This document shows, one piece after another, positions 1-54,112 of a stretch of DNA of 54,112 nucleotides (positions are counted from its first letter, which is position 1; each line of letters begins with the position of its first letter). A program made the position numbers and the translations under genes. Origin of the DNA: Myxococcales bacterium (GTDB lineage: Bacteria > Myxococcota_A > Polyangia > GCA-2747355); NCBI GenBank assembly GCA_020431405.1, contig JAGQIK010000307.1, positions 1 through 54,112 on the forward strand. The letters run 5' to 3'. The notes under the pieces are model-generated. The model ran no database searches, was not told the origin of the DNA, and saw nothing but the letters and a program-made list of their open reading frames with translations.

Positions 1-523
1 GTCCACAACCTATGCGCAACACGTTTCCGACGCCCTGTCGATCCCCCTCGTCAGGTGATCGAAATGACCGGCAAATCTCGCCGCACCGACCGGCACCACG
101 CGTTCGCGACACCACGTGAACGGTTACTCGGGACGCGATCTTTCCCTTCCAGGCCCACCGATGCTTGCACGCTGGGCATTCAGCCGTCCCCGTCTCTGTG
201 ACCATGTTTCCCTCCGATGACGGAAGTGTCTCACGAGCGCTGTTTCGCCGAAAGCAGCGACTTGCTTGCTTTGCCGGTGTCCACGTGCGCCCATGGCTGC
301 CCGTGGTGCGTATCGTCCGCGCTGGAGGCGCGATGACCTCGACGACTGGTGTCGAGACGCTGCTGAATTCGGGCCGGGTCAGGCCGTGACGGTGCGGTCG
401 CAACACGACGACACGCCCGTCGCTCTGGCGGCTGGGCGGCGGGCGAGGCGCTCAGGGCGCCGAGGTAAATAGCGCCAATCGATCGGCAACTGCGCTGCCT
501 GCGTTTCGCGTAAACTCTCCGAT
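1..523. other. Left-edge stretch without a supported gene
   Basis: Short open frames exist here on both strands, but none has a convincing start, ribosome-binding site or protein-like composition. I looked for a second copy of part of the tRNA-Leu found at 9082 (an expected left attachment site) and did not see one. The stretch may belong to the integrative element or to flanking DNA. Confidence 0.4.
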
Positions 524-1276
524 ATGCCGACAGCCAAGCAAGTCGCCGACGCTATGAACGGGCTGGCGGGAGCCATCAGAGCCCTGGACAGCCTAGTGTT
601 GGGCGGATGGATCGCAGGAGTGCTGATTCTCGTCGCCCTCGTAGTCATTGTCATCGCGACGCTTCGCGGGCTGAAGCGGCTTGCCGTTCTTCAGGACGAG
701 GCCACCAAGGCGGCAAAGTCTGCGTCCGATGAACACAAGGCAGTCGTGAACTCGCTGAAGGTGTTGAACGAACAACAGCAATCGGCTCACGGTCAACAGC
801 TCAAGCACATGATTGACGTGGCGGAGCTCGTCAGCTCCCCCAACCTAAAGGCGACGATTGAGTTGGAGCGTGAGGAATTTGAGCGCGTGGCTGCGAAGCT
901 CGGTGAGCTAAAGAAGAAGCAAGGTCAAGTTGAAGCCGAGAATGAAAGGCTTCGAAAAGAAGCCGCCCGTCTTACGAAGGAAATGAACGACGTCGCTGCC
1001 GAGGCAGAGCGAGCTGTCAAAGAGGGACGCTCGGCTGAGGCCACGTCGGCGTTGGGGCGATTCACGACGCTGTCGTCAAACTTCGACGATCTTCTCGACG
1101 GCTACAACGAGAACGCAGCGTCCGGGGGCAGGGTCGTAGGTCAGTACATCGATCTCGCCTCTGAGCGACCTTCCGTGTTTGTGCTGCCCCTCGTCGACGA
1201 GTCCAAACCCATTCGAGGTCAGGTGCGTAGGCTGTTCGTCAAAGAGCAAGAAGACAAACCAGACGGTGACAAGTAG
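524..1276 (+). CDS. Membrane-anchored coiled-coil protein of unknown function
   Basis: A 250-residue protein. A single hydrophobic segment at about residues 28-47 is followed by basic residues, giving a likely N-terminal membrane anchor with a cytoplasmic body. Residues 112-165 are rich in E, K and R with heptad-like spacing, typical of a coiled coil. The C-terminus is charged. The arrangement (short N-terminus, one helix, long coiled coil) resembles phage or element accessory proteins and RmuC-like scaffolds, but I see no RmuC signature and assign no function. It converges with the lipoprotein gene at 1387-2127. Whether it belongs to the integrative element cannot be decided because the left boundary is not visible. 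Confidence 0.7.
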   Translation: MPTAKQVADAMNGLAGAIRALDSLVLGGWIAGVLILVALVVIVIATLRGLKRLAVLQDEATKAAKSASDEHKAVVNSLKVLNEQQQSAHGQQLKHMIDVAELVSSPNLKATIELEREEFERVAAKLGELKKKQGQVEAENERLRKEAARLTKEMNDVAAEAERAVKEGRSAEATSALGRFTTLSSNFDDLLDGYNENAASGGRVVGQYIDLASERPSVFVLPLVDESKPIRGQVRRLFVKEQEDKPDGDK

Positions 1277-1386
1277 CGCGAGTTACGCGCAACTTCCTCG
1301 CCGCAGAACCGACAACAGCGGCATGACGAGAGCAAGCTTCTGGATCGTGCTCGTGCTTGGCGTGGTGCGGAGGCGCTGCGCTACGG

Positions 1387-2127
1387 CTAGCGCGTCTCGA
1401 GGTTCGGCGGGTACACGAGCGGGTAGCCATTCGCATCGGGGCCGGGGCACTGCGAGGGCGCGATCGTCTCGCCGTCGGACGTGGTGACGCTCTTGGCCAG
1501 CATCCGCGTGCACAGGTGCGCTGTGATCTTCGACGTCGTCGGGTCTGCCCCATCGATGCCCACGAGCCAGCAGTTGAGGCCAGCAAAGCCCGGCGGCAAG
1601 TCCTTCACCGCGTTCGAACAGTCGGCTTTGACGTAGCGCCAGGTCGTGGTCTCGCCGCCGCTCGGGCCCGGGCACCAGGCTGGCGGGTACACGTCGTCGT
1701 GCTGCATCGTGAGGGTGAAGTCCGAGGCGTTGCCGCTCGCCGCCTTGATGTCCCAGACCTTCTGACACCATCCGTTGTACTTCGCAGGGTCAGCAGACAG
1801 CCCCTGCCAGTACTGGTACACCGCAGGCTTCGCGGCGTGCTGGATGTGTTGCAGGGCCGCGCATCCGGGCGTGTCGGCGTCGCAGCGAACGTAGTAGCGA
1901 CCAATCATGTCCGCCACTGCGAGCGTGACGTCGCGGAAGTCCGGAATCAGGCACTCGCAGTTCTCAGCCCACTTGCGGCCGGCGCAACGGAGCAGTCCGG
2001 GGCTGTCATCCGCCGCGCACGTGCAGCCGACCGGAGCGTCGCGCTGGATGTCGCAGGGATCGCCTGGGCCGGGCGTCGAGTTGCAGGAGATCGCGAGCAG
2101 TGCAGCGAAGGCGAGAAATGCGCGCAT
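1387..2127 (-). CDS. Cys-rich putative lipoprotein
   Basis: A 246-residue protein with a short signal sequence ending in a lipobox-like A-I-S-C (Cys15), so it is probably lipidated and exported. The mature part has about a dozen cysteines, with a dense cluster in the first 50 residues and a Trp/Tyr-rich middle. I recognise no catalytic motif. The many cysteines suggest disulfide stabilisation outside the cytoplasm. It could be element cargo or a chromosomal gene at the element's left side. Confidence 0.65.
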   Translation of the reverse strand: MRAFLAFAALLAISCNSTPGPGDPCDIQRDAPVGCTCAADDSPGLLRCAGRKWAENCECLIPDFRDVTLAVADMIGRYYVRCDADTPGCAALQHIQHAAKPAVYQYWQGLSADPAKYNGWCQKVWDIKAASGNASDFTLTMQHDDVYPPAWCPGPSGGETTTWRYVKADCSNAVKDLPPGFAGLNCWLVGIDGADPTTSKITAHLCTRMLAKSVTTSDGETIAPSQCPGPDANGYPLVYPPNLETR

Positions 2128-2157
2128 GCTGAAAGCGTAGCACGCGGGCCGGACGCG

Positions 2158-2340
2158 CTAGACGCTGTCGCGCTTGCGAACGGCAGCGACAAGCGCGACG
2201 CCGGGGTCAGCGTCGGTCCCGATGTCGACGGGGCCGCGGGGATAGCTGAGGAAAACACGCCAGCCGTGCTCGCTGCAGCCGATGACCGCGTCGGGCTCGC
2301 CGAGCTCGTTGAGCAGCTCTCGAAGGCGGCGCGCGTGCAC
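2158..2340 (-). CDS. Small hypothetical protein
   Basis: A 60-residue frame starting with GTG. The product (an N-terminal basic helix followed by a G/S-H-G-W core) has ordinary protein composition, unlike the Arg/Ala-rich shadow frames around it. An in-frame stop lies about 85 bases upstream, so the GTG at 2340 is the only sensible start. It sits head-to-tail with 2480-3175, separated by 139 bases. No family recognised. Confidence 0.45.
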   Translation of the reverse strand: MHARRLRELLNELGEPDAVIGCSEHGWRVFLSYPRGPVDIGTDADPGVALVAAVRKRDSV

Positions 2341-2479
2341 GCGGAGGCGCGCGGCAGTGATCGCCGGCGGGTGGTGGCACGTGTCGGGCGACGGCGGCGG
2401 CGTGGAAGCTACGCCAGCGAATCATCGCGCTCGAGAAGGGGCTGAAAGCGAAGTCGCCGGCGCCCCGCAAGCCTACCAA

Positions 2480-3175
2480 CTAGCGCAGGAGTCGGCCGAG
2501 TTCGCGCCGGAAGGCGTCGGCGTCTCGTCGTGCTGAGGTTGCAGCAAGCGGACACGGAACGTCGAGCCAGTCGGTGGGTGCTGACGCTACCAATCTCGCC
2601 AAGTGGCCGTTGTTCATTCCTTCGGCTTCGAGAGCATATCGGAGATGGCGCAGGCGCTGCGGGTCTCCCCTCGGAATGTTGCCCGCGCCGTGTGTGAGCG
2701 CCGCGATGCAATCGTCGAGTTGCAGGACCATGATGACGTCGACGCTCGCTAGCCAGTGGTCTCGAGCTGTTTCGAGGTGAGCGCGAGCCTTTCGTAGCTC
2801 ATCGCGGGCAGCCGCCTGCGCCTCGCGATGTCGTCTTGGCGTGGTGTCTCCCGAGAACTGCGGAATCTCGCGCTCAAACTCCACAAGCGCGTACCAAAGT
2901 TCCGCGCTCGCACGAGCGTGCACCTGCCACGGCGTGGCCGCTGATACCTCGCCGAGTTCGTACAGCGTGAGCTCGCGCCGCTGGGAGACTTTCGCGATGG
3001 CGCGGACTGCGGCGTGCCACAGGGGGCTGGCGTCGATGGCGGGCCGTCCGCCGAGCCCGAGCATCGCCATGGTGGCCGCGAGTTGCCGGCCGCGTAGCCT
3101 GTCCACCGTCGCATCAATAGGGGGGCGCTCAGAGGCCAAATGACGCGATGGCTGGGCGGGTGAGCCACGTGGCAT
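2480..3175 (-). CDS. Hypothetical element protein, divergent from the HTH gene
   Basis: A 231-residue, Ala/Arg-rich, mostly helical soluble protein without a signal peptide. The frame stays open to 3559, but the upstream part lies antisense to the HTH gene at 3185-3397, so I place the start at the ATG at 3175. This leaves only 9 bases between its start codon and that of the HTH gene, so the two genes must use overlapping control regions. No domain recognised. Position suggests an early or regulatory gene of the element. Confidence 0.55.
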   Translation of the reverse strand: MPRGSPAQPSRHLASERPPIDATVDRLRGRQLAATMAMLGLGGRPAIDASPLWHAAVRAIAKVSQRRELTLYELGEVSAATPWQVHARASAELWYALVEFEREIPQFSGDTTPRRHREAQAAARDELRKARAHLETARDHWLASVDVIMVLQLDDCIAALTHGAGNIPRGDPQRLRHLRYALEAEGMNNGHLARLVASAPTDWLDVPCPLAATSARRDADAFRRELGRLLR

Positions 3176-3184
3176 TTGTTCACT

Positions 3185-3397
3185 ATGCCAGACACCAACG
3201 AACAGAACAGCGCAAACGAGCACATCTCGCGCGTCGCGTTTTCCCTCGAAGAGGTCGGCGCGATGGTCGGCGTCCACCCGCGCACGGTTCGCCGGTGGGC
3301 TGAGCGTGGCGTCATCCGGATGGTTCGCCTTGGTGGTCGCCTTGTCGTGCCCGCGTCCGAGCTTGACCGCGTCCTGAGCCAAGGCGCCGACGCCTAG
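3185..3397 (+). CDS. Small MerR/excisionase-type helix-turn-helix protein
   Basis: A 70-residue protein whose residues 18-65 form a classic HTH_17/MerR-like unit: a 'FSLEEVGAMVGVHPRTVRRW' helix-turn-helix, then a beta hairpin wing ('GVIRMVRLGGRLVV') and a closing helix. Such proteins act as excisionases or as regulators of integrase and replication genes in mobile elements. A TTG at 3176 would add three residues; the ATG at 3185 is preferred. It lies 63 bases upstream of the primase gene and divergent from 2480-3175. It is the first of two HTH proteins in the element (the other ends at 7616). Confidence 0.75.
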   Translation: MPDTNEQNSANEHISRVAFSLEEVGAMVGVHPRTVRRWAERGVIRMVRLGGRLVVPASELDRVLSQGADA

Positions 3398-3460
3398 AAA
3401 GACGAACGCCGTCGCGCTCGGGCTGTGCAGGCATGAGCGGACGGCGTCGTGAGGTTCTAA

Positions 3461-5722
3461 ATGGATCTTAGCACCACCGTCCGGTTTCTTGCGGCACTCG
3501 CCGCCACCGATCCCGACGTCGAGCGCTGGACGTTCCAAGCGTTCGACGACAACAAGCATCGCGACGACAAGCGGCTAGCCGGCCACCGGACGGGCGAGGT
3601 CGCTGAGTGGCGTCCGTGGCTCGAGGCGAAGCAGGGCGAAGGCTGCGGCGTGTTCGTCACCGTCAACCGCACGGACGGCGCGGGACGCAAAGCAGAGAAC
3701 GTCGAGCGGGTACGCGCGCTGTTCGTCGACATCGATCAGGCCGAGCTGCCCGAGGACCATCCGTTGCCGCCGTCGATCGTGGTGCAGAGCGGCCGCGGCT
3801 ACCACGCGTATTGGCTCGCGGTGGACGTGCCGCTAGAGCGCTTCACCGAGCTGCAGAAGCGACTGATCCACCACTACCGCGATGCCGGCGCCGACCCCAT
3901 GCCGCACGACCTGCCGCGCGTGATGCGGCTGCCTGGGTTCGCGCACCAGAAAGACCCGGCCAATCCGCGCGTCGTCGAGCTCGTTGAGGCGCAATCGGAG
4001 CGTCAGTACACGTTGGCGCAGTTCGACGCCGCCCTGCCGAAGCTGCCGAAGAAGAAGATCGCGAGCAGCGGGGTCAAGACGTCGGCGCCCGACGTCGTGG
4101 AGCGCGCGCGCAAGTACATTGCGCGTTGCCCCAGCGCCGTTTCCGGACAAGGCGGCCATCAACAAACTTTCCTTGTCGCACTTCATCTCGCACGTGGCTT
4201 CGACCTCAGCGACTCCGACGCGTGGGATTTGCTCGTCGAATACAACCGGCGCTGCGAGCCTGAGTGGTCGGAGCGAGAGCTGCGGCACAAGCTCGAGAGC
4301 GCGCAGAACGCCGACGCCGAGCGCGGCTACCTGCTAGACGACGAGGACGCCGAAAAATCGTCACCATCTTCTTCTTCAAGAAAAAGTGACGCGCCCGACA
4401 AGGCGCTCGGCAAGCCCAAGATCAGCCCCGCCAAGATCGCACGGCGCTTCGCCAAGCAGCACCGCGTCATCGGCATCTACGGCGGGCTCTACATCTACCG
4501 CGACGGCGTCTATCAGCGCGACGAGGACGAGTTGTTTGTGCGACGCTGGGTGCTGCGAGACCTCGGCGACGACGGCCTCAAGCGTCACTGCGACGAAGTG
4601 GTGCATGCGCTGCGCACCGAGCACGCCAAGGCGCCCCGCGACCTCGACGACGGCGCGCGCCTGATCAACGTCAGCAACGGCTTGCTGGATTGGCGCACGG
4701 GCGAGATCAGGCCGCACACGCCCAAGGTGCTGTCGATCATTCAGCTGCCGACCGCCTGGGACGCACAGGCCCAGCACGCGCGCGCCGACCGCTTCCTCGA
4801 CGAGGTGCTGCCCGACGCGGAGACACGCGAGCTCGTCGAGGAGTTTTTCGGCTACTGCCTGCATCCGCGCTGCAGCTACCAGAAGGCGCTGATGATGACG
4901 GGCGAGGGGGGCAACGGGAAGTCCGTGGCGATCGACGCGTGGCGCGCCACGCTCGGCGCACACAACGTCTCGGCCGTCTCGCTGCAGCGGCTAGGCGAGC
5001 GCTTCCAAGCGCTGCCGCTCGTCGGAGCGCTTGCGAACGTCTACCCCGACCTGCCCCGCGCCGCGCTGCGCGAGACGGACGTGTTCAAAGCGCTCGTCAC
5101 GGGCGACGCCATCATGCTCGAGCCGAAGTTCAAGGCGCAGTTCTCCTACGTCAACCGGGCGAAGTTGATCTTCTCCGCGAACGAGCTGCCCGGCTCTGCC
5201 GACCGCACCGACGGCTTCTTTCGGCGCTGGGTGGTCGTGCCCTTCCCGCATTCGTTCAAGGGGGACAAGGCCGATCCCGACCTCGAGGCGAAGTTGACCA
5301 CGCCGGCCGCGCGTAGCTACTGGCTGCGCCTGGCGGTCGAGGGACTACGGCGCCTGGTGAAGCGGGGCCGCTTCGTCGAAACGGAGCAGACGCGCCTGGC
5401 GATCGAGGACTACCGCCGCAGCGCCGACGACATCTACGCGTTCTGGCGCGAGACCTACCAGGAGTCGCCGGGCGACCACGTGATCAAGCAGGACGCCTAC
5501 AACCGCTACCAGCGCTGGTGCGAGGCCGCGGGAGCCAAGGCGCAAGCTGCGTCGGTGTTCTTCAGCCGCGTCAAGGCGATGGGCGTCAAGAGCTTCCGCC
5601 CGCGCGTCGCCGGCGAGCGACCGCCAGCGCTGAAAGACGTCGCGTTGGCCGCTGAAGTGGTCAACCCGGTCAACCCAAAACCCTATTTATCTATTAATCG
5701 CGCGAACGGAAAAAGTCAGTGA
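3461..5722 (+). CDS. Element primase-helicase (RepB-like primase plus D5/P4 helicase)
   Basis: A 753-residue replication protein. Residues about 1-180 resemble the archaeo-eukaryotic primase fold used by mobile plasmids: 'LFVDID' (88-92) supplies the metal-binding D-x-D, 'SGRGYHAYW' (110-118) the glycine/histidine loop, and 'RVMRLPGFAHQKDP' (153-166) the third motif. Residues 210-290 match a PriCT-type linker. Residues 320-690 form a D5_N/SF3-like helicase with Walker A GEGGNGKS (481-488) and a sensor region 'LIFSANELPG'. Such fusions prime and unwind the origin of P4-like satellites and integrative elements. The 3' end of the gene runs into the repeats of the origin-like region. The start ATG is taken as 3461. 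Confidence 0.88.
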   Translation: MDLSTTVRFLAALAATDPDVERWTFQAFDDNKHRDDKRLAGHRTGEVAEWRPWLEAKQGEGCGVFVTVNRTDGAGRKAENVERVRALFVDIDQAELPEDHPLPPSIVVQSGRGYHAYWLAVDVPLERFTELQKRLIHHYRDAGADPMPHDLPRVMRLPGFAHQKDPANPRVVELVEAQSERQYTLAQFDAALPKLPKKKIASSGVKTSAPDVVERARKYIARCPSAVSGQGGHQQTFLVALHLARGFDLSDSDAWDLLVEYNRRCEPEWSERELRHKLESAQNADAERGYLLDDEDAEKSSPSSSSRKSDAPDKALGKPKISPAKIARRFAKQHRVIGIYGGLYIYRDGVYQRDEDELFVRRWVLRDLGDDGLKRHCDEVVHALRTEHAKAPRDLDDGARLINVSNGLLDWRTGEIRPHTPKVLSIIQLPTAWDAQAQHARADRFLDEVLPDAETRELVEEFFGYCLHPRCSYQKALMMTGEGGNGKSVAIDAWRATLGAHNVSAVSLQRLGERFQALPLVGALANVYPDLPRAALRETDVFKALVTGDAIMLEPKFKAQFSYVNRAKLIFSANELPGSADRTDGFFRRWVVVPFPHSFKGDKADPDLEAKLTTPAARSYWLRLAVEGLRRLVKRGRFVETEQTRLAIEDYRRSADDIYAFWRETYQESPGDHVIKQDAYNRYQRWCEAAGAKAQAASVFFSRVKAMGVKSFRPRVAGERPPALKDVALAAEVVNPVNPKPYLSINRANGKSQ

Positions 5723-5779
5723 TTACAAGAAAAGATAAATACGCGGTCACCCTGACCACCCTGACCACCCTGACCACCG
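5658..5779. other. Putative element replication origin: AT-rich core flanked by iteron-like repeats
   Basis: On the left (5658-5676) GGTCAACCC occurs twice in tandem, inside the 3' end of the primase gene. The right end (about 5739-5779) has GGTCACCC followed by three tandem copies of TGACCACCC or a near copy. Read on the other strand, the right block becomes GTGGTCAGGG units, so the two blocks face each other around a GTGGTCA core. Between them is a markedly AT-rich stretch (about 5677-5738) in an otherwise very GC-rich element. Iterons beside an AT-rich segment next to a primase-helicase gene are the expected layout of a replication origin. The function is inferred. Confidence 0.5.
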
Positions 5780-5834
5780 ACTGCCCATCATGCGCTGGCC
5801 TACAACGCGCCGACGCAGCGGGGAGGAGTGCCCG

Positions 5835-6155
5835 ATGATCGACCCCAGGCTCATAGTCACAGTCCCCGGCGGCGGCGAAGTTGTTGATGTCGCCTTCGAC
5901 GAGAACATGACGGCGTATGTGACACGACACGCCATCGCCGCCTGGCAGGTGTTCACGGTCGAAGGCAACGCGACGCCCTACGCCGAGCCTGTCTGTTGCT
6001 CGAGCTACGTCGAGCTCGGCGGCGGCACTCGCGGCGGTGAGTACCGCGGCATCGTGCGGCCCGATGGCGGCGTCACCGTCGAGGCCCGCGCTACGCCACC
6101 CCCATCGGCTGAGACGACGTCGTCCCCGACCCTCGTCGACGAGGTGCGGCCGTGA
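5835..6155 (+). CDS. Hypothetical element protein
   Basis: A 106-residue acidic protein. The ATG at 5835 is preceded by GGGAGGAG at a good distance, so it is preferred over an in-frame ATG at 5790. The sequence is beta-rich ('RLIVTVPGGGEVVDVAFDE') with a Cys-Cys pair in the middle and a Pro/Thr-rich tail. No family recognised. Its stop codon overlaps the GTG start of the next gene (GTGA at 6152-6155), which implies translational coupling in the operon that runs to 7616. Confidence 0.65.
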   Translation: MIDPRLIVTVPGGGEVVDVAFDENMTAYVTRHAIAAWQVFTVEGNATPYAEPVCCSSYVELGGGTRGGEYRGIVRPDGGVTVEARATPPPSAETTSSPTLVDEVRP

Positions 6156-7024
6156 AACGCGCCTACGTCGACTACAACCCGCGGCAGGCGACGCGCAAGC
6201 TGATCGCCACCTGCAACAGCATCATCGCGGAGTACGACGGCCAGCCGATGACGCTGCGCCAGCTGCACTACCAGCTGGTGTCGCGCGGGGTGCAGCCCAA
6301 CACGCAGCGCGCCTACAAGCGCCTGAGCTCGCATCTGTCGAAGGCCCGTATGGGTGGCCTCGTCGACTGGGACGCGATCATTGACCGGCTGCGCGTTGTT
6401 CGGGCTAGGCCGCACTTTGACTCGCCGGCGGACGCGGTGCAGGAGGTGGCGCGCCAGTACGCCATCGACACGTGGGCTGACCAGCCGTACCGCGTCGAAG
6501 TCTGGATCGAGAAAGACGCCCTGATCGGCGTGCTCGAGGACTTCTGCGAGCAGCACGACGTGCCGCTGTTCGCCGCGCGCGGCAACGGCTCGACGACCTG
6601 CCTGCAAGAAGCCGCCGAGCTGCGCATAAAGGCGCGCGAGGCGCGAGGCCAGCGCACGGTGATCGCGCTGATGACCGACCACGATCCCACCGGGCTGTGC
6701 ATCGGCGAGGCCGCGCGCGACGCGCTCGAGGCGATGGGCGCCCGGCCGATCGTCTGCCGCGTCGCCCTGACGCGCGAGCAGGCCGAAGCCCGCGGCGTGC
6801 CGCCCATCCCGACGAAGAAGAAGGACTCGCGCTCGCCGGCCTACATCGCACAGCACGGCGACAGGTGCTGGGAGCTCGACTGCCTCAGCCCGCTCGAGTT
6901 GCAGGGGGAGGTGCTGGCCGTGATCGAACGCTACCGCGAGGACGAGCGCTGGCTTGCGGCGCTTGGTCGCGAACAAGAACAGCGCGAGCAACTGGCGCGC
7001 ATCGCCGCCGGGGTACAGTCGTGA
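6152..7024 (+). CDS. Standalone Topo VI-A/Spo11-like Toprim protein (Mini-A-like)
   Basis: A 290-residue protein. Residues 30-85 resemble the winged-helix domain of topoisomerase VI subunit A and Spo11: 'TLRQLHY' (34-40) aligns with the R-D-[IL]-[FY]-Y motif whose last Tyr attacks DNA, making Tyr40 the candidate nucleophile. A Toprim domain follows: 'VEVWIEKD' carries the acidic Glu120, and 'TDHDPTG' carries the D-x-D pair Asp176/Asp178. Family knowledge says these residues bind the metal needed for cleavage and rejoining. No B subunit (GHKL ATPase) is encoded nearby, matching the orphan Mini-A proteins described from mobile elements. Its start and stop overlap both neighbours by 4 bases. Confidence 0.7.
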   Translation: MKRAYVDYNPRQATRKLIATCNSIIAEYDGQPMTLRQLHYQLVSRGVQPNTQRAYKRLSSHLSKARMGGLVDWDAIIDRLRVVRARPHFDSPADAVQEVARQYAIDTWADQPYRVEVWIEKDALIGVLEDFCEQHDVPLFAARGNGSTTCLQEAAELRIKAREARGQRTVIALMTDHDPTGLCIGEAARDALEAMGARPIVCRVALTREQAEARGVPPIPTKKKDSRSPAYIAQHGDRCWELDCLSPLELQGEVLAVIERYREDERWLAALGREQEQREQLARIAAGVQS

Positions 7025-7302
7025 GGCCCAAGCGCCGACCGCGGGGCCGCCCGCTGCCGATGCCCGGACGCAGGGTAGCCGCCGATCGCGAGCGTGCTGG
7101 CGCCGCTGGCCGCGCTGCCGGTGTCGCCGACGAGGTGCGCCGATGCCTTGCCGATGGCAACCACGAGCGCGCGCGCGAGGCTCTGTCCGAACTCCTCAGC
7201 ATCGCCGCGCCCTACGTCATGACGACGAAACTCGACGCGTGGCTCGAGGCGCTGAACATCTCACCCGCCAAGGCACGCCAGCTGCTGCGAGAGGCCCGCT
7301 GA
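7021..7302 (+). CDS. Small basic hypothetical protein
   Basis: A 93-residue protein starting with GTG in the GTGA overlap with the preceding stop. The N-terminal 25 residues are Arg/Pro-rich (possible nucleic-acid contact). The rest is helical with a C-terminal 'ALNISPAKARQLLREAR' that looks like a degenerate helix-turn-helix or ribosome-hopping-type helix pair. Its stop (TGA) overlaps the next start in TGATG. No family recognised. Operon position between the Toprim protein and the HTH protein suggests an accessory role in replication or excision. Confidence 0.6.
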   Translation: MRPKRRPRGRPLPMPGRRVAADRERAGAAGRAAGVADEVRRCLADGNHERAREALSELLSIAAPYVMTTKLDAWLEALNISPAKARQLLREAR

Positions 7303-7616
7303 TGAAGTCCGACATCCTGGAGGCGCTCCGCGCTGCGGCAGCGGCACAGCGAGCCACAGCGGCCGCGCTCGAGGCCATCGCGGCGGCAGCCGAACAGGCG
7401 CCCGACGTCGAGCCGGCCATCACAGTCGCGTCCGCCGGCGAGCTGCTCGACGTGCGCCATGCCGCGGAGCGTCTCGGCATGTCCGTCTCGTGGGTGTACC
7501 GCCAGGTGGAGTCCGGGCGACTGTCGTGCGTGCGCATCGGCAACCGCGTGCGTTTCCGCGTGGCTGACCTCGAGGTGTTCGTCGCAGAGCGCAGCGCCGG
7601 CGGTGACGCGTGCTAG
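7302..7616 (+). CDS. AlpA/Xis-like excisionase with N-terminal helical extension
   Basis: A 104-residue protein. Residues 1-40 are an Ala-rich helix, possibly for dimerisation. Residues 47-98 form an HTH_17 excisionase-type domain ('LDVRHAAERLGMSVSWVYRQ' followed by 'GRLSCVRIGNRVRFRVADLEVFV'). In integrative elements such proteins bend DNA for excision or activate the integrase gene. It is the last gene of the overlapping operon. Its TAG stop is embedded in a TGCTAGAAT extended -10-like sequence, and a structured intergenic region separates it from the integrase. Confidence 0.78.
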   Translation: MKSDILEALRAAAAAQRATAAALEAIAAAAEQAPDVEPAITVASAGELLDVRHAAERLGMSVSWVYRQVESGRLSCVRIGNRVRFRVADLEVFVAERSAGGDAC

Positions 7617-7619
7617 AAT
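7611..7619 (+). promoter_or_regulatory. Extended -10 promoter element ahead of the structured intergenic region
   Basis: The sequence TGCTAGAAT fits an extended -10 (TGn plus TAnAAT). No clear -35 is visible. A transcript from it would start near 7626, exactly where the first arm of the RNA-like structure begins. The element overlaps the stop codon of the upstream HTH gene. Confidence 0.4.
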
Positions 7620-7620
7620 C

Positions 7621-7783
7621 GTCGGTGCGAGACTCCAACGGCCGAAACGAAAGGCCCTCACCGACCAGCACGAACAACGCAAAGACGCGCTCATATGTCC
7701 CTCGCTGGGCCGCGCGAGCGGTAGGCCGGAGTCTCGCAAACCCGTCCCTAACCTTTCGTTCCCAGCGAGGGGCACTCTTGTGC
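7621..7783 (+). ncRNA. Structured intergenic RNA candidate between xis-like and int genes
   Basis: This 186-base gap has no credible gene but three long exact complementary pairs. TGCGAGACTCC (7626-7636) pairs with 7728-7738, AACGAAAGG (7646-7654) with 7752-7760, and CCCTCGCTGGG (7699-7709) with 7761-7771. Their order is A B C A' B' C', so all three cross and would form pseudoknots or alternative folds. Local hairpins also exist: GTCGGTG/CACCGAC (7621-7627/7659-7665), GGCC/GGCC around 7640-7656, and GCAC/GTGC at 7772-7783. The location between an AlpA-like gene and an integrase gene matches the published 'int-alpA' RNA class as I recall it. Whether it belongs to that class is untested. Confidence 0.55.
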
Positions 7784-7802
7784 GCGGGAAGGTGAGACTG
7801 CC

Positions 7803-9062
7803 GTGGGCAGCATCTACAACCGGGGCGGACCGACGCGCCCAAATGTTTGGATTCAGTACTACGTAGGCGGCAAGCGCCAGCGCGAGCCGATCGACAAAGC
7901 CCCCACCGGGCTGACGCGGTCGGAGGCGAACGCCCTCGAGAAGGACTACCGCCGCAAGGCCGCGCGGCGTCTCGCGGAGATCGAGCATGGGTTGACGGCG
8001 CCAGCACCCGCCGAGAGCGAGCAGCGCAGCGAGGACGAAGACCCGCTGTTCTGTGCCGCCGCGAAGACGTGGCTCAAACAGCGCAAGGCAGACGGCTACC
8101 GCGCGATGACCAGCACCACCGCGCACATCAACCGCCACCTGGTGCCCATGCTCGGCCAGCTGCGGATCAGCGAGGTGACCACCGGCAAGGTGCGCGAGCT
8201 CGTCGACGAGCGGCGACGCACGGCGAAGCTGTCGGGGGCGACGGTCAAGCGCGTGCTGATGACGCTGTCGCGGATGTACAACGACCTGCGAGAGCGCGAT
8301 CGGCCGTGGCTGCTCAACCCCGTGGGCGCGCTGAGCAAGGCCACGCGCAAGAAGCTGCGCAGCAAGCACGACCCCAAGCGCACGCCTTTCGTCAGGACCA
8401 AGTCCTGCATCGCCGCCGTCTACAACGCGCTGCCGGAGTATCTGCAGCCCGCGTACGCGGTGGGTGTCTTCGCTGGGCTTCGCACCAACGAAGTGCTCGC
8501 CCTGCGCTGGGCCGACATCGATCTCGACCGGCGCACGATCACGGTGCAGCGGCAGAAGGTGCAGGGCAAGCGAGAGACGGGCCCGCTGAAGAACAGCAAG
8601 ACGCGCGTGGTGCCGATCAACGACACGCTGCTCGCCGTGCTCAAGCCCTGCAAGCTCGCCGGCTGCGACGGCCTGTGCTTCCCTTCACGACGCACCGGCG
8701 ACCTCATGTACGACGACACGCCCCACGACGCGCTACAGCGAGTGCTCGCCAAGCTGCCGAAGGTGCTGGCGCGCGCGTTGGAGCCTGCGCCGGCCGGCGA
8801 GTCGCTGACCTGGTATCGCGCCACCCGCCACACCTTCGCCAGCCACTGGGTGATGGACGGCGGCAGCATCGAGAAGCTGTGCGAGATACTCGGTCACTGC
8901 TCAGTGGTGGTGACGGAGCGCTACGCGCACCTGCGGCCTGATGCGTTCGGCGCCGCGGACTACGCGAAGGCGTGCGTTGACCTGACTGTCGGTCGCGTCA
9001 TAGACCTCGACAGCCACAGGATAGCCACAGATGGAGGTGAGGCGGCGGCGGCGAGCCGCTAA
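7803..9062 (+). CDS. int: Tyrosine recombinase (element integrase)
   Basis: A 419-residue site-specific integrase. Residues about 80-180 form the SAM-like core-binding domain. The catalytic domain follows, with Arg227 in 'FAGLRTNEVLALRW', a hairpin lysine (Lys263 or Lys266), Arg342-His343 in 'YRATRHTFASH', His365 in 'EILGHCS', and the Tyr374 nucleophile in 'VVTERYAHL'. The usual HxxR box reads R-A-T-R, so the first His is replaced by Arg. The GTG start at 7803 has a GGAAGG upstream. The gene ends 19 bases before tRNA-Leu, the presumed target. Unusually, it adjoins the 5' end of the tRNA. Confidence 0.92.
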   Translation: MGSIYNRGGPTRPNVWIQYYVGGKRQREPIDKAPTGLTRSEANALEKDYRRKAARRLAEIEHGLTAPAPAESEQRSEDEDPLFCAAAKTWLKQRKADGYRAMTSTTAHINRHLVPMLGQLRISEVTTGKVRELVDERRRTAKLSGATVKRVLMTLSRMYNDLRERDRPWLLNPVGALSKATRKKLRSKHDPKRTPFVRTKSCIAAVYNALPEYLQPAYAVGVFAGLRTNEVLALRWADIDLDRRTITVQRQKVQGKRETGPLKNSKTRVVPINDTLLAVLKPCKLAGCDGLCFPSRRTGDLMYDDTPHDALQRVLAKLPKVLARALEPAPAGESLTWYRATRHTFASHWVMDGGSIEKLCEILGHCSVVVTERYAHLRPDAFGAADYAKACVDLTVGRVIDLDSHRIATDGGEAAAASR

Positions 9063-9081
9063 CTAGCGAGAACAGAAGAAC

Positions 9082-9166
9082 GCCCGGGTGGTGGAATTGG
9101 TAGACACAGGGGACTTAAAATCCCCAGGCTCCTAGAGCTTTGCGGGTTCGACTCCCGCCCCGGGCA
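9082..9166 (+). tRNA. tRNA-Leu (anticodon UAA), likely integration target
   Basis: An 85-base class II tRNA. The acceptor stem is GCCCGGG/CCCGGGC with discriminator A at 9166 and no encoded CCA. The anticodon stem GGGGA/TCCCC encloses loop CTTAAAA with anticodon TAA at 9116-9118. A variable arm follows, then the T arm with GTTCGA. The gene is intact. Because the integrase gene directly precedes it, any promoter must lie inside the integrase 3' end; TTGACC (8977) with an 18-base spacer to TAGACC (9001) is a weak candidate. Confidence 0.95.
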
Positions 9167-9178
9167 AGAACAACCGTA

Positions 9179-10018
9179 CTACGGCGCGCAGAAGGCCCAC
9201 ACTTGCACCGGCTGCGAGCCGGCGACGTCGCAGACCCAGCCACTGTCCCCCGAGCCGGTGGGGTAGCTCTTGGTGAGCGTGTTGGTCGCGCTGCTGGCGA
9301 GCTCGCAGCCGCCGCCGACGACGCGCCGGCCGGTTGAGCAGCTGTTCGTCTGCACACCGGTGCCGGTCACCGGGGGGCGCGCGTCCAACGGGCCGCTGGC
9401 GCAGATCGCGAACGCCTGAGCCGCCTGGCCTCCCGAGCAGGTGACAAACGCGCCGCGGGAGTCGGGCTTGTGACCGATCATGCCGAAGCTACCGCAGGTG
9501 CCAGCCGTGCCGACGAGCACGCCCGTGGCGCAGGCTGCGCTCGCCGTGGGGCCGCTCGGGCTGGCGCTCGGTGTGACTGTTATGGGCGCTGGCAGCTTGG
9601 CGCAGACCACCCACGTCTCGGTTGGCGCGGCCGAGGCGGTGCACGACAGCGTCCATTGCTGGCCGAGCGTGCCGTCCTTGGGCATGGTGGCGCGGATCTG
9701 GGCTGCGCCGCAGTTGCCGCCGCCGGCGATGGCCACGTAGCCGACGTTGCAGTCGAGCCGCCCCTTGGCTGGCGGTTCGACGACCAACGCAGCGCCGCTG
9801 CCATCCAACACGTCGAGCGCCGCAGCCTCGAGCGCGCTGTCCGCGTCGCCCGTGTCGCGAGCGGCGTCGCCGTGGGCGTCGGCGGCCAGGTCATAGATGG
9901 GGGCGATCCCGTCGACGCTCACCGCGCCGACCTCGTGGCGGCAGCCGGCGACGGCGATCGCGCCGCCGATGAGGATGGCGACGGCGTGAAGGCGGTGCAC
10001 GGTCATGCGTTCACGCAT
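9179..10018 (-). CDS. Putative lipoprotein with three Cys/Gly repeats
   Basis: A 279-residue protein with a signal sequence and lipobox A-V-A-G-C (Cys26). After a D/A-rich linker the chain contains three degenerate repeats of about 50 residues. Each runs from a G-G-G or C-G-x core to a terminal W/A-x-x-C-A motif (e.g. 'ETWVVCAK', 'AFAICAS', 'QVWAFCAP'), so disulfides and beta structure are likely. Similar repeats occur in surface proteins of Myxococcota. The function is unknown. An in-frame ATG at residue 5 is an alternative start. It converges on the tRNA. Confidence 0.72.
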   Translation of the reverse strand: MRERMTVHRLHAVAILIGGAIAVAGCRHEVGAVSVDGIAPIYDLAADAHGDAARDTGDADSALEAAALDVLDGSGAALVVEPPAKGRLDCNVGYVAIAGGGNCGAAQIRATMPKDGTLGQQWTLSCTASAAPTETWVVCAKLPAPITVTPSASPSGPTASAACATGVLVGTAGTCGSFGMIGHKPDSRGAFVTCSGGQAAQAFAICASGPLDARPPVTGTGVQTNSCSTGRRVVGGGCELASSATNTLTKSYPTGSGDSGWVCDVAGSQPVQVWAFCAP

Positions 10019-10057
10019 TCTACCGCAGCCGGCGCCGCAGCTCTCGACGAGCGCTGG

Positions 10058-10768
10058 CTAGGCCTTGGCGTCGGCCTTGGCGGCGTGGATATAGCGGCCG
10101 AGCAGGCCCGCCGCCACGGCGCCGATGATCGGCGCCACCCAGAACAGCCACAGCTGCTGCAGCGCCCAGCCACCGACGAACAGCGCCGGCCCCGTGCTGC
10201 GCGCCGGGTTCACCGAGAGGTTGGTGATCGGGATGCCCACCAGGTGCACCAGCGTGAGCGTGAGACCGATGGCGACCCCGGCGAGGGCGCCGTGGGCGTG
10301 GCTCGACGTGGCGCCGATGATCACGGTCAGGAAGATGAAGGTCAGAAGCACCTCGGCGACGAGCGCCGAGGTCATGTTGTACTTGCCGGGCGAGTGGGCG
10401 CCGAAGCCGTTGGCGGCGAGCCCTCCTACGGAGGCGTCGTAGCCGCCGGGCTGGCCGTTGAGCAGCAGCAGCAGCGCGCCGGCCGCCAGCGCGGCGCCGA
10501 CCACCTGCGCGATGATGTAGCCGGGCAGCTCCTTGGCGGGAAAGCGCCCCGCCGCCGCCAAGCCCACCGATACGGCTGGGTTGAGGTGACAGCCCGAGAC
10601 GCCGCCGAAGGCGTAGGCGCAGCCGAGCACCGTCAGCCCGAAGGCGATCGACACGCCGACGAGCCCGATGCCGACCTTGGGAAACGCCGCGGCGAATACG
10701 GCGCTGCCGCAGCCACCGAAGACGAGGATAAACGTACCGACCAGCTCCGCGACCAGCTTGCGACCCAA
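10058..10768 (-). CDS. aqpZ: Aquaporin Z-type water channel
   Basis: A 236-residue, six-helix MIP-family channel. The two NPA boxes are at 63-65 ('HLNPAV') and 187-189 ('SVNPARS'). The selectivity-filter positions expected for AqpZ are present: Phe43 ('IAFGL'), His175 ('VHLVG'), Thr182 and Arg190. The narrow aromatic/His/Arg filter indicates a water channel rather than a glycerol facilitator. The C-terminus has a short Lys/Ala tail. It is transcribed alone on the minus strand, with 75 bases to the gene behind it. Confidence 0.95.
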
Positions 10769-10843
10769 CCTACGCTCCTGGTTAGAGGTATGGCGATGGT
10801 CGCCTGGCGTGATGCTCGCGGCTACTTTTCGGGCCTTCGAGCG

Positions 10844-12172
10844 CTAGAGCAGGTTCGATTCGTCGGTCCAGCCCTCGTTGCCGAGCAGGTCGCGCACCTT
10901 GACGCGCTTACCCTTGCGCTGGAGCACGCGCAGCATGAAGCCCTTGCGCACGCCGGCGCGGCTGTCGCGGCGTGCGGCCCTGCCTTTGCCCTTGCCCTTG
11001 CCCATGCTCGTGCCCGTCACAGCGGCGCTTCGCTTCTGCGGTGGGCTCGCGCTGGGGCGCTGCGCGCGGTCGAGACGGAAGCCGCGCTTGGCGCGCGCCT
11101 TGAACTTGGAGAGCAGGCGCTTGTTGGCGCGCGCCTTGTCGACGAGCACGTTGGCGGTGACCTGCTGCATGGCGTAGGCGGCGTTGAGCGCACCCGCACG
11201 CACCTTCTCGAGGCCCTGCTTCTTGAGGCGCGCCACCTGGGCGCTGCTCAGGCCAGCCGCCTTGGCAAACGCCGAGCCCTTGGCGCGCTCGCGACGGCCG
11301 CGCAGCTTGGCCTGCTGCAGATAGAAGTGGCTGGTCATGTGAAGCACCTTGCCGTCGTGGAAACGAAAGCTCACCGCGATCGGCGCCGCGCCGTACTTGC
11401 GCTTCATCTCGTTGCTGGTGATCAGCACCTTGACCTTGCGCGGGGCGAGCACGCGGATCGGGTAGCTGCCCGTCTCGAGCCACCAGCGCGGCGCGACCTT
11501 GGCGGCGCGCGCGTGCTTGAGCAGCGCGTTTTTGTAGTCGAGGAACTTGACCTTCACCACGTCGTTCTTGGTGTTGCGGCCGCCGCGCGTGATCGTGCCG
11601 GGGAAGGCGCGCGCCACCACGGTGAGCGCCCAGTCAGTGGTCACCAGGTGGCCGCCCGTGCGCACGAAGTGGCGCACCTTGCGCACGCCGGCGGCGCCGA
11701 GGCGGCCGGGGCAGTTGATCATCAGCGTCTGGGTGGAAAAGAGCGGCAGGCGCGGCAGCAGGCGCGGCGGCACCACCACGTGCTTGACCTTCACCGCGCG
11801 CAGCACGTCCTGCACGCGATCGTAGCTGCCGCGCACGACGATCACGTCGGCAGCCGCGGCCTCGCGCAGCAGCCTGAGATCGTTGGGGCGCCTGCGCTGC
11901 ATGCGCTGGCGCAGGATGCGCGCGGCGAAGCGGTTGGCCCGGCGCATGCGCCGCGAGCCGAGCTTGCCGTCGACGGTGCCGTCGCTGAAGTTGTAGACCT
12001 TAGGTTTCAGCTTCGCCTTGTAGGGGCTGCTGCTGGTGGGCGGCGCCGCTGAGGGAGCCACCAGCGCGTCGGTGAAGTTCTTGCGCTCCGCAGCCTGTGC
12101 AGAAGCGCGCTGGGGCGCCGCCAGCACGCACGACGCCACGCACAGCCCGAGCCAGATATCTCGGCCGCTCAT
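10844..12172 (-). CDS. Exported protein with ThuA-like region and C-terminal SH3-like domain
   Basis: A 442-residue protein with a Sec signal peptide ending near 'ASAQA'. The region at about 85-300 contains 'VIVVRGSYDRVQDVL', 'TLMINCPG' and 'FVRTGGHLVTTDWAL', resembling the glutamine-amidotransferase-like fold of ThuA/DUF4159 proteins but without an obvious catalytic triad. The C-terminal 45 residues ('FMLRVLQRKGKRVKVRDLLGNEGWTDESNLL' region) look like a bacterial SH3 domain, which often binds cell wall. A basic K/R-rich linker precedes it. Start: GTG GTG ATG occurs; the ATG at 12172 is preferred (GAGG just upstream). It likely acts in the periplasm or at the envelope. Confidence 0.65.
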   Translation of the reverse strand: MSGRDIWLGLCVASCVLAAPQRASAQAAERKNFTDALVAPSAAPPTSSSPYKAKLKPKVYNFSDGTVDGKLGSRRMRRANRFAARILRQRMQRRRPNDLRLLREAAAADVIVVRGSYDRVQDVLRAVKVKHVVVPPRLLPRLPLFSTQTLMINCPGRLGAAGVRKVRHFVRTGGHLVTTDWALTVVARAFPGTITRGGRNTKNDVVKVKFLDYKNALLKHARAAKVAPRWWLETGSYPIRVLAPRKVKVLITSNEMKRKYGAAPIAVSFRFHDGKVLHMTSHFYLQQAKLRGRRERAKGSAFAKAAGLSSAQVARLKKQGLEKVRAGALNAAYAMQQVTANVLVDKARANKRLLSKFKARAKRGFRLDRAQRPSASPPQKRSAAVTGTSMGKGKGKGRAARRDSRAGVRKGFMLRVLQRKGKRVKVRDLLGNEGWTDESNLL

Positions 12173-12300
12173 CACCACCTCGCTTGGTTTGGTTTACCTG
12201 GCCGTAAACGGACCAGGCGCGAGAAGGATCTGCGCCGTCGACACGTAAAATGCGCCACCGCGTTGAATCGCCGCGCCGATGTCGCTACCGTCTACGCCCG

Positions 12301-12873
12301 ATGACGCGTGATCTCGACCCGCGCCGCCAGCAGCTGCGCGACCTCATCGACCAGCGCTCGCTGCGTCGCGGCGACTTCAAGCTCGCCTCGGGCCAGGCGA
12401 GCGGCTTCTTCTTCGACATGAAGCAGACGGTGCTGCACCCGCGCGGCGCCCGGCTCTGCGGCGAGCTTCTGATCGAGGCGCTGACGGCGGCCTGCGGCGC
12501 GCGACCACGCTACGTAGGCGGCCTCGAGACCGGCGCGATCCCGGTGATGAGCGCCGTGGTGCTGGCTTGCGCCTACGAGGGCGAGGACGCGCCCCCCATC
12601 GACGGTTTCTTCGTGCGCAAGCAGGCCAAGGGCACCGGCACCAACGTGCTCATCGACGGTATCGTCGCCGACGATGGCCCCATCGCCGTGCTCGAAGACG
12701 TCACCACCACCGGCGGATCGGCCCTGCGCGCCGTCGAGGCACTGCGCGGCGCCGGGCATCGCGTGGCGGTGGTCGCCACCATCGTCGACCGCCTCGCCGG
12801 CGCCGCCGACGCGCTGCGCGAGCACGAGCTGGAGCTCGTCTCGCTGCTCGATCGCGACGACTTCGCGGCCTGA
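12301..12873 (+). CDS. pyrE: Orotate phosphoribosyltransferase
   Basis: A 190-residue enzyme that joins orotate and PRPP to make OMP in pyrimidine synthesis. The PRPP-binding loop is 'VLEDVTTTGGSAL' (130-142). Other family landmarks are 'FKLASGQASGFFFDMK' near the N-terminus, 'GGLETGAIPV' (73-82) and 'VRKQAKGTG' (105-113). The frame is open further upstream, but the ATG at 12301 gives the normal family length. It stands alone on the plus strand, divergent from the exported protein gene at 10844. Confidence 0.95.
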   Translation: MTRDLDPRRQQLRDLIDQRSLRRGDFKLASGQASGFFFDMKQTVLHPRGARLCGELLIEALTAACGARPRYVGGLETGAIPVMSAVVLACAYEGEDAPPIDGFFVRKQAKGTGTNVLIDGIVADDGPIAVLEDVTTTGGSALRAVEALRGAGHRVAVVATIVDRLAGAADALREHELELVSLLDRDDFAA

Positions 12874-13012
12874 CGCGCGCCTGACGCGCCACTCCTGACA
12901 CCTTTCGGCAGCAGCCTCGCGGCCGGGGCTAGTCGCCGCCCGCCCCTGCCCTGCTATCCTCGGCGCGGTCGTCGGCGCGTATCGGGGCGCGACCGGCGGC
13001 GCTGGAGACTTC

Positions 13013-15982
13013 ATGGCCGAGCTCGACCACATCCATATCCGCGGCGCCCGCCAGCACAACCTCAAGATCGACGCGCTCTCGCTGCCCAAAAAGAAGCTCG
13101 TCGTCTTCACGGGCCCGAGCGGATCGGGCAAGTCGTCGCTCGCCTTCGACACGCTCTACGCCGAGGGGCAGCGCCGCTACGTCGAGTCGCTGTCGAGCTA
13201 CGCGCGCCAGTTTCTCGGTCAGATGGAAAAGCCCGTCTACGAGCAGCTGCGCGGGCTGAGCCCGACCATCGCCATCGAGCAGAAGACGGCCTCGTCCAAC
13301 CCGCGCTCCACCGTCGGCACCATCACCGAGATCGCCGACTACCTGCGCCTGCTCTACGCGCGCGTCGGCGTAGCGCACTGCCCCACCTGCGGCGCGCCGG
13401 TGGAGGCGCTCTCCACCGATCAGATCGTCGAGCGCGTGGCGCGCCTGCGCGGCCAGCAGCTGCTGCTCGCGCCGGTGGTCGAGCACCGCAAGGGCGAGTT
13501 TCGCGACCTCTTCGAGGGGCTGCGCCAGCGCGGCTTCGTACGCGCGCGCGTCGACGGCGAGGTCAAGCGCCTCGAAGACGTCACGCAGCTGGACAAGAAG
13601 CGCAAGCACACCATCGAGCTGGTGGTCGATCGCCTCGATCCCGAGACCAGCTCGCGCTCGCGCCTCGCCGACTCGGTGGAGAGCGCGCTGCGCGAGGGCG
13701 ACGGCGTGCTGCTGGTCGAAGGGGCCGGCGAAGGCCTCTCGCCGGCCAGGAAAGACGCGCGCGAGCCGCGGGCGCAGAGCTTGCGCCTCAGCGGCCGCCG
13801 CGCCTGCCTGCGCTGTGACATCGGCCTGCCCGAGCTGTCGCCGCAGTCGTTTTCGTTCAACAGCCCGCTGGGCATGTGCCACTCGTGCAACGGCCTCGGC
13901 CGGCGCATGGAGATCGATCCCGAGCTGGTGGTGCCCAATCCCGACCTTTCGATCAACCAGGGCGCCATCGAGCCGTGGGCCAACGCCGTCGAGCGCCAGT
14001 CGGGCTGGGTCTACCGCATCATCGAGGCGCTGCGCGACGAGCTCGGCATCGATCTCGACAAGCCGTTCAAGAAGCTGCCCAAGAAGCAGCGCGAGCTGAT
14101 CCTGCGCGGCACCGGCGAGCGGCGCGTCGAGGTCAAGTGGCAGGGCAAGCACGGCTCGGGCAAGTGGGCGATGCGCTTCGAGGGCGTGATCAACACGCTG
14201 ATGCGCCGCTACAAGGAGACGTCCTCCGAGGCGATGCGCAAGCGCTACGAAGCGTTCTTCGCCGAGGTCGACTGCAGCAGCTGCGAGGGATCGCGCCTGC
14301 GCGCCGAATCGCGCGCCGTCACCGTCGGCGGCAGCAGCATCGTCGACGTCACGCGCCTGCCGGTAGGCGAGGCGCGCGCGCACTTCGAGAGCCTCGCGCT
14401 CGAGGGCAGCGACGCCATCGTCGCGGTAGAGGTGCTCAAAGAGATCCGCGGCCGCCTGTCGTTCCTGTGCGACGTGGGGCTCGACTACCTCGCGCTCGAC
14501 CGCGCCGGCCCGTCGCTTTCGGGCGGCGAGGCGCAGCGCATCCGCCTCGCCAGCCAGCTCGGCAGCGAGCTGTCCGGCGTGATGTACGTGCTCGACGAGC
14601 CGTCTATCGGCCTTCACCAGCGCGACAACCAGCGCCTCATCGCCACGCTGCAGCGCCTGCGCGACGTGGGCAACACCGTGATCGTCGTCGAGCACGACGC
14701 CGAGACCATCGGCAGCGCCGACCACGTGGTGGACTTTGGCCCCGGCGCCGGCGAGCTCGGCGGCGAGGTCGTGTTTTCGGGCAGCGCGGCGCGGCTGCGG
14801 CGCAGCGCCGGCATCACCGGGCAGTACCTGTCGGGCAAAAAACGCATCGAGGTGCCGGCGTCGCGGCGATCGGGCGCGGCCAAGCTCGAGATCCTCGGCG
14901 CCAGCGAGAACAACCTCAAAGACCTCGACGTGGCGCTGCCGCTGGGCACGCTGGTGGCGGTCACCGGCGTCTCGGGCGCCGGCAAGAGCTCGCTGGTCTC
15001 GTCGATCCTCTACCCGGCGCTGACGCGCGCGTTGCACAACAGCCGCCGCGTGGTGGGCAAGCACCGCGCGATCAAGGGGCTCGATCGCATCGACAAGGCG
15101 ATCCATATCGACCAGTCGCCCATCGGACGCACGCCGCGCTCCAACCCGGCGACGTACACCAAGTGCTTCGACCTGATCCGCGGCATCTTCGCGCACACGC
15201 CCGAGGCGCGCGCCTACGCCTTCAAGCCGGGGCGCTTCTCGTTCAACGTCAAAGGCGGCCGCTGCGAGTCGTGCGAGGGTGACGGCGTCAAGAAGGTCGA
15301 GATGCACTTTCTGCCCGACGTCTACGTGCCGTGCGAGGTCTGCCGCGGGCAGCGCTACAACGAGGCGACGCTGCGCGTGCGCTTCAAGGGGCTCAACATC
15401 GCCGAGGTCCTCGGGCTGTCGGTGCGCGAGGCGCAGGATGTCTTCGCCAACCACCCCACCCTGGCGCACATTCTCGAGACCCTCGCCGACGTGGGCCTCG
15501 ACTACATCAAGCTCGGCCAGCCGGCGCCCACGCTGTCGGGCGGTGAAGCGCAGCGCGTCAAGCTCAGCCGCGAGCTGGCCAAGCGCTCCACGGGCAAAAC
15601 GCTCTACGTGCTCGACGAGCCGACCACCGGCCTTCACTTCGAGGACATCCGCAAGCTGCTGACCGTGCTGACGAGGCTAGTAGACGCCGGCAACACCGTG
15701 GTCGTGATCGAGCACAACCTCGACGTGATCAAGTGCGCCGACCACGTGCTCGACCTCGGCCCCGAAGGCGGCGCCGGCGGCGGGCGCATCATCGCGCAGG
15801 GCACGCCCGAGCAGGTAGCGGCGACGCGCGGCTCGGAGACGGGGCGCTTTCTCGCCGAGGTGCTCGCCGAGCGCAGCGACGCCGAGCGCTCGGCCAAGAT
15901 CGCGAGCAAGAACCAGCGCCGGCGGGGACTCGGCGGCAGCAAGAAGAAACGCGCCACGCGCAAGGCGGCGGCCAAGAGCTAA
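13013..15982 (+). CDS. uvrA: Excinuclease ABC subunit A
   Basis: A 989-residue nucleotide-excision-repair ATPase. The first Walker A is GPSGSGKS (34-41). The first zinc pair is CPTC (123-126), followed by the UvrB-binding and insertion regions. ABC signatures 'LSGGEAQRIRL' and 'LSGGEAQRVKL' and the second Walker A 'GVSGAGKSSL' are all present, as is the zinc module with 'CESCEGDG' and 'CEVCRG'. The ATG has GGAG upstream. The last 30 residues are Lys/Arg-rich, a common extension in high-GC lineages. uvrB and uvrC are not in the window. Confidence 0.98.
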   Translation: MAELDHIHIRGARQHNLKIDALSLPKKKLVVFTGPSGSGKSSLAFDTLYAEGQRRYVESLSSYARQFLGQMEKPVYEQLRGLSPTIAIEQKTASSNPRSTVGTITEIADYLRLLYARVGVAHCPTCGAPVEALSTDQIVERVARLRGQQLLLAPVVEHRKGEFRDLFEGLRQRGFVRARVDGEVKRLEDVTQLDKKRKHTIELVVDRLDPETSSRSRLADSVESALREGDGVLLVEGAGEGLSPARKDAREPRAQSLRLSGRRACLRCDIGLPELSPQSFSFNSPLGMCHSCNGLGRRMEIDPELVVPNPDLSINQGAIEPWANAVERQSGWVYRIIEALRDELGIDLDKPFKKLPKKQRELILRGTGERRVEVKWQGKHGSGKWAMRFEGVINTLMRRYKETSSEAMRKRYEAFFAEVDCSSCEGSRLRAESRAVTVGGSSIVDVTRLPVGEARAHFESLALEGSDAIVAVEVLKEIRGRLSFLCDVGLDYLALDRAGPSLSGGEAQRIRLASQLGSELSGVMYVLDEPSIGLHQRDNQRLIATLQRLRDVGNTVIVVEHDAETIGSADHVVDFGPGAGELGGEVVFSGSAARLRRSAGITGQYLSGKKRIEVPASRRSGAAKLEILGASENNLKDLDVALPLGTLVAVTGVSGAGKSSLVSSILYPALTRALHNSRRVVGKHRAIKGLDRIDKAIHIDQSPIGRTPRSNPATYTKCFDLIRGIFAHTPEARAYAFKPGRFSFNVKGGRCESCEGDGVKKVEMHFLPDVYVPCEVCRGQRYNEATLRVRFKGLNIAEVLGLSVREAQDVFANHPTLAHILETLADVGLDYIKLGQPAPTLSGGEAQRVKLSRELAKRSTGKTLYVLDEPTTGLHFEDIRKLLTVLTRLVDAGNTVVVIEHNLDVIKCADHVLDLGPEGGAGGGRIIAQGTPEQVAATRGSETGRFLAEVLAERSDAERSAKIASKNQRRRGLGGSKKKRATRKAAAKS

Positions 15983-16000
15983 GAGCGCAAGGAGACTGGG

Positions 16001-16390
16001 ATGAAACTCGGATACGTCTTGCTGTACGTCGACGATGTCGCCGCGGCGATCACGTTCTACGAGCGTGCCTTCGGCCTCGAGCGCGCCTTCGTGCACGAGA
16101 GCGGCCAGTACGGCGAGCTCGCCACCGGCGCCACCAAGCTCGGCTTCGTGCACCACGAGACGGCCGGCTCGCACGGCTTCGGCTACCGAAAGCAGACGGC
16201 AAGCTCGGATCCACCGGCCAACGAGGTGGGCCTGGTGACCGACGACGTCGAGGCGGCGTTCAAGCGTGCCGTCGACGCGGGCGCCACGCCAGCGTCGGAG
16301 CCGAAGACCAAACCCTGGGGCCAGACGGTGGCCTACGTGCGCGATCCGAGCGGCTTTCTCGTCGAGCTCGCCACGCCGATGGGCGGCTAG
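16001..16390 (+). CDS. VOC-superfamily (glyoxalase/bleomycin-resistance-like) protein
   Basis: A 129-residue protein with two beta-alpha-beta-beta-beta modules: 'GYVLLYVDDVAAAITFYERAFGL' and 'VGLVTDDVEAAFKRAVDAGA', ending in 'AYVRDPSGFLVELATP' with the usual C-terminal Glu metal ligand. The substrate cannot be told from sequence. A strong AAGGAGA lies before the ATG, 18 bases after uvrA, so it may be cotranscribed with uvrA. Confidence 0.9.
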   Translation: MKLGYVLLYVDDVAAAITFYERAFGLERAFVHESGQYGELATGATKLGFVHHETAGSHGFGYRKQTASSDPPANEVGLVTDDVEAAFKRAVDAGATPASEPKTKPWGQTVAYVRDPSGFLVELATPMGG

Positions 16391-16467
16391 AGCAGCGCGC
16401 TACTTGATCTCGACGATGGCGGCGCGCTGGTGCGCAGCGAAGGCCACGCGTGTGTGAGGCCGGGCGC

Positions 16468-16674
16468 TCAGGCTTCAGGCTTCAGCGATCTCGGTGGGGT
16501 GAAGGACATCGAGCGCCAACCGAGGAGCCTCGACTTCTACTTCGACCTTCCACTTCGACTCCCGACTTGGCCTTGGACCTAACCTCAGGGTTCCACTTGG
16601 AGTCGACACGGAAGTCTGGGGTTACGGCCAAGGCCAAGGCCAAGTCGAAGTCAGGGTCGAAGTCGAAGTCGAGG
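16468..16674. repeat. Large inverted repeat built of 6-bp units, with a GGCTTCA heptamer pair
   Basis: The gap after the VOC gene has no credible gene. GGCTTCA occurs twice in tandem near 16470. Arm 1 (16528-16576) and arm 2 (16628-16674) are near-perfect reverse complements. Both are built of CTTCGA/TCGAAG and TTGGCC/GGCCAA hexamer units, enclosing about 50 bases. As RNA this would form a long hairpin between the plus-strand VOC gene and the convergent DUF3052 gene, so it may act as a bidirectional terminator-like structure. Confidence 0.75.
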
Positions 16675-16793
16675 ACGCTCGGCGTCTCTCGCGGCGCGCG
16701 CCGTGCCTGTGCCGGTCGCGTACCGCTGCGCGCGTGGCCAGCGGAGGTTAGGTAGAAGGCTTCGGGTCGAGCCGTAGCCTTGCGTTGCGCGCC

Positions 16794-17246
16794 TCAACGT
16801 CTGTTCGCCACGGGGATCACGCAGCGCAGGCCCGACCAGATGGCGTCGATGGCGCAGACCTTGTTGTCGACGAGCCCCTCGGCGAGCGCGACCTCGCGCA
16901 CGCGGTCCTCGGTGACGTCCGTGGCCACGCCGGAGCTGCGCTTGGGCCACGCGATCCACAGCCCGCCCGCGGGCTGCAGGCGCGCCGCCGCGCTCGAGAA
17001 ACGGCGCCGCAGCTCGGCGAGCCGATCGGCGAAAAGCACGATGACGTCGAAGCGCGCGCTTCCGCGCAGCGAGCGCGACAGCTGGCTGCACGCGCCTTGC
17101 AGCGCGTCGAGCCCCTCGGGCAGCGGCTCGGGCGCCGCGAGCATCGCCACGTGGTGCTCGGCCTTGACGCCGAGCTTCTTCAGCAGCGGCGTACCCGAGT
17201 AGCCCGCTTGTCCGCCGCCCTGACGTGGTGAGTCATCAGTAGGCAC
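16794..17246 (-). CDS. DUF3052 family protein
   Basis: A 150-residue cytoplasmic protein with a GTG start. The N-terminal 'AGYSGTPLLKKLGVKAEHHVAML' and the later 'LWIAWPKRSSGVATDVTEDRVREVALAEGLVDNKVCAID' are hallmarks of the DUF3052 family, whose biochemical function I do not know. It is the last gene of the minus-strand run, 10 bases after the barrel gene at 17257. Confidence 0.85.
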   Translation of the reverse strand: MPTDDSPRQGGGQAGYSGTPLLKKLGVKAEHHVAMLAAPEPLPEGLDALQGACSQLSRSLRGSARFDVIVLFADRLAELRRRFSSAAARLQPAGGLWIAWPKRSSGVATDVTEDRVREVALAEGLVDNKVCAIDAIWSGLRCVIPVANRR

Positions 17247-17256
17247 GCGGATGAGC

Positions 17257-18684
17257 TTAGTACCTGAAGGAGCCGCCGAGCATCACGAACAGGTAGGCGC
17301 GCGACTTCTCGAGCGCGGTGCCTTCGAACGTGGTGTCAGCGCCGCCGAAGCTGAGCGACCAGCCGAGCGAGATGGTGGCGCGGTCGACCTCGTAGCTGAT
17401 GCCGCCCGAGACGCCGACCTGATCGATGTCGTCGGCGAAGATGCCGTTGCAGGCCACCGGCTGGCAGGTGCCGAGGGCCGAGAGGTTGGTGAAGAAGCCA
17501 GCGCGCAGCGCCAGCGCGCGCAGCGGGTAGAGCTCGGCGCCGACGTTGACCTGAACGATGGCCTTCTTCTTCATCGGCAGCAGCACGTCGAGCTCGGCGT
17601 CGCCGGTGTCGGTGAGCATCTGGTACTCGCCGACGGGCCCGTAGACCGCGACGTCAGCGCTGACGCCCCAGCGGCGCTTGACCAGATACGCCGCGCCCAG
17701 CGAGACCTTGAAGGGCTGCCGGTCTTGGAACTTGCCCTCCGCGTCGTCGCCCTGCACTTGGACCTGGTCGTTGACCTGCAGCGTGCCGATCTTGACGGTG
17801 CTCGAGATGCGCGCGTTGGGCGTACGAAAGGCCGCGCCGAAGCGCAGCCGCTCGCCCACGCGCACCACCGCGCCGAAGACGCCGAGCATGCCGATGTGGC
17901 GCAGGCGCGCGTCCGTGCGCGAGGGCAAGATCAAACGGTCGGTCTCGCCCGCCGCCTCGACCAGTCGCAACAGCTGCACCGTGTAGAACTGATAGACCCC
18001 CGTGCGCACCGTGGTGTAGAGCGTCGCGCCCAGCGAGAGCCAGCGCGCTACCTTCCAGGCGAACGAGACGCCGATCCACAGCGTGTCGTCCTCGGCCGAC
18101 TGCACCACCAGGTTGTCGGAGAGCAGGTTGCCGGTGCCGTTGGGCGCGGGGCCGAGGTCGCTGGCATAGGCCAGCCGCTGGCGTCGCACCGAGCTCTGCG
18201 GCGTGACCAGCGAGAGCGCCGCCTGCATGCGCCCCACGCCGGTCTGCTTGTCGCCCTTGCGCAGCAGCTGGATCCACGCCGCCGTCGTCGGATAGGTGAT
18301 GAACGCCGACTCGCTGCTCTCCACCGGCGACGCCAGCGCCAGCCGGTCGCTGGTCAGCACGAAGCCGTAGAGCGCGGCGCTGAGGCTGACGCTCGAGTAG
18401 CCCGACTCGGCTAGGCCGGCCGGATTGTAGTAGGCCCCCGACGAGTCGTCGGCGATCGCCGTGTACGCGCCGCCGAGCCCCACCGCACGCTCGCCCACCA
18501 GATAGCTCTGATAGTGCGAATCCTGCCCCCAAGCGCGCGTCGCGGCCATCATCGACAGCACCAGCAACGCGCCCGCCAGCCAGCGGCGAAGCTCGCGAAG
18601 ATCGCCGAGCGAGCGAGCCAGAAACCCCGAGGCCCGAGGCCCGAGGCCCGAGGCCTTCCTATTGAAGGTCAAAGCCGCCTCCAA
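17257..18684 (-). CDS. FadL/OmpP1-type outer-membrane protein, copy 1
   Basis: Up to 475 residues. After a signal peptide (cleavage near 'TRAWG-QDS') the mature N-terminus 'YLVGERAVGLGGAYTAIADDSSGAYYNPAGLAESGYSS' is the signature of the OmpP1/FadL/TodX hydrophobic-substrate transporters. The remainder alternates beta strands and ends in Phe-Arg-Tyr. The start is doubtful: the only clear start codon is a TTG at 18684 inside the end of the upstream gene, which forces a GAGGCCC heptamer array (18629-18656) to be translated into the N-terminus. The real start may be an internal codon before 'RELRRWLAG'. It is a paralogue of the next gene upstream. Confidence 0.8.
   Translation of the reverse strand: MEAALTFNRKASGLGPRASGFLARSLGDLRELRRWLAGALLVLSMMAATRAWGQDSHYQSYLVGERAVGLGGAYTAIADDSSGAYYNPAGLAESGYSSVSLSAALYGFVLTSDRLALASPVESSESAFITYPTTAAWIQLLRKGDKQTGVGRMQAALSLVTPQSSVRRQRLAYASDLGPAPNGTGNLLSDNLVVQSAEDDTLWIGVSFAWKVARWLSLGATLYTTVRTGVYQFYTVQLLRLVEAAGETDRLILPSRTDARLRHIGMLGVFGAVVRVGERLRFGAAFRTPNARISSTVKIGTLQVNDQVQVQGDDAEGKFQDRQPFKVSLGAAYLVKRRWGVSADVAVYGPVGEYQMLTDTGDAELDVLLPMKKKAIVQVNVGAELYPLRALALRAGFFTNLSALGTCQPVACNGIFADDIDQVGVSGGISYEVDRATISLGWSLSFGGADTTFEGTALEKSRAYLFVMLGGSFRY
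18629..18656. repeat. Heptamer array (GAGGCCC) between tandem barrel genes
   Basis: Four tandem copies of GAGGCCC, the last ending in GAGGCCT. They lie just beyond the stop of the upstream barrel gene and at the presumed 5' end of the downstream one. The 7-bp period and GGCC core match the arrays near 25911, 26071, 35635 and 35735. Confidence 0.85.
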
Positions 18685-20008
18685 ACGCGATGATCAGCGA
18701 GAGGCTGCTCGCGTCGCGCAGCTCGTAGGTGCTCTGCAGCCCCTGCCCTCCGCCCGGCGACGTCACGCGCTCCGTGGAAACCTCGCCCGTGCCGATCTGC
18801 AGCTGCGCCGAGAGGCCCAGCGACGAGCCGCGCTTGGAGAGCCAGCTTCCGCCCGCGGTGAAGCCGACGAACTGCATGCGCTCGTCGTCGAACGCGCTCT
18901 GCGGATCGGGGGCTGGCTGCGCGCTGAGGTTGGTGAAGAAGCCGAGCCGCAGCGCCAACCGGCCGAAGGCGAGATACTCGGCGCCCACGCTGACGTTGGC
19001 GACAAAGCGGCGCTCGATCTCGCCCAAGGCGTCGACGAGCTCGCCGAGGCGAACGTCGCGCGAGATCAGCCTGTAGCTCGACACCGGCATGTGCAGCTTG
19101 ACGTCGGCGGCGAGCGTGAGGCGACCGCGCCGGTAAGAGGCGCCGATGGCGAGCGCCAGCGGCGTGCGCGCGTTGTACTCGACGTCATCGACGGCGTAGA
19201 GCTGCGTCTGCTGCCACGCCGCGGGGTCGGAGCCGGCGTAGGCCACGTCGAAGCGCCCCTTGCCGGTCACCTGGATGTGCGGCGTGGTTAGCGAGAGACC
19301 GAAGCGCAGGCCGTCGATGGGCTCGATGATCGCGCCCACGCGAAAGAACAGCGACCACACCGTGACGTCGATGTTGACCATCGTCACGCCGGGGTAGCTC
19401 TGTCCGTTGATCGCCAGCAGCAGCGACGTGCCGAGCACGGCGCGCGCCGCGAGCCCGAAGGTGGCGCCAACGGACAGACGCCGCCACTTGAGCGCGTAGC
19501 TCAGCCCGCCTTCGAACAGCCGGTCGAGCAGCACCTGCGACTCGGCGTAGGTCACGGGCGTGCCGTTGCAGTCGACCTGCCGCAGGATGCGCGATGACTG
19601 CTGCTTTTCCGAAGACGGCACCACCAGCGTGAAGCCCACGGCGTGGCGCAGGCCGCCAGCATTGAACGGCCGCACGTAGCCGAGCGCCGCCGGGAAGCCA
19701 AAAAAGCCGCTCGACGCCTCGTCGATGCTGCGCCCGCAGAGGTCCACTAGCGGGATCGAGCGGCGCGTCAGCTTGTAGGCGCTCATCGACAGCTGCAGCA
19801 GGTTGCTGCCGGGGCGCGCGATGCCGGCCGGATTGTAGTAGGCGCCGGTGGCTTCATCGGCGAGCGAGGTGAACGCGCCACCCATGCCCGCGGCGCGCTC
19901 GCCGACGACGGCGTCCTGGTAGTGCGTCTCGGGTGCGGCGAGCGCGGGTGCGGCGAGACACAGGAGCATCGTCGCGCACAGGCATCGACGCACTATCGTA
20001 GAGATCAC
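18659..20008 (-). CDS. FadL/OmpP1-type outer-membrane protein, copy 2
   Basis: A 449-residue protein with a GTG start and a clear Sec signal (cleavage near 'PALA-APE'). The mature N-terminus 'AVVGERAAGMGGAFTSLADEATGAYYNPAGIA' is homologous to copy 1 and typical of FadL-like barrels that import or export hydrophobic compounds. The C-terminus ends in Leu-Gln, not the classic Phe, but the preceding strand pattern fits a barrel. The GTG overlaps the TAG stop of the epmA-like gene by one base (TAGTG), so the two are translationally coupled. Confidence 0.85.
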   Translation of the reverse strand: MISTIVRRCLCATMLLCLAAPALAAPETHYQDAVVGERAAGMGGAFTSLADEATGAYYNPAGIARPGSNLLQLSMSAYKLTRRSIPLVDLCGRSIDEASSGFFGFPAALGYVRPFNAGGLRHAVGFTLVVPSSEKQQSSRILRQVDCNGTPVTYAESQVLLDRLFEGGLSYALKWRRLSVGATFGLAARAVLGTSLLLAINGQSYPGVTMVNIDVTVWSLFFRVGAIIEPIDGLRFGLSLTTPHIQVTGKGRFDVAYAGSDPAAWQQTQLYAVDDVEYNARTPLALAIGASYRRGRLTLAADVKLHMPVSSYRLISRDVRLGELVDALGEIERRFVANVSVGAEYLAFGRLALRLGFFTNLSAQPAPDPQSAFDDERMQFVGFTAGGSWLSKRGSSLGLSAQLQIGTGEVSTERVTSPGGGQGLQSTYELRDASSLSLIIAFGGGFDLQ

Positions 20009-21408
20009 TACACGTCCTCCGGCGCGAAGGGCACGACCTCGGCGATGTCGCGCGCGTCGAGCAGCAACATCAGCAGGCGATCGAAGCCGAGGGCGATGCC
20101 GGCGCTGGGCGGAATGCCTTCGCGCAGCGCGGCGATGAAGCGCTCGTCGATGGCGTGCACGGCGCGCCCGGCGGCGCGGCGCTCGGCGCGCTCGTGCTCG
20201 AAGCGCCGCAGCTGCTCGTCGGCGTTGGTGAGCTCGCCGAAGGCGTTGGCCAGCTCGAGCCCGCCGGCGTAGAGCTCGAAGCGCTCGGCACGCGCCGGGT
20301 CATCAGCGCAGGGACGCGACAGCGCGGCGAGCGCGATGGGAAAGCGCGTGACGAAACACGGCGCGGCGCCGAGCGCGGGCTCGACGTGGTCGACCCACAG
20401 CCGCGAAAACGTCTCGGCGTAGCGTAGCTCGGCGTCGGCCCAGACGTGGCCCGCGGCGCGGGCGCGCCGTGCCAGCTCGCGCGCGTCGCGCTCGGCGCCG
20501 GCGAGCGACACGCCGGCGTGCCGTTCGAGCAGCTCCCCCACGTCATGGCGCGCGAAAGGCGCGGCCAGATCGACCTCGCGCCCATCGAAGCGCAGCACGC
20601 GCGCCGCGGCGACACCGGCGCGACCGTGCAGCGCCGCCGCGACATGCCGCAGCAGCGCCTCGGTCTCGCGCATCAGCGCGTCGAGGGTGCCGTAGCCGCA
20701 GTACCACTCGAGCATGGTGAACTCGTCGAGGTGCTGCGCGCCACGCTCGCCGCCGCGAAAGCAGTGGCCCAGCGAGTAGATGCGCTCGAGTCCGCCGGCG
20801 AGCAGCCGCTTGAGATGGTACTCGGGCGAGGTGATCAGCCAGCGCTCGCCGCTGGCGACGGCCTCGATCTCGGGCTCCAGCCCGGGGCAGCGTACGCGAC
20901 GCGGCGAGTCGACCTCGACGTAGCCGCGCCCGTCGAAGAAGGCGCGCACGGCGGCGAGCGCGCGGGCGCGCTGGCGCAGCGCCCTCGCCCGCTGCGTGGC
21001 GCCGAAAAGCCGCCCGTGCTCGTGCTGCGGCGAAGGGAACGGCGAGTCGTCGTCGGCGAAGGGCGTGAGCAGCATCCAGCGCTCGGCGCGCGCGCCCGCA
21101 TCCGCATCGCAATCACGGGTCGCCGCCAGCTCGAGCGCGACGATGTCGCCCGCGCGCAAGCTCGGCCCCTCGCCGGGCTCGAGCGTCACGGCGAGCTGAC
21201 CGCTCTCGTCACGTACGAGCAGCTCGCGGCCATCGGCGCCCGCGGCGACCACGCGCCCCGCCACCAGCGCGCCCGCGCGGCACGGCCCAGCAGCGTGCAG
21301 GCTGGCGATGCGGCGGCGAGCCGCGAGAACTTCGTCCAGAGGGCGCGCGAGCGCTACTTCTTGACGCGCTCGACGTAGCTCTGATCGCGCGTGTCGATCT
21401 TGAGCCAT
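20008..21408 (-). CDS. epmA: EpmA/GenX-like EF-P lysine lysyltransferase with extra OB-like domain
   Basis: About 466 residues. The C-terminal 325 residues (from about 140) are a class II aminoacyl-tRNA-synthetase core of EpmA type: 'VRAFFDGRGYVEVDSP' (motif 1), 'CFRGGERGAQHLDEFTMLEWY' (motif 2) and 'GIALGFDRLLML' (motif 3). EpmA attaches (R)-beta-lysine to a conserved lysine of EF-P; the target gene efp lies directly upstream. Residues about 45-115 ('ALVAGRVVAAG...LLVRDESGQL') look like an OB fold, which classic EpmA lacks. The ATG at 21408 overlaps efp by 55 bases; no better start is visible, so the start is uncertain. EpmB is not in the window. Confidence 0.8.
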   Translation of the reverse strand: MAQDRHARSELRRARQEVALARPLDEVLAARRRIASLHAAGPCRAGALVAGRVVAAGADGRELLVRDESGQLAVTLEPGEGPSLRAGDIVALELAATRDCDADAGARAERWMLLTPFADDDSPFPSPQHEHGRLFGATQRARALRQRARALAAVRAFFDGRGYVEVDSPRRVRCPGLEPEIEAVASGERWLITSPEYHLKRLLAGGLERIYSLGHCFRGGERGAQHLDEFTMLEWYCGYGTLDALMRETEALLRHVAAALHGRAGVAAARVLRFDGREVDLAAPFARHDVGELLERHAGVSLAGAERDARELARRARAAGHVWADAELRYAETFSRLWVDHVEPALGAAPCFVTRFPIALAALSRPCADDPARAERFELYAGGLELANAFGELTNADEQLRRFEHERAERRAAGRAVHAIDERFIAALREGIPPSAGIALGFDRLLMLLLDARDIAEVVPFAPEDV

Positions 21409-21917
21409 TCCCCCTCCTCGACAAAGAGGGGCACGTTGACGGTGGCGCCCGTCGAGAGCTTGGCCGGTTTGGTGGCGCCCGTGGCGGTGTCGCCCTTGAT
21501 GCCAGGCTCCGCCTCGACCACCTGCAGCTCGACGAAGTTAGGCAGCGACATGTCCACCGGGCGGTCGTTGAAGAACAGCACCGTCACGGTGAGGTTGTCC
21601 GGCATCATCAACGCGGCCGTGCCGACGACCTCGCCTGGCACGAACACCTGCTCGTAGCTGGTGTTGTCCATGAAGCAGTAGTTGTCGCCCTCGGCGTAGA
21701 GATACTGCATCTCGCGCTCTTCGATGTTCGCCGGCTCGAATTTCTCGCCGCTGCGATAGGTACGGTCGAGCACCGAGCCGGTGATCATGTTCTTGATGCG
21801 CGTCTTGGTGAACGCGGTGCCCTTGCCCGGCTTGACGAACTGGAAGTCGACGACGATGTAGGGTTCGCCATCGATTTGGATCTTCAGGCCTTTTCGAATG
21901 TCCGACGTCTCGTACAT
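21354..21917 (-). CDS. efp: Elongation factor P
   Basis: A 187-residue, three-domain translation factor that relieves ribosome stalling at polyproline. The N-terminal KOW-like domain carries 'FVKPGKGTAFTKTR', in which Lys32 is the modification site used by EpmA. The central 'MDNTSYEQ' and C-terminal OB segments ('GATVNVPLFVEEGEWLKIDTR') are typical. The long open frame upstream to 23150 is antisense to the kinase gene and is rejected; the ATG is at 21917. It heads the efp-epmA-barrel-barrel-DUF3052 run and is divergent from the kinase gene. Confidence 0.97.
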   Translation of the reverse strand: MYETSDIRKGLKIQIDGEPYIVVDFQFVKPGKGTAFTKTRIKNMITGSVLDRTYRSGEKFEPANIEEREMQYLYAEGDNYCFMDNTSYEQVFVPGEVVGTAALMMPDNLTVTVLFFNDRPVDMSLPNFVELQVVEAEPGIKGDTATGATKPAKLSTGATVNVPLFVEEGEWLKIDTRDQSYVERVKK

Positions 21918-21986
21918 GGTTTCTCCGAAAGCCGCGGCAGTAGAGCAAAAAATCGGTTGTCTGTACAGGGAGCACCGGAGCGATCC

Positions 21987-23261
21987 ATGATTTCGCCCGC
22001 CATGGACGCGCGCATCCTCGTCGTCGACGACGCCCCGACGATCCGTCGCTTTCTCGAGCTGTTGCTCGTCGAGGCGGGCTACGCCGTCGATCTGGCCGAG
22101 ACCGCCGAGGACGCCATCGCCAAGATCGCCGCCGCGGACTACGACCTGGTGATCGTCGACAAGAACCTCGAGGGCCAGGACGGCTTCGCCGTGTGCCGCG
22201 CCGCGCGCGAAAAAGAGGACAACACCGCGTGCATGCTGGTGACCGCCGACCAGTCGGTGGCCAGCGCGGCACGCGCCGTCGACGAGCAGATCTCGGCCTA
22301 CCTGCTCAAGCCGCTGCGGCGCGACCCGGTCTTGCGCAAGGTGCGCCAGGCGCTCGAGCGCGTCTTTCTGGTGCGCGAGCGCGAAGAGGCGCGCGCCGAG
22401 CTCCAGACCGCCAAGGAGGCGCTCGAGAAGCGCTCGGCCGCGCTGCAGCACACCCTCGACCAGCTCGTCGAGACGCAGCATCGACTGACCGAGAGCGAAA
22501 AGCAGGTCTCGCTGGGCATGCTCGCGGCCGGCGTGGCGCACGAGATCAACAACCCAGCGTGCTTCATTCTGCCCAACCTCGACTACCTCAAGCGCTCGCT
22601 CGAGCGCCTCGCCGAGCAGGCGCGCGAGGCCGGCGCCGACGACGGCGACATCACCGAGGAGCACGAGCGCGCCGATCGCATGGTCGATCGCTGCCTCGAG
22701 GGCGTGAATCGCATCGTCGAGGTGGTGCAGACGCTGCAGCTCTTTTCGCGCCGCGACGATGGCGCGCAGGAGCTGGTGGATCTCGCGAGCCTGTGTCGCT
22801 CGCTGCTCGACCTGGTGACCCACGAGCTCGACGGCCGGGCGCAGCTGTCGGTGAACCTGCAGCCGGTTCGGCCGGTACTGGGCAGCGCCGCGCAGCTGAG
22901 CCAGGCGGTGCTCGATCTGGTGCTCAACGCGCGGCGCTCGGTGATGCGCAGCGAGAGCGAGGCGCACACGATCTCGCTGTCGACGTCGATGGTCGACGAC
23001 AAGGTGCGGCTGGTGGTCACCGACACGGGTCCGCCGCTGGCGGCGGCTGGCGAGCACAGCGCCGCGCTCGAGCCGTTCTACGGCGGCGGCAGCCTCACCG
23101 AGGGGCCGGGGCTGCACCTCACGCTGGCGCGCGAGGTCATCGACCGCCACGGCGGCGAGCTGTCGCTGAGCAGCGACGAGCGCGGCAATCGGCTCGAGGC
23201 GATCCTGCCGCCGGCGCCGGACGGCACACGCGCGGCGCTGGTGGACAAACCCGGCCGTTGA
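21987..23261 (+). CDS. Receiver-histidine kinase hybrid
   Basis: A 424-residue cytoplasmic signalling protein. Residues 8-120 are a receiver domain (Asp14/Asp15, phospho-acceptor Asp58, Lys108). Residues 125-170 are a coiled coil. The kinase follows with H box 'LAAGVAHEINNP' (His184), an N box 'DLVLNARRSV', D-x-G 'VTDTGPP' and the G2 region 'GPGLHLTLAREVIDRHGG'. A receiver placed before the kinase lets another kinase control this one, a common layout in myxobacterial pathways. The ATG at 21987 has GGAG upstream; an ATG at 22002 is possible. No sensor domain is present. Confidence 0.9.
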   Translation: MISPAMDARILVVDDAPTIRRFLELLLVEAGYAVDLAETAEDAIAKIAAADYDLVIVDKNLEGQDGFAVCRAAREKEDNTACMLVTADQSVASAARAVDEQISAYLLKPLRRDPVLRKVRQALERVFLVREREEARAELQTAKEALEKRSAALQHTLDQLVETQHRLTESEKQVSLGMLAAGVAHEINNPACFILPNLDYLKRSLERLAEQAREAGADDGDITEEHERADRMVDRCLEGVNRIVEVVQTLQLFSRRDDGAQELVDLASLCRSLLDLVTHELDGRAQLSVNLQPVRPVLGSAAQLSQAVLDLVLNARRSVMRSESEAHTISLSTSMVDDKVRLVVTDTGPPLAAAGEHSAALEPFYGGGSLTEGPGLHLTLAREVIDRHGGELSLSSDERGNRLEAILPPAPDGTRAALVDKPGR

Positions 23262-23347
23262 CCGGCAGTGCCAGCGAGATGTATGCCTGACCTGCCGTAA
23301 CGCGCTGGCCGCGGAGCAGTCGCCCCGCAGCTACCGAGGAGGGACCG

Positions 23348-23656
23348 ATGGCCTACTACTGTTACAAATGCCGCAACGAGCTCGAGTTCATCGTCAAGGT
23401 CGGCATCAAGGTGGGCCGTCAGGACACCTGCAAGCACTGCGCGACAGACCTACACGTCTGCAAGAACTGCCACTTTTACGATCCATCCGTGCACAACCAG
23501 TGCCGCGAGTCGCGCGCCGAGTTCATCCGCGACCGCGAGCGCGCCAACTTCTGCGCGCACTTCACGTTCAAGGACGCGGACGCGGCGCCCGAGGTCGATG
23601 ACTCGGCGGCCAAGGCCAAGGCCAAGCTCGACGCGCTCTTCAAGGGCCTCAAATGA
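23348..23656 (+). CDS. Small zinc-ribbon protein
   Basis: A 102-residue protein with four or more cysteine pairs: 'CYKC' (5-8), 'CKHC' (28-31) and 'CKNC' (38-41), followed by single Cys residues near 'NQCRES' and 'NFCAHF'. The spacing suggests two zinc-binding knuckles. The Lys/Ala-rich C-terminus is likely flexible. It resembles small conserved proteins of deltaproteobacteria with no assigned function. A strong GAGGAGG precedes the ATG. Its stop overlaps the start of the next gene (ATGA at 23653-23656). Confidence 0.8.
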   Translation: MAYYCYKCRNELEFIVKVGIKVGRQDTCKHCATDLHVCKNCHFYDPSVHNQCRESRAEFIRDRERANFCAHFTFKDADAAPEVDDSAAKAKAKLDALFKGLK

Positions 23657-24585
23657 GCTCCGACTCGGCGAAGAAGGACGAGGCCGCGCGCGAGAACGAA
23701 GCGCGCGAAGCCGACGAGAGCAGCGAGACGCCCGCGGCCGCCGAGGAAGGCGCCAAGGACGGCGATCCGCGTGACGAGGCCGCCGACGAGGCGACAGCCG
23801 ATCACCAGGCGGAGGACCGCGTAAGCGAAGACGAGCAAGAGGAAGAGGAAGAGATCGTCGACGAGGAAGAGGAAGAGATCGTCGACGAAGAGGAAGACAG
23901 CGTCGACGAAGAGGAAGACGACGAGGACGACGAAGAGGCCGACGCGCCCTTCGACGCCAACAAGCGCATCCTCTGCGCCGATGGCAACTGCATCGGGCTC
24001 GTGGGGCTCGACGGCTACTGCAAGGTCTGCGGCACCGAGCTGGACGCCAACGACTATGGCGACTTCCGGCGCGCCTTCGGATTCCTCCCCGACTTCGCCG
24101 GCGGCGGTGGCCAGCGGCCCAAGGCCGACGCCGCAGCGAAGACGGACGACGATGACGCCAGCGCCGAAGCCGCGACCGCGGCCAGCGGCGACGGCGCCGA
24201 GTCAAACGTCGAGCAGCCGGCGCCGAAGAAGCGTCGCAAGAAGCGAAAGAAGCCCGCGCCCGCGGCCAGCAGCGGCTCGTGGAACGATCGAATCCTCTGC
24301 TCCGACGGTGCCTGCATCGGCGTGATCGGCTCCGATGGGCTCTGCAAGGAGTGCGGCACGCCGCTCGCCGAGAGCGACCACAACGCCTTCGAGCGCGCCT
24401 TCGGCTACGCGCCGCCGCTCGACGAAGAGGACGAGGAAGAGGACGAGGAACAAGGAGCGCACGACGAGCACGACGCGGACGACGTGGGCGACGCCGAGGA
24501 CGAGCGGGACGAGCAGGGCGAAAAGGGCGAAAACGACGCATCTGGCGACGACAAGAAGCCCGCGGCCAAAGAGCGCGACGCCTGA
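23653..24585 (+). CDS. Highly acidic protein with two C4 zinc-ribbon repeats
   Basis: A 310-residue protein. Residues 1-95 are extremely E/D-rich, with repeated 'EEEEIVDEEE'-type tracts. Two copies of a C-x4-C-x9-C-x2-C unit follow, at about 107-150 ('ILCADGNCIGLVGLDGYCKVCG') and 214-255, each continuing into '(D/E)RAFG(F/Y)xP'. They are joined by a basic K/R linker. The C-terminal 55 residues are again acidic. The repeats look like small zinc ribbons. Their coupling to another zinc-ribbon gene suggests a shared, unknown process. It overlaps the gene before it by 4 bases. Confidence 0.78.
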   Translation: MSSDSAKKDEAARENEAREADESSETPAAAEEGAKDGDPRDEAADEATADHQAEDRVSEDEQEEEEEIVDEEEEEIVDEEEDSVDEEEDDEDDEEADAPFDANKRILCADGNCIGLVGLDGYCKVCGTELDANDYGDFRRAFGFLPDFAGGGGQRPKADAAAKTDDDDASAEAATAASGDGAESNVEQPAPKKRRKKRKKPAPAASSGSWNDRILCSDGACIGVIGSDGLCKECGTPLAESDHNAFERAFGYAPPLDEEDEEEDEEQGAHDEHDADDVGDAEDERDEQGEKGENDASGDDKKPAAKERDA

Positions 24586-24591
24586 TCCCCG

Positions 24592-24963
24592 ATGGGCAGT
24601 GAACGACGTAGACATCCTCGACTGACGCTCTTCGCGCAGGTGCAGCTGACGCGCGAGGACGAAGTGCACGTCATGTCCGCGCGCAACGTCTCGCTCGGCG
24701 GGCTCTTCGTCGACGCCGAGCCCGAAGAAGCCCCGGAGCTGATCGTCGGGCGCACGGTCGAGGTCGTGCTCTTCGCGCCTGAAGACGCCGAGGCCGCCGA
24801 GGCCGCCGAAGCCACCAGCGAGCAGCCGGAGGATGTGGTGGGCAGCGCGCGCATCGTGCGCGCCGAGGCGACGTCCGCGCGCAGCGGCTTCGGACTGCAG
24901 TTCACGCGCCTCGACCCGCAGAACATGCGTCGCCTGGCGCAGCTGCTCAAGCGCCTGAGCTGA
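24592..24963 (+). CDS. PilZ domain protein
   Basis: A 123-residue single-domain PilZ protein, a receptor for the second messenger c-di-GMP. The N-terminal arginine box 'RRRHPR' (5-10) and 'ARNVSLGGLFV' supply the two ligand-binding motifs. The second motif has Asn instead of the usual Asp of [D/N]xSxxG, which is tolerated in the family. An A/E-rich insertion sits between two strands. It starts 6 bases after the acidic zinc-ribbon gene, so it is probably cotranscribed with it. Confidence 0.88.
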   Translation: MGSERRRHPRLTLFAQVQLTREDEVHVMSARNVSLGGLFVDAEPEEAPELIVGRTVEVVLFAPEDAEAAEAAEATSEQPEDVVGSARIVRAEATSARSGFGLQFTRLDPQNMRRLAQLLKRLS

Positions 24964-25032
24964 TCGCGGCTCCGCGCCGGGCAACGCGCGACGTTGCCAG
25001 ACACCGCGCTGCGTGACATAGACCCAGTGATC

Positions 25033-25902
25033 ATGGACGTCGCCTCCGACACCCAGCACAAGCTCGACAGCCTGCGCGCCATCCTGCGCGAGATGGGCTC
25101 GGCCATCGTCTGCTTCTCGGGCGGCGTCGACTCGGCGTTCCTGCTCAAGATCGCCGGCGAGGAGCTGGGCGAGCGCGCCGTCGCGCTGACCGCGCTTTCG
25201 CCGAGCCTGCCCCGTCGCGAGCTCGACCAAGCCAAAGACCTCGTGCGCTCCTTCGGCATCACGCGCCACATCACGCCCGACTCGCTCGAGGTCGAGCAGC
25301 GCGACTACGCCGTCAACCCGACCAACCGCTGCTACTTCTGCAAGTCGGAGCTGATGCGCCTCGCCGCGCAGGTCTCGCGGCGCGAGGGCATAGAGCACGT
25401 GCTGGTGGGCACCAACGTCGACGACCTCGGCGGGCACCGCCCTGGCCTGCGCGCCGCCAACGAGCGCGGCGCACGCCATCCCCTCGCCGAGGCCGGCCTG
25501 ACCAAAGCCGAGGTGCGCGCGCTGTCGCGCGACCTCGACCTGCCCACCTGGGACAAACCCGAGATGGCCTGCCTCGCCTCGCGCTTCCCCTACGGCACGC
25601 ACATCACCCCCGAGCGCCTCGGCCGCGTCGAGCGCTTCGAGGCCGGCCTCGCGGATCTCGGATTTCGCGGCGTGCGCGTGCGCTTTCACGACCCCATCGC
25701 ACGCCTCGAGCTGCTCGCCAGCGACATGCAGCGCGCCATCGAGCATCGCGACGCCATCGTCGCCCTCGGCAACGAGGCCGGCTTCACCTACGTCGCCCTC
25801 GACCTCGCCGGCTATCGGCGCGGCGCGCTCAACGAGGTGCTCTCGCAGTCAGAGCGGGGACCCGATGCGAAGGAGACCGCTCGGGCGTTGGGCGAGAGCT
25901 AG
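25033..25902 (+). CDS. larE: LarE-type sacrificial sulfur transferase (PP-loop ATPase)
   Basis: A 289-residue protein of the LarE family, which adenylates and thiolates a pyridinium carboxylate to build the nickel-pincer cofactor of lactate racemase-like enzymes. The PP-loop is SGGVDS (29-34). 'NPTNRCYFCKSEL' (95-107) and 'KPEMACLASRFPYG' with Cys180 match the family; Cys180 corresponds to the cysteine that donates its sulfur in the Lactobacillus enzyme. LarA, LarB and LarC are not in the window, so the partner enzyme is unknown. The ATG at 25033 fits the family N-terminus; a TTG at 24994 would add 13 residues. Confidence 0.88.
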   Translation: MDVASDTQHKLDSLRAILREMGSAIVCFSGGVDSAFLLKIAGEELGERAVALTALSPSLPRRELDQAKDLVRSFGITRHITPDSLEVEQRDYAVNPTNRCYFCKSELMRLAAQVSRREGIEHVLVGTNVDDLGGHRPGLRAANERGARHPLAEAGLTKAEVRALSRDLDLPTWDKPEMACLASRFPYGTHITPERLGRVERFEAGLADLGFRGVRVRFHDPIARLELLASDMQRAIEHRDAIVALGNEAGFTYVALDLAGYRRGALNEVLSQSERGPDAKETARALGES

Positions 25903-25910
25903 GCACGAGA

Positions 25911-26101
25911 GGCCACGGGCTCAGGGCCACGGGCCACAGGATCGAACGCGGACGTTGGGGACGCTTCGCAGTTTCGCGGTGCCCTTCGTGCGCGACGGCG
26001 AGGTGGCGCGCGCGATGGCGCCAGGTCAGCCGCAGACGGTCACTGCGAAGCGTGCAACGCGCCTGCCCACGGCTGTGGCCCGTGGCCTGTGGCCTGTGGC
26101 C
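25911..26101. repeat. Nested inverted repeat with heptamer arrays between convergent genes
   Basis: The 202-base gap between larE and the cytochrome gene holds a nested dyad. The outer arms are 7-bp-periodic GGCCACG/GGCCACA units (25911-25940) and GGCCCGT/GGCCTGT units (26071-26101); 15 bases are exactly complementary (25925-25939 with 26073-26087). The inner arm ACGCTTCGCAGT (25961-25972) is complementary to 26042-26053. The whole could fold as a long cruciform or act as a bidirectional transcription terminator. No gene is supported inside. Confidence 0.8.
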
Positions 26102-26104
26102 TTC

Positions 26105-27298
26105 CTACAAACAGTTGATCTTGCGGTCACCCGGCTGGTGACACTTCAAACACACGCGCTGGTTGCGCGCCGCGAGCGCGCGGCAACGCGCGGAGTGGGC
26201 GAAGTTGGCGCCGTGCGGCGAGAAGCCGCCGTTGCCGAGCTGGCGGGTGCCGTGGCAGCGGATGCAGGTTTTCTCTTGATGGCAGCTGGCGCAGACGCGG
26301 ATGTTGCGGCGCGCCTTGAAGGCGTGGTGGTTGGGGCCGATGCTGCGCGCCGACCAGCCGTCGGGATGAAAGCGCAGCCCGGTGTTGGGCTTGAAGCCGC
26401 CCTGCACGCTGCTCTGCGCCACGCCCGAGCGTTGGTGACAGCTGATGCAGAACGTCTGCGCGCGATGGCAGCTCTGACACTTGTTGCGCCGCAGCTTGGC
26501 GTCGAGCGCGTGGTGCGTGGCGTAGTCGTTGGGGTGGATCGACATCGGGCGGTAGGTTCCCTGGTGGCACTTGAGGCACGTGTGCGGCGCGTGGCACTGC
26601 TCGCAGTAACGCTTGTTGCCGCGCGCGACCTGCTTGTGGCGCTTCGCGAAGCCCGGTGTGTGCGCGTCGCCCTTGAGGTTGCCGCTGGGCAGCAGCTTGC
26701 GCCCGCCGAAGCGCGTCAGCAGCCGCCCGTCCTTGCCGGTGACGTGGCACGAGGCGCAGCGCGTCGTCGCCTTGCGCGTGCTGTGACAGCTCAGACACGA
26801 CGCCATCGTCGGCATCGACTTGCTCGGCCTGCCCATGTCGTGACAGCTCGCGCAGCCGACGCCCTTATCCTTGTGCAGCCGATGCGAGAAGCGCACGCGC
26901 CCCTGCAGCGCGCGCACGCGCGCCGGCGGACGCCCGTCCTTGGGATCGAAGCCGCGGTGGCACTTGGCGCAGCCCTTCTCGCGGCGCTGCCGCTCGGTGG
27001 GGCTGTCGTCGCGCCGCGTGGACTTGGCGTGGCATGCCCGGCAGACCGCCTCGCGCGGGATGTTGCGATCGCTGGCCGAGATGCTGCGCTCGACGCCGCT
27101 GTGACAGCGCGTGCAGGTCATGCCCTTGTGCTTGCCGTGATCGAAGCGCAGCCCCTCGGCGCGCGGATAGAGCAGCGTGGCGCGCCGCCCCGCCCGCGCC
27201 CCGGCGCTGCCCGCGCGCACGACGAGCCCCACGCCCGCGCCGGCGAGCAACGCCAGCACGAGCCACGCGGTGTCGCGCACGAGCGCCCGCCCGTTCAT
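26105..27298 (-). CDS. Thirteen-haem c-type cytochrome
   Basis: A 397-residue protein with an N-terminal hydrophobic helix (about residues 10-28, signal anchor or uncleaved signal) and 13 CxxCH haem-attachment motifs, from 'CTRCH' near residue 62 to 'CLKCH' near the C-terminus. Additional histidines can serve as distal ligands. Such proteins carry electrons across the periplasm. The start ATG overlaps the stop of the upstream barrel gene (27295-27298), so a porin-cytochrome pair similar in principle to MtrB/MtrA or Geobacter conduits is plausible, though it is not a recognisable homologue by eye. The substrate is unknown. Confidence 0.92.
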   Translation of the reverse strand: MNGRALVRDTAWLVLALLAGAGVGLVVRAGSAGARAGRRATLLYPRAEGLRFDHGKHKGMTCTRCHSGVERSISASDRNIPREAVCRACHAKSTRRDDSPTERQRREKGCAKCHRGFDPKDGRPPARVRALQGRVRFSHRLHKDKGVGCASCHDMGRPSKSMPTMASCLSCHSTRKATTRCASCHVTGKDGRLLTRFGGRKLLPSGNLKGDAHTPGFAKRHKQVARGNKRYCEQCHAPHTCLKCHQGTYRPMSIHPNDYATHHALDAKLRRNKCQSCHRAQTFCISCHQRSGVAQSSVQGGFKPNTGLRFHPDGWSARSIGPNHHAFKARRNIRVCASCHQEKTCIRCHGTRQLGNGGFSPHGANFAHSARCRALAARNQRVCLKCHQPGDRKINCL

Positions 27299-28740
27299 GG
27301 CGACACCTTGAAGTCGAGCACCGCGAACAGGCGTGTGGCGCTCTTGTAGAGGCGGCTGATGTTGTCCTCGAAGAGGATGTGCAGCAGCACCTGCGGCAAG
27401 AAGCGCACGCGCGTGCCCAGCTGCACGCCGAACGTCGTCACCGAGCGCCCCTCGCCCTGCGCCTCGTCGCGCGACGTCACCAGCGAGGCGCGCCCCTCGA
27501 ACGCGATCCAGCTGCGCAGCCGATAGCGCGCGCTGGCGTCTCCGCCGCCGCGCCGGCCGTGCTGCCCTTCGAAGTAGAACAGCGCCAGGCCGCCGAGCAG
27601 CCGCACGCCGGTGTACTGACCTATCAGCGAGAGCGAGAGCGCCCCCGGATCAGCGGCCGCCTCGCCGTCCTGCGTCGACGCGAACCAGCGGTAACCCACG
27701 CGCGCGTCGAAGCGCACGCGCAGCGCGTCGAGCCGCAGGCTGTAGCGGCCGGCGAGCTCGCTGTAGGGCTCGATGGCGAAGACGTTGAAGATCGAGTCGC
27801 CGCGGAAGTTCGGCCGCACCGACCCCGCCTCGACGGTGATCTGCTGCGCGTCACCGATGCGCTGCATCGCCGAGACCTGCACGTCGTCGAACGACGCCAG
27901 CAGCAGGTTGTAGCGCGCGCCGAACAGCAGCATCGTCCCCGTCAGCGGCAGCCGCGCTGCGGCGCTCACAAAAAACAGCTCCTGGTCGACGCCCCACAGC
28001 CGCTGCAGCGTGCCGTCGGGGCCGATCACGATGTCGGCCGCCGACGCCGTGCCGCGATAGGCCACGCGCAGATCGAGGTGCCGCATGTTGGCGATGCCCA
28101 CCGCCACGCCGAACGTCGGCGCGGGCGACTCGTCGGCGGCGTCGCCGGAGACGCCGTCCGTCTCGAAGAACACCGCCGAGAACGGCTGCGCGCGATCGAC
28201 CTGCAGCCCGATGTGTCCCTCGATGAAGATCTTCCAGGGCGTGTTGAGCCGCACGCGCAGCCCGTCGTAGCCGAAGAAGTCCATCAGCTCGGCGTCGTAC
28301 TGGCGGCCCAGCGTGAAGTCGAGAAAGCCGAACAGGTTGCGTCCCTCGAGCGCCGCCGTGAGCAGCTCGAAGCGGTTGTTGCGAAGCTCCGGCCACTCCA
28401 CCAGCGGCTTGGTGTACCCGCCGAAGCCGCCAGCGAAGCGCATCGTGGTGTGAAGATAGAGCAGCGCCGGCGCGCGCTTGTCGTCGCCCTTGAGGATCTG
28501 CGCCAGGCGCCCGTCGTCGAGCAGGTTGAAGATGCGCAGCCTGAGGTACTGCGTGATGCGGCGCCGGTTCAGAAACGTCAGCCCCTGCCGGTCGTAGCGG
28601 CGCAGCTGGTAGCCATAGGCCTCGGTGCGCGCGGCGATCTCGAAGTCGTAGGCGCGAGCGGCGGAGGTGTGCAGGCCGAGCGCTACGAGGAGGGCGCAGA
28701 CGAGAGCAGTGCGGCGAGGGCGGCGCATCGAGGACGGCAT
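27295..28740 (-). CDS. Outer-membrane beta-barrel paired with the multihaem cytochrome
   Basis: A 481-residue protein with a Sec signal (cleavage near 'SAARA-YDF'). The mature part is made of alternating hydrophobic/polar strands with many Tyr, Phe and Arg residues at strand ends, e.g. 'LRVRFDARVGYRWFA' and 'TFGVQLGTRVRFLPQVLLHILFEDN', as in large barrels. No CxxCH is present. The 4-base overlap with the cytochrome gene suggests co-translation. I infer it may house or dock the cytochrome. An ATG at 28728 is an alternative start. Confidence 0.75.
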   Translation of the reverse strand: MPSSMRRPRRTALVCALLVALGLHTSAARAYDFEIAARTEAYGYQLRRYDRQGLTFLNRRRITQYLRLRIFNLLDDGRLAQILKGDDKRAPALLYLHTTMRFAGGFGGYTKPLVEWPELRNNRFELLTAALEGRNLFGFLDFTLGRQYDAELMDFFGYDGLRVRLNTPWKIFIEGHIGLQVDRAQPFSAVFFETDGVSGDAADESPAPTFGVAVGIANMRHLDLRVAYRGTASAADIVIGPDGTLQRLWGVDQELFFVSAAARLPLTGTMLLFGARYNLLLASFDDVQVSAMQRIGDAQQITVEAGSVRPNFRGDSIFNVFAIEPYSELAGRYSLRLDALRVRFDARVGYRWFASTQDGEAAADPGALSLSLIGQYTGVRLLGGLALFYFEGQHGRRGGGDASARYRLRSWIAFEGRASLVTSRDEAQGEGRSVTTFGVQLGTRVRFLPQVLLHILFEDNISRLYKSATRLFAVLDFKVSP

Positions 28741-28878
28741 CTTGCCACGAAACGCGGCGACGCTGCCGTCACATGGGCCCGACCATGGTCGCAGCTCGCG
28801 CTCCCGCGCGGCGCGCGCGTGATCTTGCCACCAAGCGCTGGCATGTCCCTTGAACCACGGTGCGCAAAGGACGACACC

Positions 28879-30510
28879 GTGAAACGCACCCCCTGCAAAG
28901 CTCGCGCGCTCGCCATCGCGCTGACGGCAGCCCTCGCCGCGTGCCCGGACAGCGCACCACCAACCTTTCGACCCATCGATGACGCAAGCCCTGCACGCAG
29001 CGTCACGTCCGCTATCACGGGCGCGGTAACGAGCGGCGAGTGCCCCTCTGGGCTTGCCTTCTGCGGCGGCATCGCGCCCTACTGCGCTGACACCGCGTTC
29101 GATCCGTACAACTGCGGTGGCTGCGGCGCGACCTGCGCGAGCAACGAGCAGTGCTGCGCCAGTCAGTGTGTTCGCTCGGGAACGTGCAACGTGCCGCTTC
29201 CGTCCAACCCTGGCGGCGGTCGTTGCCAGTTTGGCTTCACGGACTGCACGCCGATGGTGGGTGCCCCGCGCTGCGTGGACATCCTCAGAGATCCCTACAA
29301 CTGCGGTGGATGCGGCACGCGCTGCGGCGTCGGGCAGCTCTGCTGCGCCGGCACGTGCAAGGCCAACGACGAGAGCACCTGCGGCGACTGCAACACGTCA
29401 TGCGCGGCGCGCGAGCACTGCTGCCTCTCGTCTTTGCTCGGCCGCTTCGAGTGCGTCGCCTTCGGCACCACCGAAAACTGCTCGCGCTGCGGCGAGACGT
29501 GTGACGCGCTGCAGACCTGCTGCGAGAGCGGCTGCGCCAATCTCCGCTTGGACAAGGACAACTGCGGCACCTGCGGCAACGCGTGCGGACCGGAGCAGTA
29601 CTGCAGCGGCGGCGGCTGCCGCTGCAGCAACGGCCGACAGGCCTGTGGCCTCAACTGCTGCGCAGCCGGCGAGCAGTGCTGCGAGGGACAGTGCGTGTCC
29701 AAGACCGACCCGCGTCACTGCGGCAGCTGTGGCCGCGCCTGCCGGCCCGGCGAGGGCTGCTGCAACGTCAAGGGCATCGGCTACGTGTGCTACTGCCAGA
29801 CCTGCGGCGACGACGGCTGTGGTCCAGGGCAAGCGTGTTGCGGCCGCAATGGCTGCGTCGACGTGCTCGACAACCCGCAAAACTGCGGCTCGTGCGGCCA
29901 CCGCTGTCGCGAGGGCACTCACTGCAAGTCCGGCCAGTGCCTCTGCGACTCTGGCACGGTGGCGTGCGGCAGTGGCTGCTGCGCCGCCGGCGAGAGCTGC
30001 TGCGCCGACCGCTGCGTCGACACGAGCACCGACGCCAGCAACTGCGGCGGCTGTGGCCAGCAATGCACGGGCGGCAAGGTGTGTCTCGGCGGCACCTGCG
30101 CCTGCCCCGCGGGACGCGCCCCGTGCGACGGCGGCTGCTGCGCGACGGGCCAGAGCTGCTGCGCAGGAAAATGCATCGACTACGCCACCGATCCGGCCAA
30201 CTGCGGCAGCTGCGGCAACCGATGTGGAGGCAATCAGACCTGCAGCAATGGGCGCTGCGTCTGCGTCAGCGGCTACGACGCGTGCCCCGGAAACGATCAC
30301 TGCTGCCTGGCGGGCCGAAGCTGCTGCGCGTACGGCTGCTGCAGCAGGGAGTCACACCCGCTGTGTGTGCAGTACGCTGGCCAGCCCGGGTGCTGTCCCG
30401 AAGGCTACCCCGTCACGTGTCCCTCCGCGAACACGGCAAGCGGCGTCGCCTGCTGCCCAGCCGGCACCATCTGCAGCTTCGACCCGATCAACGAGTGCGT
30501 CTCCTACTAG
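28879..30510 (+). CDS. Large Cys-rich repeat lipoprotein
   Basis: A 543-residue protein starting at GTG 28879 after AAAGGA, with a signal sequence and lipobox L-A-A-C (Cys22). About ten imperfect units follow, with the pattern D-x-x-N-C-G-x-C-G-x-x-C, then C-C or G-x-C, giving close to 100 cysteines. Motifs such as 'DPYNCGGCG', 'DPANCGSCG' and 'NPQNCGSCG' recur every 40-50 residues. Such stigma-type Cys-rich proteins are common on the surface of Myxococcota; structure is probably held by disulfides. The function is unknown. The frame is open far upstream, antisense to the barrel gene, and that part is rejected. Confidence 0.85.
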   Translation: MKRTPCKARALAIALTAALAACPDSAPPTFRPIDDASPARSVTSAITGAVTSGECPSGLAFCGGIAPYCADTAFDPYNCGGCGATCASNEQCCASQCVRSGTCNVPLPSNPGGGRCQFGFTDCTPMVGAPRCVDILRDPYNCGGCGTRCGVGQLCCAGTCKANDESTCGDCNTSCAAREHCCLSSLLGRFECVAFGTTENCSRCGETCDALQTCCESGCANLRLDKDNCGTCGNACGPEQYCSGGGCRCSNGRQACGLNCCAAGEQCCEGQCVSKTDPRHCGSCGRACRPGEGCCNVKGIGYVCYCQTCGDDGCGPGQACCGRNGCVDVLDNPQNCGSCGHRCREGTHCKSGQCLCDSGTVACGSGCCAAGESCCADRCVDTSTDASNCGGCGQQCTGGKVCLGGTCACPAGRAPCDGGCCATGQSCCAGKCIDYATDPANCGSCGNRCGGNQTCSNGRCVCVSGYDACPGNDHCCLAGRSCCAYGCCSRESHPLCVQYAGQPGCCPEGYPVTCPSANTASGVACCPAGTICSFDPINECVSY

Positions 30511-30613
30511 ATTCTGCTCCGCCAGCGCCCCCCTCCCACGGCTCGATCACGACCGTTGCTGCGTCCGCGATACGCGGAGTATGCTACGCCGACTCTGCAG
30601 CGGAGAGCCTTCG

Positions 30614-30889
30614 ATGCCCTTTGATTGGATGGAAACAGACGCGACCGTGAGCCGACAGACGTCGGCCGATCGCGCTCGACACATGTACCAACTCGAGCTG
30701 GCCGAGCGCGCCGCCCTGCTGCAACGTCTGGGCTACTCGCGCGAGGATGCCCTCACGCGCCTGCGCACCAACGTCGCGTGGGACTTCGAGCTGCACGACA
30801 AGCCCGAGCATGCCCGCACCGTCGAGCAGATCGTCGACCGCGTGTTCGCGCGCCACGGCGTCGGCGGCGGCGGCGCCCCGCAGCTCTAG
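30614..30889 (+). CDS. Small hypothetical protein
   Basis: A 91-residue protein whose ATG at 30614 has CGGAGAG upstream. It is mostly helical ('MYQLELAERAALLQRLGYSREDALTRLRTNVAWDFELH') with a Gly-rich C-terminus and no signal peptide. The core resembles small conserved proteins in deltaproteobacterial genomes, but I cannot name a family. It lies in the same strand run as the OmpA-like lipoprotein, 82 bases upstream of that gene. Confidence 0.7.
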   Translation: MPFDWMETDATVSRQTSADRARHMYQLELAERAALLQRLGYSREDALTRLRTNVAWDFELHDKPEHARTVEQIVDRVFARHGVGGGGAPQL

Positions 30890-30971
30890 AGAACGAAAAG
30901 CCCCCCGATCTCGTTCGATCTCGTTCGCTCCATTCGAGTGGTAGCTCAACACCCCTGAGAGGGAGGATTTC

Positions 30972-31811
30972 ATGCGTAGTTTTAGCCATACAGCCAAGCG
31001 CGCCGCGAAGCTCGCGGCCCTCGGCGTCGCCATCGCCTTCGTGGCGGCCTGCGGCATCCCCGAGGAGAAGCACAAGAAGGTTCTCGACCAGCTCTCCAAG
31101 CTCAAAGCCGAGATGGCGGCCGATCAGAAAGCCTGCAAGGACGCCAAGGACAAGCTCAGCAAGAAGAACTCCGATCTCGAAGCCGAGAACGGCGCGCTCA
31201 AGACCAAGCTGACCAGCCTCGGTCAGGACGTCACCAAGCTCAAGACGCAGGCCGGCCGCATGGTGCAGAGCCTCAGCGAGAAGCAGCAGCGCATCGCGCA
31301 GCTCGAGCGCCTCAAGGAGGCGTTCCGCCGCCAGGCGAACACCTACAAGAACCTGCTCGGCAAGTTCAAGAAGATGATCGACGCCGGCACGCTCAAGGTC
31401 TCGATCCGCGATGGCCGAATGATCGTGCAGCTGTCGGACAAGATCCTCTTCGCCCCCGGCAAGGCGCGCCTCAAGAAGGACGGTAAAGAGAAGCTCAAAG
31501 AGGTCGCCGCGATCCTCGCGTCCATGAGCGACCAGCGCTTCCAGGTCGCCGGCCACACCGACAACATCCCGATCAAGACGCGCCGCTTCCGCTCCAACTG
31601 GGAGCTCAGCACGGCGCGCGCGGTCAACGTCGTCAAGTTCATGTCGAAGAACGGCATGGATCCCAAGCGGCTCTCCGCGGCCGGCTACAGCCAGTACGAC
31701 CCCGTCGGCGACAACTCGACCGACGCCGGCCGTCAGGTCAACCGCCGCATCGAGATCACGATCGTCCCCGACCTCTCCAAGCTGCCCTTCTTCGGCAAGA
31801 AGGGTGCCTAG
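30972..31811 (+). CDS. OmpA-family lipoprotein with coiled coil
   Basis: A 279-residue protein with lipobox V-A-A-C (Cys27), a long Lys/Glu-rich coiled coil (about 30-120) and a C-terminal OmpA-like peptidoglycan-binding domain (about 150-270). The domain shows 'ILFAPGKARLKKDGKEKL', 'VAGHTDNIPI', 'NWELSTARAVNVV' and 'NRRIEITI'. The Asp and Arg that contact diaminopimelate are present in the D-N and N-R-R-I motifs. It probably links the outer membrane to the cell wall. A perfect GGGAGGA precedes the ATG. Confidence 0.92.
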   Translation: MRSFSHTAKRAAKLAALGVAIAFVAACGIPEEKHKKVLDQLSKLKAEMAADQKACKDAKDKLSKKNSDLEAENGALKTKLTSLGQDVTKLKTQAGRMVQSLSEKQQRIAQLERLKEAFRRQANTYKNLLGKFKKMIDAGTLKVSIRDGRMIVQLSDKILFAPGKARLKKDGKEKLKEVAAILASMSDQRFQVAGHTDNIPIKTRRFRSNWELSTARAVNVVKFMSKNGMDPKRLSAAGYSQYDPVGDNSTDAGRQVNRRIEITIVPDLSKLPFFGKKGA

Positions 31812-31920
31812 CACCCGCTAGCACCGCTTCGACGGCCGCGGAGGGCTTCTTCGCGGCCGCGCCTTCTCACCCATCGCGGAAGTCTGGCCCGTAGCGCCCG
31901 ATGCGCGGCACAATAGCTGC

Positions 31921-33414
31921 GTGTCCCGCCGCGCTTCCCCTGCTCTGCTCGCCGCTACGTTGGTCGCCACGCTGCTCGCCGCGTGTGGCGACACGCCGTC
32001 GCCAGCTGGCGGCGTGCCACGCGTCGTCCTCGCCCTGCCCGATCGCGCCAACGCGGGCGAGATGGTGCTCGTCGACGGCAGCGGCAGCAGCGATCCCGAA
32101 GGGCGCCTGCTGCGCTATCGCTTCGTGTTCGGCGACGGCAGCCTGCCGGTAGAGTCTCTCTCGCCCATCGCTCGGCACGTGTTCGGCCGCGCCGGCACGT
32201 TTCAGGTCTGCTTGCGGCTCGAGACGGTCGACCAGCGCACGGCGCTGAGCTGCCGGCGGCTGCAGGTCGGCGCCGCGGACGCGCGCGTCGACAGCCTGCC
32301 GCCCGACGGCGTCGCCCCCGACACCACCAGCGACCTGACCCACGACAGCAACGGCGACGCGCTCGACGCGGGCCCCGACGCCGACGCCGACGCCAGCGCC
32401 GCCGACGCCGACGGTGGCGCCCCCGACGCCAACGACGCGCGCCCGGACGCCGACGACGGCGGCGACGCGTCCTCGGATGCGGACGCGACCGTCGACGCCG
32501 ACGCGACTGTCGACGCCGACGCCGGCGACATGGCGCTCGACCAGCCGCTCGACCAGCCCGCAGACCAGCCGCTCGACCAGCCCGCAGACCAGCCGCTCGA
32601 TCAACCCGGCGACCAAGGCGACGCCACCGTCGACGGCCCCCTCGCCGACACCAGCGTCGATGCCACCGCAGACATGCCGCTGCCGGACACCACCGTCGAC
32701 ACGCCGCCCCCCGACGCGACGGTCGACAGCACCGCCGACATGCCCCCGCCGGACAGCACCAGCGACGGCATCGCGGGCTGTCTCAGCCACGTCGGCGGCG
32801 GCGGCGGCAGCGGCGCCCTCGGCTACGCCAAGACCACCGTCGGCCCCTGCAACATCGACATCTCGCAGACCGGCAGCGCCATCGGCCCGCTCGCCGATGA
32901 CCAAGGCATCCTCACGCTGCTGCCGCTGTCGTTCAGCTACTTCGGCGCGGCCCAGCTCGCCGTCGCGGTCTCGTCAAACGGCTACCTACAGTTCCCCGGC
33001 GCCGTCTTCGACATCACCAACCCGATCAACACGACCCTCCCCAACGCGGCCAACCCCAACAACGTCGTCGCTCCCTTCTGGGATGATCTCGTGCCGCTCT
33101 CGGGCCTCAGCAACATCTACACGCAGACCTTCGGCAGCGCGCCCACGCGGATCCACGTGATCCAGTGGCATCGCGTCGGCATCAAGGGCATCGCCAGCAC
33201 GTCGCTGACCTTCTCGGTCTATCTCTACGAAGGATCCAACGTCATCGACTTCGCCTACGCCGCCCTCGGCGGACCGCTAGGTCAGCCCGCGGTCACCGGC
33301 GGCGGCGCCACCATCGGCGTCGAGGACGCCAGCGGCCAGAGCGCGCTGCTGCACAGCTTCAACCAGACCGGCGCCGTCAGCACGACGGTGCGCCTGCGCT
33401 TCACGCCGCGCTGA
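31921..33414 (+). CDS. Lipoprotein with PKD-like domain, D/A linker and nidogen-like domain
   Basis: A 497-residue protein starting at GTG, with lipobox L-A-A-C (Cys22). Residues 30-115 look like a PKD fold ('DGSGSSDPEGRLLRYRFVFGDG'). Residues 120-280 are a long Asp/Ala/Pro linker with a 'DQPLDQPAD' tandem repeat. The C-terminal 200 residues resemble a nidogen-like (NIDO) extracellular domain: 'VSSNGYLQF', 'VVAPFWDDLVP', 'VIQWHRVG', 'FSVYLYEGSNVIDFAYA', 'TIGVEDASG'. It is likely a surface adhesion or matrix protein. Confidence 0.82.
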   Translation: MSRRASPALLAATLVATLLAACGDTPSPAGGVPRVVLALPDRANAGEMVLVDGSGSSDPEGRLLRYRFVFGDGSLPVESLSPIARHVFGRAGTFQVCLRLETVDQRTALSCRRLQVGAADARVDSLPPDGVAPDTTSDLTHDSNGDALDAGPDADADASAADADGGAPDANDARPDADDGGDASSDADATVDADATVDADAGDMALDQPLDQPADQPLDQPADQPLDQPGDQGDATVDGPLADTSVDATADMPLPDTTVDTPPPDATVDSTADMPPPDSTSDGIAGCLSHVGGGGGSGALGYAKTTVGPCNIDISQTGSAIGPLADDQGILTLLPLSFSYFGAAQLAVAVSSNGYLQFPGAVFDITNPINTTLPNAANPNNVVAPFWDDLVPLSGLSNIYTQTFGSAPTRIHVIQWHRVGIKGIASTSLTFSVYLYEGSNVIDFAYAALGGPLGQPAVTGGGATIGVEDASGQSALLHSFNQTGAVSTTVRLRFTPR

Positions 33415-33425
33415 TCGCGCCCGGT

Positions 33426-33439
33426 GTAGGCGCGCCTAC
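33426..33439. terminator. Perfect palindrome after the nidogen-like lipoprotein gene
   Basis: GTAGGCGCGCCTAC is a 14-base perfect palindrome 12 bases after the stop. It has no T-tract, so it is only a possible terminator or protein-binding site. Confidence 0.35.
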
Positions 33440-33465
33440 TACCCGAGATAGCAGGCAAATCGAGG

Positions 33466-33496
33466 TTAGATCTCGCAAGAAGGATTGATCTAAAAT
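33466..33496 (+). promoter_or_regulatory. Operator-like dyad over a possible promoter of the kinase gene
   Basis: TTAGATC (33466-33472) and GATCTAA (33487-33493) are exact inverted repeats with a 14-base spacer. The right half overlaps TAAAAT (33491-33496), a good -10 sequence. TTAGAT at 33466 with a 19-base spacer is a weak -35. The region is AT-rich for this genome. A repressor or activator site is inferred. Confidence 0.45.
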
Positions 33497-33567
33497 AGGG
33501 CTCGGGTATCCTAACAAACGAACTTTTGCTCGTGGGCTCGCGTACTAAGTTTGATGCGCGGGAGGAC

Positions 33568-34614
33568 ATGGCGCTGACTTCAGACCGGACGGCATCTCGC
33601 GGCGGCGCGGCCTCACTGTCGTTGCCCGAGCAGTTCGGTCGCTACCGTCTGCTGACGCGGCTGGCGGTTGGCGGCATGGGCGAGGTCTACCTCGCGCGCT
33701 ATGGCAGGCCCGGCCAAGAGCGCCTCGTCGTGATCAAGCGGCTGCTGCCGACCCTCGCTGCCGACGACGACTTCCACGAGGCGTTCAAGGCCGAGGCGCG
33801 CATCGGGCACCTGCTCAACCACCCCAACATCGTCCAGACGCTCGACGCCGGCACCGTCGAAGGCCAGCGCTTCATCGCCTTCGAGTACGTACACGGCCCG
33901 TCGCTGGTTAAGCTGCTGGCGCGCGCCGTCACGCTCGGGCGCCGTTTCTCGCTCGAGCTGGCCTTCCACATCTCGGTCTGCCTGAGCCGCGCGATCGACT
34001 ACGTGCACCGCCGCTGCGACCTCGAGGGCAACCCGCTCGAGATCGTGCACATGGACCTCGCGCCGCACAACGTGCTGATCACCGAGGACGGCTACCCCAA
34101 GCTGCACGACTTCGGCATCGCCCGTACGCTGGCGCGCCGCACGCGCGTGCGCCCGTTCCGCGGACGCAGCGCTTACTTGGCGCCCGAGCAGCTCGACGGC
34201 CTCGATGTCGACCAGCGCGTCGACCTCTTCGCGCTCGGCGTGCTGATGCACGAGATGATCGTCGGCCGCCCGCTCTTCCGCGCGCCCAGCGACCAGGCCA
34301 CGGCAACGCGCATCCTACACGCGCGCATCCCCAATCCACGCATCGTGCGCTCGGACTGCCCCGCGCGCCTCGCCGACGTGGTGATGCGCGCGCTAGCCCG
34401 CGATCGCGACAGCCGCTACCAGACCGCGGGCGAGATCCTGCGCGACCTCGAAGCCTGCGCCGTGTTGCACGGTATCGGCCCCTCGACCGCGCGCATGCGC
34501 GCCGAGATCTCCGAGCTGGCGCACAGCGTGATGAAGCTCGCGATCTCGCAGCAGCTCACGCCGACCGTCGTCGACCCAGCCGAGTTCGGTCTGCAGGAGA
34601 CGACCCAGATTTGA
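33568..34614 (+). CDS. Ser/Thr protein kinase (non-RD, soluble)
   Basis: A 347-residue eukaryotic-type kinase domain. The glycine loop is 'LAVGGMGEVYLARYG' (32-46), the VAIK lysine Lys57, the alpha-C Glu at about 76, the catalytic loop 'HMDLAPHNVL' (Asp163, Asn168), the metal motif 'DFG' (181-183) and 'APEQL' closes the activation segment. The HRD arginine is Met162, so this is a non-RD kinase that may not need activation-loop phosphorylation. There is no transmembrane helix or sensor domain, only a helical C-terminal tail. The ATG at 33568 has GGAGG just upstream; an in-frame start at 33526 would add 14 residues. Confidence 0.92.
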   Translation: MALTSDRTASRGGAASLSLPEQFGRYRLLTRLAVGGMGEVYLARYGRPGQERLVVIKRLLPTLAADDDFHEAFKAEARIGHLLNHPNIVQTLDAGTVEGQRFIAFEYVHGPSLVKLLARAVTLGRRFSLELAFHISVCLSRAIDYVHRRCDLEGNPLEIVHMDLAPHNVLITEDGYPKLHDFGIARTLARRTRVRPFRGRSAYLAPEQLDGLDVDQRVDLFALGVLMHEMIVGRPLFRAPSDQATATRILHARIPNPRIVRSDCPARLADVVMRALARDRDSRYQTAGEILRDLEACAVLHGIGPSTARMRAEISELAHSVMKLAISQQLTPTVVDPAEFGLQETTQI

Positions 34615-34695
34615 CCGACGATTTGAGCGACGCTGGCAAGACGTCAGGACCACGTCAGACTTATAGACGAAGCCCTCGCGGGCAGAGGAGGTGAC

Positions 34696-35616
34696 TTGAG
34701 AACGACCGCGCTGCTTACCCTCGCGCTCTCGACGTTGGCCGGTTGTACGACGCGTCAAGTCACCATCTATACCCCCGCATCTCTCGAGCCCAGCAACTCG
34801 CCGGTGAGCGGGGTCTGGGGCGCGGTCAACCGCGCCGTGGACGCCGACGGCGACGAACGCATCGATCGCCACGAGATCCAGCTCGTGGCGCACGGTCAGC
34901 GGCTGAGCGGCTTCTGGTCGCACTCCACCACCTGGGTTTCGCGCGACGGGCGCACTTTCCGCTGCGGCGGCAGCGCGCGCTACGAGCAGCGCAGCCGCGC
35001 CTATCTCGAAGGCGCGCTCGATGGACGCCACGCCAAGGTGCGCGTCGTCGGCGCCGCCGCCGGGCCGTCGGGGGCAGGCTGCCCCGCCCCGCTGGCGCCG
35101 CCTACGCGCTGCGATCTCGAGCGACGTGCCGACCGCCTCGTGGGCCACTGCGGCAAGGTCACGCTGGCGCTCAATCTGCGCCTCGATCGCCCCATCCCGG
35201 TGGCCCTCGCGCTCGGTCGCCGCGGCAGCGTCACCGGCGTCTGGACCTGGCACCACCGCAGCCGCGATCCGCAGAAGGACCTCAAGATCGAAGACGAGGT
35301 CTGGCACCTGCTGCAGCGTGGTGACGAGGTCTATGGCTACTACGACCGCCTGGTGGTGGTGCGCTCGGCCGACGGCCGCCGCTTCATGTGCAACCACGGC
35401 CTCGCCTACAGCAACCTGGCGCGCTTCCGCGTGCGCGGCCACATCAAGGACGGCCGCATGATCCTCAAAGAGCTCGACTACCGCGCGCGCCCCGGCGCCT
35501 GCGAGACCGGTCGCCGCGTGCTCGACACCTATCAGGGCACGCTCGCGCGCGAGGGATCGCTGATCCGCCTGCGCTGGAAGCGCGGCGCGCAGCTGCTCTA
35601 CAAGCGTAGGCATTAG
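34696..35616 (+). CDS. Putative lipoprotein with EF-hand-like loop
   Basis: A 306-residue protein starting at TTG after a strong AGGAGGTG, with lipobox L-A-G-C (Cys17). 'DADGDERIDRHE' (about 50-61) fits an EF-hand/dockerin calcium loop with acidic residues at positions 1, 3, 5 and 12. The rest is beta-rich with repeated 'W-x-W/x-G-x-x-x-(F/Y)-x-C' elements (two 'GRxFxCxxxxxY' units), suggesting two similar sub-domains. No enzyme motif was recognised. It follows the kinase gene on the same strand. Confidence 0.75.
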   Translation: MRTTALLTLALSTLAGCTTRQVTIYTPASLEPSNSPVSGVWGAVNRAVDADGDERIDRHEIQLVAHGQRLSGFWSHSTTWVSRDGRTFRCGGSARYEQRSRAYLEGALDGRHAKVRVVGAAAGPSGAGCPAPLAPPTRCDLERRADRLVGHCGKVTLALNLRLDRPIPVALALGRRGSVTGVWTWHHRSRDPQKDLKIEDEVWHLLQRGDEVYGYYDRLVVVRSADGRRFMCNHGLAYSNLARFRVRGHIKDGRMILKELDYRARPGACETGRRVLDTYQGTLAREGSLIRLRWKRGAQLLYKRRH

Positions 35617-35634
35617 CGCGAGCTGCGCCCGCGC

Positions 35635-35762
35635 GGCCTCGGGCTTCAGGCCTCGGGCCACAGCAACAGCGGCTGGCTCGCGCTTCGCGCGTCGCCGTCA
35701 CCCCGCGACGCCAGCGACAGCAAAACCTGTGACCGGTGGCCCGTGGCCTGTGGCCTGTAGCC
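35635..35762. repeat. Facing heptamer arrays upstream of purSL
   Basis: The left array (35635-35663) has GGCCTCG, GGCTTCA, GGCCTCG, GGCCACA. The right array (35735-35762) has GGCCCGT, GGCCTGT, GGCCTGT, AGCC. They are partly complementary (GGCCACAG with CTGTGGCC), and an inner pair GCTGGC (35672) with GCCAGC (35710) gives a nested dyad. The design matches the locus at 25911-26101. No gene is present in this gap. Confidence 0.7.
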
Positions 35763-35787
35763 TTTGCTGCCGCTATGCTGCGCGCCT

Positions 35788-38700
35788 ATGCCCTTCCGCA
35801 TCGAGGTCGCCACCCGCCCCGAGCACGAAGATCCGCGCGGCGCGCGCGTGCTGCGCCAGGCGCGCGAGCACCTGCACCTGCCCGTCGACGACGTGCGCGT
35901 CAGCTCGGTCTACAAGGTCGACTGGACGCTCGACGACGCGCAGCAGCAGCGCCTGCGCGATGCGCTGACCGATCCCGTCATCGAGCGCTCGACCCTCGGC
36001 GCGCTCGAGCCACCCGAGCGCTGCCACTGGGTCATCACGGTCGGCTTCAAGGCGGGCGTCACCGACAACGTCGGCCGCACGGCGCGCACCTTCGTGCGCG
36101 ACCTGTTCGGCGACGACGCGCCGCGCGAAGGCGACGTCTTCACCGAGTCGCGCTACATGGTCAGCGGCAGCGCGCTGTCGGCCGACGACGCGGCGCGCCT
36201 CGCGCGCGAGCTTCTCGCCAACGAGCTGATCGAGCGCGTGCAGATCGCGTCGGCCCAGCAGGCGCGCGGCGCCGCGGCGGACCTGACGATCCCGCGCGCC
36301 GGCACCGCTGGCGAGCCGCGCGCCGAGGCGGTGCTGCTGCCCGACGACGACGACGCGCTGCTCGCGCTGAGCGCCGAGCGCACGCTGTCTTTGAGCCTCG
36401 CCGAGCTGCAGGCGATCCGCGCCCACTACGCGCGCGAGGAGACCAAAGCGCGGCGGCGCGCGCTGTCGCTGCCCGAAGCGCCCACCGACGTCGAGCTCGA
36501 GGCGCTCGCGCAGACGTGGTCGGAGCACTGCAAACACAAGATCTTCAACGCCGAGATCCAGTACACCGACGAGCGCGGCGAGACGCGCGCCGTGCGCTCG
36601 CTCTTCAAGACGTACATCGTCGGCGCCACCGAGCGCATCGCCGAGCGCGTCGACTGGCTCGTGTCGGTCTTTCACGACAACGCCGGCGTCGTGCGCGCCG
36701 ACGACGAGACCAACCTCGTCTTCAAGGTCGAGACGCACAACTCGCCCAGCGCCCTCGACCCTTACGGCGGCGCCATGACCGGCATCGTCGGCGTCAACCG
36801 CGACCCCTTCGGCACCGGCCGCGGCGCGTCGCTGCTGACCAACACTTGGGGCTACTGCCTCGGCCCGCCCGAGCACTCCGGCGCGCTGCCCGAAGGGCTT
36901 TTGCACCCGCGGCGCATCCGCGAGGGCGTGCACCACGGCGTCATCGACGGCGGCAACCAGAGCGGCATCCCCTACAGCCGCGGCTTCGAGCTGTTCGACG
37001 CGCGCTTCATCGGCAAGCCGCTGGTCTTCTGCGGCACCGTCGGCGTGATGCCGCGCGAGATCGCCGGCGAGCCGGCCGAGCTGAAGCGCATCGAGCTCGG
37101 CGATCACGTCGTGATGGTCGGCGGGCGCATCGGCAAGGACGGCATCCACGGCGCCACGTTCTCGAGCGAGGCGCTGACGCAGACGTCGCCGGCGCAAGCG
37201 GTGCAGATCGGCGATCCGATCACGCAGAAGAAGATGACCGACATGCTGCTCGAGGCGCGCGACGCCGGCCTCTACCGCACGTTGACCGACAACGGCGCCG
37301 GCGGCCTCAGCTCGTCGGTGGGCGAGATCGCGCAGCTCAGCGGCGGCGCGACGATCGACCTCGCGCGCTGCCCGCTCAAATACGACGGCCTGATGCCGTG
37401 GGAGATCTTCCTCTCCGAAGCGCAGGAGCGCATGACCGTGGCGGTGCCCGACGACAAGCTCGAGGCGTTTCTCGAGCTCGCCGCGCGCCGCGAAGTGGAG
37501 GCGACGGCCATCGGCCGCTTCGACGACAGCGGCGATCTCGTCGTGCGCTACGGCGACGACGTGGTCGCCGATCTGCCGCTGTCCTTTCTGCACGATGGCT
37601 GCCCGCGCATGCAGCTCGAGGCGCGCTTCGAGCCGCCGGCCGAGCACCGCCCGCCCGCGCTGCCCGCCGATCACGCGGCGACGTTGCTGGCGCTGCTCGG
37701 CAGCGACAACCTGTGCAGCAAGGAGCGCTGGACGCGGCGCTACGATCACGAGGTCAAAGGCCTGTCGGTGGTCAAGCCGCTGGTGGGCGTCAACGCCGAC
37801 GTGCCCGCCGACGCCACCGCCATGCGCGTGCAGCACGGCCGCGACCTCGGCGTGCTGCTCGCCGAGGCGATCCAGCCGCGCATCTCCGACGTCGACGCCG
37901 GCGCCATGGGCGCGTACGTCGTCGACCTCGCCGTGCGACGCATCGTCGCCGGCGGCGCGCGCTTGGGCGCCATCGCGGCGCTCGACAACTTCTGCTGGCC
38001 CGATCCCGTGCTCTCCGAGCGCACGCCCGACGGGCCGCACAAGCTGGCCAACCTGGTGCGCTGCTGCGAGGCGCTCGCGGCGATGACCGAGGGGCTCGAC
38101 CTGCCGCTTATCTCCGGCAAGGACAGCATGAAGAACGACTCCACGCGCGGTGGGGTCAAGATCTCGATCCCGCCCACGCTGCTGCTCTCGGTGATGGCCT
38201 GGATCCCCGACGTGCGGCGCGCGCTCGATCTCGTGGTGCCGTCGGCCGAGCACCAGCTCTATCTGCTCGGCGCCACCGACGCGGCGCTCGGCGGCTCCGA
38301 GCTCTACGCGTATCTCGGCGCGCAGGCGCAGCCGCCCGCGCGCTACATCGCCGCGGCCCCGGCCGTAGACGCGTCGCGCACGCGCGCGGTCTGCGCCTTG
38401 CTCGAGCGCGCGCATCACGAGGCCGGGCTTGTCGCCGCCGCGCACGCGCCGCATCGCGGCGGGCTGGCGCTGGCCTGCGCGACGTTGGCCCTCGCCAGCG
38501 GTCTCGGCCTCGAGGTTGACCTCGCGGCAGCCGAACGTCTCGATGTAGGCGCCAGCTCGGGCGCCCAGCCCCTCGACGATCACGCGCTGCTGTTCGCCGA
38601 GAGCGCAGCGCGTTTGCTGGTGGCCGTGCCGCGCATGCGCGCCGCCGACTTCGAGGCGCTCTGCGAGCGCCACGGTGATGTCCCCGCGCGCGCCATCGGA

Positions 38701-38820
38701 ACGTTCACCAAGACACCACGCCTGCGCCTGGCGCGCGGAGAGCGCACGCTGCTCGAGCACGACGTGGGCGCGCTGCGCGCGGCCTACACGCGCGCCGCGC
38801 GCGAGGGAGGTGATGCGTGA
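35788..38820 (+). CDS. purL: Phosphoribosylformylglycinamidine synthase, PurS-PurL fusion
   Basis: A 1010-residue enzyme of purine synthesis that converts FGAR to FGAM with ATP and ammonia from glutamine. The N-terminal 165 residues hold two PurS-like half-domains ('FRIEVATRPEHEDPRGARVL' and 'WVITVGFKAGVTDNVGRTA'). The catalytic PurL part follows, with 'TWSEHCKHKIFNA', 'KVETHNSPSALDPYGGAMTG', 'LSEAQERMTVAV' and 'ISGKDSMKND'. The glutaminase is not fused; it is the next gene. This differs from the single ~1300-residue enteric enzyme. The ATG at 35788 is preferred over a TTG at 35764. The last 4 bases overlap purQ. Confidence 0.94.
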   Translation: MPFRIEVATRPEHEDPRGARVLRQAREHLHLPVDDVRVSSVYKVDWTLDDAQQQRLRDALTDPVIERSTLGALEPPERCHWVITVGFKAGVTDNVGRTARTFVRDLFGDDAPREGDVFTESRYMVSGSALSADDAARLARELLANELIERVQIASAQQARGAAADLTIPRAGTAGEPRAEAVLLPDDDDALLALSAERTLSLSLAELQAIRAHYAREETKARRRALSLPEAPTDVELEALAQTWSEHCKHKIFNAEIQYTDERGETRAVRSLFKTYIVGATERIAERVDWLVSVFHDNAGVVRADDETNLVFKVETHNSPSALDPYGGAMTGIVGVNRDPFGTGRGASLLTNTWGYCLGPPEHSGALPEGLLHPRRIREGVHHGVIDGGNQSGIPYSRGFELFDARFIGKPLVFCGTVGVMPREIAGEPAELKRIELGDHVVMVGGRIGKDGIHGATFSSEALTQTSPAQAVQIGDPITQKKMTDMLLEARDAGLYRTLTDNGAGGLSSSVGEIAQLSGGATIDLARCPLKYDGLMPWEIFLSEAQERMTVAVPDDKLEAFLELAARREVEATAIGRFDDSGDLVVRYGDDVVADLPLSFLHDGCPRMQLEARFEPPAEHRPPALPADHAATLLALLGSDNLCSKERWTRRYDHEVKGLSVVKPLVGVNADVPADATAMRVQHGRDLGVLLAEAIQPRISDVDAGAMGAYVVDLAVRRIVAGGARLGAIAALDNFCWPDPVLSERTPDGPHKLANLVRCCEALAAMTEGLDLPLISGKDSMKNDSTRGGVKISIPPTLLLSVMAWIPDVRRALDLVVPSAEHQLYLLGATDAALGGSELYAYLGAQAQPPARYIAAAPAVDASRTRAVCALLERAHHEAGLVAAAHAPHRGGLALACATLALASGLGLEVDLAAAERLDVGASSGAQPLDDHALLFAESAARLLVAVPRMRAADFEALCERHGDVPARAIGTFTKTPRLRLARGERTLLEHDVGALRAAYTRAAREGGDA

Positions 38821-39602
38821 GCGCCGCGCCGCTTTGTCTCGTCCCCACCGGGTTCGGCATCAACTGCGAGGCCGAGACCGCGCACGCCTTCGAGCTGGCG
38901 GGCGGGCGTGTCGAGACGCCGCACCTGTCAGACCTCGCCGCGCAGCCCGAGCGCCTCGCCAGCGCGCGCATCCTCGCCTTCGCGGGCGGCTTTTCGTTTG
39001 GCGATCACCTCGGCGCCGGCCGCGCGCTGGCGATGCGCGTCCGCACGCGCCTCGGCGCCGCGCTCGAGCGTTTCGTCGCCGACGGCGGCCTGGTGATCGG
39101 CATCTGCAACGGCTTTCAAACCATGGTGCGCCTCGGCTTGCTGCCGGCGGGACACATCGGCGAGCAGTCGGTGACGCTCGCCGAGAACCACCACGGGGCG
39201 TTCTACGACGGCTGGGTCACCCTCGCCTTCGACGCGGCGTCGCCCTGCGTGTGGACGCGCGGGCTCGAGCGCATGGACGTGCCCGTGCGCCACGGCGAGG
39301 GCCGCCTGATCTGCTCACCCGCCGCGCGCGCGCGCGTCGAGTCCGAGCACCTCGCGCCTTGTCGCTACTTGGATCCCGAAAGCGGCCGGGCCGCCGAGCG
39401 CTTCCCGCACAACCCCAACGGATCCGAGGGCGGCCTGGCCGGTCTGTGTGATCCCAGTGGGCGCATCTTCGGGCTGATGCCACACCCGGAGGCGTTCCTC
39501 TACGCCGAGAACCACCCAGCATGGCGCCGCGGCGGTGCCAACAGCCCGCGCGGTCTCGAGATCTTTCGTCGCGGCATCGAAGCGGCGCGCGCCGGCGCTT
39601 GA
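38817..39602 (+). CDS. purQ: Phosphoribosylformylglycinamidine synthase glutaminase subunit
   Basis: A 261-residue class I glutamine amidotransferase that supplies ammonia to PurL. The catalytic triad is Cys97 ('GICNGFQ'), His223 and Glu225 ('GLMPHPEAF'). 'GGFSFGDHLGAGR' is the PurQ signature. It starts with GTG in a GTGA overlap with purSL, so the two subunits are translationally coupled and probably made in equal amounts. Confidence 0.95.
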   Translation: MSAAPLCLVPTGFGINCEAETAHAFELAGGRVETPHLSDLAAQPERLASARILAFAGGFSFGDHLGAGRALAMRVRTRLGAALERFVADGGLVIGICNGFQTMVRLGLLPAGHIGEQSVTLAENHHGAFYDGWVTLAFDAASPCVWTRGLERMDVPVRHGEGRLICSPAARARVESEHLAPCRYLDPESGRAAERFPHNPNGSEGGLAGLCDPSGRIFGLMPHPEAFLYAENHPAWRRGGANSPRGLEIFRRGIEAARAGA

Positions 39603-39666
39603 CGATCGCCATGGAGGCCTCAGCTTCCTAGCGCGTACTATGAACGCCGCGACGTAAGCGCCCGAA

Positions 39667-39700
39667 CGGCATCTTAGATATGCCGCAGACGATGTAAGAT
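39667..39700 (+). promoter_or_regulatory. Possible promoter with inverted repeat
   Basis: CGGCAT (39667-39672) and ATGCCG (39680-39685) form a 6-bp dyad. TAAGAT at about 39695-39700 could be a -10. They precede the gene at 39726, which has GGAGG before its ATG. Evidence is only sequence resemblance. Confidence 0.3.
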
Positions 39701-39725
39701 TGCGGACCGAGTCAGCGGAGGACGC

Positions 39726-40352
39726 ATGGAAAAAGCCGAGTTCGAGAAGAAATTCCTCAGCCTGGTCAATCAGTCGGACCTGGTGATCACCGCTCCCAAC
39801 GTCGCCTATCACCTGGGTCTCAGCATCGACGAGGTGCAAGAGCACCTGCTCTCTCTCGAGCTCAACGGCACCCTCCAGCAGAAGACCGACACACAGGGCA
39901 ACACCTACTACGACATGCCGAACCGGCCGCCGCCGGGCACGCCGCGCGCGCTCACCGAGGGGCAAGGCGCCGACGTGGGCGGTCAAGGACAGACGGGCAT
40001 CCCGGGCGTGCACAACCCCGCCGAGGTGCCGCACGCGCCGATCTACTCGACGCCCACCAGCGCGCCCGCCTCGGGCGGCGCCGTCAACGGCCTGGTGCTC
40101 AACTGCATCATCCCCGGGCTCGGCTCGCTGATCGCCGGCCGCATGATCGGCCTGGTGATCATGGCGATGGTGCTCGGCGGCTTCGTGATGTTCTTCGTGA
40201 TGCCCGGCTTCACCAAGTTCCTCGGCGTGCTGCCGATCCTGATCGGCTGGATCTGGTCGGTGATCGCCGGCATCGGCTTGATGAACGTCAAAGAGAAGCG
40301 CGGCCCGGGCGGCGGCGGTGGCGGCGGACGCGGAGGCCGCGGTCGACGCTAG
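39726..40352 (+). CDS. Winged-helix plus membrane-helix protein
   Basis: A 208-residue protein. Residues 1-65 look like a winged-helix or similar DNA-binding-type fold ('VITAPNVAYHLGLSIDEVQEHLLSLELNGTLQQKTD'). Residues 66-115 are a Pro/Gly linker. Two or three hydrophobic helices follow (about 117-175), including a glycine-rich 'IPGLGSLIAGRMIGL' segment like those of TM2-type small membrane proteins. The C-terminus is a Gly/Arg tail. A membrane-tethered regulator or chaperone-like factor is possible; the function is unknown. Confidence 0.78.
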   Translation: MEKAEFEKKFLSLVNQSDLVITAPNVAYHLGLSIDEVQEHLLSLELNGTLQQKTDTQGNTYYDMPNRPPPGTPRALTEGQGADVGGQGQTGIPGVHNPAEVPHAPIYSTPTSAPASGGAVNGLVLNCIIPGLGSLIAGRMIGLVIMAMVLGGFVMFFVMPGFTKFLGVLPILIGWIWSVIAGIGLMNVKEKRGPGGGGGGGRGGRGRR

Positions 40353-40387
40353 CCGGCCGCTGACAGCTAACAGCTGATCGCTGGCAG
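40353..40387. repeat. Short degenerate heptamer repeat between convergent genes
   Basis: GACAGCT, AACAGCT, GATCGCT, GGCAGCT occur in tandem with a 7-base period, filling the 35-base gap between two convergent genes. Confidence 0.6.
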
Positions 40388-42397
40388 CTACTTGCGCCGC
40401 GGCACGATCCGCCGCGGCGTGTGGCGCGGCGTGAAGCGCGGCGTGTGCACCGAGATCGGGTTGTGCCCGCTGTGATGCGTGAACTGCTTGAGCCAGCGCG
40501 GCGCGAAGGGCGACGTCTTGTAGGACTTCTTGCCGCGCGCGCTGCGCGACCTCGACGCGGTCTTCTTCGCCGTCGTGGTCTTGCTGGTGTTGATCGGCCT
40601 GCGGCTGCGCAGCCTCGCCTCGTGGCGCATCAGGTGGCTGCCGATGGTCGCCAAGCCGGACCGCTCGCCCGAGCGCCCCTGCGCCAGCAGCTGCGCGTCG
40701 CGCGCCCAGCGTGCGATGGCGCCGCGATGGACCTCGCGCGCTTTGACGCTGATCACCGCGTCGTCGACGCTGGCGATGGGCGCGTCCTGGCGGTGCAGCG
40801 AGCGCTTCATCATCGCGTCGACGGCGGCGAGCTCGATGGCCTCGCGCTCGCTGATGCCGTGTTTGCTGGCGAGCTTCATCGCCGCGGCCCAGCCGGCGTC
40901 GATCGTCTTCTGCAGCGAGCGCTGCGCCGTCGGGCTGGTCACGACCTCGTGGTAGGCGTTTTGCGCGGCCTCGAGGTTGGAGACGTGCACGCCGCCGACG
41001 TTGGCCAGATCGCCGGGCACCGAGATGAGCCACTTCTGATAGGCGCGGCGCGTCAGTCGGCGCGAGCCAGCCGCGTCGGCCGCCAGGTTGGCGCCTTCGA
41101 CGAGGACCTTACGCTTGCCGCGGTGTGTTCCGCTGCGCACGTAGCGTGGCACGGTGTTGGCGGTCAGCACGTTGCCCATGGCGTTGAGACCGACGATGTC
41201 GGCTTTGACGTCGGCCGTGTCGCCGCCCGGCTTGAAGTGCGCCAGCAGCGCGCCGCCGTTGTAGCTGGCGAGGTCGAGCTTGCCGGAGACGATGGCGTCG
41301 ATGTCGCTCTTGAAGGTCGCCAGCGCCTGCTTGTCGTGCTGCATCGAAGCGGGCAGCTCGATCACGCCCGCTTGCTTCTTGCCGTTGACGACGAACAGCT
41401 CCTGCACCGCCACCAGGCGCGCGCCGTCTTTGATCGCCGACTCGGCGAAGGCTTTGCCGACCTCGCCCCAGCCCTGCGCGGCGACCGTGGCGCCGGCAAG
41501 CTCGAGCCCCGCGCGCTTGGCAGCGAGGCGTGCTGACATCCACACGCCGTCGCCCGTGGAGACGGCGCGGTAGGCGATGCCGCCGCGCGGGTCGATCGCG
41601 CCTTTGTGCTGCATCAACTCCTTGCCGCTGACGCCGGGCGACGGCCGCTGGGCGGTGCCGTAGGTCTCGGAGAGGACCTTCATCTCGGGCGCCTTGGTGT
41701 TGACGTCGCCGGCCTGGATGTCGAGGCCGGGGCCCACCGCGGCCTGCTTCATGTAGCCGCGGGCGAAGCCGCGCATCACCTCGGCGCGCGGGATGATCGC
41801 CGCGGCGGGATCGATCTTGTCGCCGACCTTGACCTCGTAGCCGACGCCCTTGGGGACGTGCACGATGGTGCCCGCGCCGATGCCGCCCTTGGCGCCGCGC
41901 ACGGCGTAGCCCTGCAGGCCGTCGTGCGACATGCCGAGCTTGGTGTCCATCTTCAGCGCGAGCGCGTAGACCTCGTCGCGAAAAACGCCCTTGTGCAGCC
42001 GCACGCCGCCCTTGTTGGTCTCGAAGCGCGTCTCGCGCGAACGCTGCGAGACCTTGTCGGTGTTGGAGATCGCGTTCTCGGCGAAGCCGATGCGGTACCA
42101 GGGCAGCTCGACGACGATGCCCTCGACGCCGGCCCCGTGCAGCGTCACGCGGAACTTGCCCTCGCGCAGCATCGCCGGCTGCAGGGCGCGTGCGATGTCC
42201 TTTTCGCTGTAGCCGAGCTTGGTAGCGCGACGGCGCACCATCCGCTGCGCGTCTTGCTTCTGTTGGCTGGCCTTGGCCTGCCCTTCGTCGATCTCGCTGC
42301 GGGACAGCAGCCCCGGCAGCGGGTCGGCGTGAGCCATCGTCGCCGCCAGCACCAACGCCACACACAATATCGACGAGATCGCGCCTCGGAATCTCAT
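40388..42397 (-). CDS. Exported glutamate-dehydrogenase-like protein with basic C-terminal tail
   Basis: A 669-residue protein. The ATG at 42397 has GGAGGAGA upstream; residues 1-24 are a Sec signal ending in A-H-A. Residues about 85-520 align with Glu/Leu/Phe/Val dehydrogenases: 'NKGGVRLH' (128-135), Lys153, 'RGAKGGIG' (167-174), a 'DIQAGDVNTKAPEM' block (226-239; compare D-I-P-A-P-D-V-x-T), dinucleotide-binding 'AQGWGEVG' (307-314), 'LVEGAN' (432-437) and 'PGDLANVGGV' (461-470). About 20 extra residues precede 'IDP' (195-197), where the catalytic Asp would lie. The last 120 residues are Lys/Arg/Ser-rich. A signal-bearing member of this normally cytoplasmic family is very unusual. Confidence 0.8.
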   Translation of the reverse strand: MRFRGAISSILCVALVLAATMAHADPLPGLLSRSEIDEGQAKASQQKQDAQRMVRRRATKLGYSEKDIARALQPAMLREGKFRVTLHGAGVEGIVVELPWYRIGFAENAISNTDKVSQRSRETRFETNKGGVRLHKGVFRDEVYALALKMDTKLGMSHDGLQGYAVRGAKGGIGAGTIVHVPKGVGYEVKVGDKIDPAAAIIPRAEVMRGFARGYMKQAAVGPGLDIQAGDVNTKAPEMKVLSETYGTAQRPSPGVSGKELMQHKGAIDPRGGIAYRAVSTGDGVWMSARLAAKRAGLELAGATVAAQGWGEVGKAFAESAIKDGARLVAVQELFVVNGKKQAGVIELPASMQHDKQALATFKSDIDAIVSGKLDLASYNGGALLAHFKPGGDTADVKADIVGLNAMGNVLTANTVPRYVRSGTHRGKRKVLVEGANLAADAAGSRRLTRRAYQKWLISVPGDLANVGGVHVSNLEAAQNAYHEVVTSPTAQRSLQKTIDAGWAAAMKLASKHGISEREAIELAAVDAMMKRSLHRQDAPIASVDDAVISVKAREVHRGAIARWARDAQLLAQGRSGERSGLATIGSHLMRHEARLRSRRPINTSKTTTAKKTASRSRSARGKKSYKTSPFAPRWLKQFTHHSGHNPISVHTPRFTPRHTPRRIVPRRK

Positions 42398-42562
42398 GAG
42401 TCTCCTCCGCGTTTCAGCCAAGCGAGAACCATTCCAGCGAGAGCGCACGAGATTTCGGGCGGTTAGGAGCGCGCGGACGGGAGTGCGCTCTCCGACCGGT
42501 GGCTAGACTTGCCGGCCGCCCTCGATTAAGTTCATCGCCCCAACCGCTTAGCTAGAAGCGTC

Positions 42563-45100
42563 ATGAGCGACGATAAGAAAAAGACCAACGAAGACGCAGA
42601 GTCGAAGGCCGAGGAGACCAAGGCCGACGGGGCGTCGAAGGCCGACGAGGCGAAGGCCGACAAGCCGAAAGCCGAGGCCGACAAGCCGAAAGCCGAGGCC
42701 GACAAGCCGAAGGCCGAGGCCGACAAGCCGAAAGCCGACGAGCCGAAGGCCGAGGCCGACAAGCCGAAAGCCGACGCCGAAGCCGACAAGCCGAAGGCCG
42801 ACGAGCGGAAGGCCGAGGCCGACAAGCCGAAAGCCGACGCCGAAGCCGACGAGCCGAAGGCCGACGAGCCGAAGGCCGAGTCCGACGCCGAATCCGAGTC
42901 CGACTCCGAATCCGAATCCGAGTCCGACGCCGAATCCGAATCCGAATCCGAATCCGAATCCGACGAGGCGGAAGAGCAAGTCGCCGCGCGCGCTGCGCTC
43001 GACGAGGACGACGACGGAAAGCCCAAGCGCGACGGCGGCGCGCGAGTCGAGCCGCTGCCTGGCGAGAGCACGCCCGATCAGCTCAACCGCGTCGCCACGG
43101 GCCAGACCGACTGGCGCCATAGCATCGGCGTCGTGCTGATGGCCGTCGCCATCTTCGTGCCGCAGATGGGCGTCTACGGCATGTTCGACCCCTGGGAGAC
43201 GCACTACACCGAGGTCGGCCGCCAGTTCCAGGTGCGCAACGACTGGCTCTCGACTTACTGGCACAACGGCGTCGGACCCGACGGCTGGTCCGAGCGCAAC
43301 TTCTGGTCGAAGCCGGTGGGTAGCTTCTGGATGTCGGGCTTGAGCCTCAAGCTCTACGGCTACGGCGCCCACACCACCGGCAAGCAGCTGACCATGGGCC
43401 ACCCCGAGTGGGCCGTGCGCACGCCGTTCTTCTTATGCGCGCTGTTCGGCATCTTCTGCATCTACATCATGTGCGCCCGACTATTCAGTCGGCGCACGGG
43501 TATCTTCGCCGCGGCGATATTAGCCACCGCGCCCATGTACTTCATGATCGGGCGCCAGGCGATGACCGACATGCCCTACGTGGGCTTGATGAGCGGCGGC
43601 TTAGCCCTCTTCGTGCTCGGCGTGTTCGGCGAGCGCGAAGAGATGAAGCGCAAGTCGCTCAAGATCGGCAAGTGGGAGCTGAGCTGGCCGCACTCGCCCA
43701 CCTACTACATCTTCCTGTTCGGCTTCATCGGCTTCATGACGCTGCAGCTGTACGCGATCATCCCGCCGCTGCGCCGCGTGCCGCTGCCGCTGAAGTTCCT
43801 CGGCGGCAAGGTCAGCGCCGCCGCCGTGATCTCGCTCTACGCCGTCATCGCCGGTCTGCTCGTCTTCTTCTCGCGCAAGATCAAGACGCGCAACGAGGTC
43901 TACATCCTCGGCTTCTACATGGTCGTGGGCATCGCCGGTCTGGCCAAGGGCCTCATCGGCGCGCTGCAGCCCGGCCTCGTGGTGCTGCTCTACATCCTCG
44001 GCAGCCGCGAGTGGCGCATCCTGCAGGATGTGGTGCTCGGTCGCGGCGTCGTGGTGGCGATCTGCATCTTCTGGCCCTGGTATCACGGCATGGTGATGCG
44101 CTACGGGCGCTCGTTCTGGAACGAGCTGTTCGGCACCGAGCAGCTGCGCCGCTTGACCATCGGCGAGCAGGCGCAGGCCAAGGGCACCTTCGAGTACTAC
44201 ATCAAGCAGATCGGCTACGGGCTGTTCCCGTGGATCGCGTTCCTGCCGGCCGCGCTGGTGCGCGCCTTCTCGCTCGGCCTCAAGCGCACCCGCACGGCCG
44301 AAGAGCGCGCGCGGCTGTTCATCTGCATCTGGTTTCTCGCGGGCGTCGTGCTCTTCACGATCACGCTCACCAAGTACCACCACTACATCCTGCCGGCGAT
44401 CCCGCCCGGCGCGATCCTGGTGGCGCTGTTCCTCGACGACCTGATCGAAAAGAAGCTCTCGGCGCCGCGCGTGGCGCTGATGATCGCCGGCGGCGTGATG
44501 GCCATCGTCGCCTTCGACATCATCAAGCAGCCCGCGCACTGGGTCTGGATGTTCACCTACCTCTACACGAGCAACTGGGCACGCGGCGTTCCCAAGGCCA
44601 TCTTGGACGGCAAGCTGATCATGGACTCCAACTACATGATCTACACGCTGTCCTTCAGCGCCGCGATCCTCGGCCTGTTGGTGCTGCCCAAGTGGCGCAA
44701 GCAGGTGGCGTGGGTCGCCGTCGCCATCGGTGTCGTGATCGGCGGCTACACCATCAACTGGTACCTGGTCACCTGCGCGCCGCACTGGAGCCAGAAGCGC
44801 GTGCTGCAGACCTACTACAAGAAGCGCAAGAGCCCCGAAGAGAAGCTCATCGCCTGGCAGTTCAACTGGCGCGGCGAGACGTGGTACACGGCCGCGTCGG
44901 TGGTCGTCTCCAAGAGCCTCAACAACAAGAAGATCATCGAGTGGCTCAAGAAGCGCACGGGCCGCAAATTCTTCTTCATCACCGAGCGCAGCCGCTACGG
45001 CTCGTTGCGCGCGATGTTACCGACGGCCAAGGGCAAAAAGACGCTGCACATCGTCGACGACTCCAACGTGCACTACGTCTTAGCAGCGGCCGACATCTGA
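42563..45100 (+). CDS. GT-C (PMT/ArnT-like) membrane glycosyltransferase with repetitive charged N-terminus
   Basis: An 845-residue protein. Residues 1-150 are low complexity: many copies of an 'EADKPKA'-type unit, then an 'SESDSESES' tract. The remainder has about ten or more membrane helices. After the first one, 'DPWETHYTEVGRQF' matches the acidic first periplasmic loop (catalytic D/E motif) of PMT_2/ArnT glycosyltransferases. 'RQAMTDMPYV' and 'TKYHHYILPAIPPGAI' (the latter close to the ArnT K-x-x-Y-x-L-P motif) further support this. It likely transfers a sugar from a polyprenyl carrier to lipid A, a protein or a glycan. The charged N-terminus is cytoplasmic and not part of the enzyme family. 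Confidence 0.85.
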   Translation: MSDDKKKTNEDAESKAEETKADGASKADEAKADKPKAEADKPKAEADKPKAEADKPKADEPKAEADKPKADAEADKPKADERKAEADKPKADAEADEPKADEPKAESDAESESDSESESESDAESESESESESDEAEEQVAARAALDEDDDGKPKRDGGARVEPLPGESTPDQLNRVATGQTDWRHSIGVVLMAVAIFVPQMGVYGMFDPWETHYTEVGRQFQVRNDWLSTYWHNGVGPDGWSERNFWSKPVGSFWMSGLSLKLYGYGAHTTGKQLTMGHPEWAVRTPFFLCALFGIFCIYIMCARLFSRRTGIFAAAILATAPMYFMIGRQAMTDMPYVGLMSGGLALFVLGVFGEREEMKRKSLKIGKWELSWPHSPTYYIFLFGFIGFMTLQLYAIIPPLRRVPLPLKFLGGKVSAAAVISLYAVIAGLLVFFSRKIKTRNEVYILGFYMVVGIAGLAKGLIGALQPGLVVLLYILGSREWRILQDVVLGRGVVVAICIFWPWYHGMVMRYGRSFWNELFGTEQLRRLTIGEQAQAKGTFEYYIKQIGYGLFPWIAFLPAALVRAFSLGLKRTRTAEERARLFICIWFLAGVVLFTITLTKYHHYILPAIPPGAILVALFLDDLIEKKLSAPRVALMIAGGVMAIVAFDIIKQPAHWVWMFTYLYTSNWARGVPKAILDGKLIMDSNYMIYTLSFSAAILGLLVLPKWRKQVAWVAVAIGVVIGGYTINWYLVTCAPHWSQKRVLQTYYKKRKSPEEKLIAWQFNWRGETWYTAASVVVSKSLNNKKIIEWLKKRTGRKFFFITERSRYGSLRAMLPTAKGKKTLHIVDDSNVHYVLAAADI

Positions 45101-45120
45101 CGGCGCTCGCCCGGTCCTCG

Positions 45121-45684
45121 CTAGCCGAAGCGAACCTCGACACCGAAGCGCGGGCCCAGCTTCTCGACCTCTGGCCGCACGCGCTCCATCGATAGCCCGC
45201 GCGGCGGCCGCACGCGCATCGAAACGATGCCGATGTCGGGGTCGCGGCCGACCACGCGAACCTTCAGCTCCGTGATCGTCGCGTCGAAGCTGGCCATCAG
45301 CTGCGCGACCTCGTGCACGATGCCGGGGTGGTCTCCGCCGTAGAGCGTGATCGACCAGTTGCGCGCCGGGCCGATGTCCTCGGCGGACAGCTCGTGCGCC
45401 GCCACGCGCGTGACGAACACCGACAGCTCGTACTGCTTCTTGACGCCTTCGAGCGCGCGCTCGAGCTCGGTCATGCTCATGTTGCGCGGCAGCTGCACGA
45501 TGATCAGCATCGCGCACTGGTGGCCGAGGATCGTCATCGCCGACTCGCGGATATTGGCCGCGCGCTCGTGGAGCACGCGCGTGATGCCGGCGATGATGCC
45601 GGGACGATCACGACCCAGCACCGTCACGCAGACGATGTTGTCGCCCGATCCGCTGCGGCCCGAGAAGCTGTCGCGTTCGCCCAT
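45121..45684 (-). CDS. Double-ACT-domain protein (GcvR-like)
   Basis: A 187-residue protein starting at the ATG 45684; the frame is open further upstream. Two ACT domains are visible: 'VCVTVLGRDRPGIIAGITRVLHERAANI' and 'WSITLYGGDHPGIVHEVAQLMASFDATI'. The architecture is that of GcvR, the regulator of the glycine-cleavage system, and of related amino-acid-sensing proteins. ACT domains bind small ligands such as amino acids. No DNA-binding domain is present. It converges with the glycosyltransferase gene. Confidence 0.85.
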   Translation of the reverse strand: MGERDSFSGRSGSGDNIVCVTVLGRDRPGIIAGITRVLHERAANIRESAMTILGHQCAMLIIVQLPRNMSMTELERALEGVKKQYELSVFVTRVAAHELSAEDIGPARNWSITLYGGDHPGIVHEVAQLMASFDATITELKVRVVGRDPDIGIVSMRVRPPRGLSMERVRPEVEKLGPRFGVEVRFG

Positions 45685-45781
45685 CCGCCCCACTGCGCGT
45701 CCGAGATCGGAACCCAGATCGCGCGCGCCGCGCAAGCGCTATCTCACCGCACGCGCGCCCCGACGAGCCTAGCCGACGAGC

Positions 45782-46585
45782 CTAGCCGCCGTTGGCGTCG
45801 TGTGCCGCCTCGAGCGCGGGCAGGTTCTGCAGCCAGACGAACTCGGTGGTGAGGTTGACCGAGTCTTCCTTGCCCATCTCGATCCACTTGCACATGAAAT
45901 ACACGTAGCCCGTCGGGTCTTCAGGGTTGGCCAGTGATTGGAAGTTGCTCGCCAGGTACTTCTTGTCGAACTTGGAGAGATACTGGGCGTTGTACTGCGC
46001 CTTGACTGGCGCGCAGATGCCGTCGAGGAAGCTCCACATCGAGGACTGGCCGCTGTCGCGGTAGTACGAAAGCGCGGCGCGGATCGAGTCACGCTCGATG
46101 TTGAACAGCGAGCGGTTGCCGAAGATCCAGGCCGGGGTCAGCACCTCGTACATGTACTGCTTGACGCCCTGCGAGACGGCCGTGAAGCGGTAAAAGAACG
46201 TCTCGTAGGCCGTCTTGGCGGCTGCCAGCGACGGCTTGCCGAACCACTTCATCACCTTGAGCTGCTGTGCCTCGGTGAGGTTTTCCCACACCGAGACGTG
46301 GATCGCGCCGTCGCCAAAGTTGGCGGTGAAGATCAGGCCCTCGAAGGAGACGTGGATCTTCTCTTTGTCGATGGCGCTGGCGATGCTGTAGGTGGTGCGG
46401 CTCGTGATCTGCCGGTTGAGGCCCGAAAGCTCGGCGAGGATCACCGCGATGGCGCTGCGCTCGGGCGCATCCAGATCTTTGTAGGTCGGACGTTCGTTGG
46501 TGACGGTGAGCCCACAGGCTGTCGCGGTCGACAGCGCCGCCGACACGACCGCGAGCAACGCCAGCCTAGAAGTAAAACGCGACAT
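45782..46585 (-). CDS. Putative lipoprotein of unknown function
   Basis: A 267-residue protein with a signal peptide and a lipobox-like A-T-A-C (Cys24). The mature part is largely helical and rich in Phe, Tyr and Trp ('FFYRFTAVSQGVKQYMYEVLTPAWIFGNRSLF'). No family recognised. Its start lies 20 bases inside the end of the upstream barrel gene, so the two are translationally coupled and probably cooperate at the outer membrane. Confidence 0.75.
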   Translation of the reverse strand: MSRFTSRLALLAVVSAALSTATACGLTVTNERPTYKDLDAPERSAIAVILAELSGLNRQITSRTTYSIASAIDKEKIHVSFEGLIFTANFGDGAIHVSVWENLTEAQQLKVMKWFGKPSLAAAKTAYETFFYRFTAVSQGVKQYMYEVLTPAWIFGNRSLFNIERDSIRAALSYYRDSGQSSMWSFLDGICAPVKAQYNAQYLSKFDKKYLASNFQSLANPEDPTGYVYFMCKWIEMGKEDSVNLTTEFVWLQNLPALEAAHDANGG

Positions 46586-47222
46586 AGGCCGGGATCTCCA
46601 TGCGGTCGATGACGCCCACCTTCATGAACGCCTTGATATCGCGCAGCTCGGGGCCGCTGATGTTCGCCAGGTTGAAGAGGTGATAGCGAACGCGCACGCC
46701 GATGCCGAACCAGCTGGTGATGCGATAGCCGAGGCTCATGCCGAAGCCGATGCCCAGCGTCCAGATCGTCTCCTGCACCGCGGGCGCGATCATGTAGGCG
46801 CCGAGCAGCGCCTCGGCCGTGACGTAGAGGCGCGATCCAGGTCGCGTCAGCTGCACGAAGGGGCCGGCAGAGATGTTGCCCGACAGGAACGTCGAGCCGA
46901 TGCTGCCCAGGTCGCCCGAGTAGTTGTTGTTCGAGACGAAGATGTTGGCCTCGATGCCGACGCGGTTGTGCATGCCCCACGCGGCGTTGATGCCGCCGCC
47001 ATAGCCCTGCTTGACGTCCGGATCCTCGAGCAGCGAGGCGAAGCCGAACGCCAGGTCGATGCGGAACATCGGCAGGTCACGCTTGGGCACCTCGAGCGTG
47101 GCGCTGATGCCGGGCTCGTCGGCGATACCCTCGCCCGGTTCGTCGGCACGCGCCGAGCGCGGCGCGAGCGTGGTGAGCAGCAGCAGCACCGCGAGCAAGA
47201 ACGTGCCCTGAACGACCCCCAC
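46566..47222 (-). CDS. Small outer-membrane beta-barrel protein
   Basis: About 218 residues from a GTG at 47222. A signal peptide ('TFLLAVLLLLTTLAPRSARA-DEP') is followed by a barrel of roughly eight strands ('FRIDLAFGFASLL', 'VGIEANIFVSNNN', 'LGIGFGMSLGYRITSWFGIGVRVRYHLF') ending in Tyr-Phe, a classic barrel C-terminus. The frame continues to another GTG at 47348, which would add a 42-residue basic extension; I prefer the shorter form because it gives a normal signal peptide. It is the first gene of a pair with the lipoprotein at 45782. Confidence 0.78.
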   Translation of the reverse strand: MGVVQGTFLLAVLLLLTTLAPRSARADEPGEGIADEPGISATLEVPKRDLPMFRIDLAFGFASLLEDPDVKQGYGGGINAAWGMHNRVGIEANIFVSNNNYSGDLGSIGSTFLSGNISAGPFVQLTRPGSRLYVTAEALLGAYMIAPAVQETIWTLGIGFGMSLGYRITSWFGIGVRVRYHLFNLANISGPELRDIKAFMKVGVIDRMEIPAYVAFYF

Positions 47223-47348
47223 ACGGCGCGAAAAGCTGCTCGGCGGTGCAATCTGGCGACGTACGAGACCTGCAGGTACCACCGAGCCTCGCGCAGCGCG
47301 GGGCTCGCTCGACGCTCGAGCTCGTGAAAAATCGCGAAGCTGGTTCAC

Positions 47349-47720
47349 TGGTGCTCGGGGGTTGTGATCGGTGCGTCTCCGCTCGCGCTGCTGCTGTGCC
47401 TACGTCTAAGCAAGATGCACGCCGTGGCCGGACCGTTCGAACTTCCTCGCGGCGCTGCGGGCAGCCAAGAAAGTCAGCGCGTTCGCCGGCCGCGCGCGGC
47501 GGACGACGAAGACACCCTTCAAGATTCTGATACGCCCCTACGCACCGTGCTGGTTATTCTGTGCCATCAGGCGACATCGGCCAGCGACGTTGCGCTCGAT
47601 CAGCGACGCTGATCCTCAGTCGCCGCGAGGACAGCCGAGGTCCCCCGAGAGAACCGATCGACGGCGCGGCGGGCGCGTTGAGTGTAGGTGGGAAGCGAGC
47701 GTGGCGCGCGCGCGCGAGCG
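47349..47720. other. Intergenic stretch without a supported gene
   Basis: Short plus-strand frames (e.g. within 47364-47612) are present but lack ribosome-binding sites and look like random high-GC translations. I see no RNA gene or strong dyad here. Promoters for the barrel gene on the minus strand must lie in its left part. Confidence 0.4.
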
Positions 47721-48071
47721 CTAGTGCGTCATCAGGATGCGCATCACGCCGCTCTCGGCGAGATCGAGCGCGCTGACGGCCCGCTCCGAGCGCCCCACGG
47801 CGGCGAGAAACAGCTTGGTGCGATCGACGTGCATGTCGCGCACGGACATCGGCACCTCGCCCGGCGGGTTGTAGTCTGGACGGGCGATGAGCGGTGCGAT
47901 GGCGGCCAGCTCCTCGGCCTCCGGCCCGCGCAGATTCGACGCCACCAGGAAACCGGCCGAATCGGCCAGCACGAGCCCGAACAGCTGCGTGCGGCGAGCG
48001 ATAGCCGAGAACCAGTAGCTCAGCGCGAGTCCCGAGAAGTTGCTGCGTTTACGTCGGCGCTCGAGATGCAT
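47721..48071 (-). CDS. Roadblock/LC7-like small protein
   Basis: A 116-residue protein without a signal peptide. 'LFGLVLADSAGFLVASNLRGPEAEELAAIAPLIA' resembles the core of Roadblock/LC7 domains (strand, D-x-x-G turn, strand, helix with an E-x-L-A-A pattern). 'TKLFLAAVGRSERAV' would be the later strand. In myxobacteria such proteins regulate Ras-like GTPases (MglB) or act in other dimeric signalling. It is shorter than MglB and lacks an adjacent GTPase gene, so the role is open. Confidence 0.6.
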   Translation of the reverse strand: MHLERRRKRSNFSGLALSYWFSAIARRTQLFGLVLADSAGFLVASNLRGPEAEELAAIAPLIARPDYNPPGEVPMSVRDMHVDRTKLFLAAVGRSERAVSALDLAESGVMRILMTH

Positions 48072-48148
48072 CCAGCCACTCCTGTAGTTGAGGGTAGGAT
48101 GTTATCGCACCCCCGGGAGTGGCCCAAAAAAGTCGCCGCGGATGACTG

Positions 48149-50032
48149 CTACTTGAGGTTCATGCGCAGCTCGGCGCTGAGCAGCCCGCCGTCGAGGGTC
48201 ACGTTGCCGCCGAGACGGCCGAGGTGGCTCGCCAGCTTGCTCAGCAGGGCCTTGGCGCGTGGGTTGTGCGTCCCCATCGCGCGCAGCAGCTTCGGCACGT
48301 AGACGTGGCCGTAGGCCAGTATCGAGGCCGGCAGCGCCGAGCGCTTGGGGGCCGCCGTGCGCAGGAAGCGTCCTACGTCCATGGCGCGCCAGCCGACGGT
48401 GACGCGCACCTGTCCCTTGGCCATCGGCGTGACGCCGATAGCGCCACCGCTGAAGCCTCGGATGTTGCTGTGCACGATGGTCTTCTCGCCCGAGAACGTG
48501 AAGGTCTTGTGGTAGCGGGCGCGGCGCGCGAGCTGTCGCTCGACGGCGACGGCCGAGCGGCCACCGATGACGGCCTGGACCACCGCCGAGGCCGGGATCT
48601 TGCGGCTGAAGTAGCGATAGCGAATGGTGTGCGGCAGCGCGACGAGCATGCCGATGGCGTTCTTGACCTGCTCGACCGCCGGCCCGATCTCGGCGCGCGC
48701 TTCGCGATACATCGCGCCGACGGCGCCGAGCCAGCCGCCCACCGCGAGCATGCCGATGCCCACGGTGCCGCAGACTTGCATCGCGCGTGCGAGCGGCGCC
48801 ACGCGCGTGTCGAACGGCGCCTTGCCCAGCGCGCGCCCGATGCGGCCGAGCGCCACCTTGCTGGCGACCAGCGCGAGCACCGACGTGTGGGCGGTGGGAT
48901 CGATCAGCGGTAGCTTGACCACCGCATCGCGCAGTAGACGCGCCACGCGCGGGCTGATGTTCCAGTAGGCGGCCGCGTGCATGCTGCGCGCGTCGAGCTT
49001 GAAGCGCAGCGCGGCGCCGCTGCTGATGCGCTGCGTGCCCTTGGCGTAGCGCGAGCAGCGGCCGATCTCCTGGTCGAGGGCGTTGAAGACGCCTTTGAGC
49101 GAGGCTGGCGACACGCTTGCCACCGCGTCGAGACCGCGCAGGCGCGCCAGCTCGAGGCCGATGTCGATCAGGCGCTTGCCCTCGAGCAGCAGCGCGGCGC
49201 TGGCGCCGGGCGCGAAGGCCTTGCCGGCCAGCTTGCCGCGCAGCCGAGGCGCGGGGCTCTGCAACGTGCGGCTGACGCGCCGGGCGAGCGCGGCATCGAC
49301 ACGCGCGCGCGCCCCGACCATCTCGACGATGTCGAGGATCGCGTGGCCGCCGTGGGTCGAGAGCAGCAGCAGGCGCTCGCCCGCACGCGCGACGCCGAGC
49401 ACTTTGGCGCCGCGCCGCGGCAACAGTCGCGCGAGATCGCGCGCGCTGAAGCCGAAGCGCTTGGCCGTCTGCGGCGCGCCAGCACCGCGCGTCGCGCGCA
49501 GTCCGAGGCGCTTACGAGCGAACGCCTCGAGGCGCGCCTCGCTGCTGACCTTGGCCACGATGCGGTGATGCACGAGCGTGACGCGACGGCTGCGCGGGGC
49601 CTTGCCCTTGCGCGCGCCGAGCAGCCAGCGGCGCATCGCTTGGTAGCGCGCGCGGATCGCACGCACCGCGCCGCGCTCGGTGCCAGCGATGCTCGCGACG
49701 ATGTCGGCGTCGGGATCGAGGCCGATGGCGGCGATCGCGCGCGGCTTGAGAGGATCGAAGCCGAGCCCCATCGCGAGGAAACGCAGGCCGCGCTGCAGCC
49801 GGTAGACGAGGAAACGCCCGCCGAGCACCGACAGGTGTTTGAGCTCGTTGATCGCGTGCGGCACCACCGCGGGCGACAGCGAGACATAGGCGCCGCCGGG
49901 CGCTAGCAAGCCGAGCGCCGCGCGCGCAGGCGCCGCCGACGCCGTCGCTGGCAGCACGCACAGCGCGCACGCGATCAGCGCCGCCAGCGCCGTTTGACGA
50001 ACCGCTGCGCGCGGAGTAAGCAGAGGTGGCAT
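48149..50032 (-). CDS. Large exported protein of unknown function
   Basis: A 627-residue protein starting at ATG 50032, with a Sec signal (cleavage near 'ATASA-APA'). It is Ala/Arg/Leu-rich with alternating strands and helices, including 'LLLLSTHGGHAILDIVEM', 'AALLLEGKRLIDIG' and a late hydrophobic stretch 'VCGTVGIGMLAVGGWLGAVGAMY'. The composition resembles long periplasmic proteins of Myxococcota often annotated as hypothetical. The frame is open upstream to 50311, antisense to the YceI-fold gene, and that part is rejected. Its start codon is only 15 bases from the divergent start at 50048. Confidence 0.72.
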   Translation of the reverse strand: MPPLLTPRAAVRQTALAALIACALCVLPATASAAPARAALGLLAPGGAYVSLSPAVVPHAINELKHLSVLGGRFLVYRLQRGLRFLAMGLGFDPLKPRAIAAIGLDPDADIVASIAGTERGAVRAIRARYQAMRRWLLGARKGKAPRSRRVTLVHHRIVAKVSSEARLEAFARKRLGLRATRGAGAPQTAKRFGFSARDLARLLPRRGAKVLGVARAGERLLLLSTHGGHAILDIVEMVGARARVDAALARRVSRTLQSPAPRLRGKLAGKAFAPGASAALLLEGKRLIDIGLELARLRGLDAVASVSPASLKGVFNALDQEIGRCSRYAKGTQRISSGAALRFKLDARSMHAAAYWNISPRVARLLRDAVVKLPLIDPTAHTSVLALVASKVALGRIGRALGKAPFDTRVAPLARAMQVCGTVGIGMLAVGGWLGAVGAMYREARAEIGPAVEQVKNAIGMLVALPHTIRYRYFSRKIPASAVVQAVIGGRSAVAVERQLARRARYHKTFTFSGEKTIVHSNIRGFSGGAIGVTPMAKGQVRVTVGWRAMDVGRFLRTAAPKRSALPASILAYGHVYVPKLLRAMGTHNPRAKALLSKLASHLGRLGGNVTLDGGLLSAELRMNLK

Positions 50033-50047
50033 CGAGAGGGTCCGACC

Positions 50048-50557
50048 ATGGTCATTCGCGACGGCAACGTTCATCTGTTCACCTTCAAAGACGGCCTCTT
50101 GTCGCGGCTGGGGCACGACCTGCGCTTTTCGGTCGAGCGTTTCGAGATCTCCATCGACGGCGACAAGGTCGAAGCGCGCTTCGAGCCCGACTCGCTGCGT
50201 GTCGACGGCGCCATACAGGGCGGACAGCTGAAAGCCGCGGAGCTGTCCGACAAGGACCGCCGCGACATCCTCGACAACGCCCGACGCAAGGTGCTCGACA
50301 CCAAGCGCCATCCTACCGTGACCTGGCGCGGTACGTTCGACAGTGATGCGTCGAAGCTGTCGGGCGAGCTCGAGCTGGCGGGAAGGCGCGCGCCGCTGTC
50401 GTTCGCGCTGACTGCGGCGGATGGACGGCTGCGCGGGCGCGTGCCGTTTCAGCCGAGCAAATGGGGCATCGCGCCGTTCAAGGCGCTGCTCGGCGCGCTG
50501 AAGCTCAAGGACGAGGTCGCGCTCGAGTTCGACCTCGCCGATCCGCGCGCTACTTGA
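50048..50557 (+). CDS. YceI-fold lipid-binding-like protein, no signal peptide
   Basis: A 169-residue protein of the YceI family (lipocalin-like barrel that binds polyisoprenoids). Landmarks are 'GLLSRLGHDLRFSVERFEISIDGDKVEARF', 'LSDKDRRDILDNARRKVLDTKRHPTVTWRG' and 'LSGELELAGRRAPLSFAL', the last close to the 'G.LTIhGvtrpv' strand of the family. Classic YceI is periplasmic, whereas this one starts at MVIRDGN and has no signal sequence, so it is probably cytoplasmic. Its 3' end overlaps the convergent thioredoxin gene by 8 bases. Confidence 0.85.
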   Translation: MVIRDGNVHLFTFKDGLLSRLGHDLRFSVERFEISIDGDKVEARFEPDSLRVDGAIQGGQLKAAELSDKDRRDILDNARRKVLDTKRHPTVTWRGTFDSDASKLSGELELAGRRAPLSFALTAADGRLRGRVPFQPSKWGIAPFKALLGALKLKDEVALEFDLADPRAT

Positions 50558-51035
50558 GCGCGTCGACGATCTCTTTTTCGATCAACGGCAGGTCGCTGAT
50601 CTGGAACGCCGCGCGCTTCTTGATCACGCGCCCCTTCTTGATCAGCACCGAGTACGGCAGCGCGCGCCGCGGGTTGTAGAGCTTGGTGACGCTGTTGTCG
50701 GCGTCGACGGCGACCGGGAAGTGCATCTTGTAGCGCTGCGCCGTGGCCTTGACGCGCGAGCGCGTCTCGGGGCCGTCGAGGCTGATCGCGATCACGATGA
50801 AGCCCTTGCTCTTGTACTTCTCGTAGAACTTGCGCAGGTGCTTGAGCTCCTTGAGGCAGGGCTTGCACCAGGTGGCCCAGAAGCTGAGGTAGACGAGCTT
50901 CTTGCGGTAGTTGGAGAGTCGGATGTAGCGGCCGTTGATGTCGCGGAGTGTGAAGTTGGCGGTGCCAGCCTCGGCTGGCGTGGGCGACATGCACGCCACG
51001 GCGGCGAGCATCGCCATCGCGATCAAACCTCGCAT
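50550..51035 (-). CDS. TlpA/ResA-like thioredoxin-fold protein
   Basis: A 161-residue exported protein. The signal region 'MLAAVACMSPTPAEA-G' could give either lipidation at Cys15 or Sec cleavage after A-E-A. The thioredoxin fold starts at 'FTLRDINGRYIRLSNYRKKLVYLSFWATWCKPC', with the redox pair Cys57/Cys60 in W-C-K-P-C. 'LPYSVLIKKG' supplies the cis-Pro. It likely reduces disulfides in the periplasm, for instance in the many Cys-rich proteins or apocytochromes of this genome (inference). It sits 65 bases downstream of a second thioredoxin-like gene. Confidence 0.88.
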   Translation of the reverse strand: MRGLIAMAMLAAVACMSPTPAEAGTANFTLRDINGRYIRLSNYRKKLVYLSFWATWCKPCLKELKHLRKFYEKYKSKGFIVIAISLDGPETRSRVKATAQRYKMHFPVAVDADNSVTKLYNPRRALPYSVLIKKGRVIKKRAAFQISDLPLIEKEIVDALK

Positions 51036-51100
51036 GGCTCTAGCTCCTGGACTGGAATTGTGACTGGCGCTTGGGGGCGGCAGGCGATCGAAGGAGACCG

Positions 51101-51805
51101 CTACTTGTTCGCGAAGAAGGCCTGGACCTGCTGGCCCAGCGTGGCGAACGCGGCGCCCGTGATCGAGAAGTAGACCTGCATCGTGTCGAGGTCGACCAGC
51201 ATGTTGAAGGGCACGGCCTGGCGGTCGAAGTAGGCGCCCATCTGGAAGGTCGGGTCGAGCAGCAGCGGGAACTTGAGGCCCAGCGTGTCGGCCCACTTCT
51301 TCGCGAAGTCCTCGGTGGCGGGCTTGTGGTCGTCGTTTTCGAAGAGGATGTCGACGAAGGCCACGCGCTCGTCGATGCCGCCCGAGTCGATGATCTTGCC
51401 CAGCTCGCGGATCTCCTGAATACACGGCCCGCACCAGCCGGCCGAGACCATCACCCACAGCAGCTGCTTCGGCTTGGCGAGCTTGCCGCTGCCGTCGCAG
51501 ACGCGGTTGTGGAAGTCGGCGAAGGACATCGGGACCTTCTGGGTGACGTCGAGGGAGAGATCCTTTTCGAGCTTGCAGTAGGTGTTGGGGTCTTTGAACC
51601 CGAAGAACTGCATGTTGGCGATGACGTCGCCCTTGTCGGTGCCGAAGGGGCCAGCCGGGTAGTTGATCGTCGTGCCGTCGGGCGTGCCGAGGTCGTCGAT
51701 GACCGTGACGTCGGGCGTGGGCGTGTTGTTGTTGTCGTCGCTGCTGCAGCCGAAGAAAAGGCCAACCACGGCGAGGATCGCGATTGCTCTCGAAAGCGGG
51801 CTCAT
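51101..51805 (-). CDS. Thioredoxin-fold lipoprotein
   Basis: A 234-residue protein starting at ATG 51805, with lipobox F-F-G-C (Cys20). After a D/N/T-rich linker a thioredoxin-like domain carries 'VSAGWCGPCIQEI', i.e. Cys125-Gly-Pro-Cys128, a CGPC site like thioredoxin itself. 'QAVPFNMLVDLDT' gives the cis-Pro loop. Two further cysteines (77 and 103) lie before the active site. It belongs with the TlpA-like gene downstream as a membrane-tethered redox pair. The frame is open upstream to 51985, but the ATG at 51805 gives the proper signal peptide. Confidence 0.85.
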   Translation of the reverse strand: MSPLSRAIAILAVVGLFFGCSSDDNNNTPTPDVTVIDDLGTPDGTTINYPAGPFGTDKGDVIANMQFFGFKDPNTYCKLEKDLSLDVTQKVPMSFADFHNRVCDGSGKLAKPKQLLWVMVSAGWCGPCIQEIRELGKIIDSGGIDERVAFVDILFENDDHKPATEDFAKKWADTLGLKFPLLLDPTFQMGAYFDRQAVPFNMLVDLDTMQVYFSITGAAFATLGQQVQAFFANK

Positions 51806-52093
51806 CTTCACACCACCTGACGGTCCTCGCGCCCCCGCGAGGAGAGTTAAGATCGTACCGGCGTCCCCGCGCTGCGGTGTACCCGACTGGCGGCTGCTGT
51901 TGGACGCACAACCCCCCGAGGCCACGGGGCCCCGCGGACATTTGGCTGAGCCTATCAGGATCGGCGATGGTGTGCACGCCATCACGCGCAGTCCTCGACA
52001 TCCTTGAAGAAGGCGGCGGCGGGCCGGCTTTGTGCCGCGCGAGATGTCGCGCTGTGGTATGAGAACACATCTTTAAGGGACGACGGTTAATCG

Positions 52094-53179
52094 ATGCCTA
52101 GATTCATTCCGATCCTCTTGACCCTCGCGCTGCTTATGGGCTGCAACAGCGGCGACGGCGACCCCGTCGACGCGGGGCCACCCGACACCGGTCCACGCCC
52201 CTACGGCGGCGAGTGCACCGACGACAAGGACTGCGAGTCGAACATGTGCATCGAGGGCTTCTGCTCGAAGCTCTGCGCCGCCCAGACCGACTGCAAGTCG
52301 CTGCGCGTCGACCCCGATCCGAACAAACCTAAGGGCAGCCTTGGTGGGCCGTGTCGCGACAACGGCAGCTGCGCCAAGGGGCTCGAGTGCTACAGCGGCG
52401 AGTGCCTACGCGACTTCCAGTGCGGCAAGACCGCCAAGGACGACCAGGTCGCCTGCTTCGCGCGCAAGTACGACGACCAGCCCTTCACCACCGGCTACGA
52501 CTGCTCGGCGGACGGCCGTTGCGCCAACGGCTGGAAGTGCATCGGCACCGCGGGCAGCCGCAACCGCTTCTGCTCGCCCAACTGCGAGAGCGACACCGAG
52601 TGTCCGCCGCAGTTCCGCTGCACCGAGTACGCGCCGAGCGAGGCGATCAAGGACTGGGAGAAGAAGAAGGACAAGCGCTGCATGCCGCGGCGCATCGGTC
52701 ACCCGTGCGAGATCGATGACCAGTGCTTCTCCGAGATCGCCGGCGTCGCCCACAACTTCTGTGTCAAGGACACCAAGGGCAACGGGTACTGCACCACCGA
52801 GTGCAAAGCCAACGAGCCGGGCACGTGTCCGCCGTTCATGAAGTGCGAGGACGCCGGCAACAACAAGCTGCGCTGCCGCTTCAAGGCGGCGCAGGCCTAC
52901 CCGGCGGCAGGCGCTGGCAAGCGCTGCGAGCCTTGCATCTCGCACGGTCAGCAGGAACGCGACGTGCTCTACTTCGACATCGGTCAGTGCGCGCCGGGTG
53001 GCCTGTGCTTCGAGCTGTCGCCCTACTCGCGCGAGTCCGTCTGCCTCGAGCCCTGCCCCAGCGACGGCATGTGCCCCAACGCCGACGACCGTTGCACCAT
53101 CGCCGACCCCAAGGTCTGCGTACCCACCAAGATCGACCCCGATACCCAGTCGCGCGTGATCGGCAGCTGCTACCCGTAG
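52094..53179 (+). CDS. Cys-rich lipoprotein with Dickkopf-like repeats
   Basis: A 361-residue protein with lipobox L-M-G-C (Cys17). The mature part contains about 36 cysteines in units such as 'GGECTDDKDCESNMCIEGFCSKLC', 'GPCRDNGSCAKGLECYSGECL' and 'GHPCEIDDQCFS', a C-x4-6-D-C-x4-6-C pattern like the Dickkopf N-terminal fold common in myxobacterial surface proteins. Disulfide-rich and probably exposed on the outer membrane. It is divergent from the thioredoxin lipoprotein gene; the 288-base gap between them shows no further gene. Confidence 0.85.
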   Translation: MPRFIPILLTLALLMGCNSGDGDPVDAGPPDTGPRPYGGECTDDKDCESNMCIEGFCSKLCAAQTDCKSLRVDPDPNKPKGSLGGPCRDNGSCAKGLECYSGECLRDFQCGKTAKDDQVACFARKYDDQPFTTGYDCSADGRCANGWKCIGTAGSRNRFCSPNCESDTECPPQFRCTEYAPSEAIKDWEKKKDKRCMPRRIGHPCEIDDQCFSEIAGVAHNFCVKDTKGNGYCTTECKANEPGTCPPFMKCEDAGNNKLRCRFKAAQAYPAAGAGKRCEPCISHGQQERDVLYFDIGQCAPGGLCFELSPYSRESVCLEPCPSDGMCPNADDRCTIADPKVCVPTKIDPDTQSRVIGSCYP

Positions 53180-53201
53180 GCTCGCGCGGGTAGCGCGAGC
53201 C
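53179..53201 (+). terminator. Terminator-like hairpin after the Cys-rich lipoprotein gene
   Basis: GGCTCGCGC (53179-53187) and GCGCGAGCC (53193-53201) form a perfect 9-bp stem with a 5-base loop starting at the last base of the stop codon. No T-tract follows. Confidence 0.5.
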
Positions 53202-53459
53202 CCACAGTACGCTCGCAGAGCCGGGCGGGGCGCGCGCTGGGGTGTCCAAGCCGTTGCCAGCTGGCTGCGCTTTTCTTCCCAGCGGCCAGGGCGCGCTCGA
53301 TCTCACTGAAGGCAGCCGCTTTTTCGCGATCGTCGCGCGGCGTCCACGCGTCGACGCGGCTCCCAGCGCGTGGCCTGGCTGGCCATGCGCGCTCGACCCA
53401 AGCCGCTTCGTCTAGCACACTTAGAGCGCATCACGCCGTAGAACGACGGCTGTGTGGGC

Positions 53460-53482
53460 GCTCCCCCGCAGCGTGGGGGAGC
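53460..53482. other. Strong GC hairpin in the gap before 53584
   Basis: GCTCCCCC (53460-53467) pairs with GGGGGAGC (53475-53482), extended inward by a G-T and a C-G pair to a 3-base loop. It lies in a 380-base gap without a supported gene and could be a terminator or a regulatory element. Confidence 0.45.
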
Positions 53483-53535
53483 ACTCCCCAGATCTGAAAC
53501 GCGCTCGCACATTGTGGCATATCTCCTACAGGTCC

Positions 53536-53565
53536 TTGCGATTACAGGGAGAATCGCCGTAGCAT
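53536..53565 (+). promoter_or_regulatory. Possible sigma-70-type promoter
   Basis: TTGCGA (53536-53541), an 18-base spacer, and TAGCAT (53560-53565). It is placed 18 bases upstream of a GTG and 54 bases upstream of an ATG that both open the truncated gene at the window edge. Confidence 0.35.
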
Positions 53566-53619
53566 GGGGGCAGCGGCGCGCGCGTGACCGTTGGTCTGAG
53601 GGTTGCTCACAAGGCCCTC

Positions 53620-54112
53620 ATGGCTCTTTCAGCGCGCGTGTTGGCACCGACGAGGGACGCTCAACAGTTGGTCGGCAAGATCCTCGATAAGCGGTATGTC
53701 GTGCTCGAGCCCATTGGGCCCGATGGCGAGGCGCAGCGATACCTCGTCTATGACATGAACTCGCTCAAGCGCGTGCACCTGCGCATCGTCGCCGACGAGG
53801 GCAGCGAGGAGCCGAAGCGCATCGAGGTCGTCGACGAGAGCAAGCCGCTCGAGCCGGCGCCTGGTGCGGCGGCTAGCGCGCAGGAGGCGCCCGCCGCGTC
53901 GGCGCCCTCGCCGCTCCCGCCGGGCAGCGCAACAGCGGCCGCGCCTTCGGGAGAGAAGAAGCCTGCGCTGCGCTCGGTGACGCCGTTGCCGCCACGCGCT
54001 TCGCTCGCGGACAACGCGCAGACGGCGCGGTCGACGTCGCCCGGTTTCGACGCGAGCAAACCCGAGCCCAGAAGAGAGCCGTCCAGGCCCGAGCGCGCCG
54101 TCTTGCCGCCTA
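53620..54112 (+). CDS. Truncated protein with degenerate kinase N-lobe
   Basis: At least 164 residues, running off the right edge. From about residue 17 'LVGKILDKRYVVLEPIGPDGEAQRYLVYD' resembles the start of bacterial Ser/Thr kinases (G-x-x-L-D-x-R-Y-x-[VI]-L-E-x-[IL]-G), but the glycine loop is broken and the VAIK lysine position reads 'VHLRIV', with Arg. A Pro/Ala/Ser-rich linker follows at once instead of the rest of the kinase. This suggests a pseudokinase-derived module. An in-frame GTG at 53584 would add 12 residues. The true domain content lies outside the window. Confidence 0.6.
   Translation, partial: MALSARVLAPTRDAQQLVGKILDKRYVVLEPIGPDGEAQRYLVYDMNSLKRVHLRIVADEGSEEPKRIEVVDESKPLEPAPGAAASAQEAPAASAPSPLPPGSATAAAPSGEKKPALRSVTPLPPRASLADNAQTARSTSPGFDASKPEPRREPSRPERAVLPP

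Follow-up and report, generated by a model that had tools for sequence, protein, structure and literature searches.

Does the short gap between an excisionase-like gene and the tyrosine integrase gene (int) of this Myxococcales bacterium carry an RNA that acts on int? The window (54,112 nucleotides, the whole stretch of DNA analysed) is the entire contig C76 of an 11.2-Mb draft genome. The genes around the gap are as follows.

3176-3397, + strand, HTH gene
3461-5722, + strand, primase/helicase-like protein (DUF5906 and D5_N)
between the primase/helicase-like gene and the 290-aa gene, + strand, small genes
6152-7024, + strand, 290-aa protein
7302-7616, + strand, excisionase/AlpA-like HTH_17 gene, 104 aa, stop TAG at 7614-7616 (Pfam HTH_17, E 4.5e-13)
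7788-7797, + strand, int ribosome-binding region, GGGAAGG and following bases (from sequence and prefix folding)
7803-9062, + strand, tyrosine integrase gene int, 419 aa, GTG start (Pfam Phage_integrase, E 1.7e-16)
9082-9166, + strand, tRNA-Leu(UAA), about 20 bases past the end of int

The two Pfam matches agree with an earlier reading made from the sequence only, which had placed an AlpA-like gene upstream of the gap and an integrase gene downstream. The start of int was supported by the N-terminus of a related integrase (locus L003). Readthrough joining the HTH_17 gene to int was rejected: the frames agree, yet stops intervene and int has its own ribosome site. The gap is 186 nt long, against a much shorter one in several relatives that also have an HTH-int pair (for example, loci L005 and L036). 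This extra length is one of the grounds on which we tentatively favour the reading that the gap is a lineage-private, fold-switching 5' leader of the int mRNA.

The complementary segments of the gap were recomputed and are listed below.

7626-7636, + strand, arm A, 11 nt, TGCGAGACTCC, at the predicted RNA 5' end, exact complement of 7728-7738
7646-7654, + strand, arm B, 9 nt, AACGAAAGG, exact complement of 7752-7760
7657-7662, + strand, CUCACC, six pairs (weak alone) with GGUGAG of the int ribosome site in the late predicted fold
7699-7709, + strand, arm C core, 11 nt exact, CCCTCGCTGGG, exact complement of 7761-7771
7696-7709, + strand, arm C extended, 14 pairs including one U-G, pairing with 7761-7774
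7728-7738, + strand, arm A', exact complement of arm A
7752-7760, + strand, arm B', exact complement of arm B
7761-7774, + strand, arm C' (extended), contiguous with B'; 7761-7771 exact, 7761-7774 via U-G

The complementarity of the three pairs (11, 9 and 11) was confirmed as perfect, as were their order A-B-C-A'-B'-C' and the contiguity of B' and C'. All three pairs cross one another within a span of 149 nt, and the arms and their partners are the sole complementary arms of at least 8 bases within 7611-7802. The C helix gains its three extra pairs, through the U-G, in RNA of the + strand only, which argues for a leader of int. The crossing topology had been thought possibly new; the ABCABC order is in fact already catalogued as the pseudotrefoil (class 1C), with 51 RNA sequences of mean length 74 nt (PMC3390330). 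The gap has the same order of three mutually crossing helices. It differs from the pseudotrefoil in being longer (149 nt against the mean of 74 nt), and joint formation of its three helices is putative.

One promoter element was found directly ahead of arm A.

7611-7619, + strand, extended -10 TGCTAGAAT, overlapping the TAG stop of the HTH_17 gene; predicted start 7626-7627

A start 7 bases past this -10 would lie at the beginning of arm A, in line with the earlier proposal that a transcript begins there. Across the whole window and a further 257 kb sampled from this genome, both strands included, TGCTAGAAT is the sole TGNTANAAT. No recognisable -35 accompanies it; extended -10 promoters can do without a -35. 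A rare element that places +1 on arm A points to a dedicated leader. No terminator and no sigma-70-type promoter was recognised on either strand of 7300-7900, and this bears on an alternative in which a separate small RNA, from either strand, pairs in trans with the int leader in the style of the C4 or P4 CI RNA. The C4 antisense RNA of P1/P7 and the CI RNA of P4 are mobile-element regulatory RNAs with split complementary segments near a gene start. The gap likewise has split complementarity around a gene start on a mobile element; A and B lie upstream and A' and B' near the ribosome site, an arrangement of the C4 type, and the - strand of the gap folds comparably well. It differs from both RNAs in having no Rfam match, in that the downstream gene encodes an integrase and in showing no sign of a separate RNA. 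With neither promoter nor terminator recognised and no Rfam match, a small RNA acting in trans is very unlikely.

The frequency of such a triple by chance was estimated in three ways. None of 3000 dinucleotide shuffles of the gap contained even two arms of 11. A 5th-order Markov model, trained on 327 kb from this genome, produced 2 comparable triples in 56 Mb of simulated sequence, which corresponds to about 0.002 per 54-kb window and about 0.4 per 11.2-Mb genome. Real sequence totalling about 860 kb, of which 310,661 bases came from the same genome and 549,771 from other loci, contained no second such triple; looser triples turn up in other GC-rich parts of this genome. Taken with the exactness of the arms, the shuffles, the rate per window and the uniqueness in 860 kb argue for the leader, and the rate per genome argues against it. 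The triple is surprising for the window and very surprising for the gap itself, and whole-genome surveys would meet such triples by chance; the crossing-arm pattern is unusual, not overwhelming.

Chance must accordingly be weighed as an explanation in its own right: a GC-rich gap with three complementary pairs was noticed post hoc among many possible patterns, and any fold of its RNA is functionless. The genome-wide expectation and the looser triples fit this explanation, as do the lack of conservation of the pattern and a folding z-score that is ordinary among segments of the window (both below). The empty shuffles and the low rate per window speak against it, and so does the position of the triple, which sits exactly in the short gap before int and begins at the predicted start of a rare extended -10. 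We place chance close behind the fold-switching leader. On another contig of the same genome (locus L113, 8357-9072), repetitive GGCCTCGGGCC tracts were seen together with looser crossing inverted repeats.

All folding was computed without pseudoknots. For the RNA 7626-7830, two mutually exclusive folds close in predicted energy were obtained, one with arm C paired (-87.3 kcal/mol) and one with arm A paired (-84.2 kcal/mol). The suggestion that the crossing helices imply a switch between alternative folds thus has a counterpart in two strong, exclusive predicted structures. The energies of the helices alone were -20.2 (A), -10.5 (B) and -29.2 (C, 14 pairs). When prefixes of the growing RNA were folded, the probability of A/A' was 0.97 up to 7765, dipped to 0.62 at 7780 and was 0.88 at 7790; that of C/C' was 0.97 at 7795, as the int ribosome site emerges. 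In the late predicted fold CUCACC pairs with GGUGAG of that site. Two incompatible folds of similar energy, and a flip from A to C as the ribosome site emerges, favour a switching leader. Which helix forms first, and how exposure of the ribosome site changes, are both predictions only. The site is unpaired at 0.41 in one fold and 0.33 in the other, a difference so small that a regulatory effect of the fold change is not clear; the value for the start codon (0.36 to 1.00) depends strongly on the 3' end of the folded RNA. Both points count against the leader. So does its folding stability, which is ordinary for the genome: the pseudoknot-free fold of the gap has a z-score of -2.1 to -2.7, and 7 of 100 window segments fold equally well. 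Arms A and B might also combine in an H-type pseudoknot whose loops would measure 9 and 13 nt. A ribosome halted at the HTH_17 stop was considered as a trigger and dropped; in the model, blocking 7595-7631 stops A/A' pairing and leaves the final fold unchanged.

The fold-switching leader would work as follows. A dedicated promoter, the extended -10 at 7611-7619, would start the RNA at arm A, giving a leader-int transcript separate from the operon transcript for the excisionase-like protein. As the RNA elongates, A and A' would pair earliest. B/B' may add a pseudoknot to this early fold, or all three helices may join as a pseudotrefoil. Once the int ribosome site has been transcribed, the RNA would refold, with C paired to C' and a short segment paired to the ribosome site, and this fold would lower integrase translation. 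We infer that the leader regulates the integrase, which would then be made only briefly or under certain conditions. The hok mRNA of R1 has a metastable leader in which downstream sequence brings a later, more stable fold. The same replacement of an early fold by a stabler one is predicted for the gap; the gap differs from hok in lacking processing and an antisense RNA and in preceding a different gene, and its switch is a prediction only.

The position of the gap recalls a known RNA. The int-alpA RNA of Rfam, reportedly described by Weinberg and colleagues in 2017, is said to lie between an AlpA-like HTH gene and an integrase gene, and the gap shares that location. Of the earlier assignment to this class the location stands and membership does not. 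The covariance-model scan that the sequence-only reading had proposed was run (cmscan on the window and on 7400-8100, with the int-alpA model assumed to be in the set), and neither int-alpA nor another relevant Rfam family was matched at E up to 10; two matches at E 2.5-3.2 were frameshift elements, far under their gathering scores, and were set aside. The absence of an int-alpA match means that membership fails. The gap further differs from int-alpA RNA in having no homologues and in its crossing arms. That it belongs to int-alpA or to another known phage RNA, such as the C4 antisense RNA, is hardly tenable; its place between an AlpA-like gene and an integrase gene speaks for such a class, and no such family was found at the gathering threshold or at E up to 10. 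The int-alpA RNA is among the families annotated in another study (PMC12370729).

Relatives were sought with int, its 290-aa neighbour and the gap in GTDB genomes, viral contigs, phages and plasmids. Only integrase relatives were found, at about 37-46% identity, and none of them carries the gap. The 317 other genomes of the class and the plasmids yielded nothing homologous to the gap, and the viral contigs no exact copies of the arm sequences. A profile of the integrase family drew records from Myxococcota/Deltaproteobacteria MAGs. The crossing pattern was absent from about 100 related integrase loci (a count that includes places fetched twice); the best pattern score upstream of the fetched relatives was 26, against 31 here. 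With no homologous gap and no such pattern in related loci, covariation gives no support, and all three results count against the leader. The absence of the pattern argues weakly against a conserved RNA class, and as far as these comparisons go a widespread class is unlikely. The gaps of the related loci are not homologous to this one, so an RNA specific to this element is not refuted.

The arms might instead act in DNA, as inverted binding sites for the HTH protein or the integrase that control the int promoter or recombination. In favour of such sites, the gap adjoins the HTH gene and has the promoter bordering the arms. In sequence the three pairs are unlike one another, and with spacings of 51-97 bp they do not resemble one operator; the attachment core and paired repeats were found elsewhere, 1.3 kb from the gap. 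These repeats are listed here.

window 9081-9123, and 7361-7319 of contig C47 (locus L131; C47 copy on the - strand), 43-bp exact att repeat equal to the 5' half of tRNA-Leu(UAA)
window 9012-9030, and 7216-7198 of C47 (L131; C47 copy on the - strand), tandem repeats AGCCACAG-NAT-AGCCACAG

The 43-bp repeat has one further copy in the genome, that on C47, where the tRNA is broken off. This indicates that the element recombined in the anticodon region of the tRNA, with the tRNA 5' half, downstream of int, as its right end. The element would span window 1-9080 and at least about 7.3 kb of C47. The tandem repeats occur only twice in the genome, on both sides of the element; their distance from the core is about 50 bp for the pair in the 3' end of int and about 100 bp for the pair at the other end. 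They are likely candidates for integrase arm sites, and similar tandem repeats precede the tRNA in many integrase relatives. With core and arm-type repeats lying elsewhere and none within the gap, the gap was rejected as an attachment or arm site, and binding sites in DNA are an unlikely account of the arms.

The placement of int before a tRNA recurs in a clade of integrases from Myxococcota/Deltaproteobacteria MAGs, in which the integrase genes end just upstream of a tRNA 5' end on the same strand (L003, L006, L033-L036, L039, L041, L042, L063, L067, L074 and L078). The adjoining tRNAs are very diverse (Arg, Gly, Ser, His, Lys, Asn, Phe, Leu and Val). On contig C58 of genome G137, a partial int 3' end and the 5' half of tRNA-His are repeated about 97 kb apart (59968-60092 and 156715-156945; L036, L144 and L145). 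The second copy is perhaps the other end of the element or a remnant of an earlier related element.

One further repeated motif, promoter-like, was found in the end of int and upstream of the displaced tRNA half.

window 8977-9005 (3' end of the int coding sequence), and 7406-7378 of C47 (L131; C47 copy on the - strand), TTGACCT-N13-GTCATAGAC

With this identical spacing, the two sites are the sole exact copies in 11.2 Mb. On C47 the motif ends about 17 bases before the displaced tRNA half, where a tRNA promoter would be. The copy at the end of int may restore expression of tRNA-Leu(UAA) after integration. The TTGAC of this copy falls within the codons for a conserved Val-Asp-Leu of the integrase family, and the match may thus in part reflect selection at the protein level. 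In nearly all bacterial integrations the tRNA keeps its own promoter, and archaeal pTN3-like elements are an exception, the tRNA being expressed from the integrase promoter (PMC8371274, a review). As in pTN3-like integration, the target here is the 5' half of a tRNA and the restored tRNA needs element sequence for its promoter; the present element differs in being bacterial and in that the displaced promoter-like motif is also copied inside the 3' end of int. Since in many relatives int stops shortly before a same-strand tRNA, the clade seems to live by this exception.

Given the tRNA downstream, it could be of use to the element to combine a strong int promoter with silencing at translation, a link that we infer. 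A stronger form of the proposal, in which a true pseudotrefoil or switch uncouples int transcription from translation and keeps the promoter on for tRNA-Leu(UAA) with the integrase silent, is improbable; here the transcript would continue into this restored, single-copy tRNA gene. If real, the leader itself would be RNA-level control of a tyrosine integrase through a rarely seen crossing fold, on an element whose int directly precedes the restored host tRNA, and would explain how such elements keep the int promoter on without making integrase. The attachment site offers a concrete bacterial example of a tRNA gene cut off from its promoter by integration, with the promoter-like motif present in a further copy on the element.
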